The notes beneath the pieces are model-generated. The model made no database searches and had not been told where the DNA came from. It saw only the letters and a list, made by a program, of their open reading frames with translations. Of a stretch of DNA of 64,000 nucleotides, positions 1-64,000 are shown piece after piece. This DNA comes from Pseudomonadota bacterium (GTDB lineage: Bacteria > Pseudomonadota > Gammaproteobacteria > Steroidobacterales > Steroidobacteraceae). The stretch spans positions 1 to 64,000 of the forward strand of contig JAJZDW010000013.1 in NCBI GenBank assembly GCA_021851405.1, written 5' to 3'. Every line of letters starts with the position of its first letter. Positions within the stretch are counted from its first letter, which is position 1. Made by a program: the position numbers and the translations under genes.

Positions 1-2
1 GT

Positions 3-230
3 CAATTGGACGATGACGTTAAGGCACGCCTGCAGCGCCGAGCGGACCGGCATGGACGCAGCATGGAAGCGGAGGTTCGTGACATCCTGCGTGCTGCGGC
101 CAAGAACGATGGTCGACCGTCCGGCGGGTTGGGGTCGCGTATCGCGGATCGGTTCCGCGGCCATGGTCTTGAGTCCGACCTTCCCGATGTCCGCGGGCAG
201 AGCGCCAACCCGGCAGAATTCCACGATTGA
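3..230 (+). CDS. FitA-like ribbon-helix-helix antitoxin (5' end outside window)
   Basis: The visible residues QLDDDVKARLQRRADRHGR and the following SMEAEVRDIL match the N-terminal ribbon-helix-helix of FitA/Arc-type antitoxins. These normally begin a few residues further upstream (MASITIRxLDDxVK), so the true start is probably left of the window; the in-frame TTG at position 6 is not a convincing start. The antitoxin should bind its own promoter and neutralise the PIN toxin encoded next. Its stop overlaps the toxin start, the usual arrangement for this family. The C-terminal half is low in complexity, as expected for the toxin-binding tail. The family call is firm; the exact length is not. 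Confidence 0.8.
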   Translation, partial: QLDDDVKARLQRRADRHGRSMEAEVRDILRAAAKNDGRPSGGLGSRIADRFRGHGLESDLPDVRGQSANPAEFHD

Positions 231-655
231 TCATCCTGGATACCAACGTGCTCTCGGCGCTCATGCGAACCGAGCCCGAGGAACAGGTCGTAGGCTGGCT
301 TGACCGACAGCCGGCGGAGTCGGTGTGGACAACCAGTATCACCGTATTTGAGGCGCGTTTCGGCATCGCGTTGCTGCCGCAGGGTGGACGCAGGAGAACC
401 CTAGAGCAATCGTTCGCGCGAATGCTGCACGAAGACCTGGAGAATCGCATACTGGACTTCGATAGCTCGGCGGCAGACGAAGCAGCAGCGCTCGCCGCGA
501 ACCCGCCGAAATCGGGACGCCCCGTCGATTTTCGCGATACACAGATTGCCGGGATCGCGCTCTCGCGTCACGCCACGATCGCCACGCGAAATGTCCGACA
601 TTTTCAGGGACTGAAGGTCGCCATCGTTGACCCTTGGAAGGCTGGCGGACGCTGA
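227..655 (+). CDS. PIN-domain toxin, FitB/VapC type
   Basis: A 142-residue PIN-domain ribonuclease. The N-terminal ILDTNVLSALM supplies the first metal-binding Asp (D5). E42 lies in VFEARFG, D104 in DFRDTQIAG, and the C-terminal ATRNVRHF region corresponds to the FitB TRN motif. The family cleaves RNA with Mg2+ or Mn2+ coordinated by these acids. The start is a TTG at 227 overlapping the antitoxin TGA by two bases, so translation is coupled to the upstream antitoxin gene. Length and active-site acids look complete, so the toxin is probably functional. It belongs to a short accessory stretch at the left edge of the window. Confidence 0.85.
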   Translation: MIILDTNVLSALMRTEPEEQVVGWLDRQPAESVWTTSITVFEARFGIALLPQGGRRRTLEQSFARMLHEDLENRILDFDSSAADEAAALAANPPKSGRPVDFRDTQIAGIALSRHATIATRNVRHFQGLKVAIVDPWKAGGR

Positions 656-741
656 GGAGCACACTTCTTGTCAATATCTCGGTGCACGCGGACCTGAGAA
701 GTGCTCGGTCATCTTGGCATTGGCCAACTGCATTTCGCTAG

Positions 742-968
742 TTCGAGACTGAGAGAGAGTCTCATCCGCCGCCGCATTTTCATGCCACTTATGGGGAGCA
801 TGAGGCGCAGTACAATATTGCGACCCTGGATGTCATTCACGGGTCAGTTCCCCGACGTGCACACGCCATGTGGTGGAATGGGCGTCACTTCACAGGGACG
901 AGCTGATGAAGAACTGGGAGCGGTGGCAGGTCCCCGCGCCTACCGTTCCCGTTCAACCGTCGGAGTAA
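742..968 (+). pseudogene. DUF4160 gene remnant (5' truncated, frameshifted)
   Basis: Two reading frames together recover a typical DUF4160 protein. Frame one, after a TAG at 739-741, reads HPPPHFHATYGEHEAQYNIA and continues to VPRRAHA. Around 865-875 the reading must jump frame to continue as VEWASLHRDELMKNWERWQ, ending at a TAA at 966-968. The usual N-terminal part with its start codon is missing. DUF4160 genes are commonly followed by a DUF2442 gene, and an intact one starts five bases downstream, which supports the assignment. Function of the family is unknown. Confidence 0.65.
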
Positions 969-973
969 TTGCA

Positions 974-1264
974 ATGGCCATCTGGTCCATCGTCCGATTC
1001 AAGGTCCTGCCGGAATACAAGATCGAGGTTTCCTTTGCCGACGGCACTAGCGGCATTGCAGATCTCGGTCCTCGACTGTCCCAAGGACCGCTCGGAGACG
1101 GCTTTGACCCACTGTGCGACGAGAAGATGTTCTCACGAGTGCTTCTGGAGCACGGCGCACTTACCTGGCCGGGCGCGATCGATTTGGCCCCGGACGCCAT
1201 GTATGCGCGCATCCGATCGTCCGGAAGATCGACCCTCGACCCTCGCGCCAGGCGAGTCGCGTAG
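974..1264 (+). CDS. DUF2442 domain protein
   Basis: A 96-residue protein with the DUF2442 signature: W4 followed by a FADGTSGIADL strand pair, then LLEHGALTWPGAIDLAPDAM and a C-terminal YARI. The open frame extends upstream to 701, but that part does not resemble the family and overlaps the DUF4160 remnant, so the ATG at 974 is preferred. DUF2442 proteins are small, of unknown biochemical role, and are typically the second gene of a DUF4160-DUF2442 pair; some authors suspect toxin-antitoxin or regulatory roles, which nothing here proves. The partner gene is broken, so this copy may be a leftover. Confidence 0.65.
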   Translation: MAIWSIVRFKVLPEYKIEVSFADGTSGIADLGPRLSQGPLGDGFDPLCDEKMFSRVLLEHGALTWPGAIDLAPDAMYARIRSSGRSTLDPRARRVA

Positions 1265-1336
1265 TATCTGATCGGCTGCGCTTCGACGAGCACTTCTCCG
1301 TGCGATCCTACGGGCTTCGCGGGCTGAACGATATTT

Positions 1337-1612
1337 TCACGTCTTCCCAAGCGCCGCGATGAAGTTCATGAGTCGCTCAACGGAAAACCCATCGAGGCGG
1401 TAGTCCGTCAGCGCGGAGATCTCCGGTTGACTGAGATCCAGTAGTACCGCTGCCCTGGTTTGGCTGAGGTGCTGCGCGGCAACCAGCTTAGTGATCTTCA
1501 CTGCGAGACGCACTTTTGTATCGAGGTCTATCGCATCCAGGAGTCCGAGATCCGCGAATACGTTGCCGGAGCTTGCCTCGATCGGTGGACGCCTGTCTAG
1601 TCTCATTGTCAT
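1337..1612 (-). CDS. HTH (XRE-type) antitoxin-like protein
   Basis: A 91-residue protein: a short N-terminal segment with NVFADLGLLDA, then a helix-turn-helix LSQTRAAVLLDLSQPEISAL, then GFSVERLMNFIAALGK. This is the layout of the small XRE-family antitoxins that pair with HigB/Gp49-like RelE toxins. No toxin gene is visible upstream on this strand; the neighbour there is a second, related HTH gene. It may be an orphan antitoxin or a simple DNA-binding regulator. The start ATG (reading MTMRLDRR) is the furthest upstream credible start. Confidence 0.65.
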   Translation of the reverse strand: MTMRLDRRPPIEASSGNVFADLGLLDAIDLDTKVRLAVKITKLVAAQHLSQTRAAVLLDLSQPEISALTDYRLDGFSVERLMNFIAALGKT

Positions 1613-1671
1613 ATCATACGTTGTTACGCGAGGGTCACGGACACTGCTCCGGCGCTGCGATCATCGGGTCT

Positions 1672-1965
1672 TTACCGGGCGACGATCTGTACGTCCTGTA
1701 CGAGCTGGGTGAGGCAGTCCATTAGCTTGCGCTCGGAGAATCCACGGAAATGGCCGCGGAGAATCTTCGATAGCTCCGGTTGCGGGATGCCGAGCACAGT
1801 CGCGGCCCGGGTCTGAGTCATGCCTCTCTCCGCAAGGAGTTCGACGATTCTGCTGACGAGCTGCGCTTTCACGAGCATGCTCTCAGGGGCGCGATAGCCG
1901 AGGTCGGCATAGACGTTGGTGGTACCGGGTCGATGAATTGCCTGCTTGCGAGAGTGGGCTGTCAT
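1672..1965 (-). CDS. HTH (XRE-type) antitoxin-like protein, second copy
   Basis: A 97-residue paralogue of the downstream gene, with the same order of elements: TTNVYADLGYRAPESML, then the HTH region MTQTRAATVLGIPQPELSKI, then FRGFSERKLMDCL. The open frame continues upstream to 2601 but that extension has no protein-like composition and runs antisense to a decarboxylase remnant, so the ATG at 1965 is chosen. Two such antitoxin-like genes in tandem without a recognisable toxin suggest the remains of two HigBA-type modules or one duplicated regulator. Confidence 0.65.
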   Translation of the reverse strand: MTAHSRKQAIHRPGTTNVYADLGYRAPESMLVKAQLVSRIVELLAERGMTQTRAATVLGIPQPELSKILRGHFRGFSERKLMDCLTQLVQDVQIVAR

Positions 1966-2283
1966 ACGGGGGTTTGTCTCGGGGTAACGGGTCAACTCGG
2001 CAGTCGGGCCGCGGCCGCAACGTTTGCGTGGCTCGTCGGTCGATTGCATCATGGACATTGGATTGGGGTATGTGCCCGATCGGTGACTGGCCTCGGCATG
2101 ATGCCGGGGCCTTTTGCTATCTTCCAATGATTGAAACATCTGACGTCCGCGGTGGACGTCGCTACGGACGTCTCCATACAGCGTCGAGCACACCCGGACT
2201 GCGTGGGACGAAATTGTCGCACCATTGGTGCTATTTTTTCGTCTCGCCGCACTCAGGAGGCAGGTGCTTTGAGAGCGCGATGG
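1966..2283. other. intergenic, no recognisable gene
   Basis: About 320 bases with no convincing coding signal on either strand. By position it could hold the lost toxin of the HTH antitoxin or the upstream part of the decayed decarboxylase, but no recognisable residues of either are seen. Confidence 0.4.
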
Positions 2284-2610
2284 ATGCCAGGTCGATCTCG
2301 GTATAGACGGGTGGTCACGGAGATCGGGAAGCTCCCTGGGGCGCAGATGCCGTGGCAGCCGCGTCTCAATCAAGGCCTGGTGCGATTCCTGGATCAACGT
2401 CCTGCGCCGATCCATGGCGATCATGACAGCTGGACAGGCAGGATCGTCGCGGCGGTGAATGCGGATGGGGAGGCGTTTTTTTCCACTACGACCTGGCGAG
2501 GCATACGTGCAATGCGGGTCAGCGTCGTGAATTGGAGAACATCGGATCGAGACGTCGAGAGGGCCATTGCCGCCGTCCAACGCGCGCTTGCCCGGGCGCA
2601 CGGCGGATCA
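2284..2610 (+). pseudogene. C-terminal remnant of a PLP-dependent group II decarboxylase
   Basis: The frame reads VTEIGKLPGAQMPWQPRLNQ, then GLVRFLDQRP, then VAAVNADGEAFFSTTTWRG and MRVSVVNWRTSDRDVERAI. This is the C-terminal small domain of aromatic-amino-acid / aspartate-type PLP decarboxylases, where NASGEAFF-TTWRG and MR(I/V)SVCNWRT are conserved. The large domain with the PLP lysine (usually about 350 residues upstream) is absent; only HTH antitoxin genes and non-coding sequence precede it. It is therefore a 3' gene fragment, probably left by deletion when the accessory genes to the left arrived. Confidence 0.7.
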
Positions 2611-3287
2611 GAGACCGCGAATGCAAACGGAAAGGCGATTGAAGAGAGGAATTCGAAAGGAGTCCGGCGGATGGGCACTGCGTAACCTCCTGCGTCTGAT
2701 GCGTTCATCGTAATCCTGCGTGACAAACGGCGGCACGCTCGAGCGTGTCAGTGACTCACTTGAGGGAATTGTGCAGGAGCGCGGTTCCGCGCGCTGAGTG
2801 GATCATTGATGAGGAGCGTCGATGGACCGGCAATCGCGGCGAGTTTGGTTCGTGCGCGGGCACCCAGATGATTGCCGACCGCGAGAGCGGTCCCCGTTCG
2901 GATGATTTTGATCATCGCTACGCGCAAGGGGAGCGAGAAATTTTTCCCGGTCCTGCACATGCGGATGTGCCGATAAGCTAATACCGTGGCGGTATGCGTT
3001 CTCATGAACGCTGAGCTCCGCTGCGGATGGGCGGACCGGAAGATCTCGCCCATGGACATGCTCGACGGTCACGGCGCAATGCAGAGGCGCCGAGCTTGAC
3101 CGAGGCGGATCAATATTGTGTACTGACGCGGGGCCATGTCATGATCTCCCCAAGAGACGGGGGGTAAATCACGTCTGACCAGCGGAACTTGGTCTCGCCA
3201 ATTTGGCTGCAGGGGATGCGGGCGAAACACAATCAATACGCGGTCGTGCCGGAAATCAGAAGTTCATAAAACACGCGAGGAGTGAGC
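2611..3287. other. intergenic with two short hairpins
   Basis: No gene is recognised in about 670 bases. Two adjacent small inverted repeats are visible: GCACAT/ATGTGC at 2955-2970 (4-base loop) and ATACCG/CGGTAT at 2981-2995 (3-base loop). The last 100 bases should hold the promoter of the S9-family gene starting at 3288, but no clear -35/-10 pair stands out. Confidence 0.4.
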
Positions 3288-5279
3288 GTGAAGAAATCAT
3301 ATTCTGGGGCGTTAGTGACGTTGATGATGCTGTCGACGGCTGCCTGGGCAGGGCAGGCCAAGACGAATCTCGCGGCCGACTTCGGTGCGCTGCCGAATGT
3401 TCGTGATCTGACGCTCAGTCCCAGCGGACATGTGGTGGCGTGGACGCAGCCTCGGGGGCGGGGGAGTGGGGTCTTCATCTTCAACGTCGGCACTAAAGCG
3501 GTCCGGCGTGAAGTACGGCTGTCCCCAGCGCTCACGGTGTATTGGTTGGGGTGGGAAAGCGACCGTACGCTGTTGATGCGAGCCGTCACGACGGAGCCGG
3601 CGCCGCCCCAATCGGAGTTGAGATGGCATCAGCCCATCCGAATCAATATTGTGCTTGCGCTGAATATCGCCACCGGAAAGATCCGCACGTTGCTGTCGGA
3701 CCGGATGGTCGGGGGAAATTATTTCACCACCGGCGTGCAATTGCTCGACTGGGATATTCCGCAGCGTCCGCACACGGTGATCATGTCGGTCAAGATGTTC
3801 AATCCGACCGCTTACCGCTCGACGCTCGGCACGATGATCCACAGCGAAGTCGGGGATTCCGGCATGGTGGACTCGCTGTTCGCAGTGGACACTCGGACGG
3901 GAAAGAGTACGGCGATCTCCTCCGGCGATGCGTACACCGACGGCTGGTTCATTGATAATGCCGGCAATCCCGTGGCGCGCGCCGAATGGCATGCGAATCG
4001 CTACACGATCGAGGCGAGGCAGGGTGATACCTGGCGACCGATCTACCATCACGCCGGCGGGCAGGTCCCGGATTTTGGCGCGCAACTCGATCCCACGGCG
4101 CATGCGATTCTGGCGTTCGCGCCGGGCGGGAGTGGATTGTGGAAGATTCCGCTCGATGGCTCGCCACCGCAGGAACTCTTGCCCGGTGCGAAGCACAGGG
4201 TGACTCAGTTCGATCTCTCGCGCTATTCGAAGACATTGCTTTACATGTGGGTCGGTCGGTCCGATCCGCACAGGCTCTGGTTCGACCCTTCGGCGAAAAC
4301 GCGCTATGACTCCATCGCGCACGTCTTCCCGGGCCGCCGGGTCGAGGTCTACGATCACTCGCGGAATGGCCAGGAGGTGCTCGCAGAGGTCGATGATCCG
4401 CAGGACCCACCCACGTATTATCTGATTAATTTCGCGGCTCACAGCGCAGTGATTGCCGGTACGAGTTATCCGCAGCTCGCCCATGTCGAGTTGGCGCAAG
4501 TGCATGCCGTGCGATATCCGGCCCACGACGGCCAGACCGTAAAAGCGGAGGTTTACATACCGCCGGGCGGCGGCAAGGATCTGCCTCTGGTCGTGTTGGT
4601 TCCCGGGGGCGCGGTCGGGGACAGTCTGTGGAATTTCGATTGGTTCGCGCAGTTTCTGGCCGCCGAGGGCGATGTGGTGTTGCAGCCAGAGGTGTCGGGT
4701 ACCGCGCTTGCGACCGAGGGGGGCTACCTCTTGTGGGGAGGTGTGTCACAACGCTATGCAATCGAAGGTGTGCACCTGCTGGTGAAACAGGGTTTGGTCG
4801 ACCCACATCGGGTGTGTATCGCGGGCATGGGGTATGGCGGGTATGCCGCATTGGCGGGAGTTGCGTTTTCTCCCGGCACGTATACCTGTGCGGTGAGCGT
4901 CAACGGCATCTCGGATCTCGGTGCGTTGGTTGCGCATATGATTCACGTATTTGGCGGAAGCGATTCGACGCACGCGGCGCTGGTGGCCTGGCGCAGCCGG
5001 ATTGGATCGCCCGTGGATCCCAAAGTGGCCCGAGAGTCCCCCATTCATGCGGTGAAGGCCATCGAGGCGCCGGTCCTGCTCATCGGTACGCAGGACGATA
5101 CCGTCGTGCCGGAGAGTCAATCTGCGGCCATGGCCCACGCGTTGAAGGCGCAGGGCAAGGATGTCACGTTCTCGAGGCTGGCGCGGGGCGGGAATTCTCT
5201 GGCGAGAAGTGGCGATCGGATCAAGGCACTGACGGCCATCGGGTCATTTTTGAATCGATATTTGCACCCGACGGGCTGA
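3288..5279 (+). CDS. Secreted S9-family (prolyl oligopeptidase-like) protein, apparently catalytically dead
   Basis: A 663-residue exported protein. Starting at the GTG at 3288 it has AGGAG five bases upstream and an N-terminal signal peptide (MKKSYSGALVTLMMLSTAAW then AGQA). The first ~400 residues look like the propeller region of S9 peptidases; the C-terminal ~250 form an alpha/beta hydrolase. The nucleophile elbow, normally GxSxGG, reads GMGYGG, so Gly515 replaces the catalytic Ser. The acid region GTQDDTVVPESQ is kept. Where relatives have EDHWLSRS, this protein reads GGNSLARS, so the catalytic His is also lost. The fold is complete and the frame open, suggesting a binding or regulatory pseudo-enzyme rather than a broken gene. 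It is a single gene with no obvious operon partner. Confidence 0.8.
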   Translation: MKKSYSGALVTLMMLSTAAWAGQAKTNLAADFGALPNVRDLTLSPSGHVVAWTQPRGRGSGVFIFNVGTKAVRREVRLSPALTVYWLGWESDRTLLMRAVTTEPAPPQSELRWHQPIRINIVLALNIATGKIRTLLSDRMVGGNYFTTGVQLLDWDIPQRPHTVIMSVKMFNPTAYRSTLGTMIHSEVGDSGMVDSLFAVDTRTGKSTAISSGDAYTDGWFIDNAGNPVARAEWHANRYTIEARQGDTWRPIYHHAGGQVPDFGAQLDPTAHAILAFAPGGSGLWKIPLDGSPPQELLPGAKHRVTQFDLSRYSKTLLYMWVGRSDPHRLWFDPSAKTRYDSIAHVFPGRRVEVYDHSRNGQEVLAEVDDPQDPPTYYLINFAAHSAVIAGTSYPQLAHVELAQVHAVRYPAHDGQTVKAEVYIPPGGGKDLPLVVLVPGGAVGDSLWNFDWFAQFLAAEGDVVLQPEVSGTALATEGGYLLWGGVSQRYAIEGVHLLVKQGLVDPHRVCIAGMGYGGYAALAGVAFSPGTYTCAVSVNGISDLGALVAHMIHVFGGSDSTHAALVAWRSRIGSPVDPKVARESPIHAVKAIEAPVLLIGTQDDTVVPESQSAAMAHALKAQGKDVTFSRLARGGNSLARSGDRIKALTAIGSFLNRYLHPTG

Positions 5280-5652
5280 AGTCATCGCAGTAGGTCGAGG
5301 ATGGCGGGGCTGACCGGTAGACAGGCCGAACGCTCGGCGGTTGGGATGACAGGCCGGACGCGCGCGGCCGGTGAGTCCGGCCCGCGGCTTGCTTTCACGG
5401 CAGCGGGAGGGCTGCGGTGAGTACGCCCTTCGAGAGCACGCTCGAGGGGTATTGCGCTCGGGCGATGCGCCGCGGGGTGACCCGATCACTTCGCGGGGAA
5501 CGTGTTTGCGCGTACTCCGAGGTGAGGCGAGGCGAGCGACGTGTCCTAGGGGCTGTGGCTCGGTGCATCCTGTGGTACGCACCGAGCGCTACGGAAACTC
5601 GAGTACTCCTCGATGAGCCGCGCAGGCACGAAGGGGGCCGACCGGTGTTCGG
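5280..5652. other. intergenic between convergent genes, nothing recognised
   Basis: About 370 GC-rich bases between the S9-family gene and lpxL, which converge. Open frames exist here only because of the high GC content; none has a family resemblance or a good ribosome site. No clear terminator with a T tract was found. Confidence 0.4.
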
Positions 5653-6660
5653 TCACAGTGCGCGAGGCTGTGCTTGCGGATCGGAGGTGTTGTCCGTCGT
5701 GGCGGCTTTCGCGCACTTCTTGTAGTAATCCGGATAGTCGGACGTCATGCCCTTGAACCGGCGATGGATCCACAGATATTGATCGGGGACCGCCAGCACC
5801 TGGGCTTCGATCAAGCGATGAAACTGCGCGGCGTCTGCGGCCGGTGAATCGCTCGGAAAATTCTCGAGCGCCGGCAGGATCACCAGCCGGTAGCCGCCGC
5901 AGCCGGGCAGGCGTTCGACGAAATACGGCAGGACGGCCGCGCCGGTCATGCGTGCAATGCGCGACGTGGCAGTGTTAGTCGCAGCGGGAACGCCGAACAG
6001 CGGAACCATCTCCGCGCCTTTCTTGCGGTAACACTGATCGGGCGCGAACCACACGCATTCGTTGTTCTTCAGCGCCATGACCATCGCGCGGATGTCGTCG
6101 CTGCGGATCGCACGTCCGCCGTTGCGGGTGCGCAACCGGCATTGCAGATGCGCCAGGACTTCGTTCTTGGTCGGCCGATACAGGATGTTGATCGGGAACA
6201 TTTCCGAGAGGATCCGTCCGCCGATTTCGAGCGGCGTGAAATGTGCCGTCAGCAAAATCGCTCCGCGTCCTCGCGCGAGGGCGCTCTTGACGTGCTCATA
6301 TCCCTCGATGCGAGCCAGCTTGCGGATACGTGCTCCATCTCCCCACCACGCCAGTGCGATTTCCATTGCCGAGATGCCGAGGCTCTGGAAGTGGCGCTTC
6401 AGCACCTGGTCCCGTTCGTTCGGCGGCAGATCCGCCAGGCACATATTGATGTTGGTTTGCGCGATGCTGACGTAGCGCACCGGCATCTTGCGCAGCAGCG
6501 CCCCGAGCGTCCGTCCGCAGGCGAGCTGCACTCGAAACGGCAGCATCACCAGCAGACGCAGCATGCCGAGGATGAGCCACAGGGCCCAGTAGCGCGGTGC
6601 CAGCAGTCGAGTCCAGTGAGATCGTGAGGGGAGTGCGTCTACATCATCGACATCGCGCAT
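5653..6660 (-). CDS. LpxL/LpxM-type lipid A late acyltransferase
   Basis: A 335-residue inner-membrane acyltransferase of the lauroyl/myristoyl (HtrB/MsbB) family, which adds a secondary acyl chain to Kdo2-lipid IVA. One N-terminal membrane helix lies at about residues 24-44 (RYWALWLILGMLRLLVMLPF). The catalytic HX4E motif is H140 and E145 in AHFTPLEIGG, followed by NILYRPTKN and VWFAPDQCYRKKGA, which are typical of the family. The ATG at 6660 is preferred over an in-frame TTG two codons upstream. It stands alone. Whether it uses lauroyl, myristoyl or another acyl-ACP cannot be read from the sequence. Confidence 0.85.
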   Translation of the reverse strand: MRDVDDVDALPSRSHWTRLLAPRYWALWLILGMLRLLVMLPFRVQLACGRTLGALLRKMPVRYVSIAQTNINMCLADLPPNERDQVLKRHFQSLGISAMEIALAWWGDGARIRKLARIEGYEHVKSALARGRGAILLTAHFTPLEIGGRILSEMFPINILYRPTKNEVLAHLQCRLRTRNGGRAIRSDDIRAMVMALKNNECVWFAPDQCYRKKGAEMVPLFGVPAATNTATSRIARMTGAAVLPYFVERLPGCGGYRLVILPALENFPSDSPAADAAQFHRLIEAQVLAVPDQYLWIHRRFKGMTSDYPDYYKKCAKAATTDNTSDPQAQPRAL

Positions 6661-7243
6661 TCGCAACTGGCCTGGTCGGCCGGAACGTTTGAGGCGCGCC
6701 GGCTATGGTGGCTCTCTCGGCCTCGGGTCGGGCGTGAGGGCCGTGCGACGCGCTCTACGCCGCCCGCAGCGTGTGTGCGGAGTGCGCGATCGATTCCGTC
6801 GCCCGGATGAAGAAGTCCCCCCACTGCACGTCCGCACCGCTACGGTGTTGTCGACGGTCGTACGTCCCCAAAACGCTGACTGTCAGTCCCCGTCCCAAGC
6901 GGTTGCGCCGCCGTCTGATCGAAATCGGTGGTCGCGGAGAACTTTACAGCACAAAGTAGGGTCTGACTAGAGAATTCTTCACGGCTGTGAACCGGTGCCG
7001 AACGAGCGTCGTGCGGGATGCTCGGCTCGCCAGAGGCGCGTACGCCGCGCTCACGTATACTCGTTACCGTCGCATCGAAGACCTCCGGAGCGATCCGGCA
7101 GCGGTGCCGCGCCGAAGCGCGTTGGCCACGGCGGTGAGGCGCGGCTCGAATGAGGCGGCGGTCCCGCCGGTCCCGAAACAGAGCTTTCTCCGGGACGCGC
7201 CTTGAGAGTAGTCTTGCGGCTTTCATTACAACAGGGGGCGTCG
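6661..7243. other. divergent intergenic region, nothing recognised
   Basis: About 580 bases between the divergent lpxL-type and Rieske oxygenase genes. Both promoters should lie here. A ribosome site (AGGGGG, 7232-7237) precedes the oxygenase ATG. No small gene, RNA or repeat could be supported. Confidence 0.4.
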
Positions 7244-8338
7244 ATGCTCGAGGATCAATCGACCTTGACGGGTGAGTGCCCGGCGGGCACGCACAATGAC
7301 GTGGATCTGAGGCGGACGGCTGCGAATCCCGATTATTGGTATCCGCTGGCGTGGTCCGATGAGCTCAAGGCGGGGCAGATTCTCGGGCGCCGGTTCGCCG
7401 GTGAGCCGATCGCGCTGTATCGCGGTGAGAGCGGGCGGGTCTTTGCGCTGGAAGACCGGTGTGCGCACCGCCAGGTGCCGCTGCACCTCGGTGTGGTCAC
7501 CGGGGACGTCCTGAAGTGCCACTATCATGGCTGGGCGTACGATTGCTCGGGGAAATGCACGGATGTGCCGTATCTGGGCAAGGAGCGCCGTCCGAACGGG
7601 GTGCGCAGCTACCCGGTCCGCGAGATCGACGGTCTCATTTTCATCTTCCCCGGTAAGGCCGAACTGGCCGAAGAACGCCTGCCGAGTTCGCTCGGTGCGT
7701 CTCAACGACGCGACTACAAGACCCGGCGTCTGAACCGTGAAGTCGCCTGCCATTATACGTTCATGCACGAGAACCTCTTCGACATGAACCACCAGTTCAT
7801 GCACCGCAAGCAGATGGGCTCGATCCGTGCCAGCTGCCTCGGGCGCAAACATGGGGAGCAATGGGCGGAGGTCGAGTACAGCTTCAGCCGAAGCGAGGGC
7901 AAGTCTACGGTCGGCGAGCGCGTGATCGTCGACATGATGCGCAGCCGCGGCGAGGAACGGCAGGATTTCCGCGATCACATGCGCATCCGCACCGATTATC
8001 CGTCGCAGAGTCTCAGGGTCTGGGTGGGCCGCAACATTCAGGAAACACAGGATCCGGTGCTCGAGGTGTGGTTGTGCTACACGCCGCTCGATGCCGAGCA
8101 CCGCACCAACCGCACGTTCGGCTATCTGTCGGTGAAGAAGCCCCCGATCCCGGGACTGATCCACGTGGTCTGGCCATTCGTGGTGCACTTCACCGAGAAC
8201 ATCTTCCGCGAGGACCAGGAAATCGTCGAGCACGAGCAGCGTGCGCACGACGCCCAGGGCGCGGACTGGAACAACGAGGTGTTCCCACCAATCCGCGATC
8301 TGCGCGAGGTTCTCGCCCGCTGCGGCGTACCGCTCTGA
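7244..8338 (+). CDS. Rieske [2Fe-2S] non-heme iron oxygenase, alpha-subunit type
   Basis: A 364-residue oxygenase of the aromatic ring-hydroxylating / PaO-vanillate demethylase class. The N-terminal Rieske centre is C73-x-H75 and C92-x2-H95 (RCAHRQVPL and LKCHYHGWAYD). The C-terminal domain keeps the mononuclear iron site: ENLFDMNHQFMH gives D180, H183 and H187. An open frame starts earlier (TTG at 7202), but the ATG at 7244 has an AGGGGG ribosome site. No reductase or ferredoxin gene is adjacent, so electrons must come from elsewhere. The substrate cannot be deduced; demethylation, hydroxylation and ring oxidation are all possible. Confidence 0.8.
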   Translation: MLEDQSTLTGECPAGTHNDVDLRRTAANPDYWYPLAWSDELKAGQILGRRFAGEPIALYRGESGRVFALEDRCAHRQVPLHLGVVTGDVLKCHYHGWAYDCSGKCTDVPYLGKERRPNGVRSYPVREIDGLIFIFPGKAELAEERLPSSLGASQRRDYKTRRLNREVACHYTFMHENLFDMNHQFMHRKQMGSIRASCLGRKHGEQWAEVEYSFSRSEGKSTVGERVIVDMMRSRGEERQDFRDHMRIRTDYPSQSLRVWVGRNIQETQDPVLEVWLCYTPLDAEHRTNRTFGYLSVKKPPIPGLIHVVWPFVVHFTENIFREDQEIVEHEQRAHDAQGADWNNEVFPPIRDLREVLARCGVPL

Positions 8339-8425
8339 GGACGCGAAGAGGAGTGCCTCGAGCCGAGCCTCCGGGGAGGTAAACGGCACTGTCGCGTCGT
8401 GGGCGGGGGATTTGGAAACCGATCC

Positions 8426-8458
8426 GGTCGTCCTGACGTCTGCGACGTCAGGACGACC
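8426..8458. terminator. perfect 15-bp inverted repeat with 3-base loop (bidirectional terminator candidate)
   Basis: Arms 8426-8440 and 8444-8458 are perfectly complementary (GGTCGTCCTGACGTC and its reverse complement) around the loop TGC. It sits between the stop of the Rieske gene (+) and the stop of the PEP-CTERM gene (-), where a shared terminator is expected. No run of T follows on either side, so factor-independent termination would be imperfect. Confidence 0.6.
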
Positions 8459-8507
8459 GAAGAGAATCTCAGCGGAGGCGCGACCGGCGCGGCGCCGTGC
8501 TGCGGGG

Positions 8508-9263
8508 TCAGCTGCGCCGACCCAGGGCCGCGCGGCGGCGGCGCGAGGCGGCGAACCCGAGGCCCAGCAGACCGGCGGCCAGCAGCGCGAGCGAGCCGGG
8601 TTCCGGCATGCCGACGGTGGTGACGCCGTTCGTCTGGATGCTGAATGACAATCCGGCCTGCACCTGATTCATGTCATCGTAGAAGAGCAGGATGCGGTGC
8701 GATCCGGCACTGAGCGTCTGCGCGGTGCACGTCCCGAGGGTGTACGGGTGAACGCCGCCGAGATCGCAAACATTCATTCCGTCAAGGTACACGAACGCCG
8801 AGTCGTCCGCGCCGATGCCGAAGGTGACGTTCTCGGTGGTGGGGACATTGAGGTACCCGGAGAAGATCGCCGTGAGTCCGCCATTCGTATCGTTGGCGCC
8901 AGTCCCGTTCGGCGGGAAAAAATTGGAGCTCTGATCGAAGGGCAGGGTGATCGTCCCGGTGCCCGTCTGCGTGACGTAGGAATTCAGTCCCGGACTCCAC
9001 CAGGTCAGCTGGCCGTTGCTCAGGTCCAGACTGCTCGGCATCGTGCCGGAGTAGTTCGGGTTGAGCAGGGGTAATCCGTTCGGACCGAGGTTCGCCAGGA
9101 CCTCGTTGGAGTACGTCCCGCAACACAGGGTGTTGTAGCTCGGATCATGGCTGGAGACTTCGAAATAGGTGGCCGAAAGCGTGCTCGCGTGAGCCAGTGC
9201 GCTGGCGAGGAGCGTCAGTGCGCTGGCGGCCAGCCAGTAACGGGCGTGTTTCAGTACCGACAT
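8508..9263 (-). CDS. PEP-CTERM sorting-domain secreted protein
   Basis: A 251-residue exported protein. It has an N-terminal signal peptide (KHARYWLAASALTLLASALA then HAS), a central beta-rich region with a PA14-like flavour (FGIGADDSAFVYLDG, LSAGSHRILLFYDDM), and a C-terminal PEP-CTERM sorting tail: PEP, a hydrophobic helix ALLAAGLLGLGFAA and an Arg cluster. The exosortase (EpsH/XrtA) system cleaves such tails and attaches or exports the protein; no exosortase gene is in the window. The ATG at 9263 has a GGGAG ribosome site eight bases upstream; the longer open frame upstream lacks a signal. A role in extracellular matrix is the usual inference. Confidence 0.85.
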   Translation of the reverse strand: MSVLKHARYWLAASALTLLASALAHASTLSATYFEVSSHDPSYNTLCCGTYSNEVLANLGPNGLPLLNPNYSGTMPSSLDLSNGQLTWWSPGLNSYVTQTGTGTITLPFDQSSNFFPPNGTGANDTNGGLTAIFSGYLNVPTTENVTFGIGADDSAFVYLDGMNVCDLGGVHPYTLGTCTAQTLSAGSHRILLFYDDMNQVQAGLSFSIQTNGVTTVGMPEPGSLALLAAGLLGLGFAASRRRRAALGRRS

Positions 9264-9630
9264 GAGCGTGACTCCCAGGTCTGAATCATGGCGTCCTCGC
9301 AGGTTCTGGCGTTGCCGGCTTCGTGGCCGCAGCACCCGCTCCGTGTTCCGTTCACCCGCTTGCACGCGGCCGACGGCACGCGGTCGAAATGCAGCAAAAA
9401 TGATGCCAGGCGTGAATATTTATTTTGAAAACAAGGTGTTGTGAACTTTCAGATCTGAGGGATGCGGGTGATCTGTAAAAATTTCCGACGATTTCCATCC
9501 GCGCAACCCACCGGTGCTCCGAATTCGCTGCGCGCACCGGCGCTGCGACGGATCGATGCGCCGTGTCATATGGGTGTCAGGAAGGGCTGCGACACTGAGC
9601 GCCCCTGAGATCCCGACCCAGAGTTCTCCT
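9264..9630. other. divergent intergenic region with AT-rich promoter segment
   Basis: About 370 bases between the divergent PEP-CTERM and beta-propeller genes. A distinctly AT-rich stretch at about 9395-9440 is the likeliest place for a promoter facing the PEP-CTERM gene. Nothing else is recognised. Because the propeller start is uncertain, its true 5' end could lie as far left as 9514. Confidence 0.4.
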
Positions 9631-10749
9631 GTGACCGATACCGTTCCCTCACTCCCGGCGCCGCTGCGCGTTCGTGCTCTGTGGATGCTGACGGTGGCGA
9701 TCGCCGTTCTGGCCGGTGGCGCGGCGGCATCCGCGGCGCCGCTGCGGACGGCATTGCGGCGGGTGGGCGAGATTGCGGTGCCGGGACAGCCGCTGCGGAC
9801 ATTCGACATCGGCGATGTCAATGCGGCCGGGATCTATGCGTTCTCGGACCGTTCGAATCATGGTCTCGACCTGATTGATGCGTCGACCGGACGATTTCTG
9901 GGCCGTGCCGGCGGCTTCGGCCACGACGGTCCGAAGGGAGTGGTCGCGGTCGGAACGGGGACGTTCTGGGCCAGCGACGGCGACAGCGGAACGGTCAAAG
10001 TGGTGGACGTGCGAACCCGCAGGATCATCGCGAGCGTCCTGACCGAGCGCGGCAAGACCACCGATGAGCTCACCTATGATCCGCGCGATCATCTGCTCGC
10101 CGTGGTCGCCAAGCACGACGGCCCCCCCATTCTCAATCTGATCTCCACGCGCAGTCGCAAAGTGGTCGGACGCGTCACGCTCGCCGCCGCCACGGACGGG
10201 GCCGAGCAGCCGGCCTACGTGCCGGCGACCGGTCTGCTCTATCTGTCACTGCCGGTGCTCCATCACGTCAAGGCCGAAGGCGCCATCGCGGTCATCAACC
10301 CGCGGACGCGCCGGCTGGTGAGGCTGATTCACGTGCGCCAGTGCATGCCGGCAGGGCTGGCGCTCGGGCCGCACACCGATCTGCTCGTCGGTTGCAGTGA
10401 CGATGCCGTCACCGCCGGGTTCCCGGCGCATTCACTGATTCTCGATGCACGCTCGGGCAACATCGTCGCGCGCATCGTGCAGGTCGGCGGCTCGGACGAG
10501 GTGTATGCCGATCCGCGCGCGCACCGGTACTACCTGGCCGCGGTGAAAAATCCCGGCGGCCCGGTGCTCGGCATCGTCGATGCCCGTACGCGCCGCTGGA
10601 TCGCGAATCTGCCGAGCGGACCGGATGCACATTCCGTGGCGGCCGATCCGCGCAGCGGAAAAGTGTTCGTTCCGATTGCCGCGAGCCGCAACGGCGGCCC
10701 GTGCCGTGAGGGCTGCGTTGCGGTGTTCGCGCCGCGCGGAGTGAGCTGA
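9631..10749 (+). CDS. Secreted beta-propeller (YVTN/NHL-like) protein, copy 1
   Basis: An exported protein of about 372 residues built from repeated beta-propeller blades. Examples are DVRTRRIIASVLTERGKTTD, DPRDHLLAVVAKHDG and PRSGKVFVPIA. The signal peptide is RALWMLTVAIAVLAGGAAAS followed by AAP. A close paralogue starts at 62971; both contain SDRSNHGLD, DGAEQP, CMPAGLALGPH and GGSDEV in the same order. The start is uncertain: the GTG at 9631 gives a normal n-region, while the open frame extends to 9514. The role is unknown; such propellers usually bind ligands or proteins in the periplasm. It ends shortly before a strong terminator-like hairpin. Confidence 0.75.
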   Translation: MTDTVPSLPAPLRVRALWMLTVAIAVLAGGAAASAAPLRTALRRVGEIAVPGQPLRTFDIGDVNAAGIYAFSDRSNHGLDLIDASTGRFLGRAGGFGHDGPKGVVAVGTGTFWASDGDSGTVKVVDVRTRRIIASVLTERGKTTDELTYDPRDHLLAVVAKHDGPPILNLISTRSRKVVGRVTLAAATDGAEQPAYVPATGLLYLSLPVLHHVKAEGAIAVINPRTRRLVRLIHVRQCMPAGLALGPHTDLLVGCSDDAVTAGFPAHSLILDARSGNIVARIVQVGGSDEVYADPRAHRYYLAAVKNPGGPVLGIVDARTRRWIANLPSGPDAHSVAADPRSGKVFVPIAASRNGGPCREGCVAVFAPRGVS

Positions 10750-10768
10750 GCGCCTACCGACCCCCCTC

Positions 10769-10832
10769 AGGTTGGGATGCGCGTTCCCGCAAAGGTTTCC
10801 GATGCGGGACGCGCACCCCAACCTGTCTTTTT
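10769..10832 (+). terminator. long-stem terminator after the beta-propeller gene
   Basis: An inverted repeat of about 21 bp with a few mismatches. The left arm starts AGGTTGGGATGCGCG at 10769 and the right arm ends GCGCACCCCAACCT at 10824, with a 13-base loop. It is followed by GTCTTTTT. It lies 20 bases after the propeller stop and also downstream of the convergent 48-residue peptide gene, so it may serve both. Confidence 0.75.
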
Positions 10833-10875
10833 GCCGGATGGCTCGGCGCGGATGCTCAGCCGACCGAGGGGCCGC

Positions 10876-11022
10876 TCAGAGCACGAGCACGATCACGACC
10901 TTCGTCTCGGGCGAGAGCGCCGTTTCATTGGCGCGCAGCAACCGGTGCGACGGGCCGTCGCGGTACAGGACGCGCCCGCTGCTGCCGATCTCGATGTCTG
11001 ACACCGGGGTTCTCATAGTCAT
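10876..11022 (-). CDS. Putative split-borosin precursor peptide (48 aa, core KVVIVLVL)
   Basis: A short gene with an excellent ribosome site (AGAGGAG seven bases before the ATG at 11022). The 48-residue product starts MTMRTPVSDIEIGSS, has a polar, charged middle and ends LSPETKVVIVLVL. The eight C-terminal residues are almost all branched aliphatic, like the N-methylated core of omphalotin (WVIVVGVIGVIG), which is the C-terminus of the borosin precursor OphMA. It is the next gene, about 100 bases downstream and on the same strand, after a borosin-type methyltransferase, so the two are probably co-transcribed. Unlike the SonA precursor of Shewanella, no LigA-like binding domain is recognised; residues 1-40 would be an unusually short leader. 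The gene call is good; the precursor role is an inference from the tail and neighbour. Confidence 0.7.
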   Translation of the reverse strand: MTMRTPVSDIEIGSSGRVLYRDGPSHRLLRANETALSPETKVVIVLVL

Positions 11023-11122
11023 CGCGAAACTCCTCTGACGGTGGGGATGTGGGCGTGCCTGCCCCGATCGTTCGTCCTGCAACTGGAACGTACAAGAGGT
11101 GCCGTGCGTTCGCGGCTGCGCT

Positions 11123-12037
11123 TCAGCCTGCGGCGTACTCACAGCTCGCCGCGGCGGCCGCAGGCACCGTGGTGACCCAGCCCGGCTTCTCCGGGTGGGT
11201 GATCCCGTAGGCCTGCCCCGGAACGCGGGCACCGCCCTTGCGATGCGTCAGCGACAGGTCGGTCAGACGCACCCCGAGCAACTCGGCGCGGCTCGGGTCC
11301 GGATCGGCCGGCAGCCCCGGCGGGACGTACAGGGTGCTCAGCGCATTGATGTCCTGGCGCGCCAGATCCCGCAGCGCGAAGACGTGCAGGACCGGCGCGA
11401 TGTTCTCGTACGCGGAGGCCTGGTAGAGCACCGCCTGGTGATCGCTCGGGTAGCTGCGCAGCAGGATGTCGGTGAGCGCACCGAGATTGCTGCGCGAGGG
11501 GTGCGCCTCGGGCGTGAGCAGACCGACCACCCCGATCTGCCACAACACGAGCGGGATGCGTGCATCGATCGCCGGTTTCAACAGTACGAAGCCGGTGGCC
11601 TCGTAGGTCTGCAAACCGGGCAGTGCCGGATCGATGCCCAGATCGGCCACCATCATGTCCTCGGCCGAAATCCCCGGCAGCATCTTGGCCTCGTGGCCTT
11701 CGCGGCGCGCCTGCACGATCGCCTCGTGCGAGGGGTACACGAACACGCCGGGATGGCCGTAGAACGCCGCGCACACCGACTGCCCCTGGCGAACCGGGGC
11801 GAGCAACGTCTCGACCATGTCCTGGTAGGCCCAGAGCCGCGGCTTGCCGGTGCCGTGCTCGTAGTGGCGTTTGAGACATTCAGCCGACGCATTGAGCTGT
11901 TTGACGTAGCCCTCGGTATGCGGGTCGGTGAGCAGATAGAACACCTTGTCGGCCGTGAACAGGCAGTGCTCCGCTTCGCGCGTGAGCTGACTGATTGCGG
12001 TCATTCCGGTGCCGACCACGGTCAATTTTCCATTCAT
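11123..12037 (-). CDS. Borosin-type peptide backbone N-methyltransferase (tetrapyrrole-methylase fold)
   Basis: A 304-residue SAM-dependent methyltransferase. Order of motifs: VVGTGMTAISQLT (9-11 GTG SAM loop), KVFYLLTDPHTEGYV, KPRLWAYQDM (R67, Y71), FYGHPGVFVYPSHEA (Y93), MLPGISAEDMMVADLGIDP and YEATGF. These follow the catalytic domain of OphMA step by step, including the Arg and Tyr residues known to matter there (OphMA R72, Y76, Y98; the OphMA Y66 equivalent is probably Y59). Fungal borosin enzymes carry their substrate as a C-terminal tail; this one ends soon after the domain, as in bacterial split borosins such as SonM, which methylate a separate peptide. The ATG at 12037 has GAGG five bases upstream. 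The expected reaction is alpha-N-methylation of backbone amides in the 48-residue peptide encoded just downstream. A siroheme or cobalamin role is unlikely given these motifs. Confidence 0.88.
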   Translation of the reverse strand: MNGKLTVVGTGMTAISQLTREAEHCLFTADKVFYLLTDPHTEGYVKQLNASAECLKRHYEHGTGKPRLWAYQDMVETLLAPVRQGQSVCAAFYGHPGVFVYPSHEAIVQARREGHEAKMLPGISAEDMMVADLGIDPALPGLQTYEATGFVLLKPAIDARIPLVLWQIGVVGLLTPEAHPSRSNLGALTDILLRSYPSDHQAVLYQASAYENIAPVLHVFALRDLARQDINALSTLYVPPGLPADPDPSRAELLGVRLTDLSLTHRKGGARVPGQAYGITHPEKPGWVTTVPAAAAASCEYAAG

Positions 12038-12384
12038 GGCAGCCTCTTCTGTCGTTGTGTGGGACAAAAAGCGGGCGGGCGTTCCAGGCCGGACGGCGCA
12101 GGCGTGCGCGGCGTGCGAGCGAAGCCGTTGTCGTGGCAGTGTTTCGCGAGCCGGTCCGGACCGCCGAGGCCGCCCGCGCGCCGGGCGCAGCGAGAGTCGC
12201 GGTCGCGTCCCGCGCGGGCGGTTCTGCTTTTTCCGGGGCCATAGAGATATGAGACACTTTGGCTCAGCCTTCGGGAATAGGCGCTACAACGAGTTCGTCC
12301 CTGCCATCGACGATTTCGTCCCAGCGCTCCCGAGGCGGTCTCGGTGACGGCGGAGCTCCGGACGCGCTGCGTGAGGGAGGGCCG
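12038..12384. other. divergent promoter region between borosin operon and lytS-type kinase
   Basis: About 350 bases between two divergent transcription units. Promoters for both must lie here. A strong ribosome site (GAGGGAGG) precedes the kinase ATG at 12385. LytTR regulators bind paired imperfect 9-bp direct repeats, but no clear pair was found by eye. Confidence 0.4.
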
Positions 12385-13533
12385 ATGCAAATCAGGGGCA
12401 AGTGCCGCGGGACGCGTGACGGGACGGGTCGCATCCGCGTGCCGCTGGTGTTCGTGAGCGTGTTCTGGGTGTACGTCACGGGCGTCGACCTCCTGCAGAC
12501 CACGAGCACTCAGGCCGCGCTCTCGGCGATGCGTGTCAAAACCGTATTCGCCCCCTGGGGCGCGCAGCTGATCGAGCATCTGGTGCTCTACCCGGTCCTG
12601 CTCGGCTGCCTGTGGGGCTCGCAGCGCCTCGGCTGGCGGCCGTCCGCACGGCGGGTGCCGGTGCAGTTCGCGCTCGGTCTGGGATTCTCGGCACTGGCCG
12701 CCCCGAGCCTGCTGCTCGGGGAGCTCTGTGCCGGTGATGTCGCCGCCGCTCCGCACGTGGCCGTCGCGTCGCTCTGGCGCGCTGCAGAACTGGAGGGGAG
12801 CCTGTGGCTCTCGAGCGTCACACGCTTCCTGCTCGCCTATGCGTTTGCGCTCGCACTCCTCTGGGCGTGCCGGATGGGCCGTGCGCTGCGCGAAGGCGAG
12901 ACCCAGGCCGCATCGCTGCGCCGGGCGCTCTCGGCGGCGCGCCTGGCGACGCTGCGCACGCAACTCTCCCCGCATTCGCTGTTGAATCTGCTGCACACCC
13001 TGCAGGGTCAGATCGGCTGGGATCCGCCGGCCGCCCGCGAACTGGTGGCGAAGTTGGGCGAGGTGCTGCGCGAGCTGCTCTGCGCGAGTGAACGGGAGTT
13101 CTGGCCGCTCGAGGCGGAGATTCGCTTCGCGCAGCAGTACCTGGCATTGCAGCAGCATCGCTTCGCCGAGCGGCTGCGCCTGAATGTGCCGGCTGCGGCC
13201 GGGCTGCCGGGCGTGTGGGTGCCGAGTCTGATTCTACAGCCGCTCGTCGAGAACGCGGTCGTGCACGGTCTGCGTGGTCACCACGGGGCAGTGTCGATCC
13301 GGGTCGAGGTCGCGGCGGCTGGGAATGAACTCACGTTGCGGGTGGTCAACACCGTCGCGCGGCGCGATGCCGACCGTGCCGAGGGGATCGGTCTGAGGAA
13401 TGTGCGTCATCGGCTCGCGCTGCATTTTGGGGAGCGGGCGACGCTGCGCGCAGCGGCGCAGCAGCAGGGCGAGTGGACGGTGGAGATTCATCTGCCGCTG
13501 CTCGGGGTCGATTGCGGCGCACCGAGCCTGTAG
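12385..13533 (+). CDS. LytS/YehU-type membrane sensor histidine kinase
   Basis: A 382-residue kinase with about four membrane helices in residues 18-165 and no recognisable extracytoplasmic sensor domain. The His_kinase domain begins at LRTQLSPHSLLNLLHTL (phosphoacceptor H197; family form LxxQINPHFLFNxLN). It is followed by the ATPase part with the N box LVENAVVHGL and the G box GIGLRNVRHRL. A LytTR response regulator follows 13 bases after the stop, forming a standard LytSR-like pair. The signal is unknown. It is divergent from the putative borosin operon, which makes that operon a candidate target. Confidence 0.85.
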   Translation: MQIRGKCRGTRDGTGRIRVPLVFVSVFWVYVTGVDLLQTTSTQAALSAMRVKTVFAPWGAQLIEHLVLYPVLLGCLWGSQRLGWRPSARRVPVQFALGLGFSALAAPSLLLGELCAGDVAAAPHVAVASLWRAAELEGSLWLSSVTRFLLAYAFALALLWACRMGRALREGETQAASLRRALSAARLATLRTQLSPHSLLNLLHTLQGQIGWDPPAARELVAKLGEVLRELLCASEREFWPLEAEIRFAQQYLALQQHRFAERLRLNVPAAAGLPGVWVPSLILQPLVENAVVHGLRGHHGAVSIRVEVAAAGNELTLRVVNTVARRDADRAEGIGLRNVRHRLALHFGERATLRAAAQQQGEWTVEIHLPLLGVDCGAPSL

Positions 13534-13546
13534 GGAGGGGAGATCG

Positions 13547-14329
13547 ATGCTGACGGCGATGATCGTGGATGACGAGGCCTCCGGCCGCCGGCTGCTGCGC
13601 GAGTACTGTGCGGCCGAGCCGGATCTAGAGATCCTCGGGGAGTACGCTGACGGGCACGCGGCGCTGCAGGCCGTGCAGATCACGCGTCCCGATGCGATCT
13701 TCCTCGACATCGAGATGGATGCGCTCGACGGCGTGACGCTGGCGCGTGCACTCGAGATGCCCCGAGCGCCGGTGGTGGTCTTCGTCACGGCGCATGTGCG
13801 CTACGCCGCGGAGGCGTTCGAACTCAGCGCGGCGGATTACCTGCTGAAGCCATTTGATGCGGCGCGCTTTCACGACACCGTCGAGCGGGTCCGGTGGCGC
13901 CTGAGGGCCGAGCGCAGTGCCGCACGTCAGGAGTCGCTGGAGGCGGCGCTCGAGCACCTGCAGCGGGCCCGCGCGGCACGCGTTGCCCGGCGGCCGCGCC
14001 TGGTCGTGGGGACGGGAAGTGACCGGCAAGTGCTCGACGCCGAAGAGATCGAGGCGGCCTGTGCCGAGCGCAACTACGTCAAACTGAACGTGGGGTCCGA
14101 GGCACATATTCTGCGCACGACACTGCGCGCGGCGCAGCAAGCACTGTGCAGCCAACCGTTGCTGCGGGTCAGCCGCTCCTGTCTGGTCAATTTCAACCAC
14201 GTGCGCCGGATCAGTCGCACGCGTCGCGGCGACTACATCCTGGTGCTCAGCGGCGGCGTGACGGTGACGAGCGCGGAAGGTTACCGGGAGACGGTGCGCC
14301 GGCATCTCGAGCGGTATACGCTCGGCTGA
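13547..14329 (+). CDS. LytTR-family response regulator
   Basis: A 260-residue two-component regulator. The receiver domain (1-120) has the acidic pair VDDE, the phosphoacceptor D54 in IFLDIEMDALDG, T80 in VFVTAH and K104 in LLKPF. The C-terminal LytTR DNA-binding domain (about 150-258) contains IEAACAERNYVKLNV, LLRVSRSCLVNFNHVRRI and VTVTSAEGYRETV. The ATG at 13547 follows GGGAGGGGAG; the longer frame upstream lies inside the kinase gene. Partner of the kinase encoded 13 bases upstream. Confidence 0.9.
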   Translation: MLTAMIVDDEASGRRLLREYCAAEPDLEILGEYADGHAALQAVQITRPDAIFLDIEMDALDGVTLARALEMPRAPVVVFVTAHVRYAAEAFELSAADYLLKPFDAARFHDTVERVRWRLRAERSAARQESLEAALEHLQRARAARVARRPRLVVGTGSDRQVLDAEEIEAACAERNYVKLNVGSEAHILRTTLRAAQQALCSQPLLRVSRSCLVNFNHVRRISRTRRGDYILVLSGGVTVTSAEGYRETVRRHLERYTLG

Positions 14330-14350
14330 CACGCCGCGTGCGTCGTCGCG

Positions 14351-14875
14351 TCAGCCGAGCGCGGCGGGATTGGCGCGCCAGACCGCCCAGGAGAGTGCGC
14401 AGGCAAACAGCACCCAGGCGAGGTAGGGCAGCAGCAGCGCACCGGCGGTGCGGCTGACGCGCCAGAACGCGTTCGCCGTGATCCCGATCAGTCCCGCGAG
14501 CAGGACGATCCAGACGAAGGACGCCGCGCCGAGGTGCAACCGGAAGAACAGCCATGACCAGGCCGCGTTGACGACGAGCTGGGCGAAGAAGAGCAGCAGC
14601 GGGCGGGATGTCGCGGGCCGAACGCACCAGACTCGCCACAGCGCGAGGCCCATCATTCCATACAGGACGGTCCAGACCGGACCGAACAGCCATCCCGGCG
14701 GCGCCCAAGCCGGGCGCACAAGATGCGCGTAGAACCCTGCGGCATCGATCGAGGCGACGGCCCCGACGGCCGCAGCCCCGTAGGCGAGTACGAGTGAGAT
14801 CACGAGCCGCTGCAGGGAGTGCCGGCGGGCTGTGCGGGCGGCGAGGTCGGAGGAGGTCGGACGCATCATCGGCAT
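14351..14875 (-). CDS. tspO: TspO/MBR family membrane protein
   Basis: A 174-residue protein with five membrane helices and the TspO signature: VRPAWAPPGWLFGPVWTVLY after the first helix, LALWRVW, NAAWSWLFF and WVLFACALSWAVWRANP at the end. TspO proteins bind tetrapyrroles and sterols in the outer or inner membrane and modulate porphyrin stress; the exact role varies. It is the last gene of the dab operon, 26 bases after the 85-residue gene. The start could be the ATG at 14875 or 14866 (MMRP). Confidence 0.85.
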   Translation of the reverse strand: MPMMRPTSSDLAARTARRHSLQRLVISLVLAYGAAAVGAVASIDAAGFYAHLVRPAWAPPGWLFGPVWTVLYGMMGLALWRVWCVRPATSRPLLLFFAQLVVNAAWSWLFFRLHLGAASFVWIVLLAGLIGITANAFWRVSRTAGALLLPYLAWVLFACALSWAVWRANPAALG

Positions 14876-14901
14876 AGCCTGCGGCAGGGCGTGCGGCGCG
14901 G

Positions 14902-15159
14902 TCAAGCCACGCCGCAGTTCGCATCGGGCGTCGCGCCCTCGACGGTGTCGGTCCGTCCGGGGTGGGCTTCGCGGGCAATGTGCGCCTCCGTCCAGGGGCG
15001 CAGCAGATGCGCCAGCAGTTCCAGATCGTTGGCGAGGGCGAGCGGTTCGCGCTCCAGCGCCGAGCGCAGCGTGTCTTTCAGCCACGGACTGAGGGCCGGG
15101 TGCCAGAGTGCGTGGTGAATGCGCCGTTCGGCGCTGATCAGATCGATCTCGGCAGTCAT
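14902..15159 (-). CDS. Hypothetical 85-residue protein in the dab operon
   Basis: A small, soluble, Leu- and Ala-rich protein (ALWHPALSPWLKDTLRSALE, LANDLELLAHLLRPWTEAHI) with an acidic start. No family is recognised. The ATG at 15159 has AGGAG eight bases upstream. It lies 22 bases after the expected end of cysD and before tspO, so it is co-transcribed with the carbon pump genes. Its predicted helical nature would fit a small partner subunit, but no function can be assigned. Confidence 0.6.
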   Translation of the reverse strand: MTAEIDLISAERRIHHALWHPALSPWLKDTLRSALEREPLALANDLELLAHLLRPWTEAHIAREAHPGRTDTVEGATPDANCGVA

Positions 15160-15181
15160 GGTCTGTTCTCCTCACCGGACA

Positions 15182-16124
15182 TCAGAAATACCCTTCTCGC
15201 TTGTGCGGTTCGAGCGAACCACCGGTGTCGCGATCGGCGAGTCGACCGGTGCGCTCGGACCGGCGAGAGCGTAGGGTCGCGGCGACGACCGCTGCGCGCG
15301 TCTCGGCCTCCGACGCCGCCGCCGCGGTGACCGCCCAGCGTACGAAGGCGCACTTTGCGGATCTCGGGAATCTCGGCGGGTCGCAATGGCATGCGCTGTG
15401 GCTCATCGACGACCGTGAATTGTCCGTCGCGCGTCAGTACGGGACGGGGACGGGCCAGATACAGCGGCGCCAGTTCGATGTCGTGCACCAGGTCATCGGT
15501 GAGCCCGTCGAGCTCGGTCCAGTTCGACAGCGGAAAGACACACGTGCTCTCGTGCTGGCCGAGACGGAACTTGAACAGGTTCCACAGTTCCGGTCGTTGC
15601 CGGCGCGGCTCCCAGGTGTGGTGCGGACCGCGCAACGAGACGATGCGCTCCTTGGCGCGCGAACGCTCCTCGTCGCGCCGGGCACCGCCGAGGATGATGT
15701 CGTATCGACCGCCATCGAGCGCAGTCTTCAGCGCCTCAGTGCGCATCACCCTCGTGTCACGATCGCCGTGCTCGAACGGGTTGACGCCGGCGGCGCGGCC
15801 CGCTTCGTTGTGATGAACGCGTAAGTCAAAGCCGTACCGGTGCGCGAAGCGGTCGCGGAACTGCAGCAGTTCGCGGAACTCCCAGGTCGAATCGATGTGC
15901 AGCAGCGGCACCGGCGGGCGCGACGGATAGAACGCGCGGCAGGCCAGATAGGCGAGCACGGTGGAGTCTTTGCCGGCGGAGAACAGCAGGACGGGGTTGC
16001 GCGCCTCGGCGATGGCGTCGCGCAGCATGTGGATCGCCTCGGATTCGAGTGCCGTGAGCGAGGCGCACGCGACCTGCGGCGGGGGCTCGCCCGGGCGCTG
16101 TGCCGGGGCGGCGGCGCTCGTCAT
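15182..16124 (-). pseudogene. cysD: CysD-like sulfate adenylyltransferase subunit 2, frameshifted near the C-terminus
   Basis: The first ~265 residues are a standard CysD. The ATP PP-loop LLFSAGKDST is at residues 47-56, GGARRDEERSRAKERI and LRGPHHTWEPRRQRPELWN follow, then FPLSNWTELDGL. The frame then reads KVRLRTLG and leaves the family; the expected end continues in another frame as AVTAAAASEAETRAAV, then SERTGRLADRDTGGS and KREGYF with a stop at 15182. The break lies at about 15345. In the uninterrupted frame the protein would run on to 15156 with an Arg-rich, non-homologous tail. CysD normally works with the GTPase CysN, which is not in the window. The start overlaps the dabA stop by ATGA. 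Either a real mutation or a sequencing error is possible; the core active site is intact. Confidence 0.7.
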
Positions 16125-18607
16125 GCCGGCATCTCGGCAGGCTCGCGGACGGCGCCGGGCATGGCGGCGTGCGGTCCGCGGCGCGGATCGAACAGGCGCT
16201 CGGGGCTCTGCTCGCGCAGGCGGTAGAGGTACAGCCATTCGTTTTCGACCAGCTGCCGCAGGTCGGCCTGGCCTCGGACCACCCGTTCGATCCGCTCGCG
16301 CGGCGCATCGATGAGCACCGTCAGGCGCAGCGGCGCGTGCCGCCAGCCGGTACCGTCGTGCACGGACTGGCGGGCCAGTCCGATGCGCAGATCCCCGCTG
16401 TGTCCTTCCAGGACCCCGATGCGACCGCCGAGCACGTTGTGCAGCAGCTTGTCGCCGCTGCCGAAGCGCTGCGGATCGACGGTGGAGCCGTAGTACTGCA
16501 GGTTGATCCAGTGTGCCACGACCAGCGGGCCGGCGAGCAGTTGCTCGAGCAGCGCACCGTCAGGGTCCTCCTCGGCGCGGTACTCATGCAGGAAGGCCCG
16601 CCCCTGAAGATCGATGCCACGGGTCCGCTCGCGCGCGGCAAGGATGAACGCCGCGTTGCCCGCGAGCCCCCATTCGGGGCGCACTTCGGCCCAGTCGCGC
16701 GTGCGGCGCTGCAGCCGGCGCAACAGAGCCGTGTCGCGTCCCGCCAGATGCGCAAGCCCCAGGTCTGCGGCACGCTCGCGGCGTACCTGCGCGCCGGCGC
16801 GCCGCAGAGTGTTGTACAGACGCTCAAGATCGGCCGCGTGGCCGGCCGGGAGGTGCGGCGGCGCGAACAGCTCGACGGTGTCGGTCACGGTGTCGTGCAG
16901 CCCGGCGATCACCACGGTGTGCTCCGGGAGGGATATGCCGTGCTCGGGGAGTGCACGGCGCACCGCAGGATCGTTCAGCAGGTCAGCCAGTGCGCGTGCG
17001 TTGACCTCGCCGCTGTGGCCGCCGCAGGCACCGCAGGCGAGCGCGGCGGCCTGCGGATTGTTGGTGGTGCGTGCGCTGTGTCCGATCAGCACGAGCAGTC
17101 GGGCCGCGGGCCGCTCGATCCCCATGGCGTGCAGGATCCGCGCCGCAAGCGGCGCCTGTTCGGCGAGTGCCTCAGGGCCACGGCGGATCAGATGCGGACG
17201 CAGCGAAGCGTGCTCGGCGCGCTTCAGCCCGGTGTGCGTTGGGATGTCCGGCGCACGGGCGAACGTGCGGGCGAGCAATTTCGCCAGGTAGGTGAGACCG
17301 AAGATCTCCACGGTGCTGAATGCGCCCGTCGGCAGACGCAAGAACGGTTGCAGGCTCGCGCGACGCTGCAGCGTCCGTTGGCGCCGGTCCGCGAGTCGGT
17401 CATCCTCGGCCGCGTTTCCACTCGTATCGCTTGCCGTGAGCGTCGGGGCGAGCAGTGCGGGCAGCTGGGGCCACTCGAGCGAGGTCCCGAGCGGGGTGTA
17501 GCGCAGGGGCAGACCGAAGAAGCCTGCAAATCCATAGGTGCGTACGTCGCCGTCGGTCTGTTCGACGGCGCGCCGCATACGCTCTGAGCGCACATCGATG
17601 CAGAAGACGAGCTGTGCGCTGGGCGCAGCGGCTTGCGGGACGGGGCGTGCCGCGTGCGCTGCGGCGAGCGCGCCGAAGAGACGCGCCTGATAGGCGATCT
17701 CGTGTGCGCGCTGCCAGAGCAGGTCGATGGCCAGCGATGCGGGGGGCTCGGCGGCGATCGCGGCGTTCCACTGCGCGCGCCAGTCCCACCACACGGAGCG
17801 CTCATCGTCCCGCCCGTCCTGCAGCAGCGCCTCCCAGCTGAGGCGGATCACGAGCAACTGCGCCAAGTGCTCATCCTCTCCCCCGGCGAGCGCCGCCTCC
17901 CAGCGCAAGTAGGCGCACCACGCCGCCCAGCCGTCGATGCGCCGGGCAATCACTTCGAGCAGCTCGGTCCATTGTCCGTCGCGCACGGCCAGTCGATCGA
18001 GCGCCCAGTGGAGCGCCGCGTCGAACTGCTCGGGCAGCCGTGCGGCGCGCCCGTGCAGCGGCCGGAACCGCTGATCCTCGAGCAGCGCGGAGCGCCAGCC
18101 CGCGAACAGCCCAGGCCGGCGATCAGGCGTCGCGTCTGCCTGCAGCGGGTCGAAGTAGGCCGCACAGTACTCGCTGATCTGCTGCGTGATGCGCAGGCGC
18201 CAGGGGACTGCGCCGCATCGGTGCGGGTCGGCGTCGAGCCGGTCGCTGAGCAGCGGGAGTCCGTCCGCGACCGGGGCCGGCTGCTCGAGCGCCCGCACGG
18301 CGGCCGCGATACTCGAGACCACGGGCTGCTCGCGCAGGGCCTGCTCGAGGTGCGTCCGCTCGATCTGTCCGTGCTGCCAGGCGAGCAGGTACTGCGCGCG
18401 CGCCCCGGTCAGGGGCGCGCCGCAGAGGCGCTGCAGCCGCTCGGCCGCCGCGCCGAAGGGCAGCGCCCGATAGCCCCAGTAGGGGCTGACCGCGACCTGC
18501 CGATCGAGCGGCCAGGCGGGCGCGATAGTGCGGCAGGCCGCCTCGAGGGCTGCGCGGTGCAGACTTCGGCGGTGCTGTCGCACCGGTGGGGTCGCCGCGC
18601 CGCTCAT
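16121..18607 (-). CDS. dabA: DabA, inorganic carbon accumulation protein (UPF0753/DUF2309)
   Basis: An 828-residue protein of the DUF2309 family. DabA is a carbonic-anhydrase-like, zinc-binding subunit that with DabB drives energy-coupled CO2 to bicarbonate conversion at the membrane. The four zinc and active-site residues are present: C336 and D338 in LVFCIDVRSERMR, H510 in LIGHSA and C525 in LACGACGGHSGEVNAR. The H-to-C spacing of 15 equals that of Halothiobacillus DabA. Other family landmarks are VSPYWGY near the N-terminus and WINLQYYGSTVDP near the C-terminus. The ATG at 18607 overlaps the dabB stop as ATGA, so translation is coupled. Confidence 0.93.
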   Translation of the reverse strand: MSGAATPPVRQHRRSLHRAALEAACRTIAPAWPLDRQVAVSPYWGYRALPFGAAAERLQRLCGAPLTGARAQYLLAWQHGQIERTHLEQALREQPVVSSIAAAVRALEQPAPVADGLPLLSDRLDADPHRCGAVPWRLRITQQISEYCAAYFDPLQADATPDRRPGLFAGWRSALLEDQRFRPLHGRAARLPEQFDAALHWALDRLAVRDGQWTELLEVIARRIDGWAAWCAYLRWEAALAGGEDEHLAQLLVIRLSWEALLQDGRDDERSVWWDWRAQWNAAIAAEPPASLAIDLLWQRAHEIAYQARLFGALAAAHAARPVPQAAAPSAQLVFCIDVRSERMRRAVEQTDGDVRTYGFAGFFGLPLRYTPLGTSLEWPQLPALLAPTLTASDTSGNAAEDDRLADRRQRTLQRRASLQPFLRLPTGAFSTVEIFGLTYLAKLLARTFARAPDIPTHTGLKRAEHASLRPHLIRRGPEALAEQAPLAARILHAMGIERPAARLLVLIGHSARTTNNPQAAALACGACGGHSGEVNARALADLLNDPAVRRALPEHGISLPEHTVVIAGLHDTVTDTVELFAPPHLPAGHAADLERLYNTLRRAGAQVRRERAADLGLAHLAGRDTALLRRLQRRTRDWAEVRPEWGLAGNAAFILAARERTRGIDLQGRAFLHEYRAEEDPDGALLEQLLAGPLVVAHWINLQYYGSTVDPQRFGSGDKLLHNVLGGRIGVLEGHSGDLRIGLARQSVHDGTGWRHAPLRLTVLIDAPRERIERVVRGQADLRQLVENEWLYLYRLREQSPERLFDPRRGPHAAMPGAVREPAEMPA

Positions 18608-20157
18608 GCGGCGCCCCGTTCGCGCGGTGCCAGCCACGGACTGAGGTGTCTCCCCGCGCTGCGCACGCCGCACCAGGGCCATCGCGACGTGACGAGCCGC
18701 GTGACCGGCTCATCGAGGAAGTACCCGGCCGCGCTCCACACGTACAGGCGTGAGTGGCGCGTCGCGGAGCCGGCACGCCCGAGGTGTCCCTGCGCCCAGT
18801 ACAGCGCGACCAGACAGAGTGCGCCGTACAGCGCCAGCAGCGGCGCCGGGCGTGCCTGGGGGACACCGAGGCCACGGTTCATCGTGAGGTGCCAGAGCAG
18901 ATACAGCTGCACGGCGAGGGCGGCCGCCAGGAAGTTGCGGGTCCGGGTGGCGAGATTCGGCACACCGTCCCACAGCAGCGTCGCGACACCGAGCGTGCAC
19001 ACCAGCAGAGCGATCCAGGGAACCGTCGGGGCGTGCCATACGGTGTGCCACAGGCGCGCCGAGACTGCGACTACGCCGGCGGCGACTGCCAGTCCGAGCA
19101 GCGGCGCGTAGGGTGCGCGCGACGGGGGTTCAGCTCGCATGCGCACCTCGGTGCTCTCGCGCACCGCCTCGCCGGAGCAGAGGAACGCGTGCGCCTTGTA
19201 GAGCGCATGGCCGAGCAGATGCAGCAGAGCGAGGCCGTACAGCCCCAGACCGCATTCGGCGGCCATCAGCCCCATCTGCGAGCAGGTCGACCAGGCGAGG
19301 CGCGTTTTGCGCGTCGGGCAGGTCATCAGGGTGAGCCCGGCGAGCGCCGCGGTCGTGCTGCCGACGATCACCAGCAGCCCCTGGGCCGGCAGCGATGCGC
19401 CGATCAGCGGGGCGAGGCGGATCAGCACGTAGCCGCCGAGGTTGACCACGCCCGCGTGCATCAGGGCGGAGACGCTGGTCGGCGCTTCCATGACCTGCAC
19501 CAGCCAGCCGTGCAGGGGCAGCTGAGCGGATTTCAACAGCACGGCGGCGGCGAGCAGCAGCGCGGCCCACTGCGCGTCGGCGCCGGCCGCCCCGTGTGCC
19601 GCGATCAGCCGCGCCAGGGCGGTCAGTCCGAGGGTGTGCCAGCGGCGATAGAGCAGCAGCGCGGCGCCGAGCAGGCACCCATCGGCCAGGCGGCTGGCGA
19701 GGAACTTCTTGCGCGCGACGATGCGGGCCGCCGATCGCTCGCGGTAGTGCGTCAGGAGTGGGTGCAGCGCGGCGCTGCTGGCGGCCCAGGCGAGCACCAG
19801 CACGGCGAAATTACGCGCCGCCACCACGGTACTCACACCGGCGAGCGTCAGCAGCAGCGCACACACGAAGCGCCGCTCGCCGGCCTCCCCGGCGAGATTG
19901 CCGCGCGAGTAGCGCGCGATGACCCAGCCCAGAAACGTGATCAGCGTCATCACCGCGGCAGCCGGACCGTTGTGCAGGCCGAATGCCAGGCCCGGCACCA
20001 GGCGGCTGATATCCCCGGCGAGCGCTCCTGCGAGCGCGCCGCCGGAGGCCCACGCGAGCGCTGGCCAGAGCGCGCGGCGGCGCAGCGCGGCGGCGGCGGC
20101 GCCGAGCAGGTACAGCAGCGGAACGAGCCAGGCGGTCCAGTGCGGGGGATGCAGCAT
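18604..20157 (-). CDS. dabB: DabB, proton-translocating NADH dehydrogenase subunit 5-like membrane protein
   Basis: A 517-residue polytopic membrane protein of the Proton_antipo_M (NuoL/MrpA) family, with about 14 helices. The family core LLKSAQLPLHGWLVQVMEAP then TSVSALMHAGVVNLGGYV carries the conserved Lys, His and Glu region; HLLGHALYKAHAFLCSG is also typical. DabB is thought to supply ion-gradient energy to DabA. The ATG at 20157 has GGAG five bases upstream and is the first gene of a leftward operon with dabA, cysD, the 85-residue gene and tspO. A LysR regulator is divergent. Confidence 0.9.
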   Translation of the reverse strand: MLHPPHWTAWLVPLLYLLGAAAAALRRRALWPALAWASGGALAGALAGDISRLVPGLAFGLHNGPAAAVMTLITFLGWVIARYSRGNLAGEAGERRFVCALLLTLAGVSTVVAARNFAVLVLAWAASSAALHPLLTHYRERSAARIVARKKFLASRLADGCLLGAALLLYRRWHTLGLTALARLIAAHGAAGADAQWAALLLAAAVLLKSAQLPLHGWLVQVMEAPTSVSALMHAGVVNLGGYVLIRLAPLIGASLPAQGLLVIVGSTTAALAGLTLMTCPTRKTRLAWSTCSQMGLMAAECGLGLYGLALLHLLGHALYKAHAFLCSGEAVRESTEVRMRAEPPSRAPYAPLLGLAVAAGVVAVSARLWHTVWHAPTVPWIALLVCTLGVATLLWDGVPNLATRTRNFLAAALAVQLYLLWHLTMNRGLGVPQARPAPLLALYGALCLVALYWAQGHLGRAGSATRHSRLYVWSAAGYFLDEPVTRLVTSRWPWCGVRSAGRHLSPWLAPRERGAA

Positions 20158-20256
20158 GCGTACTCCGGGGGGTTCGGACGACGCGGGGGAGTATTCGCAA
20201 AGGGAGTGGATCTGTAAAATAGAATAAAGAGAACGAAACGTTCGAGAAAACAGAAC
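20158..20256. promoter_or_regulatory. divergent dabB / lysR control region
   Basis: A 99-base spacer between the divergent dabB and lysR genes, AT-rich towards the lysR side. It contains an inverted repeat GAACG-AAA-CGTTC at 20231-20243, a plausible LysR-type contact close to the lysR start. LysR regulators usually bind such spacers and control both directions. Confidence 0.5.
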
Positions 20257-21141
20257 ATGCGAAACCTTAACTTCCGTCACCTGCTGTATTTCTGGACCGT
20301 CGCGCAGCGCGGGCACCTGACCCAGGCCGCCGCGCAGCTGCGCGTGTCGCAATCGGCCCTGTCGGCGCAGATCCGTCAGCTCGAGTTGTATCTCGGTCAG
20401 CCGTTGTTCGAGCGCTCCGGACGCGCGTTGCATCTGACGGAGTTTGGCGCCGTGGTGCTCGATTACGCCGACAGCATCTTCGGGCTGGGGCAGGAACTGA
20501 TGGCGACGGTGCGCGGCGGGCTCGGACAGCGCCAGCAGCACCTGCGCGTCGGGGCGGTTGCCACGCTGTCACGCAACTTCACGGAGAATCTGCTGCGGCC
20601 GCTGTTCAGCCGCGCGCAAGTGCGCCTGACGCTGCAGTCCGGCAGTCTTGCCGAGCTGCTCGAGCAGCTGCGCGTGCACACCCTCGATGTGCTGCTCTCC
20701 AATCGCCCGGTGGTGGCCGAGCGTGATCGGCCGTGGCGCTGCGTGTCGCTCTCGCGCCAGTCGGTGTGTCTGATCGGGCCGCCGCGCTCCGGGCGGCGGC
20801 GCTTGCGGCTGCCGGAGGACCTGGTCGGTATGCCCCTGGTGCTGCCCGGACCGAGCAGTGACGTGCGCACCCAGTTTGATTTGTGGTGCGAGCGCAGGCG
20901 CATCAAGGTCGAGGTCGCCGCGGAAGTCGACGACATGGCGATGCTGCGGCTGTTCGCGCGCGATTCCGGCGCCGTTGCGGTGGTGCCCGAGGTGGTGGTC
21001 CAGGACGAATTGCGCGAGGGGCGTCTGCAGCGCTACGGCGCGATCCCCGGCGTGTTCGAGCATTTTTACGCGATCACCGCGTTCCGGAACAGTCCCTCGC
21101 CGCTGGTGCAGCAGCTGCTCGTGCGCACGCGCGCGAAATAG
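20257..21141 (+). CDS. LysR-family transcriptional regulator of the dab operon
   Basis: A 294-residue regulator. The N-terminal winged HTH reads NFRHLLYFWTVAQRGHLTQA then AAQLRVSQSALSAQIRQLE, followed by LGQPLFERSGRALHLTEFG. The C-terminal LysR substrate-binding domain starts near residue 92. Gene order (divergent from dabB, 99 bases apart) strongly suggests it controls the inorganic-carbon pump, as LysR genes next to DAB operons do elsewhere. The effector is unknown; the type resembles the NhaR/CbbR side of the family. Confidence 0.88.
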   Translation: MRNLNFRHLLYFWTVAQRGHLTQAAAQLRVSQSALSAQIRQLELYLGQPLFERSGRALHLTEFGAVVLDYADSIFGLGQELMATVRGGLGQRQQHLRVGAVATLSRNFTENLLRPLFSRAQVRLTLQSGSLAELLEQLRVHTLDVLLSNRPVVAERDRPWRCVSLSRQSVCLIGPPRSGRRRLRLPEDLVGMPLVLPGPSSDVRTQFDLWCERRRIKVEVAAEVDDMAMLRLFARDSGAVAVVPEVVVQDELREGRLQRYGAIPGVFEHFYAITAFRNSPSPLVQQLLVRTRAK

Positions 21142-21376
21142 AGGCTCGGGAGCTCAGCGCGCGGCACGCGTGCCCAGCGGGGCATCTGCTCGCCGGTTCT
21201 GCCTGGGCGTGTGCACGCTCCGATCCTGACCTCGAGATGCACGCCGTATCGGTCCGGCGTGCACCATTTGACCGCAGGATGGGGTGTGCCACGCCGATCA
21301 TCGTGGGCCTCGCTGATCGTGCTCGCGATCCATGCGACGCGGCGCGTGCAGGAGTGAGGGATCGCGCGCGGTCCGG

Positions 21377-22312
21377 TCAGATGCTGCGGCCGTAATAGAG
21401 TGCCGAGACGTGGGTGGCCTGGGCGAAGAACAACCAGCGTTCGGTGAGCAGGCCGAGTGCGGCGCAGACGACGGCGAGCGCGCTGCTGACGAGCGGCGCG
21501 CCACCGCTCGCACCCAGCAGGCTCAGCAGCAGCGGCAGAAGGAAGCCGAGCCCGAGCGCGATGCGCCGCAGCGTCATGCCGTGGCGCCGGGCGATCTGAA
21601 AGCCCATCTCGCGCAGCACGAAGTTCTCCGTGAAATGGGGTGCATCGAGCGGCCGCACGACGGTGCCGTGCGCCATTCCGATCGCACTCGCCAGGGTGGC
21701 GAGCGGTGCCTGGCGGTCGATGTGGCGCCAATAGGCGAGCTTGGCGAGCAATGCCGCGGCGGCCGCGGCGGCCGCGAGCGCCGCCGGCCACCCGCCGGCA
21801 CCGATCACCACGGTGTGCAGCAGCACGAACAGCGTGCCGCCGGAGAACAGCGCAAAGACCAGATAATCGGGCGCCGTGTGCGGGTTGTGCCACTGGCGGA
21901 TCGGCTTCAGGCTCCCGTAGATCATCGCGGTGCAGTAGACGGTACCGAGGCCCGCGAGCGCCGCCGCCGCCCCGAGGAGCCGCGTGAGCGGGGCGGCCGG
22001 TGAGTGGTAGGCGCTGGCGGCGAACGCGAGCGCCACCGGATAGGTGAGCAGCGCCGCGACGCCCTCGCGCGACAGCCAGGAGGAGCGCCACTGGCTGAAG
22101 GCGCGCCAGGCGCGCTCGCGGCGGCCGAGGTGCAGTGCCGAGGCCGCCAGACCCGCGGTGGCGAGCACGACGACGAGGCCGATGCCGGTGAGGAGCAGGG
22201 TGGGGGCGGCGGCCGCGGCGCCCGCGGCGGCATCCAGGCCGAGCCACGCGAGCAGCCCGTAGGCGAACCCCGTGAGCGTCGTCAGCAGGAGGATCGAGGC
22301 GGCCGGCCTCAT
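21377..22312 (-). CDS. soeC: SoeC-like membrane anchor subunit (DmsC/NrfD type)
   Basis: A 311-residue protein with eight or nine membrane helices, of the DMSO reductase anchor (DmsC) family. Recognisable pieces are RAWRAFSQWRSSWLSREGV, TAMIYGSLKPIRQWHNPHTA and ENFVLREMGFQIARRHG. It would take electrons from the iron-sulfur subunit to quinone. The ATG overlaps the soeB stop as ATGA. In a three-gene set with a cytoplasmic molybdoenzyme and ferredoxin subunit this fits the SoeABC sulfite dehydrogenase; a related DMSO/polysulfide-type oxidoreductase cannot be excluded. Confidence 0.8.
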   Translation of the reverse strand: MRPAASILLLTTLTGFAYGLLAWLGLDAAAGAAAAAPTLLLTGIGLVVVLATAGLAASALHLGRRERAWRAFSQWRSSWLSREGVAALLTYPVALAFAASAYHSPAAPLTRLLGAAAALAGLGTVYCTAMIYGSLKPIRQWHNPHTAPDYLVFALFSGGTLFVLLHTVVIGAGGWPAALAAAAAAAALLAKLAYWRHIDRQAPLATLASAIGMAHGTVVRPLDAPHFTENFVLREMGFQIARRHGMTLRRIALGLGFLLPLLLSLLGASGGAPLVSSALAVVCAALGLLTERWLFFAQATHVSALYYGRSI

Positions 22313-23049
22313 CGACTCAGGGCCTTGTCGAGCAGTCGCAGCAGTGCCGCGCCGACGCCCTGGCTCGGCCGCGCCGGACTCTCCTCAGGTCCGGTCGGGA
22401 GCTGCGCCTGGCGGGGGGGCAGGTACTTGTTGGTCGGGCGGTAGCCGAGCTCGGCGAGCAGGTCCACACCGCCGCGCTCCTCGACGAGCTTCGCGACCGG
22501 ACTGTCCGGATCGGCCAGATCCCCGAAGTGGCGCGCCTTGGCCGGACAGGTCGACACACAGGCCGGTTCGCGCTCCGCTTCCGGGAGCGCCTCGTTGTAG
22601 ATCCGATCGATGCACAGGGTGCACTTGCGCATCACGCCGTTGTCCTCATCGAACTCACGCGCCCCGTAGGGGCAAGCCCAGGAGCACAGCTTGCAACCGA
22701 TGCAGATGTCGGTGTTGATGAGCACGATGCCGTCCTCGGCGCGCTTGAACGAAGCGCCCGTGGGACACACCGTGACGCACAGTGGATTTTCGCAGTGCAG
22801 GCACGAGCGTGGGAAGTTCACCGTGCGTGAGCGTTCGGGGCTCTCGGTTTCGTACGAGTGGATGCGGTTGAACCACACCCCGTCCGGGTTCGCCCCGTAC
22901 TTGTCGTAGTCGGGCAGGATCCCGGCCTCGCCTCCGGTGTTCCACTCCTTGCAGTTCACCGCGCAGGCATGGCAGCCGACACAGGTGTCGAGGTCGATCA
23001 CGAGCCCCATCTTGCGCGCCCCCGGGGCGCGCTCGGGCAGCATCGTCAT
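22309..23049 (-). CDS. soeB: SoeB-like 4x[4Fe-4S] iron-sulfur subunit
   Basis: A 246-residue ferredoxin-type electron transfer subunit. It carries four Cys groups: CVGCHACAVNC (residues 23-33), CLHCENPLCVTVCP, CIGCKLCSWACP, and CTLC with the distant CVSTCP. This is the DmsB/SoeB layout, linking the molybdenum subunit to the membrane anchor. Start and stop overlap the neighbouring genes by ATGA, so the three subunits are made together. No signal peptide, consistent with a cytoplasmic complex. Confidence 0.85.
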   Translation of the reverse strand: MTMLPERAPGARKMGLVIDLDTCVGCHACAVNCKEWNTGGEAGILPDYDKYGANPDGVWFNRIHSYETESPERSRTVNFPRSCLHCENPLCVTVCPTGASFKRAEDGIVLINTDICIGCKLCSWACPYGAREFDEDNGVMRKCTLCIDRIYNEALPEAEREPACVSTCPAKARHFGDLADPDSPVAKLVEERGGVDLLAELGYRPTNKYLPPRQAQLPTGPEESPARPSQGVGAALLRLLDKALSR

Positions 23050-25832
23050 GTGGGTTTCTCCGAGCGAGGCGTGATGTGCAGCGGATTGGCGTCGGGGCGC
23101 GGTGCAGTCTCATCCGGGCTGTCCGGCGAACAGCGCTCGAGCCGAACCGTGAGGTCGAACCAGGCGGCCTGTCCGGTCACCGGGTCTGAGTTGGACTGCG
23201 GCGCATCGGCGCCGTTGCCCGGCAGGAACTCCGAGATCACGTGATTGAGGAGGAAGCCGCGGGTGAACTCCGGCGCATCGTGCTTCAAGCCCCAGGCGCC
23301 GGCGCGCTTGCCGATCGCATTCCAGGTCCACACCGTGTGGCGGTTCACCCCGCTCATGGTGCGCGCCCGCGCCTTCACCCGTCCGGTGCGCGATTCGACC
23401 CAGACCCAGTCCTCGTCCTCGATGCCGAGCTCGGCGGCGAGCTCGCGGTGCAGATAGAGGCGATTCTCAGGGAGGATCTGGCGCAGCCAGGCGTTCTGCG
23501 AGCCCCAGGAGTGATACATGGCCATCGGCCGCTGCGTGATGGCGTGCAGCGGGTAGCGCGAGCGCTCGCTCATCGCCTGCTCGAGCGGCAGGTACCAGAT
23601 CGGCAGCGGATCGCAGTAGCGCGCGATGCGCGCCCGCAGCCGCTGCGGCGGCACGCGCGCCCCGTGCCCCTCGGCCGCGAGCCGCAGCCGCTGCAGCGGT
23701 TCCAAGTACAGCTGCAGGACGATCGGCTCGGCGGAGCCGATGAACCCCATCTGCTGCGCACCGGCGAGATAGTCCCGGTTGGCGAACTTGTAGTAAAGCT
23801 GTTGCGGCGGCAGGTGCTGTGACCAGAACCCGCCGTTCTCCACGTAGCGGCGCAGCTGCTCGGGGTTCGGCTCCCCGCGCCCGACGGCGGTGCCGTCGGC
23901 ACCGCGAAAGCCGGCGAGCGGGCCGATGCCGGGGCGACGCTGATGCCGCACGATGTAATCGGCGTACGAGGCGTAGAGCGGACCGCCCCGTGCGGCGGTG
24001 AAATCCGCCAGTCCGAGCCGGCCGGCGAGTTCGATCAACACGTCCTGGAAGGGGCGTACGTCCCGTCCGGGGTCGAGCACCGGCACGCGGATGGCATCGG
24101 CCGGTCCGTGCGCCGAGCCGATCGGCCGATCGAGCAGCGAGATGCAGTCGTAGCGCTCGAGGTAGGTCGTATCGGGCAACACCAGATCGGCGTAGGCGAC
24201 CGTCTCGGAGGCGAACGCATCGGCCACCACCACGAACGGGATGCGGTACTCGCCGTGCGCATCCGTGGCGCACAACATGCGGGTCGTCTCACCGGGGTTC
24301 ATGGCGGAGTTCCACGCCATGTTGGACATGAAGAGCAACAGCGTGTCGATTTTCTGCGCGCCGGCCTCGAAGGCCCGCGCGATCGCCATGTGCATCAGGC
24401 CGTGGATGGCGAGCGGTGCCTCCCAGGAGAAGGCCCGGTCGAGCCGCAGCGCCTCGCCCTCCTCATCGACCAGCAGATCCTGCGGGCCGAGCGGAAAGCC
24501 GAGCGGTGCGGCATCGAGCGGCGTGCCCGGCGGCCCGACGGTGCGTCCCGGGGGGCCGCCGCCCGGGATGGGCTTCGGGTACGGGGACTTGTAGCGCCAC
24601 GAGCCGGGCGTGTCGACCGCACCGATGAGCATCTGCAACACGTGGATCGCGCGGCAGGAATGGAATCCGTTCGAGTGCGCCGAGATCCCGCGCATGGCGT
24701 GCATGGCCACCGGGCGGCCGACCATGCGCTCGTGACGGCGGCCGGCGGTGTCGGTCCAGGGCTGCTCGAGCACCACGGGGTGACGGAAGGCCGCCTCTGC
24801 GATCTGCGCGGCCAGGCGGCGAATGATGGCGGCATCGACGCCGCAGCGCGCTGCGACGGCCTCCGGGGCATAACTCGCCTCGCTGTAGCGCTCGGCGAGC
24901 AGTGCGAACGCCGGACGGGCGGCACGGCCGTCGGGGAGCGTGAAGCGCCCCATGAGCGCCGGATCGATGTCGAGGGACTCGGCCGCAACGAGCGTACCCG
25001 CGGTGCGATCGAAAGCGAGCGCACGTCCCTCGGCGTCGCGCGCGATCAGGCCGTGCTCGGCACTGCCCGGCACATCGATGACGAGATGGTGCGCGTTGGT
25101 GTAGCGCACCAGGAACTCGGTGTCGATCTGTCCGGCCTCGAGCAGGCAGTGGATGAGGGCGAGCACCAGCAGCCCGTCGGTGCCCGGGGTGACGGCGATG
25201 AACTCATCGGCGATCGCCGAGTAACCGGTGCGCACCGGGTTGAATGAGACGATTTTCGCCCCGCGGGCCTTCAGGCGCGCGAGGCCGAGTTTGATCGGGT
25301 TGGAATCATGGTCCTCGGCGACGCCGAACAACAGAAACAGCCGCGCGTGCTCCCAGTCCGGCTCACCGAACTCCCAGAACGCCCCGCCGAGCGAATACAG
25401 CCCCGCGGCCGCCATGTTCACCGAGCAGAACCCGCCGTGGGCGGCGAAGTTGATGGTGCCGAACATGCGCGCGAAGTGCCCGGTGAGCGACTGGGACTGG
25501 TCGCGTCCGGTGTACAGCGCCAGGCGATTCGGATCGCTCGCGCGGATCGCCGTCAGCCGCTCGGTCAGAAGCCGCAGGGCCTCCTCCCAGGAGATCGCCT
25601 CGAACGCGCCCGAACCGCGCGGACCGGTGCGCTTCAGCGGGGTGCTGAGGCGCGCCGGGGACAGCGCCGTCATGATCCCGGCCGAGCCCTTGGCGCACAG
25701 CACGCCCCGATTGATCGGGTGGTCGCGGTTGCCCTCGATGTAGCGCAGCCGGCCGTCCTCCAGGTGTACCTTGATGCCGCAGCGGCACGCGCACATGTAA
25801 CAGGTGGTGTGCGCGACCGATTTGACGCTCAT
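23046..25832 (-). CDS. soeA: SoeA-like molybdopterin oxidoreductase, catalytic subunit
   Basis: A 928-residue Mo-bis-MGD enzyme. The N-terminal [4Fe-4S] ligands are C11, C14, C18 and C46 (TTCYMCACRCGI and GVLCAKG). Molybdopterin-binding segments include MRGISAHSNGFHSCRAIHVL and YADLVLPDTTYLERYDCISL. There is no Tat signal, so the enzyme is cytoplasmic, which fits SoeABC (sulfite to sulfate, electrons to quinone) rather than periplasmic DMSO or polysulfide reductases. Subunits B and C follow with ATGA overlaps. The substrate is inferred from architecture and the surrounding sulfur/carbon genes. Confidence 0.82.
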   Translation of the reverse strand: MSVKSVAHTTCYMCACRCGIKVHLEDGRLRYIEGNRDHPINRGVLCAKGSAGIMTALSPARLSTPLKRTGPRGSGAFEAISWEEALRLLTERLTAIRASDPNRLALYTGRDQSQSLTGHFARMFGTINFAAHGGFCSVNMAAAGLYSLGGAFWEFGEPDWEHARLFLLFGVAEDHDSNPIKLGLARLKARGAKIVSFNPVRTGYSAIADEFIAVTPGTDGLLVLALIHCLLEAGQIDTEFLVRYTNAHHLVIDVPGSAEHGLIARDAEGRALAFDRTAGTLVAAESLDIDPALMGRFTLPDGRAARPAFALLAERYSEASYAPEAVAARCGVDAAIIRRLAAQIAEAAFRHPVVLEQPWTDTAGRRHERMVGRPVAMHAMRGISAHSNGFHSCRAIHVLQMLIGAVDTPGSWRYKSPYPKPIPGGGPPGRTVGPPGTPLDAAPLGFPLGPQDLLVDEEGEALRLDRAFSWEAPLAIHGLMHMAIARAFEAGAQKIDTLLLFMSNMAWNSAMNPGETTRMLCATDAHGEYRIPFVVVADAFASETVAYADLVLPDTTYLERYDCISLLDRPIGSAHGPADAIRVPVLDPGRDVRPFQDVLIELAGRLGLADFTAARGGPLYASYADYIVRHQRRPGIGPLAGFRGADGTAVGRGEPNPEQLRRYVENGGFWSQHLPPQQLYYKFANRDYLAGAQQMGFIGSAEPIVLQLYLEPLQRLRLAAEGHGARVPPQRLRARIARYCDPLPIWYLPLEQAMSERSRYPLHAITQRPMAMYHSWGSQNAWLRQILPENRLYLHRELAAELGIEDEDWVWVESRTGRVKARARTMSGVNRHTVWTWNAIGKRAGAWGLKHDAPEFTRGFLLNHVISEFLPGNGADAPQSNSDPVTGQAAWFDLTVRLERCSPDSPDETAPRPDANPLHITPRSEKPT

Positions 25833-25960
25833 GGAGTCCCTCGGCGCCGCTCGGTCGCCGGGGAGGGCTCGCGGCGCTCAATGGCATTCGGTGCAGTCAT
25901 GTCGAGTCCTCGCAGCGGGCGATCGGCGGACGCCATGATGCCGAGGGCGTCTCCATGCCG

Positions 25961-26009
25961 CAAATGCAGATATTGCAGTCTCTATATAAACTGAATGCAT
26001 TGCATGTGC
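25961..26009 (-). promoter_or_regulatory. AT-rich soeA upstream segment
   Basis: An AT-rich patch about 130-180 bases upstream of soeA in otherwise very GC-rich DNA, with several TGCA-centred small repeats (ATGCAGATATTGCAG, GCATTGCATG) and TATATAAA between them. It is the likeliest promoter or operator region for soeABC; no specific regulator is suggested. Confidence 0.35.
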
Positions 26010-26055
26010 TCCCCCGGCCGCACTCCTCCCCGCATGCTACGCGGGACGCGCGTCT

Positions 26056-26082
26056 CTCGGGCCCCCGCTCGGGGGGCCCGAG
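26056..26082 (-). terminator. hairpin terminator after the GH92 gene
   Basis: A perfect 11-bp stem (CTCGGGCCCCC at 26056-26066 and its complement at 26072-26082) with a 5-base loop, lying just beyond the stop of the leftward GH92 gene. Very GC-rich, without a clear T tract. Confidence 0.6.
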
Positions 26083-26089
26083 GGCGTGA

Positions 26090-29000
26090 CTAGGGAGCCA
26101 ACGGGCTCGACAGGGCCATCAGAAACGGTGCCACCGGCACCGAGGCGAGCACGTGGCCGGAGGCCGTCTGGATGAGCACACAGCGGCCGCTCTGGCTGTC
26201 GATCACGTACGCCTCGCGGCCGTCGCGGCGGAAGGCGACCCCGATCGGGCCGGGTCCGACGCGGAGCGGCGCGCTCTCGGCGCCGCTCGCGGTGTGGATG
26301 ACGCTCAGGGTATCGACGGCCGTGTTGGCCACATAGAGTCTCTTTCCATTCGGCGAGAGGGCGAGCGCGTGCGGTGAGAGGCCCGTGGCGAACGGCTTGC
26401 CGGCCTGTCCCGCGGCGGTCTGGATCGGCAGCACTTGGTGCGCGAGCGTGTCGATCACGTACAGGGTGCGGCCGTCGGGACTGACCGCGAGCGCGGTCGG
26501 ACTGGCGCCGGCGGGGAAGGTGGCGCGCACCTTGCGCGTACCCGTATCGATCAGCGTCACGGTGTTCGAGCCCTGATCGCTCACATAGAGCGTGTGTCCG
26601 TGGGGCCCGAGCGCGAGTCCGGCCGGAGCGCTACCCACCGCGATCGGCGCACCCGCCTGGCGCGTCGTGGTGTCGATCGGCTCGACCGTGTTGCTGCCGC
26701 CGTTGGCCACCCAGAGCGTGTGGTTCCCGCGACCGATGGCGAGCGCAGTCGGGCCGGCCCCCACGGTGAGGGTGGCGAGAACGGTGTGCGTGTGTCCGTC
26801 GATCATCGAGACGGTGTTCGAGCTCTGGTTCGCCACGTAGATGCGGGTTCCCGCGGCGTTCGTGACCACCGCATCCGGGTTCTCACCGACGGCGATGCTC
26901 GGACCGCTCGCACGGGTGGCCGGATCGAAGGGCACGACCGTGTTGTCCGCGAAGCTCGCCAGATACAGCAGCGGCAGCACCTGACCGGCCGGTGCGGTGC
27001 GCACGATGAGCGCGGTGGCCGGCAGACGCGCCCCGTGGGCGACACGGGCGCGCAGTGCAATGCGGTAGTAGCCGGGCCGAGTGCCGGTGTGGGCACTGAC
27101 GGTGAGGGGCACGGCATGCGTCTCGCCGGGGCCGATCACGAGGTGGCCGCCAGCCGGGTGCACGCGCAGGCCGGCCGGTGCGATCGCATGCCAGCGCACC
27201 GTCGTGGCGGCGGCGTCGCGTGGGTCGGTGAGCACGAACGAGGCGACCGCCGAGTGCCCCGGCAGCACGAGCGTGCGGCGCTTCAGCGTGTGCCAGCTCG
27301 CGGCCGTCGCGGCCGGGAAATGCGGCGTGCCTGCGGTGTAGGACGGCGGCGCATCCTGCGCGGCCGTCCCCCAGAGCAGGTCGGGGGTTCGTGCGAGCGT
27401 GAAGTGCAGCCGCACCGTGCCGTGCAGCGGCAGGGCGAGCCAGGTGTGCTCGGTGCCGTGCCCGTTGACGGTGAGCGCATGCACGTACGGGCGGTTCGCC
27501 GCGGCGCCCGGGGCGCTGATGCGCACCGTGAGACCGCCCGGAGAGGCGATGACGATGTGCGGGAACAGCGGGCTGCCGACCACCAGCCCGCGTACGGGCG
27601 GGTTCTGCGGGTACAGGCCGATCGCCGACCAGACGTACCAGGCGCTCATCGTGCCGAGGTCATCGTTGCCGGGGATGCCCGCCGGGGTGTCGTTGTAGAG
27701 CGTGTCGATCGCGGTGCGCACGATCTCCTGGGTGCGCCAGGGTGCACCGGCGTTCAGGTACACCCACGGCGAGCCGAGGCTCGGTTCATTGCCGAGCCAG
27801 GCGTTCGGGGCGGCCTGGCCCGCATTGAGGTGGGTGAAGAACGCATCGAGCCGCCGGCGCGCCGCGGCACGACCGCCCATCGCATCGATCAGGTCGTGCA
27901 GATCCTGCGGCACCATCCAGGTGTACTGGGCCGCGTTGCCTTCCTGGAAGCCGCGCTGGCCGTTGGAGTTGATCGGCGTCGCGACGAACGCGCCGGTTGC
28001 ATCGCGCGCGCTGATCAGCCCGGTCGCAGTGTCGAACACGTTCTGCCAGTTCATCGAGCGGCGCAGGAAGCGCCGGGCGAGGCGCATCGCGCCGTTCTCC
28101 CCGGCGAGCCGCGCGATGGCGAAGTCGTCATCGGCGTACTCGAGCGTCTCGGACGATCCGTTCGGCACCGGCGCCGAGGAGGTGGTGCGGTCATCGGACA
28201 GGTAGCCCTGGCGCAGGTATTGCTTCAGGCCGGGCCGCTCCACGTACCAGCCCTGGCCGGGCGGGGAGTGCGTGTCCGTCGCCCCTTTGACCATCTCGTG
28301 CAAGGCTTCGGGGACGTTGAAGTCGCGCGCCCCGAACGCCCAGCCGCCCGCGAGGATGATGTCGGCCGCATCGCCGCCCATCACGCCCGTGTAACCGTTC
28401 TCGAGCGGCCACTTCGCCAGCCAGCCGCCCTGATGTCCTTCGTCGAGCAGCGACTGCATCATGTCGCTCGCGCGGTGCGGGGCGAGCACTGCGAGCAGCG
28501 GCACGTCGGTGCGGTAGATGTCCCAGCCCGAGTAGTTGGCGTACTCGTCATGATGGGCCGCCAGGCGATGGATCCGGTCATCGAAGCCGCGATACTCGCC
28601 GTTCACGTCGCTGTAGAGCGTCGGGGAGAGCAATGCGTGATACAGCGCGGTATAGAAGGTGGCTTGCTCCGCGCGCGTGCCGCCGCTGATCTGGATGCGC
28701 CGCAGCAGGCCGTTCCAGATCGTCGTGGCGCGCTTGCGGGTCGCTCGCACGTGCCAGCGGTCCGGTGCGGCGCGCAGATTCTCGAGCGCATCGGCGCGGC
28801 TGACGTAGGAGATGGCCACTTCCACCTTGACGGTGCGGTGTTGGGCGGTAGCGAAGCTGACCCAGCCGCCGGTGCCGACGCCGCGCATGCTGCGCGCGCC
28901 GGGGTATACGCGGGCGCCCCGCCAGGCGCCCGAGGCGCTCATCGGGCGGCTGAAGCGCGCCACGAAATAGATCGTGTAGAGATCCGGAGCGCCGCAGAAC

Positions 29001-29635
29001 GCCCCGCCGGTCGCCGAACCGCTCACCTGGCGGGGCGAGTCGACGCGAAAGTGCGCGGCAGTGACCCCGGCCTGGTTGGAGGAGACATTGAAGAGGAGAT
29101 TGCCCGCACGGCCCGCCGGGAAGCTGAAACGGCCAAGTCCCGTGCGGCGCGTGACGGTGAGCTCGGCGCCGATTCCGGCGCGTGCGAAGCGCAGCGCGTA
29201 CCAGCCGGGTGAGCCGTGCTCATCGGCATGCACCAGCGGCAGCGTGGCGCTCGCCGGCGCGGTGATCGCACCGCTCGTCGGCAGGATGCGGATATCCCCA
29301 GCCACCGAGCAGCCCGGGCCGCTCAAGTGGGTGAGGCTGAAGCCCGTGATCGCGGAGTCCGTATAGTTGTATCCGCCCCCGGCCGGTGCGCTCGGGGTGT
29401 CCGGACTCCACTGGATCATGCCCAAGGGCAGACTCGCCCCCGGGAAGGTGTCGATCGGTCCGCCGACGGCGGTGCCCGAGGTCCCGACGAACACATTCAC
29501 CCGGGCGGCGGGGTCGCTCACCGTGGCGACCGCGGGGGCGGCGCTCGCCAGGCCCGCGGTGCCCGCGAGCAGCACCACCGCGGTGAGAAGCGCAGGAGAA
29601 CTCGAACGCAGAGCAGTCGGCAGGACGGGTCTCAT
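26090..29635 (-). CDS. Secreted GH92 alpha-mannosidase fused to a C-terminal YVTN beta-propeller
   Basis: An 1181-residue exported protein. The signal peptide is SSPALLTAVVLLAGTAGLAS followed by AAP. The GH92 N-domain (about 40-280) includes VNVFVGTSG and LTHLSGPGCS; the catalytic (alpha/alpha)6 region (about 290-760) includes NYSGWDIYRTDVPLLAVLAP, GFQEGNAAQYTWMVPQDLH and GNDDLGTMSAWYVWSAIGLY (656 onward, with the conserved Asp pair). A linker of about 110 residues follows. From about residue 890, repeats such as GTRIYVANQSSNTVSMIDGH and GRTLYVIDTLAHQVLPIQT form a YVTN-type propeller. GH92 enzymes are calcium-dependent exo-alpha-mannosidases, often acting on N-glycans or mannan. The propeller fusion is unusual and may anchor or target the enzyme. 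The ATG has a GGGAG ribosome site. Confidence 0.88.
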   Translation of the reverse strand: MRPVLPTALRSSSPALLTAVVLLAGTAGLASAAPAVATVSDPAARVNVFVGTSGTAVGGPIDTFPGASLPLGMIQWSPDTPSAPAGGGYNYTDSAITGFSLTHLSGPGCSVAGDIRILPTSGAITAPASATLPLVHADEHGSPGWYALRFARAGIGAELTVTRRTGLGRFSFPAGRAGNLLFNVSSNQAGVTAAHFRVDSPRQVSGSATGGAFCGAPDLYTIYFVARFSRPMSASGAWRGARVYPGARSMRGVGTGGWVSFATAQHRTVKVEVAISYVSRADALENLRAAPDRWHVRATRKRATTIWNGLLRRIQISGGTRAEQATFYTALYHALLSPTLYSDVNGEYRGFDDRIHRLAAHHDEYANYSGWDIYRTDVPLLAVLAPHRASDMMQSLLDEGHQGGWLAKWPLENGYTGVMGGDAADIILAGGWAFGARDFNVPEALHEMVKGATDTHSPPGQGWYVERPGLKQYLRQGYLSDDRTTSSAPVPNGSSETLEYADDDFAIARLAGENGAMRLARRFLRRSMNWQNVFDTATGLISARDATGAFVATPINSNGQRGFQEGNAAQYTWMVPQDLHDLIDAMGGRAAARRRLDAFFTHLNAGQAAPNAWLGNEPSLGSPWVYLNAGAPWRTQEIVRTAIDTLYNDTPAGIPGNDDLGTMSAWYVWSAIGLYPQNPPVRGLVVGSPLFPHIVIASPGGLTVRISAPGAAANRPYVHALTVNGHGTEHTWLALPLHGTVRLHFTLARTPDLLWGTAAQDAPPSYTAGTPHFPAATAASWHTLKRRTLVLPGHSAVASFVLTDPRDAAATTVRWHAIAPAGLRVHPAGGHLVIGPGETHAVPLTVSAHTGTRPGYYRIALRARVAHGARLPATALIVRTAPAGQVLPLLYLASFADNTVVPFDPATRASGPSIAVGENPDAVVTNAAGTRIYVANQSSNTVSMIDGHTHTVLATLTVGAGPTALAIGRGNHTLWVANGGSNTVEPIDTTTRQAGAPIAVGSAPAGLALGPHGHTLYVSDQGSNTVTLIDTGTRKVRATFPAGASPTALAVSPDGRTLYVIDTLAHQVLPIQTAAGQAGKPFATGLSPHALALSPNGKRLYVANTAVDTLSVIHTASGAESAPLRVGPGPIGVAFRRDGREAYVIDSQSGRCVLIQTASGHVLASVPVAPFLMALSSPLAP

Positions 29636-29737
29636 GGGGGGCTCCCTGGGGTGCTGCGGAGGCGCTAGGGTACCCTCATCAGACCGGGACGCAAGGCACG
29701 TCGCCGGTTGGCGCGGGGGCGGAGCGGGCCGGCGTGT

Positions 29738-29757
29738 ATATTAGAAAAAACTGATAT
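29738..29757. promoter_or_regulatory. AT-rich imperfect palindrome upstream of the rhodanese gene
   Basis: ATATTAG and CTGATAT (arms 29738-29744 and 29751-29757, one mismatch) flank AAAAAA. It is a sharply AT-rich island in GC-rich DNA, 37 bases before the rhodanese ATG. It has the look of an ArsR-family operator overlapping a promoter; sulfide-responsive ArsR repressors (BigR/SqrR class) often control rhodanese genes, but that link is inference. Confidence 0.45.
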
Positions 29758-29793
29758 GATCGGCGCACCGACCATCGCCGAGGTCTGCCCATC

Positions 29794-30186
29794 ATGATGC
29801 ACTCTGCGCAGGATCATTCCGCTCGCCGCGACGGTACGCTGCACGAGCTGATTCCGGTGGAGGTCCACGCCTTGCTGCAGGCGCGCCAGGCCGTGCTGAT
29901 CGATGTCCGCGAGCCCGGAGAATTCGATGCCGAGCGCATTCCCGGCGCGCTGTTGTTTCCGCTCTCCGGGTTCGATCCGCAGTGTCTGCCGCTCGAGAAC
30001 GGCCGGCGGATCATCTTTCAGTGCGGGACCGGGCGCCGCTCGGCGCTCGCGGCCCACCAGGTGCTCGCGCTCGGCCATGCCGAGGCGACGCATCTGGCCG
30101 GCGGCATCAGCGCGTGGAAGCGGGCCGGACTTGCGGTCACGCGCTTCGATCCGGCGAGCGGGGAGGTCAGAACCGTGCGCGGCTGA
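29794..30186 (+). CDS. Rhodanese-domain sulfurtransferase
   Basis: A 130-residue single-domain rhodanese. It has the N-terminal VLIDVREPGEFDAERIPGA motif and the active-site loop IIFQCGTGRRSALAA, with the catalytic Cys that carries persulfide; GGISAWKRAGL ends the domain. It has no signal peptide, so it is cytoplasmic. It stands alone behind an AT-rich palindrome. Single-domain rhodaneses of this kind move sulfane sulfur between persulfides and acceptors in sulfur oxidation or detoxification; the specific partner is not visible. Confidence 0.88.
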   Translation: MMHSAQDHSARRDGTLHELIPVEVHALLQARQAVLIDVREPGEFDAERIPGALLFPLSGFDPQCLPLENGRRIIFQCGTGRRSALAAHQVLALGHAEATHLAGGISAWKRAGLAVTRFDPASGEVRTVRG

Positions 30187-30303
30187 GGCCTCTGGCGACT
30201 CGGGGATCTGCGTGCCCGTCGCACCCGAAGCCTGCGCCGCTCGGGCCGCTGACCTTGATGGAGAAGATGTGCCTCGGCCGGGGGACGCCGGGAGGGTGGC
30301 GGT

Positions 30304-30954
30304 TCACCGGCCGGGCAGGACGGCCGGCGGGTGGAACGCGGGGACGTTGCCGACCGCGGTGATTTCGTAGACCTCGCGTGCGTAGCGGCCGCCGAGCGCC
30401 ACGCCGCTCGCCCCGACGACCAGTCGCAACAGAGCGCCGCTGCCGTCGGCGACGCATGCGGTGAAGGTTTCTCCGAAGTTCGAGCCGGCCGCGGCCCGCA
30501 GCGTCCAGGTGTCGCCGGCCAGACCCGCCTGGCGGCAGGGGCCGCCGCGCCGCAGGCGCACGCCGCTGGCGCGGGTCATGGCGTAGAACTGACGGGCAAA
30601 GGAGGGCAGGTTGGTCTGTGCATACCGGCCCGGTGGATCGGCATGTGCGAACCAGCGCGAGCCGAAATGCACGTAGCTTTGCGCACCGATGTGCAGGACG
30701 GTGAAACCGCTGGTGCTCGCCCAGTTCTCGGGACTGTGCACCTGCGTGCGGATCGTCATGGGGTGAGCGCCGGTGCCGCTGGTGAGGCGCGCGCGATAGT
30801 TGGTGAGCGACCCGAGCGCGCGCAGCGAGAGGGTCGCGGGCCCGCTCTGAGCCGCGGGGGCCGCGGTGCCGGATCGGGCGCAGCCGCCGAGGACGAGGGT
30901 GCTGGTGAGTGCAAAGGCGAGCGCAAGGGCGAGAGTACTACTGCGAAACGTCAT
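30304..30954 (-). CDS. Putative lipoprotein of unknown function
   Basis: A 216-residue protein with a lipoprotein signal (LALALAFALTSTLVLGGC, lipobox LGGC with Cys25), then a low-complexity linker and a mature domain of mixed beta character (YRARLTSGTG, IRTQVHSPENWAS, YVHFGSRWF, GDTWTLRAAAGSN). No family is recognised; the pattern of a membrane-attached beta sandwich recalls LolA/LppX-like lipid-binding lipoproteins, but this is weak. It is convergent with the rhodanese gene and alone in its unit. Confidence 0.65.
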   Translation of the reverse strand: MTFRSSTLALALAFALTSTLVLGGCARSGTAAPAAQSGPATLSLRALGSLTNYRARLTSGTGAHPMTIRTQVHSPENWASTSGFTVLHIGAQSYVHFGSRWFAHADPPGRYAQTNLPSFARQFYAMTRASGVRLRRGGPCRQAGLAGDTWTLRAAAGSNFGETFTACVADGSGALLRLVVGASGVALGGRYAREVYEITAVGNVPAFHPPAVLPGR

Positions 30955-31104
30955 GCGAGGTCTTTCGAGAGGGGGCGCGCGAAGGTTGGGCTGCGAGGGC
31001 TTCTACCATCGTGCGCCGTATCGCTCAAGGGTATACGCCGAGTCGCGTCGGCGGGAGGTACAATGCCGCGCGCTTGATCCGCAAGCACAGCAGGACGATT
31101 CGCA

Positions 31105-31851
31105 ATGAACGCGAAGGCCGGGGATCTTCAGGGGCGCGTGGCACTGGTGACGGGCAGCTCGCGCGGCATCGGCCGGGCGATCGCGCTGGCACTCGGAGAC
31201 GCAGGCGCCGATGTGGCGGTCAACTGTCGCACCCAGGCCGGACACGCCGAGGAGGTGGTGACGGCGCTGCGGGCGATGGGGCGACGGGCCATCGCGGTGG
31301 TGGCCGACGTGTCGGTGCGCGAGGCGGTCGAGGACATGGTGGTGCGCATCGGCCGGGAACTAGGCCCGATCGACCTGCTGGTGAACAACGCGGGCATCGC
31401 CAACGTTCGCGGCCTCGACGATCTCGATGAGGCGGAGTTCGACCGCGCCCTCGCGGTGAACCTCAAATCGGCGTTTCTGTGCACGCAGGCGGTGCTGCCG
31501 TCGATGCGTGCGCTGCGCCGCGGGCGCATCATCAATATTTCCTCGGTGGCCGCGCGCGGCCCCGGTGTGGTCGGCGTCCATTACAACGCCGCCAAGGCGG
31601 GCCTGGAAGGGCTCACGCGCGGCTACGCCGCGCGGCTCGCGGCCGAGGGCATCACCGTCAACGCCGTTGCACCGGGTCCGATCGACACCGACATGGCCGG
31701 GCCGCTCCTGCAGACCGATGTCTTTCGGCACATCCCGGTCGGGCGGCTCGGCGCAGCGGAGGAGGTCGCCCAGGTGGTGCTGATGGTCATCGGCAACCCC
31801 TTCATCACCGGGCAGACCATCGGCGTCAACGGCGGCATCCTCCTCGGCTGA
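31105..31851 (+). CDS. Short-chain dehydrogenase/reductase, FabG-like
   Basis: A 248-residue SDR. The NAD(P) loop is VTGSSRGIGRAIAL (TGxxxGIG), followed by NNAGIANV, the catalytic Ser in IINISSVAARG, and Tyr/Lys in HYNAAKAGLEGL. The C-terminal INGVNGG-type end (QTIGVNGGILLG) is typical of 3-oxoacyl-ACP reductases. An Arg follows Cys near the end of strand 2 (VNCRT), suggesting NADPH use. The substrate is not certain: a beta-ketoacyl-ACP reductase or a related alcohol dehydrogenase. No fatty acid synthesis neighbours are present. Confidence 0.82.
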   Translation: MNAKAGDLQGRVALVTGSSRGIGRAIALALGDAGADVAVNCRTQAGHAEEVVTALRAMGRRAIAVVADVSVREAVEDMVVRIGRELGPIDLLVNNAGIANVRGLDDLDEAEFDRALAVNLKSAFLCTQAVLPSMRALRRGRIINISSVAARGPGVVGVHYNAAKAGLEGLTRGYAARLAAEGITVNAVAPGPIDTDMAGPLLQTDVFRHIPVGRLGAAEEVAQVVLMVIGNPFITGQTIGVNGGILLG

Positions 31852-31874
31852 GGCGGCGCGTGGACGGCTACGAG

Positions 31875-31889
31875 TGATACAATGTATCA
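31875..31889. promoter_or_regulatory. Zur/Fur-type 7-1-7 palindrome in front of the zinc-uptake operon
   Basis: A perfect palindrome TGATACA-A-TGTATCA in the 7-1-7 layout bound by Fur-family dimers, in otherwise GC-rich DNA. It ends seven bases before the preferred znuA ATG at 31897 and overlaps an upstream in-frame ATG at 31882. Since the same operon ends with a zur gene, autoregulation by zinc is the natural inference. Confidence 0.7.
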
Positions 31890-31896
31890 TTCAGGC

Positions 31897-32838
31897 ATGG
31901 GCACGCTCGGAGCATCCGGTTCGAAGTTGCGCGGAGGGCTCGCGGCGGCGCTGGTGCTGCTGCTCGCCGGCTGCGGTGGCGCACCCCACCGCGGGCCGCC
32001 GCTGGCGATCGGCGTCGAGAGCCAGTATGCCGACGTGCTGCGTCAGATCGGCGGGCCGTACATCCGCGTGCGCGCCGTCCTCAGCAACCCCAACACCGAT
32101 CCGCACGCGTTCGAGGCGAGTCCCGCGGTGGCGCGCGAGGTCTCCGGCGCCGCGCTGGTCGTGATGAACGGCCTGGGCTACGACGCGTGGATCAGACGCA
32201 TCATGGCGGCCGCACCGGTGGCGCACCGGCAGGTGATCGATGTGCGCCGTCTGTTGGATCTTCCAGCCGACACCGTCAATCCGCACCTCTGGTACGACCC
32301 GCGCACGATGCCCGCGGTGGCCGTCGCCGCCGCCCATGCCTTCAGCGCGCTCGACCCGGCCCATGCGGTGTATTTCGAGACGCAGGCGCAGCGCTTCGAC
32401 GCCTCACTGCACGCCTGGCGCGCTGCGCTGCGGGCCTTCCGGGCGCATCACGGCGGCACCCCGGTCGCGGTGAGCGAGCCGGTGGCGAACGCGCTGCTCG
32501 AGGCGGCGGGCTGTCGCATCGTGACGCCGCTCGCGCTGCAGCTGGCGGTGATGAACGGCACCGATCCGTCGCCACAGGACGTGGCCGTGCAGCGAGCGCT
32601 GCTGCGCCAGCATCAAGTGCAGGTGCTGGTGTACAACCAACAGGTGACCGACCCGCTCACCGCCTCGTTCCTGCAGCTGGCGCACGCGGCGCACATTCCG
32701 GTGGTTGGCGTGTACGAGACGCTGCCGCAGGGCTATCACTATCAGGGCTGGATGCTCGCCGAGCTGCAGGCGTTGCGCGCCGCGGTGACGCAGGGAGTCT
32801 CGACCCGCAGGCTCGGTCCGCCAGCGGGGGCGCCGTGA
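31897..32838 (+). CDS. znuA: ZnuA-like metal ABC transporter substrate-binding lipoprotein
   Basis: A 313-residue exported binding protein of the cluster A-I (ZnuA/TroA) family. The signal ends in a lipobox (LLAGC, Cys26), so it is membrane-anchored. Metal ligands of the family are seen as H70 in NTDPHAFEASP and H130 in VNPHLWYDP. The third position, His in Escherichia coli ZnuA, falls in VSEPVANALLEAAG and appears to be Glu. There is no His-rich loop. An earlier in-frame ATG at 31882 lies inside an operator-like palindrome, so 31897 is preferred. Its stop overlaps the ATPase start (GTGA). Confidence 0.82.
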   Translation: MGTLGASGSKLRGGLAAALVLLLAGCGGAPHRGPPLAIGVESQYADVLRQIGGPYIRVRAVLSNPNTDPHAFEASPAVAREVSGAALVVMNGLGYDAWIRRIMAAAPVAHRQVIDVRRLLDLPADTVNPHLWYDPRTMPAVAVAAAHAFSALDPAHAVYFETQAQRFDASLHAWRAALRAFRAHHGGTPVAVSEPVANALLEAAGCRIVTPLALQLAVMNGTDPSPQDVAVQRALLRQHQVQVLVYNQQVTDPLTASFLQLAHAAHIPVVGVYETLPQGYHYQGWMLAELQALRAAVTQGVSTRRLGPPAGAP

Positions 32839-33656
32839 GCGGCACAGCGGCGCTCAGCGTGGAGGGCGCCTGCGTTGCGCTCGGCGGACGCTCGGTGCTG
32901 CGCGAGGTGACCTTTGGTCTCGAGCCGGGGGAGTTCTGTGCGCTGATCGGGTCGAACGGTTCGGGCAAGACGACGCTGCTGCGCGCCATTCTCGGCTTCC
33001 TGCCGCTTGCCGCGGGCCGCATCCGTCTTAACGGTGTCGTGGGTGCACCGGGCCCGATCGGCTACGTCCCGCAGAAGATCGCGCTCGATCCGGCCTTGCC
33101 GCTGCGCGCGCGCGACGTCGTGACGCTCGGGCTCGACGGGGCGCGGCTCGGCCTCTCGTGGCCCTCCAAGGCCCGGCGCATCGAGGTCGATCGGATGCTG
33201 CGGGCGGTCGGCGCCGACGGGTTCGCCGAGCAGCGCATCGGGCTGCTCTCCGGCGGCCAGCAGCAGCGGGTGCTGGTGGCGCATGCCCTTGTGCGCCGAC
33301 CCAAACTGCTGCTGCTCGATGAGCCGCTGGCGAACCTCGATGTGCGCAGCAGCGCCGAGATCGTCGCGCTGCTGCGGCGCCTCTCGCGCGAGTACGGCGC
33401 GGCGGTGCTGCTCTCGGCGCACGACATGAACCCGCTGCTGAGCGCGATGGACCGGATCGTGTACCTCGCCAACGGCGCAGCGGTGGCGGGGCGTCCGGAA
33501 GAGGTCGTGCGCACGGAGGTGTTGAGCAGTCTCTACGGCTATCACGTCGATGTGGTGCGGGTGCACGGCCGCGTGGTGGTGGTGGCGGCCGAAGCCGGCG
33601 AGCAGATCCACGAGGCCGTGGCTCGCGACCCGGTGCACACCGCGAGCGTGCCGTAG
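32835..33656 (+). CDS. znuC: ZnuC-like ABC transporter ATP-binding protein
   Basis: A 273-residue ATPase. The Walker A is LIGSNGSGKTTLLRAIL, the Q loop is GYVPQKIALDP, the signature is LLSGGQQQRVLVAHALV, Walker B is LLLLDEPLANLD, and the switch His is in LLSAHDMNPLL. The GTG start overlaps the znuA stop, and the permease follows 15 bases later. It energises metal (most likely zinc) import with the ZnuA-like protein and the two permease genes. Confidence 0.88.
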   Translation: MSGTAALSVEGACVALGGRSVLREVTFGLEPGEFCALIGSNGSGKTTLLRAILGFLPLAAGRIRLNGVVGAPGPIGYVPQKIALDPALPLRARDVVTLGLDGARLGLSWPSKARRIEVDRMLRAVGADGFAEQRIGLLSGGQQQRVLVAHALVRRPKLLLLDEPLANLDVRSSAEIVALLRRLSREYGAAVLLSAHDMNPLLSAMDRIVYLANGAAVAGRPEEVVRTEVLSSLYGYHVDVVRVHGRVVVVAAEAGEQIHEAVARDPVHTASVP

Positions 33657-33671
33657 CGGGCGCGGCGCACC

Positions 33672-34562
33672 ATGTCCATCCTGTTGTCCGCGATCGAGTT
33701 CCTGCACAACGAACCGGTGCGCGTCGCGCTCATCGTCGGCGGCGGGGCCGCGCTCGTGTGCGCCGTCGTGGGTGTTGCCACGGTGATGCAGCGCCAGTCC
33801 TTCGCCGGTCACGCGCTGGCGGATGTCAGCAGCGCGGGCGGTTCGGCGGCCTATCTGCTCGGTCTGAACCCGCTGCTCGGTTTCCTCGGACTTGCGGCCG
33901 CGGCCGCCGGGGTTCTGGAGTGGTCGGAGATCCGCGAGGCGCGCGAGCGTGACCTGCTCACCGGCGTGGTGCTCGGCGCCGGACTCGGGCTCGCCGCGCT
34001 GCTGCTGTATTTCGCCGCGACGGTGCGCAACGCGAGCGGCGCGGCGCTCACCGTGCTGTTCGGATCGATGTTCACCATTCCCGCGACGATCGTGCCGCTG
34101 GCACTGGCCGTCACGGTCGTGGCGCTCACCGTGAGCGCGCTCGTGCATCGACCGCTGCTGGTGAGCGCGGTGTCGGTCGATCTGGCGCGGGCGCAAGGCA
34201 TCCGCGTGCGCGCGGTGTCGCTCGCCCATGCGCTCGCGCTGGCGCTGGCCGTCGCGCTCGCGGCCATGACCGTCGGGGCCATCCTCTCCACGGCGCTGTT
34301 GATCGGACCGGCGGCCGCGGCGCTGCGCGTGGCGCGTCGTCCGGCGGCGGCCGTGGCGCTCGCCGCGGCGATCGGGCTCGGCGCAACCTGGGGCGGGATC
34401 ATCCTCGCCTATGAGAGCTTCTATTGGACGCCGGGGCGCGGGTGGCCGGTCAGCTTCTTCATCGTCGCGCTGGTCTTCGCCGCGTATCTGACCGCCGGGG
34501 TGCTCGCGACGCATGGGCCGCGGCGCGCCGCGGCCCATCCCTCCGGCTGCGAGGCGCACTGA
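33672..34562 (+). CDS. znuB: ZnuB-like metal ABC transporter permease, first copy
   Basis: A 296-residue membrane protein with about eight helices of the ABC-3 (ZnuB/TroC) family. The family segment MQRQSFAGHALADVSSAGGS is present near the N-terminus, and MTVGAILSTALLIGPAAAAL forms the conserved C-terminal loop that meets the ATPase. A second, related permease gene follows after one base. The pair may form a heterodimeric channel in place of the usual homodimer. Confidence 0.85.
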   Translation: MSILLSAIEFLHNEPVRVALIVGGGAALVCAVVGVATVMQRQSFAGHALADVSSAGGSAAYLLGLNPLLGFLGLAAAAAGVLEWSEIREARERDLLTGVVLGAGLGLAALLLYFAATVRNASGAALTVLFGSMFTIPATIVPLALAVTVVALTVSALVHRPLLVSAVSVDLARAQGIRVRAVSLAHALALALAVALAAMTVGAILSTALLIGPAAAALRVARRPAAAVALAAAIGLGATWGGIILAYESFYWTPGRGWPVSFFIVALVFAAYLTAGVLATHGPRRAAAHPSGCEAH

Positions 34563-34563
34563 G

Positions 34564-35358
34564 GTGTTCGCCCCTTTCATGCTGCATGCCTGGCTGGTCG
34601 CCACGATGGTGGCGATCGTCGGCGGCGCGGTCGGGTTCTTCGTGGTGGCGCGGCGTGCGGCGTTCGCGGCTCACGCGCTGCCGCTCGGAGCCTTCCCCGG
34701 CGCGGCGGTGGCGAGCCTGCTCGGGGTGAACGAGCTGTTCGGACTGGCGCTGTTCAGCGGCGTCGGGGTCATCGCGATTACGCAACTGCAGCGCGGGGAG
34801 CGGCGCGAGGTGGCGAGCGCCCTGTGGCTCGCATTGGCACTCGCGGTGGGCGTGCTGCTGCTCAGCCTCTCCGGCGCCTACGCCCAGAGTCTCTACGGGT
34901 TGTTGTTCGGTGAGGTGCTCGGGATCAGCCGAGCGCAGGTGCTCGGAGTCGCGCTGCTGAGTGCGCTGGCGCTGGCGCTGCTCGCGCTGTTGGCCCGTCC
35001 GCTGCTGCTCGAGTCGCTGTCGGGCGATCTGGCCGCCGCGGCGTTCGGGCGGGCCCGCTCCCTGGAGGGCGCTTTCCTGCTCATCGTGGCGCTCTCGACG
35101 GCGATGGCGGTGCCGGTGGTCGGCGCGCTGCTCGTGTTCAGCCTGATGGTCGGCCCGGCGAGCGGTGCGCGCGCCTACACGGATCGACCGTGGCGCGCGC
35201 TGCTGCTCTCGGTGCTCCTGTCACTGGCGGTGGTGTGGTCGGCGCTGGCGCTGACCTACCTGACCGACGGGCCGGTGGGTTTTTTCGTCGGCGCGCTGAG
35301 TGCGGTGTGCTACGTGGCCGGTCGGCGGCGCAGCCTGCGCGCCGGGGCCGGATCCTGA
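34564..35358 (+). CDS. ZnuB-like metal ABC transporter permease, second copy
   Basis: A 264-residue ABC-3 family permease with about eight helices. Its family elements are AAFAAHALPLGAFPGAAVAS and AVPVVGALLVFSLMVGPASG. The start is a GTG one base after the first permease stop; an ATG at 34579 is an alternative. An open frame extending upstream overlaps the first permease and is not used. Two adjacent permease genes with one ATPase suggest a heterodimer. Followed closely by zur. Confidence 0.82.
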   Translation: MFAPFMLHAWLVATMVAIVGGAVGFFVVARRAAFAAHALPLGAFPGAAVASLLGVNELFGLALFSGVGVIAITQLQRGERREVASALWLALALAVGVLLLSLSGAYAQSLYGLLFGEVLGISRAQVLGVALLSALALALLALLARPLLLESLSGDLAAAAFGRARSLEGAFLLIVALSTAMAVPVVGALLVFSLMVGPASGARAYTDRPWRALLLSVLLSLAVVWSALALTYLTDGPVGFFVGALSAVCYVAGRRRSLRAGAGS

Positions 35359-35369
35359 GGGGCGTGCGG

Positions 35370-35885
35370 ATGAGCCCCGCCGTCAAACGGCACGCGCACC
35401 CGCTGCTCGAGCGGCTCGAGGCGGTCTGCCGACGCCGAGGTTTGCGCCTGACGCGCCAGCGTCGCGCCGTCCTGCACCAACTCGCGCTCGAGGGGCGCGC
35501 GCTCAGCGCCTATGAGCTGCTCGAGCGGCTGCGTCCCGAGGACGGCCGCTCGACGCCGGCGGGGATCTACCGCGCCCTCGAGTTCCTCATCGAGGCCGGC
35601 CTCGTGCATCGGCTCGAGTCGACCCGTTCGTTCATTCTCTGTGACCTCACCGAGCCCCCGACGGCCCCGCATGCCGGGCAGTTGCTGATCTGCCGCGCCT
35701 GTGGGACCGTCGTGGAGAGTGAAGACGCTCGTCTCACGGCAGCCGCCGAGCGACTCGGTGCGGCGCACGGGTTCGTGATCGATGCGCGCGCCGTGGAGCT
35801 CACGGGACGGTGTGCGCGCTGTCGTGCTGCGCCCCCCGGAGCGGAAGGGCGGCGCATCGCGGTGACCGATGAACCTTCGGAGTGA
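35370..35885 (+). CDS. zur: Zur/Fur-family zinc-responsive repressor
   Basis: A 171-residue Fur-family regulator. The winged helix is RRGLRLTRQRRAVLHQLALE, with STPAGIYRALEFLIEAGLVH as the recognition and wing part. The structural zinc site has two CxxC pairs: CRACG and CARC. In sequence and context (last gene of a znuACB operon headed by a 7-1-7 palindrome) it is Zur rather than Fur. It should repress the operon when zinc is plentiful. Ribosome site GAGGGG precedes the ATG at 35370. Confidence 0.87.
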   Translation: MSPAVKRHAHPLLERLEAVCRRRGLRLTRQRRAVLHQLALEGRALSAYELLERLRPEDGRSTPAGIYRALEFLIEAGLVHRLESTRSFILCDLTEPPTAPHAGQLLICRACGTVVESEDARLTAAAERLGAAHGFVIDARAVELTGRCARCRAAPPGAEGRRIAVTDEPSE

Positions 35886-35903
35886 TTGACGGAGTGAAAC
35901 CCC

Positions 35904-36803
35904 ATGACTGAGACCCGAATGAAGCGCCGCGGCGCGTCCCTCGCACTGGTGGGCGCGGCCTGTGCAGCGGTCCTGATGATTCCTCTGCGCGCGCATGCGA
36001 GTGCGGCGTCGTACACCGCGATGAGCGGCAATCCGTGCGCCGGGGCCCCGAGCGGCGCGCCGGGGCCGGCATTCATGCACATGATCCTGCATCCCGGGGC
36101 GCACTTTCAGCAACCGCCGCCCTCGGCGCGGCAGAAGGCGAGTGCGCAACGGGCGGCGGACCGCCAGCGGGCGCGTGATTGGGCGGACCTGTGCCGCTAC
36201 CGCGCCGCGGATCAGGCGCTGCATCACCGGGCGCGGGTGGTGTTCATGGGGGATTCGATCACGGACTTCTGGCAGGACGCCGATCCGGCCTTCTTTACGC
36301 ATGGCATCGTGGACCGCGGGATCAGCGGCCAGACGAGCGCACAGATGCTGGTGCGGTTCTGGCCGGACGTGATCGCGCTGCATCCGAAGGTGGTGCAGAT
36401 CCTCGCGGGCACCAACGATATTGCCGGCAACACCGGTCCGACCACGGAGCACCAGTACGAGGATGACATCCGCGCCATGGTGACTCTGGCCGAGGCGAAT
36501 CACATCCACGTCATCCTCGGGTCGATGCCGCCGGCCGTGCGCTTCTGGTGGGCACCGAAGTATCACCCCGCCGCCGAGATCCGTCGGCTGAACGGCTGGC
36601 TGCGCGCCTACGCGAAGCGCCACCACCTGCGCTTCGTCGATTACTACGCGCATCTGGTCAGCCCGAGCGGCCGCTTCCGCCAGCGTCTCTCCAATGACGG
36701 CGTGCACCCGAATCGCAACGGGTTCCGGGTGATGAGCGCTCTGGCGCGCCGGGCGATCGAGGCGCCCTGGCCGCACTCGCCGGTGCAGAGCGCTCAACGG
36801 TGA
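35904..36803 (+). CDS. Secreted SGNH/GDSL-family hydrolase
   Basis: A 299-residue exported esterase-like protein. The signal peptide is SLALVGAACAAVLMIPLRAH ending in AHA. A Pro/Ala-rich segment follows, then the SGNH blocks: FMGDSITDFW (catalytic S118), GISGQTSAQ (Gly), AGTNDIAGN (Asn) and DGVHPNRNG (Asp, His). All four block residues are present, so it should be active. Close relatives are lysophospholipase L1-like or platelet-activating-factor acetylhydrolase-like proteins; the actual ester substrate is unknown. It follows zur by 18 bases and may be read through from that operon. Confidence 0.83.
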   Translation: MTETRMKRRGASLALVGAACAAVLMIPLRAHASAASYTAMSGNPCAGAPSGAPGPAFMHMILHPGAHFQQPPPSARQKASAQRAADRQRARDWADLCRYRAADQALHHRARVVFMGDSITDFWQDADPAFFTHGIVDRGISGQTSAQMLVRFWPDVIALHPKVVQILAGTNDIAGNTGPTTEHQYEDDIRAMVTLAEANHIHVILGSMPPAVRFWWAPKYHPAAEIRRLNGWLRAYAKRHHLRFVDYYAHLVSPSGRFRQRLSNDGVHPNRNGFRVMSALARRAIEAPWPHSPVQSAQR

Positions 36804-37108
36804 GCGCGGCGGACCGTGGGCACCGGTGCGAGCCGGTGACGGCCGCGGGACGCGGCCGATGGGCGGTCAGCGCTCCGCGAGCCTGAACACGAGTGCGTGA
36901 GCGCGCATGTTCCGTGCGGGCTCGCCGCGGTTTTGGCCCGGGGTCACGGGCCGCGCGGGTCGCAGTCGACGGGGCGTGTGAGCGGCGGGGTACTGCCACC
37001 GAAGTGGAACGTGAGCCCGCGGGCGACCGTTGAACCGGTCGAGGCGCGAGAACTCGCGGGGGACCCCGAGCAGAGGACGGGCGAAGGTGAGGAGGCCACT
37101 GCGCCGCT
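36804..37108. other. intergenic between convergent genes, nothing recognised
   Basis: About 300 very GC-rich bases between the SGNH hydrolase and the convergent HiPIP gene. No coding signal stands out. The right edge runs into a long hairpin that probably terminates the HiPIP transcript. Confidence 0.4.
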
Positions 37109-37139
37109 GCGCCGCTGCGGTCAGTGACCGCAGCGGCGC
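37109..37139 (-). terminator. 15-bp hairpin after the HiPIP gene
   Basis: A perfect inverted repeat: GCGCCGCTGCGGTCA at 37109-37123, one centre base, and the complement at 37125-37139. It lies 16 bases beyond the HiPIP stop on the minus strand. The unpaired loop would have to open a few central pairs. No strong T tract follows. Confidence 0.6.
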
Positions 37140-37155
37140 TCGGCGTCAGAGGAGC

Positions 37156-37512
37156 TCAGCTGCGCGCGTTGAACGACGCGCACCAGCCATCGGCGTTCAC
37201 CGAGTAGCCGGCGTAGATCTGGCAGCCTGCATAGCCGGTTTTCTCCCCCGGGGTGCCGAGGAAAAAGCGGCACATCGCGCAACGATCGCCCGGCTTGAAG
37301 GCCGGGAATTTCTTGCGATCGACGGCGCTGGCATGCGCGCGGTAGCCGAGGGACTTGGCGAGCGGATCGCTCTCGGACAAGTGCGGCAGTTTTTCACCGG
37401 CGGCAGACGCGGTACGCGGTCGCAGACCGACCACGGCGACGGATGCCGCAACGGCAGCCGAGGCGAGAAAGGCGCGGCGAGAGGGATCAGTACGATTCTT
37501 CGAGTCGGACAC
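37156..37512 (-). CDS. High-potential iron-sulfur protein (HiPIP)
   Basis: A 118-residue periplasmic electron carrier. It has a Tat signal peptide (SRRAFLAS with twin Arg, then a hydrophobic stretch ending TASA). The mature domain has the four cluster Cys: C78 and C81 (RCAMCRFF), C97 (AGCQIY) and C111 (DGWCASF), spaced as in HiPIPs. These one-electron carriers are typical of phototrophic and sulfur- or iron-oxidising proteobacteria, where they link the bc1 complex to reaction centres or oxidases. The GTG start at 37512 has a GGAGG ribosome site six bases upstream. Confidence 0.92.
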   Translation of the reverse strand: MSDSKNRTDPSRRAFLASAAVAASVAVVGLRPRTASAAGEKLPHLSESDPLAKSLGYRAHASAVDRKKFPAFKPGDRCAMCRFFLGTPGEKTGYAGCQIYAGYSVNADGWCASFNARS

Positions 37513-37664
37513 AGCAGACCTCCAAATCGGCGGGTGAGCTAAGTATCGGTCAAGCCTTGCGGTCGTGGCAACCATCGCGGCGCGCGAGAAGTACCTATGG
37601 CAGGTGCGGGGGGATTGCCGGTACCCGGTCCGCAACGGACGGATGCGCCCGGGCCTCGTCAGAT

Positions 37665-38309
37665 TCATCGTGCGCGGCGCAGAGTGAGATTGATGCGCTG
37701 GCGTCCGAGGCGGGGATGTTGCCCATCGGCGACAGGCGCCACCCCGTGGAAGGCGAGGCGCGCCGGGCCGCCCCAGACCACGACGTCGCCGTGGGTCAGC
37801 GGCAGTCGCAGCGGCCGGTTTCGGCGTGTGTCGCCGCCAAAGAGGAAGACCGCCGGCAACCCCAGCGAGACCGACACGATGGGCGCATTGAAATCACGCT
37901 CGTCCCGATCCTGGTGCAGGGACATGCGAGCGCCGGGGGTGTAAGCATTGATGAGGCAGGCATCGGGCTCAAAGGACTCGAAGCCGGCGGCCCGTGCCGC
38001 CGCGACCGCTACTTCGCGCAGCGGCGCGGGCAGCGCGGGCCAGGGCTCCCCGCGCTGCGGATCCAGCGCGCTGTAGCGGTAACCGCACCGATCCGAGATC
38101 CAGCCGAGCGGGCCGCAATTGGTCATGGCGACGGACATCCGCTGGCCTCCCGGGGTCATCAGGTGTCGCAGTGGTGCTGCGGCGGTGACTCGGGTGATCG
38201 CCTCGAGCAGCGCATCCTCCCAGGTGAGGGCAAAGCCTTCGAGCCAGGCGAGCCCCACAGGCAGGGGCCGCGGGGCGTCACTCGAGGTGAAGAGATCAGA
38301 CTCCTGCAT
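37665..38309 (-). CDS. alkB: AlkB, Fe(II)/2-oxoglutarate-dependent DNA repair dioxygenase
   Basis: A 214-residue protein of the AlkB family, which removes 1-methyladenine and 3-methylcytosine from DNA by oxidative demethylation. The iron ligands are H132 and D134 (SLHQDRDERD) and H188 (LAFHGVAP); the 2-oxoglutarate arginines are R205 and R211 in RQRINLTLRR. Spacing matches Escherichia coli AlkB. DCLINAYTPGARM-type and WPALPAPL segments also agree. A truncated IS3-family element lies directly upstream, so its native promoter was probably displaced. The transposase frame runs 14 bases into this gene. Confidence 0.92.
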   Translation of the reverse strand: MQESDLFTSSDAPRPLPVGLAWLEGFALTWEDALLEAITRVTAAAPLRHLMTPGGQRMSVAMTNCGPLGWISDRCGYRYSALDPQRGEPWPALPAPLREVAVAAARAAGFESFEPDACLINAYTPGARMSLHQDRDERDFNAPIVSVSLGLPAVFLFGGDTRRNRPLRLPLTHGDVVVWGGPARLAFHGVAPVADGQHPRLGRQRINLTLRRAR

Positions 38310-39249
38310 CCTGGTGTGATCCGAGCTTCGGGTCTCGCCTCAAGCACAAAAATCCAGACACTCCCCGTGCGCGCATCGCCGCAGCGGTGCCGCCGTGCAC
38401 GGCGGCCGGGGTCATCAAGCCGATGCCGCTGTGGCGGTGTTCGTGGTTGTACCAGTGAAAGAACTGCTGGCAGTGCGCGCGGGCGTCCTCGATCGAGCCG
38501 AACCGCTCAGGGAAATCGGGACGGTATTTCAGGGTCTTGAACTGCGCCTCAGAGTACGGATTGTCATCTGAGACGTGTGGACGGCTGTGGGTCTTGGCGA
38601 CCTCCAGATCGATCAGCAGCGCCGCCACGGGCTTTGAACGCATGCTCGTGCCGCGATCGGCGTGCAGTGTGAGCGTCCCCGGTGCGATGTTCTGCTTCTG
38701 CAGAGTCTCGGCGATGAACTGCTCGGCGAGTTCTGCCGATTCGCGCAGCGCGAGCATCCATCCGACGACGTAGCGGCTGAAGATGTCGAGGATGACGTAC
38801 AAGTGGAAGTGGACCCATCTGGCCGGACCCTTCAACTTTGTACTGTCCCAACTCCAGACTTCCCTGGGCCGCACCGCAAGCAGCTCGGGCTTGGCGTAGA
38901 CGGGGTGCACGCGTTGATTGCGTCGCTCCCCGCCTTGGTTGCGGGCCGCCAGCAGCCGGTACATCGTGCGAATCGAGCCGTGATAACGGCCTTCGTCGAG
39001 CAATGTGGCATAGACCGTGGGCGGGGCCACATCGGCGAAGCGCTCGCTATCGAGTACCCCGAGCAGCAGCTCCTGCTCGGAGTTCGAGAGGGCCAACGGG
39101 GGTCGCGACCTTGCACGCGATGCGCGCCGTGGGCCAATGGCCCGATGCCGGACTCGATCGCGATACACGAACCCACGGTTCAGCCCGAACGCCCGGCAGG
39201 CGGCTTTGAGCCCGACATGCGGGGCGAGATCGGCGACAGCGAGCATCAT
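38296..39249 (-). CDS. IS3-family OrfB transposase (DDE), altered C-terminus
   Basis: About 317 residues from the ATG at 39249. The integrase core has the first acidic residue in VWSWDSTKLKG, the second in TLHADRGTSMRSKPVA, then SDDNPYSEAQFKTLKYRPDF with the catalytic Glu, and WYNHEHRHSGIGLMTPAAVH. The last about 20 residues (after AAAMRARG) do not fit the family, whose C-terminus usually continues with AHPERFV-like sequence, so the 3' end is probably lost. The frame runs into the start of alkB. Unlikely to move by itself because OrfA is also broken. Confidence 0.78.
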   Translation of the reverse strand: MMLAVADLAPHVGLKAACRAFGLNRGFVYRDRVRHRAIGPRRASRARSRPPLALSNSEQELLLGVLDSERFADVAPPTVYATLLDEGRYHGSIRTMYRLLAARNQGGERRNQRVHPVYAKPELLAVRPREVWSWDSTKLKGPARWVHFHLYVILDIFSRYVVGWMLALRESAELAEQFIAETLQKQNIAPGTLTLHADRGTSMRSKPVAALLIDLEVAKTHSRPHVSDDNPYSEAQFKTLKYRPDFPERFGSIEDARAHCQQFFHWYNHEHRHSGIGLMTPAAVHGGTAAAMRARGVSGFLCLRRDPKLGSHQDAGV

Positions 39250-39705
39250 TCCTCTTCGCTCCTGTCGTCCGATGTCGGCAGACCCAGGGCCACACAGAGT
39301 TTTTTTTGGGCCTCGATGATCAGCTCCGCGCGCTCGAGCTTGCGCCGCAGGCGGGCGTTGTCGCGATTGAGCTGCTCGATCTGCCGGGCTGACGGGTCGG
39401 GCTTCGGTCCACGCTTTTTTGGGGGCTCGCGCCACCCGATCGGCCGCCTCGAGCTGCTTGCGCCAGCTCGAGAGCATCGAGGAATAAATGCGCTTGCTAC
39501 GCAGGAACGCGCCCAGCGTGCCGGCCGCCTTGCATCGGTCGGCCTCGACCAGGAGCACGCGCTTCTCGCCGGCGGAAAACCTGCGCCGCCGAGCGACCGC
39601 CACGACCTCTGGGTCCGGCCGCGCCGCGGCCCCGGGCATCCCTTCACTCGCCCTTCGGGTTCCTTCCGGGATGCCCGGACTGAGAGTGGACCGATCGTGG
39701 CTCAT
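39246..39705 (-). pseudogene. IS3-family OrfA (HTH), split by a frameshift
   Basis: The first part starts MSHDRSTLSPGIPEGTR and reads RRRRFSAGEKRVLLVEADRC then LSSWRKQLEAAD, the HTH half of an IS3 OrfA. The second half, EPPKKRGPKPDPSARQIEQL and the zipper NRDNARLRRKLERAELIIEA, lies one frame away and ends at 39246-39248. The switch falls in a CCCCCAAAAAAG run at about 39410-39422. A net gain of one base relative to the ancestor explains it; a programmed +1 shift is less likely, since IS3 elements use a -1 shift at the OrfA/OrfB junction. Confidence 0.7.
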
Positions 39706-39729
39706 CGAAAAATCCAGTACTGCTGCCAT

Positions 39730-40041
39730 GAGTGATACTACCTTGGACTGTAAATTCCAGAAGGCAGGTATTCCAGCTCACATTGGCACAGGGGGGAGAC
39801 GCAGACCGCCAGTTCCCGTCCACCACCCCCGATGCTCCAATTCGATAGGCCGATTTTCGACTTGCCTCCCGACCTAAACGATTGCCAACCCTCTGCCGAT
39901 CCAGCACCCGGATCCCCCCGAGCTACAGCCCCAATTGGGCACCTAGACTCTTTGAGCGTATGGATGCATCATATTTATGCGCTGGCCAGTGGCCGGTGTC
40001 GCGTTGCGGACGGTTCCGCTGTTAGTAAGAGGTATGCTTTC
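39730..40041. other. intergenic stretch inside the island, nothing recognised
   Basis: About 310 bases of lower GC content than the rest of the window between the IS and the 131-residue gene. An open frame extends from 39832 into the next gene but has no protein-like character before 40042. A ribosome site (AGAGG, at about 40028) belongs to the next gene. Confidence 0.4.
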
Positions 40042-40437
40042 ATGCCCACTCCCGCTAAAGGGGCGTCCGCTCCTTCCAAATCCGTCCCGGTTGAGTATCA
40101 GGAGATCCTCGTAAGGCGAGATGGGAACCGCCCCATCTCGTTCGCGGGCCAAACGCTTGCAAAGGTCTCGATGAGCGGAGGTGTCACGGGTTGGTCCATT
40201 ACTGCGGCCCTATATAACACCCGTGGCGGCAAATTTGTCGCCGCCATCTCCAAGGCCAATTCCGTCATTGAGTTCAGCCAGGGAATCCAGGACCCCGAAA
40301 CGGCACATGGCGGGGCATTCCACAAAGCCCAGGTCTTCGATACTTTCGATGAAGCAATCTCCTGGTTTCGCCCAGGCCGTCTGACTGACGCTCTTCGCAA
40401 ACAGCTCGGGCTAGACGAGCCAGAACGCATCGAGTAA
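40042..40437 (+). CDS. Hypothetical 131-residue protein upstream of the RelA/SpoT-domain gene
   Basis: A soluble protein starting MPTPAKGASAPSKSVPVE. Its body reads FAGQTLAKVSMSGGVTGWSI and TAALYNTRGGKFVAAISKAN, and its C-terminus FDTFDEAISWFRPGRLTD. The beta-rich first half and helical end look like a compact small domain. No family is recognised with confidence. It lies 84 bases before a RelA/SpoT-domain gene on the same strand, where toxic alarmone synthetases often have a neutralising partner, so an antitoxin role is possible but unproven. The ATG at 40042 has AGAGG about nine bases upstream. Confidence 0.6.
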   Translation: MPTPAKGASAPSKSVPVEYQEILVRRDGNRPISFAGQTLAKVSMSGGVTGWSITAALYNTRGGKFVAAISKANSVIEFSQGIQDPETAHGGAFHKAQVFDTFDEAISWFRPGRLTDALRKQLGLDEPERIE

Positions 40438-40521
40438 TACTGGTGAGTAACCGAGATCCGGAGCGGAGGAGCCCGGGATGTCGGTCGGTTCTGGTCTCGA
40501 GTTATCCAACCCAGGAAAGCC

Positions 40522-41637
40522 ATGACATTTCCGAAGCCAGAATATTCGCGGGGTCAAGTAAACAGGGCCGGCGAGATTCTGCGCGCGTATGCCCAGTCGA
40601 CCGAACCGGTCTCAATTGAACAGTTGGATGAATGGGACTGGGCCTATAAGGTCCTCGCCAACTGGCGCGCCTGCCACAACTACCCCATCAACACGTTCCA
40701 AGCGACTCTGAGAAGCAGGCTCAAGTCCATAGACAGCAATGCAACTGTTGCTCAGCGATTAAAGCGATTGCCGTCAATCGCACTTAAGCTAAAGAGATTT
40801 GATGGGATGCAGCTTGCCAGGATGCAGGATATCGGTGGACTTCGCGCAATCTTGGGCAGCATAAAACAGGTCCGGCGACTTGAACATGTGTACCGAGATC
40901 GAACATTTCAGCATGAGCTGGTCTCTTGGAAAGACTACATTGCTGAGCCAAAAGATGATGGCTACAGAAGCATTCATCTCATATATCGGTATAGGAATTC
41001 GAAAGTGCAATCTTACGACGGACTGCTGCTGGAACTACAGCTTAGAACCAAGCTGCAGCATGCCTGGGCCACGGCTGTCGAGACCATGGGGACATTCCTG
41101 GGTCAAGCCCTGAAGTCTGGCCAAGGTGAGGGTCAGTGGCGGTCGTTCTTCGCAGTCACCGGGTCTGCACTTGCTCATCTTGAAGGCTCCCCACCGGTGC
41201 CTGGGCATGAGTCTTTGTCGCGGAGCGAGACATTTCTGCGAGTTGCAGAGACAGAAGCTCAATTAAACGTTCTTGAAAAGCTCCGAGGATTCTCAGTTGC
41301 CGCAGAAAAGATAACAACCGAAAAGGGTCACGGCGTTTTTCACCTGGTTGTTTTAAATTCGGCCGACAAATCTGTATCCATTCGCCCGTATGCAATGACC
41401 CGACTCGAACAGGCGAATGCAGACTACGCTGATGTCGAGAAGCAAGCCCAAGCCGGGGAGCCTGTGGAGGCTGTATTGGTGTCGGCCGGCCCCGTGGAAG
41501 CCCTGAAGAGAGCGTATCCCAACTATTTTCTGGATACCAATGAGTTTGTTGCTCAGATTGATAGGGTAATCCAAGAAGCCAAACGCCCGCCGCTTAACAG
41601 GACCCTAAGTCGGCGAAAGGTAGTTGCCCCTAAGTAA
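40522..41637 (+). CDS. RelA/SpoT synthetase-domain protein (toxSAS-like candidate)
   Basis: A 371-residue protein with a (p)ppGpp-synthetase-like nucleotidyltransferase domain at about 55-215. Family landmarks are MQDIGGLRAIL (D103), SWKDYIAEPKDDGYRSIHLI (K137, Y148, R149, H152), and LELQLRTKLQHAWATAVET (E171, H180). No HD hydrolase, TGS or ACT domain is present, so it is not a housekeeping Rel. The ~150 residues after the synthetase domain are helical and not recognised. Such standalone proteins in mobile islands include toxSAS toxins that make (pp)pApp or pyrophosphorylate tRNA, some being phage-triggered such as CapRel. Activity and target cannot be told from sequence. Confidence 0.78.
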   Translation: MTFPKPEYSRGQVNRAGEILRAYAQSTEPVSIEQLDEWDWAYKVLANWRACHNYPINTFQATLRSRLKSIDSNATVAQRLKRLPSIALKLKRFDGMQLARMQDIGGLRAILGSIKQVRRLEHVYRDRTFQHELVSWKDYIAEPKDDGYRSIHLIYRYRNSKVQSYDGLLLELQLRTKLQHAWATAVETMGTFLGQALKSGQGEGQWRSFFAVTGSALAHLEGSPPVPGHESLSRSETFLRVAETEAQLNVLEKLRGFSVAAEKITTEKGHGVFHLVVLNSADKSVSIRPYAMTRLEQANADYADVEKQAQAGEPVEAVLVSAGPVEALKRAYPNYFLDTNEFVAQIDRVIQEAKRPPLNRTLSRRKVVAPK

Positions 41638-41649
41638 CTACCGTGACTG

Positions 41650-41841
41650 GAAACGTCACGGTCTAAGGCGAACGGCTCGACAGAGATTACCCTGCTGCGC
41701 CACCAGGACTTCGTTGAAGCGATTCTGAAGTATCACAGTGGAAGTGTGAATGCGGAGCAGCTGGCTCGGTGGTACCTGATTCCCGGGTACTCACGCATCG
41801 AGCACCTAGATGCGCTCGCGATGGCGTCACCCGGGCAATAA
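41650..41841 (+). pseudogene. protein-coding fragment of unknown family
   Basis: A 60-residue open frame without a proper start whose sequence looks like real protein: EITLLRHQDFVEAILKYHSG, SVNAEQLARWYLIPGYSRIE, HLDALAMASPGQ, ending at a TAA (41839-41841). No ribosome site or ATG/GTG fits its beginning. It is probably the 3' end of a gene whose upstream part was lost. No family is recognised. Confidence 0.35.
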
Positions 41842-41979
41842 GGTGCCATCCTCCAGCAGCCGCATGCTTGGGCACAAATGGGACATCAACTACCCATCAT
41901 CATCGCCAGCCGATCGGCATAAGACCTGATTCGCGGAGTTTGAGCGCCGTGACTGATACGTTTCCAATGGGAGTTCAAT

Positions 41980-42270
41980 TTGACACCAAAAGAGGAATGG
42001 GGCGCATCTCTTCTCGAGTTTGAGCAGGCTCATGAGCGAACTGTCTTCGAGGTTGCGGCATGGCGCGGCCTGCAGAGTTCCAGGAAGACGCTGAGTCAGA
42101 GCATGATTAGCCACGGGATGGCGAGAAATGAGGCGCAGGGAGCATTCGATGGAATGATGGCCGATCACACAGAGAGATTCACTACGGCCCTGAAGGAGGA
42201 GAGCACGCGCTGGCAATCCTGTCTCAATCTGCTCCGCGCTTACCCTGATGTGCTGACATCGAACGATTGA
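41980..42270 (+). CDS. Hypothetical 96-residue helical protein
   Basis: A small, probably all-helical protein (MTPKEEWGASLLEFEQAHER, TVFEVAAWRGLQSSRKTLSQ, EESTRWQSCLNLLRAYPDVL). The TTG start at 41980 has GGGAG six bases upstream, which is why it is preferred over no gene. No family is recognised. It lies between the RelA/SpoT-domain gene and a ParE module within the island and is convergent with the latter. Confidence 0.5.
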   Translation: MTPKEEWGASLLEFEQAHERTVFEVAAWRGLQSSRKTLSQSMISHGMARNEAQGAFDGMMADHTERFTTALKEESTRWQSCLNLLRAYPDVLTSND

Positions 42271-42272
42271 CG

Positions 42273-42617
42273 TCATCTCCTCAAGAGGGGCGTACTTGTA
42301 AACGTTGATTCCGATCCTGTCTGCCGGCGCTCCTTCCATGCGCGTGGATGGCGGCTACCGTGCAATACCGCTACGACGATAATGGCATCCTCATCAATTT
42401 GGTAAAAGACGCCGAACGGGAAGCGCCTAATGAGAGCACGTCGGACCGATTTGTGAACCGCTGTTAACGCGCTGGGCTGTTCCGCAATCGTATTGATGGT
42501 GGCTTGCACCTGGTCAACGAATTGCACTCCGAGGCCAGGTTCGTTTGCCTCGTACCACAGAGCAGCCTCGGCCACGTCCTGTTCTGCTTCAGGCCGGAGA
42601 CGGACCTCTACCGTCAC
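42273..42617 (-). CDS. ParE/RelE-family toxin
   Basis: A 114-residue RelE/ParE-superfamily protein: VRLRPEAEQDVAEAALWYEA at the N-terminus, then AVHKSVRRALIRRFPFGVFY and IIVVAVLHGSRHPRAWKER. The pattern RRFPFxVFYxID...VLHxSRxPxxWxxR is characteristic of ParE-like toxins, which act on gyrase or, in RelE relatives, on ribosome-bound mRNA. The GTG start overlaps the antitoxin stop, so the pair is translationally coupled. Confidence 0.88.
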   Translation of the reverse strand: MTVEVRLRPEAEQDVAEAALWYEANEPGLGVQFVDQVQATINTIAEQPSALTAVHKSVRRALIRRFPFGVFYQIDEDAIIVVAVLHGSRHPRAWKERRQTGSESTFTSTPLLRR

Positions 42618-42823
42618 AGACGCCGGCGTACGTCGGCCAGGACATCGGCTGCCGGCCGGCCGCGATTCTTGTCTAGCTCGTAAGCCGCCAGGCGACGGTC
42701 AAGTTCAGTCTTTTGCTCCGGTGTCACCGGAAGCGCCTTGCGATCCTCAGCGATGCTATCCCATAGGTCTTCAACGAGCTTTATGCGCTCTTCGACCGGA
42801 AGCTGTCGCAGATTGGCGTTCAT
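42614..42823 (-). CDS. Addiction-module antitoxin (CHP02574-like)
   Basis: A 69-residue acidic protein: LPVEERIKLVEDLWDSIAED, ALPVTPEQKTELDRRLAAYE and GRPAADVLADVRRRL. This is the putative addiction module component family (TIGR02574 type), regularly placed just before ParE-like toxins. It should bind and inhibit the toxin. Gene order and the four-base overlap support a functional module that may stabilise the island. Confidence 0.87.
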   Translation of the reverse strand: MNANLRQLPVEERIKLVEDLWDSIAEDRKALPVTPEQKTELDRRLAAYELDKNRGRPAADVLADVRRRL

Positions 42824-43019
42824 GAGAATGTCTCGGGCTCGATCCTATTGAGTCAGCATACCGCCAGAACTGAGCTTGTGCCAAGCCTGCATTTCTTGGC
42901 TATTCGCTCAGAAATGGCGGTCCAGACACGTTGGTGAACGACGCACAATCGGACGCCATGTGACGGCCGAATTGGACACTGCCCAGCCGCATCTGCACCG
43001 ACTCCATTATTGCAGGAGG

Positions 43020-43863
43020 TCAGCAAGATATTTCAAAGCGGCCCGGATGTCGGATGTGCCGCTCCCGCATCTTCATCCGCGCCGCCGGGACGCGCCATTC
43101 CGCTGCTTGCAGGTCGATCTCGCTCCATTCCGCAGCCCGAAGCTCGCTGGGACGTAGAAAGACGAGAGGGGACAACTTCAGGGCGATCAGCGTCGTCGGA
43201 TGCCCTATGTAGTCATCGATGGCGCGGAGTAGGGCGCCGATCTTCGCCGGCTCCGTGATCGCCGCCCGGTTCTCCACCACGACCGGCGCCAAGGCGCCCC
43301 GCAGGTCGGACGTGATGTCCCGCGTCGCTCGACCCGTCGCGATGGCGTACCGGAATATCTGCCCGCAGCGCTGCAGGGCCCGATGCGCCGTCTCGTTCAT
43401 CCCACGGCTCTCGATTGGGCGCAGCACGCCCAGCACCTCAGGTGCCGTGATCTCGGCGATCGGCCGCGACCCCAGGCGAGGGTAAACGAACGAGCCCAAA
43501 ATCCACCGCGCCTGGGTCATCGTGATGGGTGCCAGCCGTTCCGCCTGCATCTCCAGCCATTCCTCGGCAATCACCTTGAAGGTGTCCGCCCTGGCGACCT
43601 TGACCGTCCGCCGCTGCGCGCTCGGGTCGATCCCCCGAGCCAGCAGCTGCCGGGCCTCCTGCAGCTTCTCCCGCGCGTACTGCAGGGTCACATCCGGGTA
43701 CACGCCGAGAGAAATCCCGCGGCTCCCTGCCGTCATATTTGTACTTGAACCGCCACCACCGCGACCCGTTCGCGTTCACCACCATATACCGCCCGCGCTC
43801 GTCATAGACCTTGTATGCCTTCTACTTAGATCTCAGGCTCCGAATCTTCGCATCCGACAACAT
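43020..43863 (-). pseudogene. Tyrosine-recombinase (phage-type) integrase, decayed
   Basis: Three lesions are visible. The start MLSDAKIRSLRSK runs into a TAG (43822-43824, codon 14). After RWWRFKYKYDGREPRDFS a frameshift near 43715-43735 is needed to reach GISLGVYPDVTLQYAREKLQ, the DUF4102 arm of P4-like integrases. The protein then continues through the SAM-like core (TFKVIAEEWLEMQ, RALQRCGQIFRYAIATGRAT) to LRPSELRAAEWSEIDL and stops at 43020, before the catalytic HxxR and Tyr. It cannot recombine. Its position next to tRNA-Leu shows how the island arrived. Confidence 0.85.
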
Positions 43864-43989
43864 GGGCGCCGCTCCGCAGCCCTCTGGGGTAACCGGGACT
43901 CACGCCGACCTGACTGACCCCACTTTTCGCACCTCGGGCGTGTGGTCATGCCCCTGGATGGCGGCAGACGGGTGTCGGCGGGTGTCGAT

Positions 43990-44020
43990 GCGGAAACACT
44001 GCGATTCCCAGTGTTTCCGC
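43990..44020. other. 12-bp hairpin between tRNA-Leu and the integrase
   Basis: A perfect stem GCGGAAACACTG / CAGTGTTTCCGC (43990-44001, 44009-44020) with a 7-base loop. It lies 53 bases past the tRNA 3' end on the minus strand, so it could terminate the tRNA transcript, although no T tract follows. It could also be part of the integrase attachment region. Confidence 0.5.
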
Positions 44021-44072
44021 GCAATGTTGGGATGTTGGAGGACGGGCAGGGAAGGCGGGGTTTGAATCCACC

Positions 44073-44424
44073 TGGTGCCCGGGGCCGGACTCGAACCGGC
44101 ATGGAGTTGCCCCCGAGGGATTTTCATACCCACTACGGTTTACACCGCTGCGTTCGCCCGGCGAGTTCGCCGGCCACGACGCATTTGGGGTCTGGACTTT
44201 ACCTTCACCGTGCCGCGACACGATCACGCCTCGCGGTTTAGGCAGGGGCCGTCAAGTCTCTACACTTTCCGGGCAGCCCCGCGGCCGCTCGGCTTAGCTC
44301 GGTATTGCAGCCACCGTGACGTGCTGCTGGTCCACCGACTTTGACCCCATTCACACCGGGCGTTTCCGCCCCGGGTGCTCAACTTCGTTAAGTCCCTTGC
44401 GTCTACCAATTTCGCCACCCGGGC
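44073..44424 (-). tRNA. tRNA-Leu(UAA), interrupted by a group I intron
   Basis: On the minus strand the 5' half GCCCGGGTGGCGAAATTGGT through AGACGCAAGGGACTT ends at 44390. The 3' half AAAATCCCTCGGGGGCAAC with T-arm CCGGTTCGAGTCCGG and CCCGGGCACCA starts at 44124. Joined, they give a complete leucine tRNA with acceptor stem GCCCGGG/CCCGGGC, encoded CCA, long variable arm, and the anticodon loop CTTAAAA (anticodon UAA) on the stem AGGGA/TCCCT. The 265 bases between the halves form the intron. The genomic island abuts the 3' end, as tyrosine integrases often use tRNA 3' ends as attachment sites. Confidence 0.93.
44125..44389 (-). other. Group I self-splicing intron in the tRNA-Leu(UAA) anticodon loop
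   Basis: A 265-nt insertion after the first U of the UAA anticodon, the same site as the cyanobacterial tRNA-Leu intron. The 5' exon ends in U and the intron ends in G, the two rules for group I splicing. Core elements resemble the Anabaena intron: GTGTAGAGACTTGACGG (44249-44265, R/P7 region), AAGGTAAAGTCCAG (about 44192-44206, S region) and ATACCGAGCTAAGCCGAG (P3/P4 side). It has no open reading frame, so no homing endonuclease. Confidence 0.88.
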
Positions 44425-44592
44425 AAGGGAGGCCGGCGCATTCTACCCGAGGCCCGAGCGTCCCTGGCACCGTTGCGTGCTCGAGGCAATAAGGAGCCCT
44501 ACCTATGCTCGGTTGCGCAGTGCCTATGGAGATAAATGTCCGAATTGGCGAGACTTGCCGCCCATCGAGGCTGTGATGGGCCGATGAGAGGC

Positions 44593-45222
44593 ATGTCCGA
44601 GACGACGCTCAAAGGGGAAAATGTGCATCTGTGGCGCGGCGAGCGGCACGTGCTGCGCGGCGTCGCCTTCACGGTCTCCGGTGGGGAGTGCCTGCAGCTG
44701 ACCGGGCCGAACGGGGCCGGCAAGACGAGCCTGCTGCGCACCGTGTGCGGCATGGCCTACCCGGAGGCCGGACGGATCTGCTGGCGGGGCACGGACGTGC
44801 GCGAGGACCTGCCGAGCTTTCACGCCGAAATGGCCTATCTCGGCCATGAGCCGCCCCTGAAGATGGAGCTCACGGGCCGCGAGAACCTGCACTACTGGGT
44901 CGCCGTGCGCCGGCGGTTCGCCGCCGCGGAACTCGAGGCCGTGCTCGGGCGGGTCGGCGCAGGACGCTGGGCCGACCGACCGGTGCGCACGCTCTCGGCC
45001 GGTCAGAAGCGGCGGGTGGCCCTCGCGGGGCTCCTGCTGATGGCGGTGCCGCTCTGGCTCCTCGATGAACCCACCACGAATCTCGATGTCGAAGGGCAGC
45101 ACCTCGTGGGCGCCCTGATCGACGAGCATCTCGCCGCCGGCGGGCTGGTCATGGCGGCCGTACATCATCCGCTCGCGGTCTCGGAGCGGGGACTGCGGCG
45201 ATTGGAGCTGGGCGGTGTCTGA
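44593..45222 (+). CDS. ccmA: CcmA, heme exporter ATP-binding protein
   Basis: A 209-residue ABC ATPase. Walker A is LTGPNGAGKTSLLRTVCG, the signature is TLSAGQKRRVALAGLLL, Walker B is LWLLDEPTTNLD, and the switch His is in AAVHHPLAV. CcmA powers release of holo-CcmE from CcmC. The start is uncertain: ATG 44593 gives the normal family length, while ATG 44536 has a better ribosome site (GGAG) and would add 19 residues. It is the first gene of a complete ccm operon and overlaps ccmB by 8 bases. Confidence 0.9.
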   Translation: MSETTLKGENVHLWRGERHVLRGVAFTVSGGECLQLTGPNGAGKTSLLRTVCGMAYPEAGRICWRGTDVREDLPSFHAEMAYLGHEPPLKMELTGRENLHYWVAVRRRFAAAELEAVLGRVGAGRWADRPVRTLSAGQKRRVALAGLLLMAVPLWLLDEPTTNLDVEGQHLVGALIDEHLAAGGLVMAAVHHPLAVSERGLRRLELGGV

Positions 45223-45949
45223 GCTGAGTGTCGTTCCGTCCCTGACGCGCCCCGAGCGGGCCCCGCGCAACGCGCCGGGCGCCGCCGCGGTGGCCTGGAT
45301 GATGCTCGAGCGTGACCTGAAGCTTGCCTTTCGCAAGGCGAGCCAGCTGGTCCAGCCGCTCGCGTTTTTCGCCATGGTGACCACGCTGTTCCCGCTCGCC
45401 ATCACCCCCGAGCTGACCCGCCTGCGGCACATCGCCTCCGGCGTGCTGTGGGCGGCGGCACTGCTGTCCTCGCTCCTGGCGCTCGAGTTCCTGTTCCGCG
45501 ACGACGCCCAGGACGGCACGCTCGAGCAGTACGCGCTCTCCGGGCGCGCCCTGACGGGGCTCCTGGCCGCCAAGACCGCCGCGCACTGGCTGCTCACGGG
45601 GCTGCCGCTCGCCCTCATCGCACCGCTCGCGGCCGTCTCCCTCGGCGTGCCGGCCCATGCACTGCCCGGGATCCTGGCCTCGGTGACGCTCGGCACCGTG
45701 ACGATGAGCCTGCTCGGGGCCATCGGCGCGGCGCTCACCCTCGGGGTGCGGCGCGCCGGGGCGCTGCTCTCGCTGCTGACACTGCCGCTCGCCATCCCGG
45801 TGCTGATTTTCGGCGCGCACGCGACCCAGCTGGCGATCCGCGGCCAGCCGTACGGCGCGGCGCTGACGCTGCTCGGCGCACTGGCGGTGTTCGGCATGAC
45901 CCTGGCACCGCTCGCGGCGGCCGCCGCCGTTCGCATCAACTTGGAGTGA
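45215..45949 (+). CDS. ccmB: CcmB, heme exporter membrane subunit
   Basis: A 244-residue protein with six membrane helices after a hydrophilic start of about 25 residues, slightly longer than usual. Family elements: RDLKLAFRKASQLVQPLAFF, FRDDAQDGTLEQYALSGRAL and the C-terminal LPLAIPVLIFGA. It forms the ABC complex with CcmA and CcmC. The GTG start overlaps the end of ccmA. Confidence 0.92.
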   Translation: MSELSVVPSLTRPERAPRNAPGAAAVAWMMLERDLKLAFRKASQLVQPLAFFAMVTTLFPLAITPELTRLRHIASGVLWAAALLSSLLALEFLFRDDAQDGTLEQYALSGRALTGLLAAKTAAHWLLTGLPLALIAPLAAVSLGVPAHALPGILASVTLGTVTMSLLGAIGAALTLGVRRAGALLSLLTLPLAIPVLIFGAHATQLAIRGQPYGAALTLLGALAVFGMTLAPLAAAAAVRINLE

Positions 45950-45962
45950 GGGCTCACCGCAG

Positions 45963-46700
45963 ATGACCTGGACGTGGTTTCATCGGCTCGCTTCCCCGCC
46001 GCACCTGTACCGGACCGCGGGGCGGCTGACGCCCTGGTTTGCGTGGCCCGCGGCGCTCTTGATCATCGCCGGACTGATCGGCGGGCTGTGGCTCGCGCCG
46101 CCCGATTACCAGCAGGGCGATGCCTACCGCATCATGTACGTACATGCCCCGAGCGCGTGGCTGTCACTCATGGTGTATACGATCATGGCCGTGGCCGGCG
46201 CGATCGGTCTGATCTGGCGCATGAAGGCCGCGCACGCGCTCGCCGCCGCGGCGGCACCGATCGGCGCCTCCTTCACGCTCGCGACGCTCGTCACCGGCTC
46301 GCTGTGGGGCAAGCCGATGTGGGGCACGTACTGGCAATGGGATCCGCGCCTGACCTCGGAGCTGCTGCTGTTCTTTCTGTACCTGGGTTACATGGGGCTG
46401 CGCGCGGCGTTCGAGGATCTGCAGCGCGCCGATCGGGTGAGCGCGGTGCTCGCCGTGGTCGGGGTGATCAACGTGCCGATCATCCACTACTCGGTGGTGT
46501 GGTGGAACTCGCTGCACCAGGGGCCCTCAGTGATGTATCTCGGCAAGCCCACGATGCCGCCCTCGATGCTCGTGCCGCTGCTGCTGATGTTTCTCGGCTT
46601 TACGTTGTTCTTCGGGGCGGTGGTGCTGGTGCGCCTGCAGGGCGAGGTGCTCAATCGCGAGCGCGCCGCACACTGGGTGGAAGAGGAGCTCGGCGCATGA
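45963..46700 (+). CDS. ccmC: CcmC, heme delivery membrane protein
   Basis: A 245-residue protein with six membrane helices. The tryptophan-rich WWD domain reads GKPMWGTYWQWDPRLTSELL, and two heme-ligand histidines occur at YVHAPSAW and in IHYSVVWWNSLHQG. CcmC loads heme onto CcmE. It begins 13 bases after ccmB and its stop overlaps the ccmD start (ATGA). Confidence 0.93.
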   Translation: MTWTWFHRLASPPHLYRTAGRLTPWFAWPAALLIIAGLIGGLWLAPPDYQQGDAYRIMYVHAPSAWLSLMVYTIMAVAGAIGLIWRMKAAHALAAAAAPIGASFTLATLVTGSLWGKPMWGTYWQWDPRLTSELLLFFLYLGYMGLRAAFEDLQRADRVSAVLAVVGVINVPIIHYSVVWWNSLHQGPSVMYLGKPTMPPSMLVPLLLMFLGFTLFFGAVVLVRLQGEVLNRERAAHWVEEELGA

Positions 46701-46858
46701 TGCGATTTCTCGACATGGGCGGGTATTATCCCTGGGTGTGGCCGGCGTACGCCGTGACACTCGGGGTGATGGGCCTGAACATCTACTGGGCCATGCGCCT
46801 GCGCGAGCGGGCGCGGCGAGCGGCGCTGCGCAGACTGCAGACGCAGGAGGAGCCATGA
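46697..46858 (+). CDS. ccmD: CcmD, small heme exporter subunit
   Basis: A 53-residue single-helix protein: MGGYYPWVWPAYAVTLGVMG followed by a basic tail RLRERARRAALRRL. The G(G)Y-x-xWVWPAY start is typical of CcmD, which helps release holo-CcmE from CcmABC. It overlaps ccmC and ccmE by four bases each. Confidence 0.9.
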   Translation: MMRFLDMGGYYPWVWPAYAVTLGVMGLNIYWAMRLRERARRAALRRLQTQEEP

Positions 46859-47376
46859 CACCGACCCGACGCCGCCGGCTGTTGCTGGTGATCGGCATTC
46901 TCACCGGCGTTTCGATTGCCGGCGGGCTCGCGCTCTCGGCGTTTCGCCAGAACGTGACGTTCTACTTCGTGCCCACCCAGGTCGCCGCGGGCAAGGCGCC
47001 CATCGGGGAGTCGTTCCGGCTCGGCGGCATGGTGGCCAAGGGCAGCGTGCACCGCACACCCGGCAGCATGCAGGTGCGCTTCATGGTCACCGACTACCAG
47101 CACGAGATTCCGGTGGAGTACACCGGGGTGCTGCCGGATCTGTTCCGCGAGAACTCCGGGGTGATCGTGCACGGCAAGCTGCTGCCCGACGGGGTGTTCC
47201 TCGCCAATCAGGTGCTCGCCAAGCACGACCAGAACTACCGTCCGCCGGGCATCCACCAGCCCTGGGGGATCCGGCACGGCGATCCGCGCGACCCGGCGCT
47301 CGCGGTGAGCGCGACGGCGAGCGCCGCCGGCGCGCACAGCAGCACCATCGAGGCGGCCACGGAGTACGCCAAGTGA
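46855..47376 (+). CDS. ccmE: CcmE, periplasmic heme chaperone
   Basis: A 173-residue membrane-anchored protein. After a basic start (TPTRRRRLLLVIGILTG) one helix is followed by a beta-barrel (OB-like) domain with GESFRLGGMVAKGSVHR and GVLPDLFRENSGVIVHG. The heme attachment His is in VLAKHDQNYRPPG, with the nearby Tyr. CcmE covalently carries heme from CcmC to CcmF. The C-terminus is extended and Ala/Ser-rich. Confidence 0.93.
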   Translation: MTPTRRRRLLLVIGILTGVSIAGGLALSAFRQNVTFYFVPTQVAAGKAPIGESFRLGGMVAKGSVHRTPGSMQVRFMVTDYQHEIPVEYTGVLPDLFRENSGVIVHGKLLPDGVFLANQVLAKHDQNYRPPGIHQPWGIRHGDPRDPALAVSATASAAGAHSSTIEAATEYAK

Positions 47377-49334
47377 TTCCGGAGCTCGGCCAGTTCGCCC
47401 TCATCCTCGCGCTGCTGCTGGCGGTGCTGCAGGCGTTCTTCGGCATCGCCGGTCCCGCGCTCGGGCGCGAGCGCTGGACCGCCGCGGTGGTCCCGGCGGT
47501 CGCCGGGCAGTTCGTCATGGTCAGCACCGCGATGGGCTGCCTGATGGCCGCCTTCATCGGCAATGATTTCTCGGTGCGCTACGTGGCGGAGAACTCCAAC
47601 TCCGCGCTGCCGCTGTTCTACCGCATCGCCGGGGTCTGGGGCGCGCACTCCGGCTCGCTGCTGCTGTGGATCTTCCTGCTCGCCTGCTGGACGGTCGCGG
47701 CCGCCATCGGCACCGCGCGCCTGCCGCGCAACTTCGCCGCGCGGGTGCTCGGCGTGCTCGGCACCATCAGCATCGGCTTTCTCCTCTACACCCTCATCAC
47801 CTCCAACCCCTTCGTGCGGCTCGATCCGCCCTGGGCCGACGGACTGGGCTTGAACCCCATCCTGCAGGACCCCGGACTCGCCGTGCACCCGCCGGTGCTC
47901 TACACCGGTTACGTCGGGCTCGCCGTCGCGTTTGCGTTCGCCGGGGCGGCGCTGCTCGAGGGGCGGCTCGATCGCGAGTGGGCCCGCTGGACGCGCCCGT
48001 GGGCGACGAGCGCCTGGGCGTTTCTCACCTGCGGCATCACGCTCGGCAGCTGGTGGGCGTACTACACGCTCGGCTGGGGCGGGTTCTGGTTCTGGGATCC
48101 GGTCGAGAACGCCTCGTTCATGCCCTGGCTGATGGGCACCGCGCTCATCCACTCCCTCGCGGTGACCGAGAAGCGCGGCCTGTTCAAGAGCTGGACGCTG
48201 CTGCTGGCGGTGCTCGGGTTCTCCTTGAGCCTGATCGGCACGTTCCTCGTGCGCTCCGGGGTGCTGATCTCGGTGCACTCGTTCGTGGCGAGCCCCGGCC
48301 GCGGGGAGTTCATCCTCACCTTCCTCGTGATCATGATCGGCGCGGCGCTCGCGCTCTATGCCTGGCGCGCCCCGCAGATGCAGTCCGAGGCGGGCTTCGA
48401 GCTGAGCGCGCGCGAGTCGTTCCTGCTCTTCAACAACATCCTGCTGGTGACCGCCTGCGGCACCGTCTTCGCCGGCGAGATGGCCCCGATCATCTCCCTC
48501 GCGCTGCATCTGGGCAAACTCTCGGTCGGCCCACCGTACTTCAACCCCACCTTCCTGGTCTCGATGTTGCCGCTGCTCGCGCTGTTGCCGCTCGGGATCC
48601 ACGCGCGCTGGAAGCGCGGCGGACTCGGTGAGCGCGGCCGCACGCTGCTGATCACGCTCGCGGCCGCGGCGCTGATCGGCTGCGCGGTGGCCTTCGGGGT
48701 GTTCACCGGCGCCGGCATCCTCTCCCCGGTGAGCATGACGCTCGGGGCGTGGATCATTCTCGCCTCGCTGATCGATCCGATCGACCGGCTGCGCCGGCGA
48801 ATCGCCGTGCCGCGCGCGGTGCTAGGGATGACCGTTGCGCACATCGGGCTCGGCGTGTTCGTGATTGCCATGACCGCAGTGCAGGGGTTCACGGCCGAAC
48901 AGGATGTCGCGCTCACGCGCGGCATGAGTGCCCGCGATGGCGGTTACACCTTCCAGTTCGAGCGCATCAAGCCGGTGCACGGTCCGAACTACGGCGGGGC
49001 CGAGGCGAAGATCCTCGTCACCCGCAACGGTCACCCGGTGACCGTGATGTATCCGCAGAAGCGCACCTACTGGGTGCAGCACATGGTCACGACGCACTCG
49101 GCGATTGACCTCAACGGCGGCAGCAACATCCTGGTCGCCTTAGGCCAGGATCTCGGCGATGGGCGTTGGAGCTTCCGGCTGCAGGTCCGTCCGCTGGTGC
49201 TGTACATCTGGATCGGGGCGCTGATCATGGCCGCCGGCGGACTGCTCGCCATCACCGACCGACGCTACCGGCTCGCCGAGGCGCGCGAGGCGGCGCCGGA
49301 CGGTCCGCTGCCGGCGGGGGGCTCGAGCCCATGA
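47373..49334 (+). CDS. ccmF: CcmF, heme lyase membrane subunit
   Basis: A 653-residue protein with about 14 membrane helices. The WWD domain is GGFWFWDPVENASFMPWL, preceded by LGSWWAYYTLGW; VHPPVLYTGYVG and HSFVASPGRGEF are further family marks. CcmF with CcmH attaches heme to apocytochrome c. GTG start overlapping the ccmE stop; stop overlapping ccmG by ATGA. Confidence 0.94.
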   Translation: MIPELGQFALILALLLAVLQAFFGIAGPALGRERWTAAVVPAVAGQFVMVSTAMGCLMAAFIGNDFSVRYVAENSNSALPLFYRIAGVWGAHSGSLLLWIFLLACWTVAAAIGTARLPRNFAARVLGVLGTISIGFLLYTLITSNPFVRLDPPWADGLGLNPILQDPGLAVHPPVLYTGYVGLAVAFAFAGAALLEGRLDREWARWTRPWATSAWAFLTCGITLGSWWAYYTLGWGGFWFWDPVENASFMPWLMGTALIHSLAVTEKRGLFKSWTLLLAVLGFSLSLIGTFLVRSGVLISVHSFVASPGRGEFILTFLVIMIGAALALYAWRAPQMQSEAGFELSARESFLLFNNILLVTACGTVFAGEMAPIISLALHLGKLSVGPPYFNPTFLVSMLPLLALLPLGIHARWKRGGLGERGRTLLITLAAAALIGCAVAFGVFTGAGILSPVSMTLGAWIILASLIDPIDRLRRRIAVPRAVLGMTVAHIGLGVFVIAMTAVQGFTAEQDVALTRGMSARDGGYTFQFERIKPVHGPNYGGAEAKILVTRNGHPVTVMYPQKRTYWVQHMVTTHSAIDLNGGSNILVALGQDLGDGRWSFRLQVRPLVLYIWIGALIMAAGGLLAITDRRYRLAEAREAAPDGPLPAGGSSP

Positions 49335-49873
49335 TGCGCTACTTCGCACCCCTGGCGGTGTTCGCCGTCATCGTGGTGATCTTCGCATTCGGGCTGCACC
49401 AGGCGCCGCGCAAGGATCTCGTGCCCTCGCCGCTGATCGGCAAACCGGCGCCGAGCTTCACGCTGCCGAGTCTCGCCGATCCGCAGACCCCGGTGAGCAA
49501 CGCCGCGCTGCGCGGGCACTGGTATCTGCTGAACGTGTGGGGCACCTGGTGCGTCTCCTGTCGCATCGAGTCGCCGGAACTGCTCGCCATCGCGCACACC
49601 GGCGTGGTGCCGGTGATCGGGCTCGACTGGAAGGACCGCCGCAGTGCGGCCATCCGCTACCTGCAGCAGCGCGGCAACCCGTATCAGCAAATCGCGTTCG
49701 ATCCGGGCGGACTCGAAGCCATCCACTGGGGCGTGTACGGCGCGCCGGAGACCTTCATCGTCAATCCGCAGGGCATCATCGTGTACAAGTACATCGGCCC
49801 GATCACCCCCGGCGCGTGGGCGCGGGATTTCCTGCCGCGGCTGCGGGCCGGGCAGGCGGTGTCCGGCTCATGA
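49331..49873 (+). CDS. ccmG: CcmG/DsbE, thiol:disulfide interchange protein
   Basis: A 180-residue membrane-tethered thioredoxin. One N-terminal helix (FAPLAVFAVIVVIFAFGL), then the redox site NVWGTWCVSCRIESPEL and the cis-Pro region GVYGAPETFIVNPQG. It keeps apocytochrome Cys pairs reduced for heme attachment. Overlaps ccmF and ccmH by four bases each. Confidence 0.93.
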   Translation: MMRYFAPLAVFAVIVVIFAFGLHQAPRKDLVPSPLIGKPAPSFTLPSLADPQTPVSNAALRGHWYLLNVWGTWCVSCRIESPELLAIAHTGVVPVIGLDWKDRRSAAIRYLQQRGNPYQQIAFDPGGLEAIHWGVYGAPETFIVNPQGIIVYKYIGPITPGAWARDFLPRLRAGQAVSGS

Positions 49874-50343
49874 GCCGCCGCGCGCCGCTCGGCGCTCTGC
49901 TGCTGACGGTGCTGACGCTGCTGGCCGCACCGTTTGCGCACGCCATCGCCCCGACCCGCATGCCCACTCCTGCGCTCGAGGCGCGTTACGAGCGGCTGAT
50001 CCACAACTTCCGCTGCATGCAGTGTCAGGACGAGTCGCTGGCGAACTCCCCGGTGAGCCTCGCGGCCGACATGCGCCGGCAGATCCGCCAGATGCTGCTC
50101 GCCGGGGACACCGATGCACAGATCCGCCATTTCTTCGTCGCCCGCTACGGCTACTTCATCCTGTTCAAGCCACCGTTCGTGTTGAAAACCGCCTGGCTGT
50201 GGCTCACTCCGCTCGTGCTGCTGGTGATCGGCGCGGTGAGTGCGCTGTGGTTCATTCGCGGGCGCGCCGCGGCCGTCGATGGCGATGATGATGAGGATGA
50301 GAGGTTTGATGACGGCCTCACCGGGCCGCGGAAGCACACCTGA
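49870..50343 (+). CDS. ccmH: CcmH, apocytochrome thiol-reducing protein
   Basis: A 157-residue protein with a signal helix, the RCMQCQ redox motif (FRCMQCQDESLANS), the family segment VARYGYFILFKPP and a C-terminal membrane helix. The acidic tail is slightly longer than usual. It works with CcmG and CcmF. The stop overlaps the ccmI start by one base (TGATG). Confidence 0.93.
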   Translation: MSRRAPLGALLLTVLTLLAAPFAHAIAPTRMPTPALEARYERLIHNFRCMQCQDESLANSPVSLAADMRRQIRQMLLAGDTDAQIRHFFVARYGYFILFKPPFVLKTAWLWLTPLVLLVIGAVSALWFIRGRAAAVDGDDDEDERFDDGLTGPRKHT

Positions 50344-51026
50344 TGATCGCATTCATTTTGCTCGCGACGCTGCTCACGGCGATGGCCGTCGGAGTGGTGT
50401 TGATCCCGCTGATCCGCCCGCTGCGCACCCAACAGGCACCGGCGCTCTGGGCGGCGCTCGGTTCGTGCCTGCTGCTCGCCGGCGGCGCGACGGCGCTGTA
50501 TGTGCACTTCAGCACCTGGTCGTGGCGCCTTAATCCCGGCATCGACTCGCCCGAGAGCCCGATCGAGCAGCTGATCGGCCACCTCCATGCGCATCCGCGC
50601 GATCTCGATGCGTGGCTGAAGCTCGGTAAGTCCTACGTCGTGCTGCAGGAGTACCCGCTCGCGGTGCGCGCCTTCCGGCATGCCGATCGGGTCGCCGGCG
50701 GGCGCAGCGCGCCGGCGCTGATCGGGGAGGCCGAGGCGATGATCCTCATCCACGATGCGACGCTCGACGGGCCGGCGGGGCAGCTGATCGAGAGAGCACT
50801 GGTGCTCGAGCCGAATTCTCCCAAGGCGCTGTTCTTCGGGGCGGCCGAGGCGATGCGCCGCGGGGACCTGACGCTGGCGCGTTCGCGCTTCACTCAGCTG
50901 CTCGCCATGCAGCCGCCGCCGGACGTGCAGGTCGTGTTGAAACGGGAAATTGCTGCGATCGACGCCAAAATGGCGCCGAAAAAGCCGCAACCTGCACCGA
51001 AATTGGCGAAATCTTCCCGGGGCTGA
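50343..51026 (+). CDS. ccmI: CcmI-like TPR protein of cytochrome c biogenesis
   Basis: A 227-residue protein with two N-terminal membrane helices and a tetratricopeptide part: DLDAWLKLGKSYVVLQEYPL, ALVLEPNSPKALFFGAAEAM and RSRFTQLLAMQPPPDVQ. Short for a full CcmI (about 400 residues), closer to the truncated form fused or split in many proteobacteria. It presents apocytochrome to the CcmFH lyase. Last gene of the operon; a GC-rich hairpin follows. Confidence 0.85.
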   Translation: MIAFILLATLLTAMAVGVVLIPLIRPLRTQQAPALWAALGSCLLLAGGATALYVHFSTWSWRLNPGIDSPESPIEQLIGHLHAHPRDLDAWLKLGKSYVVLQEYPLAVRAFRHADRVAGGRSAPALIGEAEAMILIHDATLDGPAGQLIERALVLEPNSPKALFFGAAEAMRRGDLTLARSRFTQLLAMQPPPDVQVVLKREIAAIDAKMAPKKPQPAPKLAKSSRG

Positions 51027-51093
51027 ACGGGTCTGCCTCCGCGGGCGTTACCGTTGCAGGAACTGAATCGACTTTGGGGTAGTCTTATGTTGA

Positions 51094-51112
51094 GCGGCGG
51101 CGGTGCCGCCGC
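51094..51112 (+). terminator. GC-rich hairpin after ccmI
   Basis: GCGGCGGC and GCCGCCGC (51094-51101, 51105-51112) with a 3-base loop, 67 bases after the ccmI stop and followed by a weak GGGTTCTT. A plausible terminator for the ccm operon, upstream of the KGG-protein gene. Confidence 0.45.
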
Positions 51113-51159
51113 GGGTTCTTCGGAACCGGTTTCTGAGTCCCCAGTGAAGGAGAGCGCTC

Positions 51160-51522
51160 ATGATTCAGCCAGCTCATGAGGGATCGCAGGTCCAGAAGGG
51201 CACCAGTGGGCGTGGATTCGCGTCCATGAGTCAGGAACGGCAGCGGCAGATCGCCAGCATGGGCGGTAAAGCCGTGCCGGACGGGAAACGCAGCTTCTCC
51301 CAGAATCGCCGTCTTGCCGCCGAAGCCGGTCGCAAGGGCGGGCAGAGCGTTCCGGATGAGAAGCGCAGCTTCTCCCAGAACCGGCGCCTTGCCGCCGAGG
51401 CCGGCCGCAAGGGCGGGCAGAGCGTTCCGGATGAGAAGCGCAGCTTCTCGCAGAACCGCCAGCTCGCCGCCGAGGCCGGCCGCAAGGGCGGGCAGGCGAG
51501 CCACGCGGTGCATCGCGACTGA
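51160..51522 (+). CDS. KGG-repeat stress-induced protein (YciG/GsiB-like)
   Basis: A 120-residue hydrophilic protein made mostly of a 25-residue repeat whose unit runs RSFSQNRRLAAEAGRKGGQ followed by SVPDEK, present about three times, preceded by a diverged copy (MSQERQRQIASMGGKAVPDG). GRKGGQ is the KGG motif of stress-induced proteins such as Bacillus GsiB and enterobacterial YciG, and of LEA-like proteins. Such proteins are intrinsically disordered and protect during stress or desiccation. The ATG has AAGGAG eight bases upstream. Strong codon-level identity between repeats suggests recent expansion. Confidence 0.85.
   Translation: MIQPAHEGSQVQKGTSGRGFASMSQERQRQIASMGGKAVPDGKRSFSQNRRLAAEAGRKGGQSVPDEKRSFSQNRRLAAEAGRKGGQSVPDEKRSFSQNRQLAAEAGRKGGQASHAVHRD
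51286..51510 (+). repeat. three tandem 75-bp coding repeats
   Basis: Units at 51286-51360, 51361-51435 and 51436-51510, each starting AAR-CGC-AGC-TTC-TC. The first two match almost exactly in DNA; the third diverges only near its end. Repeat length is a multiple of three, so copy-number change keeps the frame. Confidence 0.9.
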
Positions 51523-51565
51523 CGGGCGGCGGCCCGACGCGGCCGCCGCAGGCGGTCCTCGAACA

Positions 51566-51595
51566 GCGTCCTCGGCCTGAGCTCGCCGAGGACGC
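51566..51595 (+). terminator. 11-bp hairpin after the KGG gene
   Basis: GCGTCCTCGGC (51566-51576) pairs perfectly with GCCGAGGACGC (51585-51595) around an 8-base loop, 43 bases after the KGG-protein stop. No T tract follows. The remaining spacer to 51814 shows nothing else. Confidence 0.55.
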
Positions 51596-51814
51596 GTGAG
51601 GCGTGCACCCGTGATCGCACGGAACACGCCGCGCACACGGTCCCGCTCGGTCCTGGAGGCCGGCCGAGCGATGAGAGGCGGGAGCGCGCCCGGGCCGCAG
51701 CGCCGGGCCGCGCTCCGATGCCCGACGGCGAGGCGCGACGGCTGTCACGCCACTGTCACATCGGCTCATTACCCTGCGGCGCGCTGTCGCAATACTGCAA
51801 AGATCGAGTGACTG

Positions 51815-53428
51815 ATGCGTGCCCATCGCCCGTTCGCGCGGCTTGCCGCGCTCCTTGCCGTCCTGCCCCTGCTCGCGCCTCTGGCGCATGCGCAGACGTC
51901 CGTGGTGCCGATCCGGCACGTGCTGCTGATCAGCGTCGATGGGCTCCACCAGGAGGATCTCGCCCGCTGCATCGCCGCCGGGACCTGTCCGCACCTCGCG
52001 GCCCTGGCCCGTCACGGGGTCACCTACACCGACGCGATGACCACCCGACCGTCGGATTCCTTTCCGGGCATGATCGCCCAGGTGAGCGGCGGAACGCCGC
52101 GGGTCACGGGCGTCTACTACGACCATACCTTCGATCGGGCACTGTACCCGGCCGGCTCGCAGTGCCACGGTCCGCGCGGCGCGGTCGTGCGCCTCACCGG
52201 CAAGCTCGATCTCGAGGAGGCCCGCCTCGATGGGGGGAGCCCGCACGGGCTCGCCGGCAACAGCGCCGCGGCCATCGATCCGCAGCGCCTGCCCGAGCGG
52301 CTGCGGCACGGACACTGCGAGCCGCTCTGGCCGCACAATTACCTGCGCGTCAACACCGTGTTCGGTGTCCTGCATGCGCACGGCCTGCGCACCGCCTGGA
52401 TCGACAAGCATCCGGCCTACGACATCTTGAACGGTCCGGGCCGCCCCGAGGAGGGTCCCGGGCGCAACATCGATGACTTCTACGCCCCCGAGGTGCATGC
52501 CATTCTCTCGCGCGCCAACCTCGCGCTCACCGGCCCGGGCGGCGCAGGACTGATCGATCCGCGGCACGCCTTTCAGGACTCGACCGCCGCGATCCAGCGC
52601 TACGACCGTCTGAAGGTGCGCGCACTGATCCATGAAATCGACGGCTTCGATCACACCGGCACCCGGCGCGTCGGCACCCCGGCGCTGTTCGGCATGGACT
52701 TCCAGGCCGTCAACGTGGCGCAGAAGCGCCCCTCGGGGGGCTATCTCGCCCCGGGTGCCGTGCCGAGCGCGAAGCTCACCGCCGCCCTCGCATTCGTCGA
52801 TCGCTCGATCGGTCGGATGGTCGCGGCGCTGCGCCGTCGCGGGCTCGCCGCCTCGACCGTGCTCATCGTCAGTGCCAAGAGCGGCAACACGCCGCTCGAG
52901 CGCTCGGAGGTGAAGATCATCTCCGACCGCACGGTGCTCACGCCCGCGCTCGACACGCTCGGCGCGGCGAACCGCTTCCACGTCGCCGATGACGTGCTGC
53001 TCGAGTGGCTGACCCCGGCCTACCGCGGGCGCGTGCGGCAGGTGATCGCGAGCCTGATCGCCCAGCAGGCCGCCGGCACCGACCTCGGCATCGGCACGTT
53101 CTACAGCGGTCCTCAGCTCGATGCGCTCTTTGGCAATCCGCGCACCGACTCGCGCGCGCCAGACTTCATTCTCGAGCCGCGCGCGGGGGTCATCTACGCC
53201 AACCACGTCGGCAAGATCGCCGAGCACGGTGGGTTCCATCAGGACGACCGGCACGTCGCGCTGCTCGTGGCGAACCCGCAGCTGAAGCCCGGAACCTTCT
53301 TCGGCGCGGTGCGCACCGTGCAGATCGCGCCCACGATCCTGCGCCTGCTCGGGCTGCGCCCGCAGCTCCTGCAGGCCGTGCGGCGCGAGGGCACCCGAGC
53401 GCTGCCGGCGCTCACATTGCGCCGTTGA
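51815..53428 (+). CDS. Secreted type I phosphodiesterase / nucleotide pyrophosphatase-like protein
   Basis: A 537-residue exported protein of the alkaline-phosphatase superfamily. The signal peptide is FARLAALLAVLPLLAPLAHA. Metal and nucleophile sites: LLISVDGLHQEDL (Asp), YTDAMTTRPSDSFPGMI (nucleophile Thr/Ser region), KHPAYDIL, GFDHTGTR and AEHGGFHQDDRHVALLV (late Asp/His). These fit the phosphodiesterase/NPP clan, which hydrolyses phosphodiester or pyrophosphate bonds; the substrate is not known. SAKSGNTPLERSEV is an internal metal-site-adjacent segment seen in related bacterial proteins. It stands alone before the thiamin operon. Confidence 0.82.
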   Translation: MRAHRPFARLAALLAVLPLLAPLAHAQTSVVPIRHVLLISVDGLHQEDLARCIAAGTCPHLAALARHGVTYTDAMTTRPSDSFPGMIAQVSGGTPRVTGVYYDHTFDRALYPAGSQCHGPRGAVVRLTGKLDLEEARLDGGSPHGLAGNSAAAIDPQRLPERLRHGHCEPLWPHNYLRVNTVFGVLHAHGLRTAWIDKHPAYDILNGPGRPEEGPGRNIDDFYAPEVHAILSRANLALTGPGGAGLIDPRHAFQDSTAAIQRYDRLKVRALIHEIDGFDHTGTRRVGTPALFGMDFQAVNVAQKRPSGGYLAPGAVPSAKLTAALAFVDRSIGRMVAALRRRGLAASTVLIVSAKSGNTPLERSEVKIISDRTVLTPALDTLGAANRFHVADDVLLEWLTPAYRGRVRQVIASLIAQQAAGTDLGIGTFYSGPQLDALFGNPRTDSRAPDFILEPRAGVIYANHVGKIAEHGGFHQDDRHVALLVANPQLKPGTFFGAVRTVQIAPTILRLLGLRPQLLQAVRREGTRALPALTLRR

Positions 53429-53461
53429 CCGGTAGGCGGCACCGTACTATCGTCGCTCGCG

Positions 53462-55430
<1,969 letters not shown>

Positions 55431-55433
55431 ACC

Positions 55434-56420
55434 ATGCACGCCACGATCATCGGTGCGGGGGTGGCGGGCCTCGCCTGCGCGGTGGAGCTCGCCGAGCGGG
55501 GCGCGAGCGTCGAGGTCCTCGAGCGCGCCGCGAGCCTCGAGCGGGCCGGCTGTTCCTGGTTCGCCGGCGGGATGCTCGCGCCCTGGTGCGAGCGCGTCAG
55601 TTCCCCGGCGCACATCGTAGCGCTCGGCGATGAGGGCTTTGCCTGGTGGGCCGAGCGCTACCCGGCCATGGTGCGTCGCGGCACGCTGGTGCTGGCGCAT
55701 GCGCGCGACACGGCGGAGCTGAAGCAGTTCGCGCGGCGCACCGAGCATTACCAGTGGCTCGATGCGGCGGGCATCGCGGCCCTCGAGCCGGATCTGGAGG
55801 ATCGGTTCGAGCACGGCCTGTTCTTCCCGGAAGAGGCGTACATCGATCCGCGTGCGGCGCTGGCGGCGCTCGCCGAGCGGCTCACCGGACTCGGCGGCAC
55901 GGTCCGCTTCGGCGCCGAGACGCCGCCGGCAGAGGCTGAGGAAGGCCACTGCGTCATCGACTGCACCGGACTCGGGGCACGCGCGGTGCTCACCGACCTG
56001 CGTGGGGTCAAAGGCGAGATGCTGCACGTGCAGGCGCCGGACGTGACGTTGACACGCACCATCCGCGTGTTGCATCCGCGCACGCCGGTGTACATCGTGC
56101 CGCGCGGGGAGGGTCGTTACATGATCGGGGCGACCATGATCGAGAGCGATCAGGCGAGTCGCATCTCGGCGCGCGCCATGCTCGAGCTGCTGGGCGCCGC
56201 CTACGCGCTGCACCCGGCGTTCGGCGAGGCGGAGATCGTGGAGATCGGCACCGGCGTCCGCCCGGCCTTCCCCGACAACTTGCCGCGGCTGACGCGCCGC
56301 AACGGGACGCTGTACGTCAACGGTCTGTTCCGGCACGGGTTCCTGGCCGCCCCGGCGCTGGCGCGCCGGGCCGCGGAGTTCGTGCTCGAGGGACGCGAGG
56401 CCCCGGAGGTGATGCAGTGA
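55434..56420 (+). CDS. thiO: ThiO, glycine oxidase
   Basis: A 328-residue FAD-dependent oxidase making iminoacetate (dehydroglycine) for thiazole synthesis. The FAD loop is ATIIGAGVAGLACAVELAER with the end-of-strand Glu in EVLERA. Further family marks: GCSWFAGGMLAPWCE, VYIVPRGEGRYMIGATM and LYVNGLFRHGFLAAPALA. It begins three bases after thiC and overlaps thiS (GTGA). Use of ThiO (rather than ThiH) means the pathway needs oxygen. Confidence 0.92.
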   Translation: MHATIIGAGVAGLACAVELAERGASVEVLERAASLERAGCSWFAGGMLAPWCERVSSPAHIVALGDEGFAWWAERYPAMVRRGTLVLAHARDTAELKQFARRTEHYQWLDAAGIAALEPDLEDRFEHGLFFPEEAYIDPRAALAALAERLTGLGGTVRFGAETPPAEAEEGHCVIDCTGLGARAVLTDLRGVKGEMLHVQAPDVTLTRTIRVLHPRTPVYIVPRGEGRYMIGATMIESDQASRISARAMLELLGAAYALHPAFGEAEIVEIGTGVRPAFPDNLPRLTRRNGTLYVNGLFRHGFLAAPALARRAAEFVLEGREAPEVMQ

Positions 56421-56614
56421 ACCTGCAGGTGAACGGCGAGTGGCGCGAGGTACGCGCCGGGGATCTCGCCGCGGCGCTCGCCGAGCTCGGGTTCGCCGAC
56501 GCGGTGCTCGCCACGGCGGTGAACGGCCAGTTCGTGCCGGCACCCGAGCGCGGCGCGGCGGCGCTCGCCGAGGGCGATCGGCTCGAGATCCTCGCGCCCA
56601 TGCAAGGAGGGTGA
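56417..56614 (+). CDS. thiS: ThiS, sulfur carrier protein
   Basis: A 65-residue ubiquitin-fold protein ending in the required GlyGly (APMQGG). LQVNGEWREV at the start and FVPAPERGAAALAEGDRLEI near the end agree with ThiS. Its C-terminal Gly is adenylated by ThiF and turned into a thiocarboxylate, the sulfur donor for ThiG. GTG start overlapping thiO; thiG begins directly after its stop. Confidence 0.93.
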   Translation: MNLQVNGEWREVRAGDLAAALAELGFADAVLATAVNGQFVPAPERGAAALAEGDRLEILAPMQGG

Positions 56615-57388
56615 ATGTTCACGCTCTATGACGTGCCGGTGCGCTCCCGGCTGTTGCTCGGGACCGCCCGCTACCCCTCGCCGGCGATTCTCACCGAGGC
56701 GGTGCAGGCGAGCGGCACCGAGGTGGTGACGGTCTCTTTGCGGCGCGAGGCCGCCGGGGAGCGGGCCGGGCAGGCGTTCTGGTCGTTGGTGCGTGAGCTC
56801 GGCGTGCGCGTGCTGCCCAACACCGCCGGCTGCCACACCGTGAAGGAAGCCGTCACCACCGCGCACATGGCGCGCGAGGTGTTCGGCACTCGCTGGGTGA
56901 AGCTCGAGGTGATCGGCGAGGAGGACACGCTGCAGCCGGATGTGTTCGGGCTCGTCGAGGCCGCGCGCATTCTGTGCGCGGAGGACTTCGAGGTGTTTCC
57001 GTACACCACCGAGGATCTCACCGTGGCCGAGCGGCTGCTCGCGGCCGGCTGCCGGGTGCTGATGCCCTGGGGCTCACCGATCGGCTCCGGTCACGGTTTG
57101 AACAACCTGTTCGGCTTGAAGGCGCTGCGCGCGCGCTTTGCCCAGGTGCCGCTCATCATCGATGCGGGCATCGGGGTGCCCTCGCATGCCGCGCAGGCGC
57201 TCGAGCTCGGCTTCGATGCGGTGTTGATCAATACCGCGGTCTCGCAGGCCGCCGATCCGGCCCGTATGGCCGGCGCGTTCGCGCAGGCGGTGATCGCCGG
57301 GCGCGAGGGGTTTCTCGCCGGCCCGATCGAGCCGCGCGACATGGCCGTGCCCTCGAGCCCGGTGGTGGGCACCGCGCTGCTGCGCTGA
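56615..57388 (+). CDS. thiG: ThiG, thiazole synthase
   Basis: A 257-residue TIM-barrel enzyme joining DXP, dehydroglycine and ThiS-thiocarboxylate into the thiazole. The Schiff-base Lys is in [46 protein letters not shown] and [20 protein letters not shown] complete the family pattern. The stop overlaps the thiE ATG by one base. Confidence 0.95.
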
Positions 57389-57987
57389 TGCTCGCACGCG
57401 TCTATCCGGTCGTGGAGAGTGCGCAGTGGGTGGCGCGGCTCCTGCCCTGCGGGGTGCGGCTGATTCAGCTGCGCATCAAGGATCCGCACGCGCCGCTGCG
57501 CGAGCAGATCCGCTCGGCGCGCGCGCTCTGCGCGCGCGTCGGTGCGCAGCTCGTGGTCAACGACTACTGGCAGCTCGCCCTCGAGGAGGGCTGCGATTAC
57601 GTGCATCTCGGTCAGGGCGATCTCGACGGTGCGGATGTCCCGGCGCTGCGCCGCGCCGGCGTGCGTCTTGGCATCAGCACGCACGATGAGCACGAGCTCG
57701 AGCGCGCACTCGCGCTCGAGCCGCAGTATGTGGCGCTGGGGCCGATCTATCCGACGCTGCTGAAGGTGATGCCATTCGCGCCGCAGGGCGTGAGCCGCAT
57801 CGGGGAGTGGAAGCGGCGCATCGGATCGTGCCCGCTGGTGGCGATCGGCGGACTGACGCTCGAGCGGCTGGCCGGCGTGTTTGCCGCCGGGGCCGACTCG
57901 GCCGCGGTGGTGAACGACATCGTGCGCCACCCCGATCCCGAGGCACGCATGCGCGCGTGGGTGGCGGCGGGCGAGGGGGCCGCGTGA
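57388..57987 (+). CDS. thiE: ThiE, thiamin phosphate synthase
   Basis: A 199-residue TIM-barrel enzyme coupling HMP-PP and thiazole phosphate. Family segments: IQLRIKDPHAP, LVVNDYWQLAL, VHLGQGDLDGADV, YVALGPIYPTLLKVM and VAIGGLTLERL. The GPIYPTxxK region is slightly altered (TLLKVMPFAPQG), as in a known proteobacterial subgroup. The true start is the ATG at 57388; the longer frame upstream lies inside thiG. Confidence 0.92.
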   Translation: MLARVYPVVESAQWVARLLPCGVRLIQLRIKDPHAPLREQIRSARALCARVGAQLVVNDYWQLALEEGCDYVHLGQGDLDGADVPALRRAGVRLGISTHDEHELERALALEPQYVALGPIYPTLLKVMPFAPQGVSRIGEWKRRIGSCPLVAIGGLTLERLAGVFAAGADSAAVVNDIVRHPDPEARMRAWVAAGEGAA

Positions 57988-58952
57988 GCGAGCGCTATGC
58001 GCGCCAGAGCGTGCTGCCGCAGGTGGGGGCGGCCGGGCAGGCGCGCCTGGCGGCCGCCCGGGTGCTCGTCGCCGGTGCCGGCGGACTCGGCTGCGTCGTG
58101 TTGGAATACCTCTGCGCCGCGGGGGTCGGGCAGATCGAGGTCCTCGATCCGGATCAGGTGGAGCTGTCGAATCTGCACCGCCAGCCCCTCTACCGGATGA
58201 GCGATCTCGGCGCGCCGAAGGCGAGCGTCGCGGCCGCGAGCCTCACAGCGCTGAACCCCGAGGTGTCGATCCGCGGGGTCATCGAGCGGCTCACGCCCCG
58301 CAATGCGGCCGAATGGTGTGCCCGCGCCGACGTGGTGGTCGATGCAGCCGACAGCCTCGCGCTCACCTACATCCTCAGCGATGAGTGTCATCGCCGTGGC
58401 ACGGCCCTGATCAGCGCCTCGGTGCTCGGTCTGGCCGGCTATGCGGGGGTGTTCTGCGGCGGCGCGCCGAGTTATCGCGCGGTGTTTCCGCACATGCCGC
58501 AGACCGCCGGCTCCTGCGCGGCGAACGGAGTGCTCGGCAGCGCGGTCGGGGTGCTCGGGGCCCTGCAAGCGCACCTGACGCTCGCGTATCTGCTGCAGCT
58601 CGCCCCCTCGGTACTCGGGCGGTTGGTCAGTGTCGATCTGGCCACGCTGCGCTTTGGCGGGTTCAGCTTTGCCCGTGCGAGTGAGCCGGCCGAGCCGCAG
58701 TTGCGCTTCATCGCCCCTGAAGAGGTGCGCCCGAGCGACCTGGTGATCGATCTGCGCAGTCTGGAGGAGACGCCGGTGTCGCCCCTTGCGCAGGCGCGAC
58801 GCCTGTCGGTCGAGGCGCTCGGCGAGCAGCCGCTGCCCGACGCGGACCGGGTCGTGTTGTGTTGTCGCTCCGGGATCCGCGCCTGGCAGGCCGGCCGCAG
58901 GCTGCTGGCGCGCCGGAGCGGTGAGGTCGTCCTGGTCGCGTTCGGAGCGTAA
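57984..58952 (+). CDS. thiF: ThiF/MoeB-type adenylyltransferase with C-terminal rhodanese domain
   Basis: A 322-residue E1-like enzyme. The ATP loop is VLVAGAGGLGCVVLEYL, then DPDQVELSNLHRQPLYRMSD and DAADSLALTYILSDECHR. The zinc CxxC pairs normal in MoeB/ThiF are not obvious. From about residue 245 a rhodanese-like domain follows, with the active Cys loop VVLCCRSGIRAWQAGRR. The fusion lets one protein adenylate ThiS and hand it sulfur. GTG start overlaps thiE. Confidence 0.88.
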   Translation: MSERYARQSVLPQVGAAGQARLAAARVLVAGAGGLGCVVLEYLCAAGVGQIEVLDPDQVELSNLHRQPLYRMSDLGAPKASVAAASLTALNPEVSIRGVIERLTPRNAAEWCARADVVVDAADSLALTYILSDECHRRGTALISASVLGLAGYAGVFCGGAPSYRAVFPHMPQTAGSCAANGVLGSAVGVLGALQAHLTLAYLLQLAPSVLGRLVSVDLATLRFGGFSFARASEPAEPQLRFIAPEEVRPSDLVIDLRSLEETPVSPLAQARRLSVEALGEQPLPDADRVVLCCRSGIRAWQAGRRLLARRSGEVVLVAFGA

Positions 58953-58956
58953 CGGC

Positions 58957-59763
58957 ATGGGTCGACGTCCCGCGGTGCTGGTGATTGCCGGGTCGGACAG
59001 CAGCGGCGGGGCGGGTCTTGCCCGCGACGTGCGCACGCTCGAGCTCGTGGGCGCCGATGCACTCTGCGCGCTCACGGCGGTGACGGCCCAGACTGATGCG
59101 CGGGTGCTCGGGGTGTACCCGGTGCCGCCGGCGCAGGTGCGCGCCCAGATCGAGGCGGCGTTCGCGACGCGACCCATCGGGGCGGTGAAGATCGGCATGC
59201 TGGTGGATCGCGCCACGCTCGAGGCGGTCGCCGATGCGCTGCAGCAGGCCCCGGCCGTCCCCCTCGTGCTCGATCCGGTGCTGCACGCCTCCTCGGGCGC
59301 CGCGCTGCTCGAGGATCCGGGTTTCGAGCGGCTGCGCGCACGACTGTTGCCACGGACCACCGTGCTGACGCCCAACATCCCAGAGGCGGCCGCGTTGTGC
59401 GCCGACGGGATCCTCGACGCAGCGCCTGACGCGGCGCGGTTGATCGACTGGGGCCGCAGACTGCTGGCGCAGGGGCCGCAGGCGGTGCTCATCAAGGGCG
59501 GACATGCCGAGGGGGCCGAGGCGGCGGATCTGCTCGTGCGCCCCGGGGCCGAGCCGGTGTGGCTGTCCGGGGCACGGTTCGCCGTCGGACGGCGCGGCAC
59601 GGGCTGCGCGCTCGCCTCGGCACTGGCCGCAGCGCTCGCCGCGGGGGCGGATCTCGAGACGGCCTGTCGACGCGCACGCGCGCACGTGCGCTCGCTCCTG
59701 GAGGCGCGGCAGGGCGAGGTTCCGCCGGCCGCGGTCACCCACCCGGCTGCGGCGCACCCGTGA
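58957..59763 (+). CDS. thiD: ThiD, HMP/HMP-phosphate kinase
   Basis: A 268-residue ribokinase-fold kinase. LVIAGSDSSGGAGLARDVRT is the pyrimidine-binding start, followed by GADALCALTAVTAQ, LVLDPVLHASSGAALL, VLIKGGHAEG and the anion hole region GRRGTGCALASALAAAL. The usual QAD after GAGI is replaced by LARDVRT (relatives have IQADLKT). It makes HMP-PP for ThiE. Last gene of the thi operon, four bases after thiF. Confidence 0.88.
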   Translation: MGRRPAVLVIAGSDSSGGAGLARDVRTLELVGADALCALTAVTAQTDARVLGVYPVPPAQVRAQIEAAFATRPIGAVKIGMLVDRATLEAVADALQQAPAVPLVLDPVLHASSGAALLEDPGFERLRARLLPRTTVLTPNIPEAAALCADGILDAAPDAARLIDWGRRLLAQGPQAVLIKGGHAEGAEAADLLVRPGAEPVWLSGARFAVGRRGTGCALASALAAALAAGADLETACRRARAHVRSLLEARQGEVPPAAVTHPAAAHP

Positions 59764-60095
59764 GCCACGCGGCGCGCCACCGCGCCTGGGGGCCTGAGCG
59801 GAGCGCGGCCGGCGGGGGGTGCCGCGATGAGCTGGGGCGTCATCCGGGGAGCGCAGAGCCCCGCCGTCTCGGCTCGGGCTCGGCCTGGCGATTCACGCCC
59901 CCCGCTCAATGCCCTCAGGGGGTGCGGTGCGCACGCCGGGCCCGAGCGGATTCGGCGGCGCTGCGGCCCGCGGAGGGCGGACCTTGTGCGCGCCCCGGGA
60001 CGACCCCATATCCTCGCCGTGGCCTGCGGGCACCACAGGGTGTCGGTGGGTTGCGCTCCCCGGACCCTGTCGGTCCGCCATTGAGACGACGCAAC
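59764..60095. other. intergenic after thiD, nothing firm
   Basis: About 330 GC-rich bases. A small hairpin CGGACC/GGTCCG (60061-60077) lies just before the next ATG. Open frames here are by-products of base composition. The promoter of the Gly-rich TPR gene should be in the right half. Confidence 0.4.
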
Positions 60096-60950
60096 ATGAT
60101 GTCAACGCGATTTCGACTGCCGCTCGGGGTATGCCTGGCGCTGATCTCGGGCGTGGCGCTCGCCGCCGAGCCCAGTGCGCACCAGATCTACCTCGCGGTC
60201 CGCTCCGGCAACATCGCCCAGGCCCAGCAGATGGTCGCCCAGGTGGTCAAGGATCATCCTACGAGCGCCAAGGCGCATTTCGTGGCGGCCGAGGTCCAGG
60301 CCCGGGCAGGGAATTTCGGCCTGGCCCGCAGCCAGCTCGCGCAGGCCCAGGCGCTCGCGCCGGGACTGCCGTTCGCCAATGCGCGGGCGGTCGCTGAGCT
60401 CCAGGGTGAGCTCGGCATCAGTCGTGGGCGGGCGCGCGCCACGCGCAGCGGACACTCGGCGCACCTCGGCTGGGCGCTGCTGCTGATCGGCGGGGTGCTG
60501 GTGGTCTGGATGATCGTGCGTCGACGCATGGCGGCGGCGGCCTATGGGAGTCCCTATGGCGGCGGGATGATGCCTGGCGGCATGGCCGCCCCACCGGGTG
60601 GGTATCCCCCCGGCGGGTATCCGCCGGGGAGCGTGCCTCCCGGGTACGGGCCCGGCTATGCGCCGGGGGGTTCCGGGCTGATGGGCAACGTGGCGTCGGG
60701 CCTCGCGATCGGCGCGGGGGTCGCGGCCGGTGAGGCGGTGGTCGGACATCTGCTCCAGGGCAACTCCGGTGGTGGCGGTGGGATCCTTCCGGACGCGGGT
60801 GCGGCACCGGCGTTCGACCCGCAGGCCAATGCGGATGCCGGCGGCAACAACTTCGGGCTGAACGATCCGGGTTCCTGGGATGACGGCAGCGGAGGCGGCG
60901 GTGGTGGCGGCTGGGACAGTGGTGGCGGCGGCGATGGCGGTTGGACCTGA
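60096..60950 (+). CDS. Exported TPR protein with a membrane helix and Gly/Pro-rich tail
   Basis: A 284-residue protein. The signal peptide is RFRLPLGVCLALISGVALAA; a TPR-like pair follows (IYLAVRSGNIAQAQQMVAQV, AHFVAAEVQARAGNFGLARS), then one membrane helix (HLGWALLLIGGVLVVWMIVR). Next come a Tyr/Pro/Gly-rich stretch (GGYPPGGYPPGSVPPGYG) and GSGLMGNVASGLAIGAGVAA, and the end is a poly-Gly/Asp tail closing with GGWT. The helix-to-glycine-zipper part resembles envelope proteins of unknown function. A protein encoded at 62369-62770 shares the GxMGNVxSGLxxGAG motif, so the two may interact. Confidence 0.7.
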   Translation: MMSTRFRLPLGVCLALISGVALAAEPSAHQIYLAVRSGNIAQAQQMVAQVVKDHPTSAKAHFVAAEVQARAGNFGLARSQLAQAQALAPGLPFANARAVAELQGELGISRGRARATRSGHSAHLGWALLLIGGVLVVWMIVRRRMAAAAYGSPYGGGMMPGGMAAPPGGYPPGGYPPGSVPPGYGPGYAPGGSGLMGNVASGLAIGAGVAAGEAVVGHLLQGNSGGGGGILPDAGAAPAFDPQANADAGGNNFGLNDPGSWDDGSGGGGGGGWDSGGGGDGGWT

Positions 60951-60957
60951 CCGAGCG

Positions 60958-60982
60958 GTGAGGGCGCCTCAGGCGCCCTCAC
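60958..60982. terminator. shared terminator between convergent genes
   Basis: GTGAGGGCGCC (60958-60968) pairs perfectly with GGCGCCCTCAC (60972-60982) around a TCA loop. The loop is the stop codon of the leftward antiporter gene, and the hairpin lies eight bases after the stop of the rightward TPR gene, so it can serve both. Confidence 0.65.
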
Positions 60983-62210
60983 GGTTCCAGCGCCGGACCA
61001 GTGGGCCGAGGGTGGTCGCCTGCACGAGGATGCTGAAGATCGCGATCCGGTAGGTTGCGGTCACGATCAGATTGCGGGCCGGCCCGACGGGCAGCGACAG
61101 CGCGAGTGCCACCGGCAGCGCACCGCGCAGTCCGGCCCAGGTCATGAGTTTCACGAAGTGTGGCTCGAACTTCAGGAACGGCCGTAGCAGTAGCGTCGGC
61201 AGGCCGACGCTCACGAAGCGCGCCGCGAGGACGAGCGGTAGGGCCAGCGCCGCCGGGAGCAGATAGGTCTGCACCGTGCCGGCGAGCGCGGTGAGCTCCA
61301 ACCCGACCAGACCGAACAGCAGCAGATTGAGCAGGTCATCGGTGAGCTGCCAGAACTGCAGCAGCCGCTCACGCGTCGCCGCGGCAATGGCGAAGGCGCG
61401 CCCGTCGCCGCCGACGGCGAGCCCCATCACCACCGCGGCGATGGGCCCCGAGACCCCCAGAGCGAGCGCGGCGTCGTAGCCGGCTGTGGCGAGCGCCAGG
61501 GTGATGAGGATCTCCACCGCCGGGCTGTCCACGGTGCGCAGCAAGGCAACGCCCGCCCATCCCACCAGCGCCCCGAAGGCGAGACCGCCGATGACCTGGC
61601 GTGCAAAGAGCATCGCGACGTGCCCGACGCTCGGAGCCTGCATGCCGCTCAGCCCGAGCAGCACGATGAACAGCACCACGCCGGTGCCGTCGTTGAAGAG
61701 CGCCTCCCCGGTGATCTGGGTGAGCAGCGAGTGTGGGACCTGCGCCTTGCTGAGCAGCCCGAGCGCGGCGATCGGATCGGTCGGGGAGATCAGGGCGCCG
61801 AACAGCAGGCTCTCGCGCAGCGTCAGCGGCAGTGCGAGCAGGCGGGCGAGGCCGTAGAAGGCGCCGCCGACGAGCGCGGTGGAGATCAGCACGCCCACGG
61901 TGGCCAGCAGCAGCACCATCCCGCGCGCTCGGCGCAGGGCGAGCACATCGACGTGCAGACTGCCGGCAAAGAGCAGCAGCCCGAGCAGCCCGTGGAACAC
62001 CAGGGCGGGGAAGTTCACCCCGCGGGCGACCTCACCGCCCCAGGCCGCCACCTGCGGCACGAACGGGCTGACGCCCACGGCACCCACCGACAGCAGCAGC
62101 GCCACCGCGGTGATGCCGATCGAATCGGGCAGGTGCACCAGCTTGTGATTGGCGTAGGCACTGAGGGCGACCACCGCGATCACCGCCGAGATCAGCGTGA
62201 AAATCGGCAT
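60969..62210 (-). CDS. CPA1-family Na+(K+)/H+ antiporter
   Basis: A 413-residue membrane protein with about 12 helices. The CPA1 (NhaP-type) motifs are present: LISPTDPIAALGLLSKAQVP with the ion-binding region, GEALFNDGTGVVLFIVLLG with the conserved Asp, and LMTWAGLRGALPVALALSLP. There is no long cytoplasmic C-terminal domain. It exchanges monovalent cations for protons and helps pH or salt balance. Sits alone in its unit, upstream of the 133-residue gene's strand neighbour. Confidence 0.87.
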   Translation of the reverse strand: MPIFTLISAVIAVVALSAYANHKLVHLPDSIGITAVALLLSVGAVGVSPFVPQVAAWGGEVARGVNFPALVFHGLLGLLLFAGSLHVDVLALRRARGMVLLLATVGVLISTALVGGAFYGLARLLALPLTLRESLLFGALISPTDPIAALGLLSKAQVPHSLLTQITGEALFNDGTGVVLFIVLLGLSGMQAPSVGHVAMLFARQVIGGLAFGALVGWAGVALLRTVDSPAVEILITLALATAGYDAALALGVSGPIAAVVMGLAVGGDGRAFAIAAATRERLLQFWQLTDDLLNLLLFGLVGLELTALAGTVQTYLLPAALALPLVLAARFVSVGLPTLLLRPFLKFEPHFVKLMTWAGLRGALPVALALSLPVGPARNLIVTATYRIAIFSILVQATTLGPLVRRWNREGA

Positions 62211-62368
62211 CAGAGCCGCTCGCGGCCGAAGGGCGCGAGCCTCGAAGTCGAGACGGGGAGGGACGGGGGCTCAGGCACTCAGCCTCCTCGACGACGGCGA
62301 GAACGGAGGCTTCAAGTATGGCATGCCCGGACCGGCGGGCCGGTCCGGGCAGCCGCACGCCGCGGGGC

Positions 62369-62770
62369 TCAGAGGGCGCTGAACAGGCTGCCCACCAGGT
62401 CGCTCGCCAGCCCGAACCCGGCGCCCATGCCGAGCCCGGACATCACGTTGCCCATGAAGCCGCCGCCGGTGCCGGCGTAGGGCTGGGCGGCCCAGCCGCG
62501 GGTCTGGTAGGTCGGCTGCGGCTGCGTGTTCAGATGCGTCTCGAGGGCGTGGATGTACTCGGCCATCTGCTGGATGAGCATCAGCGCCGACTGGTTCTGC
62601 TTCTGCACGGCAAGCGCCATCTCGCGCAGATCGAGCATCAGGTCGCGACCCATCGCCGGGTCGGTGACTTTGCTCTGCAGCTTCTCCGCCAGGGCCTTGA
62701 TGCCCTGGCCGACCTGATCGGCCTGGGTCTGCAGCTGCTGGGCCTGAGTTTCGGCGGTCTGATAATCCAT
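62369..62770 (-). CDS. Hypothetical coiled-coil protein with C-terminal glycine-zipper motif
   Basis: A 133-residue protein. The N-terminal half is helical and Gln-rich (TQAQQLQTQADQVGQGIKAL, then MLDLREMALAVQKQNQSALM), the middle is a Pro/Gln linker, and the C-terminus GGFMGNVMSGLGMGAGFGLA ends in SDLVGSLFSAL. The last motif closely repeats one in the TPR protein encoded at 60096-60950. No family name is assigned. The ATG at 62770 has GGAG seven bases upstream; a longer frame to 62806 is not needed. Confidence 0.65.
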   Translation of the reverse strand: MDYQTAETQAQQLQTQADQVGQGIKALAEKLQSKVTDPAMGRDLMLDLREMALAVQKQNQSALMLIQQMAEYIHALETHLNTQPQPTYQTRGWAAQPYAGTGGGFMGNVMSGLGMGAGFGLASDLVGSLFSAL

Positions 62771-62970
62771 GGTGCGCTCCGGTAATGAACGGTTCCGGGA
62801 CGGCAAGTCCCGGCGATTCGACCCCCTGCGGGGCGGTCGGTTCCGCCTACGGTGGGGACGTCCACCCGGTCCGTCAAGCTGCGGACGCTCCGAAAGGCGT
62901 CAGGACTTGGTCAGCACTGGAGGGCTATCGTCGCAGGGCTCATTACCATCCGAACAGAGGGTCAGGTCTC

Positions 62971-64000
62971 ATGCCGATGAAACGTGCTCTTGGGCCGCTC
63001 GTGGCGCTCGCCGCCGCGGTGGCCCTCCAGTGTCCGGCCGCGCGCGCCGCCGCCCCCCTGCCGCCGCTGAAGCACATCGCCACGCTGCGCGTCCCCGGGG
63101 CGCCGCTCGATGTGTTCGACATCAGCGAGGTCAATGCCGATGGCGTGTATGCGCTCTCGGATCGCTCCAATCACGGACTCGACTTCTTCAACGCCGCCAC
63201 GGATGCGTTCATCGGCCGCGCCACGGGGTTCGCGGGGTTCAATCCGGCCCAGGGTTTCGATGCCGCCGGGCCGAACGGCGTGGTCGCGGTCGGGCGCCAC
63301 GAGTTCTGGGCCGGTGACGGCGACAGCACCGTCAAGGTGGTCGACCTGCGCACCCGCAAGGTCATCGCGAGCATCTCCACCGGCGGACACCGACGCACCG
63401 ACGAGATGACCTACGATCCGCGCGATCATCTCGTGGTCGCCGTGAACAACGCCGACGATCCGCCGTTCGTGACCTTCATCTCCACTCGCACGCGCAAGGT
63501 CGTCGGGCGGGTGGTGCTGCGCCAGGCGACGGATGGGGCGGAGCAACCGGTGTGGGATCCGGCCACGGGACTGATCTATCTGTCGATCCCCTCGCTCGAT
63601 CACGACACCGCGCGCGGTGCGGTGGCGGTGATCAATCCGCGCACGCGCACGCTCCTGCGCTTCATGCCGGTTGCCCGCTGCATGCCGGCGGGTCTGGCGC
63701 TCGGTCCGCACCATCATCTGTTGCTCGGCTGCAGTGACGATGGGGTGGCGGCGGGATTTCCGGCCCGCTCGTTCGTCATGAGCACCCGCGGGCGGATCGT
63801 GGCGCGTCTGCCGCAGGTGGGCGGATCGGATGAGGTCTGGTCGGACCGGCGCGCGCACCGCTACTACCTCGCGGCCGTCGCGAACACCGGCGGACCGGTG
63901 CTCGGGGTGGTCGACTCGCAGACCGACCGCTGGCTGGGGAACATTCCGACCGGTCCGCATGCCCATTCGGTCGCGGCCGATGCGCGCAGCGGTCGCGTGT
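62971..64000 (+). CDS. Secreted beta-propeller protein, copy 2 (3' end outside window)
   Basis: An open frame of at least 343 residues running off the right edge. The start reads MPMKRALGPLVALAAAVALQ, a signal peptide ending near AAA. Blades include DVFDISEVNADGVYALSDRS, KVVDLRTRKVIASISTGGHR and YDPRDHLVVAVNNADDPP. It is collinear with the propeller at 9631-10749 throughout; both contain SDRSNHGLD, CMPAGLALGPH, VGGSDEVxxDxRAHRYYLAA and AHSVAADxRSG. The two paralogues lie 53 kb apart. Function is unknown. Confidence 0.8.
   Translation, partial: MPMKRALGPLVALAAAVALQCPAARAAAPLPPLKHIATLRVPGAPLDVFDISEVNADGVYALSDRSNHGLDFFNAATDAFIGRATGFAGFNPAQGFDAAGPNGVVAVGRHEFWAGDGDSTVKVVDLRTRKVIASISTGGHRRTDEMTYDPRDHLVVAVNNADDPPFVTFISTRTRKVVGRVVLRQATDGAEQPVWDPATGLIYLSIPSLDHDTARGAVAVINPRTRTLLRFMPVARCMPAGLALGPHHHLLLGCSDDGVAAGFPARSFVMSTRGRIVARLPQVGGSDEVWSDRRAHRYYLAAVANTGGPVLGVVDSQTDRWLGNIPTGPHAHSVAADARSGRV

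Follow-up and report, generated by a model that had tools for sequence, protein, structure and literature searches.

The DNA analysed here, a stretch of 64,000 nucleotides (the window), was found to carry a gene pair that probably forms a split borosin system, in which a borosin-type enzyme likely N-methylates residues 42–48 of a separate peptide and a neighbouring LytS/LytTR system is predicted to turn on expression; we put the probability of this reading at roughly three in four. The most economical account is that of a split borosin whose short precursor is devoid of a binding domain (BBD) and which stands under a dedicated two-component system, shared in many strains with a lasso peptide. 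An earlier note on this DNA had proposed a split borosin, and the core of that proposal, an OphMA/SonM-like enzyme with a separate peptide in a conserved pair, holds. Its account of the locus was incomplete, however, as the conserved LytS/LytTR two-component system and the operator were overlooked, and their presence changes the likely role of the pair. The pair comprises the following features.

11123..12037, minus strand: borosin-type alpha-N-methyltransferase gene, 304 aa
10876..11022, minus strand: putative precursor peptide gene, 48 residues, found in 10/10 genomes with a close enzyme (23 distinct sequences)
11030..11036, minus strand: AGAGGAG, the ribosome-binding site for the peptide gene, 7 nt upstream of its ATG, from the sequence
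10900..11022, minus strand: predicted leader, residues 1–41, in which a BBD was not found
10879..10899, minus strand: predicted core VVIVLVL, residues 42–48, from column counts in 23 sequences

The enzyme ORF runs from an ATG at 12037 to a stop at 11123. The motifs that the earlier note had read as OphMA-like (VVGTGM, GKPRLWAY, FYGHPGVFVYPSH, MLPGISAED, ADLGIDP and YEATGF) were all recovered in the protein, to which no precursor is fused, in line with the missing substrate tail described there. The catalytic domain is 36–40% identical to OphMA / MroMA1 over about 260–270 aligned residues. By sequence, predicted fold and phylogeny the enzyme is closer to borosin enzymes than to tetrapyrrole methylases, and on these grounds it is a borosin-type alpha-N-methyltransferase. 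The fold was predicted with AF2 from an alignment of 98 of 121 proteins (longer fusions and a few others were left out); a model obtained with 14 alignment rows had a pLDDT of 54 and was set aside. Across the 98 rows, R67, Y71 and Y93 are invariant and Y59 is present in at least 90%; these are presumed to be catalytic/cofactor residues, with Y59 as the likely equivalent of SonM Y58 across a two-residue insertion.

At 304 residues the enzyme exceeds SonM (263) by 41, and the extra length holds a conserved block around AYGITHPExPGWVT. This C-terminal extension (about residues 265–290) is conserved and clade-specific. It was considered as a fused core and rejected because, although conserved, it ends in a stretch that is variable and not aliphatic. 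A 296-aa homologue (P0028, 55% identity) has the same extension and lacks the two-residue insertion before GKPR. Inspection by eye also revealed a tandem pair of borosin methyltransferase domains in proteins of about 457–545 aa (P0016–P0027 and P0029–P0031), some of them named Gemmatimonadota or Thermoanaerobaculia; these look like a covalently fused enzyme dimer. At one such locus (L107) two ORFs with a BBD lie just upstream of the tandem-domain protein.

The peptide, MTMRTPVSDIEIGSSGRVLYRDGPSHRLLRANETALSPETKVVIVLVL, is encoded from an ATG at 11022 to a stop that ends at 10876, and its ORF starts 100 nt after the enzyme gene. The ribosome-binding site listed above bears out the earlier description of a short peptide encoded by the next gene on the same strand with a good ribosome site. 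Distribution of the pair was assessed in a genus sample of 58 genomes with an enzyme match threshold of E ≤ 1e-20. The enzyme was matched in 13/58 genomes, ten of which form a close clade (72–100% identity); the remaining three (38–42% identity) fall in another borosin group. A 48-residue ORF with its ATG 100–145 nt downstream of the enzyme gene was present in all ten close-clade genomes, in one of which the enzyme gene is split over two contigs. The pair is thus conserved in the neighbourhood comparison that the earlier note had called for, and the close enzyme homologues do not lack a peptide with an aliphatic end, a lack which that note had held to be fatal. The ten pair-bearing genomes belong to one genus, and because they share descent the co-occurrence counts are inflated. 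In the other 48 genomes of the genus the profile search yielded no convincing copy of the peptide (one match, E 0.0075, has an internal stop), and among 396 genomes of the order it gave only three weak partial matches outside the genus, with 17 candidates scored per genome. Profile searches of 5.8 billion proteins, with candidates limited to about 26–84 aa, returned 18 further peptide clusters, all of 48 aa. The genes that follow the peptide differ between subclades, and no further biosynthetic gene next to the pair was found to be common to all ten loci.

The peptide ORF is a conserved gene and not a chance ORF. The latter was rejected on the conservation in 10/10 genomes, the dN/dS values and the constant length, which is exactly 48 aa in all 23 distinct sequences. 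Compared with the three nearest orthologues, dN/dS of the window's peptide gene was 0.15–0.28, and its DNA was 82–88% identical, versus 54–61% for the spacer before it. The gene thus appears to be mostly under purifying selection; dN/dS was higher in some other pairs, with dN (0.066) above dS (0.040) in the very close pair L038–L040, and in the subclade L037/L038/L040 the DNA 3' of the peptide equals the peptide itself in conservation. In the leader, R4, G13, G16, R17, R30, A31 and P38 are invariant. The aliphatic C-terminus seen earlier in the one sequence extends to all 23 versions, each of which ends in seven uncharged, mostly beta-branched residues: not one charged residue occurs at positions 42–48, and V, I or T account for 120 of the 138 residues at positions 42–47. 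Column by column, 19 peptides gave P throughout at 38, I/V at 42, V/T/S/I at 43, V/I at 44, V/T at 45, L/I/V at 46, V/I at 47 and L/A/I/F/V at 48. With its length held constant and its variation confined to a narrow spectrum of aliphatic, beta-branched residues, the tail behaves as expected of a core read by a backbone N-methyltransferase, and residues 42–48 are the presumptive methylated stretch.

Beyond the peptide, an inverted repeat followed by TCTTTTT lies on the plus strand at 10770–10838 between two converging genes; it was spotted by eye, was not flagged by the scan and is probably the terminator of the beta-propeller gene at 9514–10749. The minus strand at 8508–9365 encodes a PEP-CTERM-tagged protein with a PA14 domain, for which no match was found in the compared stretches of the other loci.

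A BBD was sought with an HMM seeded with the SonA BBD and iterated on the ORFs of 100 borosin loci, covering about 8 kb per side where the contig allows and the whole window for the window's own locus. The domain was detected in 61/82 other borosin loci, in 50 of these within 600 nt of the enzyme, and in 0/18 loci of the present clade (nine genomes, each fetched twice); the best match in the whole window had an E-value of 1.2. The peptide profile gave no match in the PDB up to E 10; as a positive control, a 67-aa neighbour of another borosin enzyme matched SonA at 6e-4. A hidden BBD in the peptide or the locus was thus not found by sequence in the window and the 18 loci, and the 48-residue peptide appears to be devoid of one, although it could still adopt a BBD-like fold. 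By these searches the precursor does not carry the BBD that defines Type IV (class 3) borosins, and no BBD was identified anywhere in the gene cluster, which is the mark of class 4. Enzyme and presumed precursor are separate and side by side in 10/10 loci, as in split borosins. The claim that the precursor type may be new was right in that a BBD is lacking, but its premise, that known split borosins have a binding domain, was too strong: a borosin class with methyltransferase and core separate and the BBD unidentified has already been described, going by the Figure 1 legend of PMC11395268. No mention of this 48-residue precursor family was found among the matches listed in the literature searched, the sources being available in part.

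The region on the other side of the enzyme gene holds the putative regulatory elements:

12246..12277, minus strand: promoter-like block TTCCCG, 20 nt, CATATC, downstream of the operator
12289..12322, minus strand: predicted LytTR-type operator GGGACGAAATCGT-N8-GGGACGAACTCGT, reading toward the enzyme
12385..13533, plus strand: LytS-type membrane histidine kinase (PF06580), scanned as ORF 12259–13530
13547..14329, plus strand: response regulator with receiver and LytTR DNA-binding domains, scanned as ORF 13400–14326; the start at 13547 is presumed from the receiver domain

The kinase and regulator genes are divergent from the enzyme gene in 10/10 genomes (the regulator is cut by the contig end in one) and, besides the peptide, they are the only neighbours common to all ten loci. 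The gene beyond the regulator is common to 6/10 loci, so that part of the conserved gene order reflects mere proximity. A kinase match at E ≤ 1e-15 was obtained in 58/58 genomes of the genus. The best match in most genomes without the borosin is a paralogue of 46–53% identity near full length (fragments up to 59%), which is also present in at least 8 of the 10 borosin genomes; identity barely separates the kinase (≥55%) from this genus-wide paralogue in full-length matches.

The operator is a direct repeat of 13 nt with a period of 21 bp between kinase and enzyme, and GGGACGA-type repeats of the same period occur in this gap in 10/10 loci. The repeat match was better than all but 0–2 of 200 shuffles in eight loci; at L065 and L068 the repeat is imperfect and was reached by 45–50 of 200 shuffles on match count alone. 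LytTR sites consist of two repeats of 9–11 nt spaced by 11–13 nt, according to the accessible part of PMC4847170, and the operator can be read in this form, as repeats of 9–10 nt with a gap of 11–12 nt. It lies 55–121 bp from the kinase ORF start used and about 256–529 nt from the enzyme and may, being nearer to the kinase, serve the latter; a lengthy transcript leader would precede the enzyme gene. The downstream block is the putative promoter of the enzyme–peptide unit: CATA is found at operator +72 in 9/10 loci (+71 in L065) and TTCCC at +45/46 in 9/10. A sigma-70 consensus scan of the region did not find a promoter. An ATGG at operator +80/81 (12239–12242 of the window, minus strand) is invariant in 10/10 loci and may mark the transcript start. 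The ORFs that begin there differ in length and show no resemblance from one subclade to another; in four loci, three of which are closely related, they reach 4 nt into the start of the enzyme gene. An additional peptide gene in the gap from operator to enzyme was considered and rejected, as a small ORF preceded by a ribosome-binding site was present in 1/10 loci only.

With up to three mismatches allowed, a search of the window's own 3.5-Mb genome located the repeat at one further place (two in total; none in the reversed control or in shuffles of the window). There, a 30-residue ORF with its ATG at operator +150 is followed by lasso B2 and Asn_synthase proteins. This locus (L168, G000:C66:16000-35000) thus holds the components of a lasso cluster, namely a precursor, MQYLGNVSTETKGIVGQYPEGNLNFGAEQA, a B2 peptidase and an Asn-synthase-like cyclase. 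The lasso_biosyn_B2 match was above the NCBIfam cut-off and that to Asn_synthase above the Pfam cut-off; lasso cyclase, isopeptidase, benenodin and subterisin models matched below cut-off only. The locus also has an isopeptidase-like gene, a TonB receptor and, by eye, FecR- and sigma-like genes. On its other side lies a second, distant cyclase/B2 pair (about 27/33% identity).

Within the genus the repeat was present in 17/58 genomes, i.e. the ten borosin genomes and seven others, the latter only at three mismatches; in six of these seven the degenerate site precedes the kinase paralogue, and in five of the six the divergent gene is another one. In those five (L234, L235, L236, L237 and L240) a secreted-looking protein of 108–119 aa, which we take to be UrcA-like, replaces the borosin pair. 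Further operator sites were found in 6/10 borosin genomes. Five lie in the lasso locus and the sixth (G433) lies at a contig edge with only flanking genes of the lasso locus beside it, so that an operator stands at the lasso locus in five, probably six, of the ten; one more site, in G374, has no lasso gene near. Three of the six genomes (G000, G391, G388) have the site directed at a lasso precursor of 30 residues, located at +149/150, and show TTGACA at +46 and GTAAT at +73; the remaining three have it directed at a nearby gene of 373 aa and not at the lasso precursor. A lasso cyclase (E ≤ 1e-60) was present in 7/10 borosin genomes versus 5/48 others (Fisher p 2e-4, ignoring shared descent and therefore indicative only). 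An operator at the lasso locus was scored in 6/7 genomes with borosin and cyclase, including G433 with the site on contig C52 and the cyclase on C107, versus 0/5 non-borosin cyclase genomes with a repeat on the cyclase contig, where the zero depends for G378 and G444 on sites and cyclases being on different contigs (Fisher p 0.015, to be read with the same reserve). Since the predicted operator is also found at a lasso cluster, natural products of two kinds may be under joint control.

In the mechanism that we propose, the 41-residue leader (R4, G13, G16, R17, R30–A31, P38) would take over the role of a BBD by docking on the enzyme, perhaps helped by the clade-specific C-terminal extension, and the last seven or eight peptide residues would thread the active site N to C, as in SonA and OphMA, so that the backbone amides of the C-terminal residues 42–48 could be N-methylated. 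The LytTR regulator would bind the direct repeat upstream of the -35/-10-like block and activate enzyme and peptide, and in five of the ten genomes, probably six, a copy of the operator would subject the lasso-peptide locus to this control as well. To mature, the peptide would depend on enzymes encoded elsewhere for removal of the leader, for any cyclisation and for export. The N-methylated peptide might even be a membrane-permeable or membrane-seated pheromone, sensed by the LytS-type kinase, upon which the LytTR regulator raises its own cassette and the lasso cluster; we regard this extension as tentative and, on balance, unlikely.

Other explanations of the pair concern what the enzyme and the peptide are. 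It is highly improbable that the enzyme is a tetrapyrrole (corrin/porphyrin) or other small-molecule methylase of the TP_methylase fold. The Pfam TP_methylase match is there, as are weak NCBIfam matches to CobI/CobJ/CysG and YabN models, all far below cut-offs; the curated tetrapyrrole cut-offs were not reached, and in the tree (28 of 52 rows) the enzyme did not group with the SUMT/CobA-type enzymes, of which two served as the only tetrapyrrole reference. A tetrapyrrole methylase identity, which the earlier note had named as the outcome that would overturn its proposal, was rejected on sequence comparison and tree. The peptide, for its part, could be a small structural or regulatory protein (for instance a partner of the kinase or the enzyme) rather than a RiPP precursor, with its hydrophobic end packed into protein or membrane and the enzyme methylating it or something else. 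The lack of a further biosynthetic gene beside the pair in all loci would fit this, as would leader residues as conserved as the tail, but the exact 48-aa length, the seven uncharged end residues dominated by V, I or T and the adjoining borosin enzyme in 10/10 genomes argue for a precursor, and tested borosin enzymes act on primarily hydrophobic cores (PMC11285071, accessible text). We consider a non-RiPP role quite unlikely.

The regulatory part of the main reading is open to a different objection: pair and two-component system might be adjacent by shared descent only, with the operator serving the kinase alone and the borosin expressed independently. The shorter distance of the operator to the kinase start, the degenerate operator upstream of the kinase paralogue in six genomes without this borosin (with another divergent gene in five) and the gene past the regulator shared by 6/10 loci are all compatible with mere neighbourhood. 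This view does not readily explain why the repeat and the promoter-like block face the enzyme with almost constant spacing in 9 to 10 of the 10 loci, why the same layout precedes lasso precursors in three genomes, at sites that have no match to the kinase, or why, the peptide aside, kinase and regulator are the sole neighbours kept in all ten loci; we hold it to be rather unlikely, and favour the split borosin pair switched on by the LytS/LytTR system.

According to PMC8429565, none of the type IV borosin pathways had been linked to a final product, and little is known of what bacterial borosins mature into or what they do. With kinase, regulator and operator conserved beside the pair, the question of what purpose a bacterial borosin serves gains a concrete answer that can be tested, and the borosin is connected with a lasso peptide of the same genome. 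For the making of drug-like peptides, N-methylating enzymes that need no bulky docking domain would be useful, and a 48-residue precursor with its core at the very end is an easily tested substrate. Were the pheromone reading true, this would be the first borosin with a signalling role, and one RiPP would control another in Proteobacteria by way of a precursor family devoid of a BBD.

Among known systems, the fused borosins of the omphalotin type (OphMA / MroMA1) resemble the window's pair in the catalytic domain and the aliphatic core; the omphalotin core is aliphatic like the end of the window's peptide. They differ in that the precursor is fused to the enzyme and a clasp domain is present, whereas the window has separate genes. 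A bacterial borosin enzyme may act on a non-RiPP protein, as Lee et al. reportedly found in 2024, which counts against the main reading. Peptide-induced bacteriocin regulons of the LytTR type, such as plantaricin, agr and sil, share the membrane kinase, the LytTR regulator, the small peptide gene and the operator of two direct repeats; the present system is set apart by being proteobacterial and having an N-methylating enzyme, and a role of its peptide as the kinase signal is only a candidate one. The likeness to class 4 borosins is one of architecture, as worded in the Figure 1 legend of PMC11395268. SonM/SonA of Shewanella oneidensis (type IV split; PMC8429565, as far as its available text goes) differs in that the SonA leader is a five-helix BBD (1–53), which was not found in the window's peptide, and in that the methylated L63 and I65 of SonA are followed by further residues, whereas the core predicted here is the extreme C-terminus. 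The two systems are alike in having a separate methyltransferase and a short precursor encoded by neighbouring genes, in R67, Y71 and Y93, which are kept in the window's enzyme, and in a core near the C-terminal end of the precursor with aliphatic sites.
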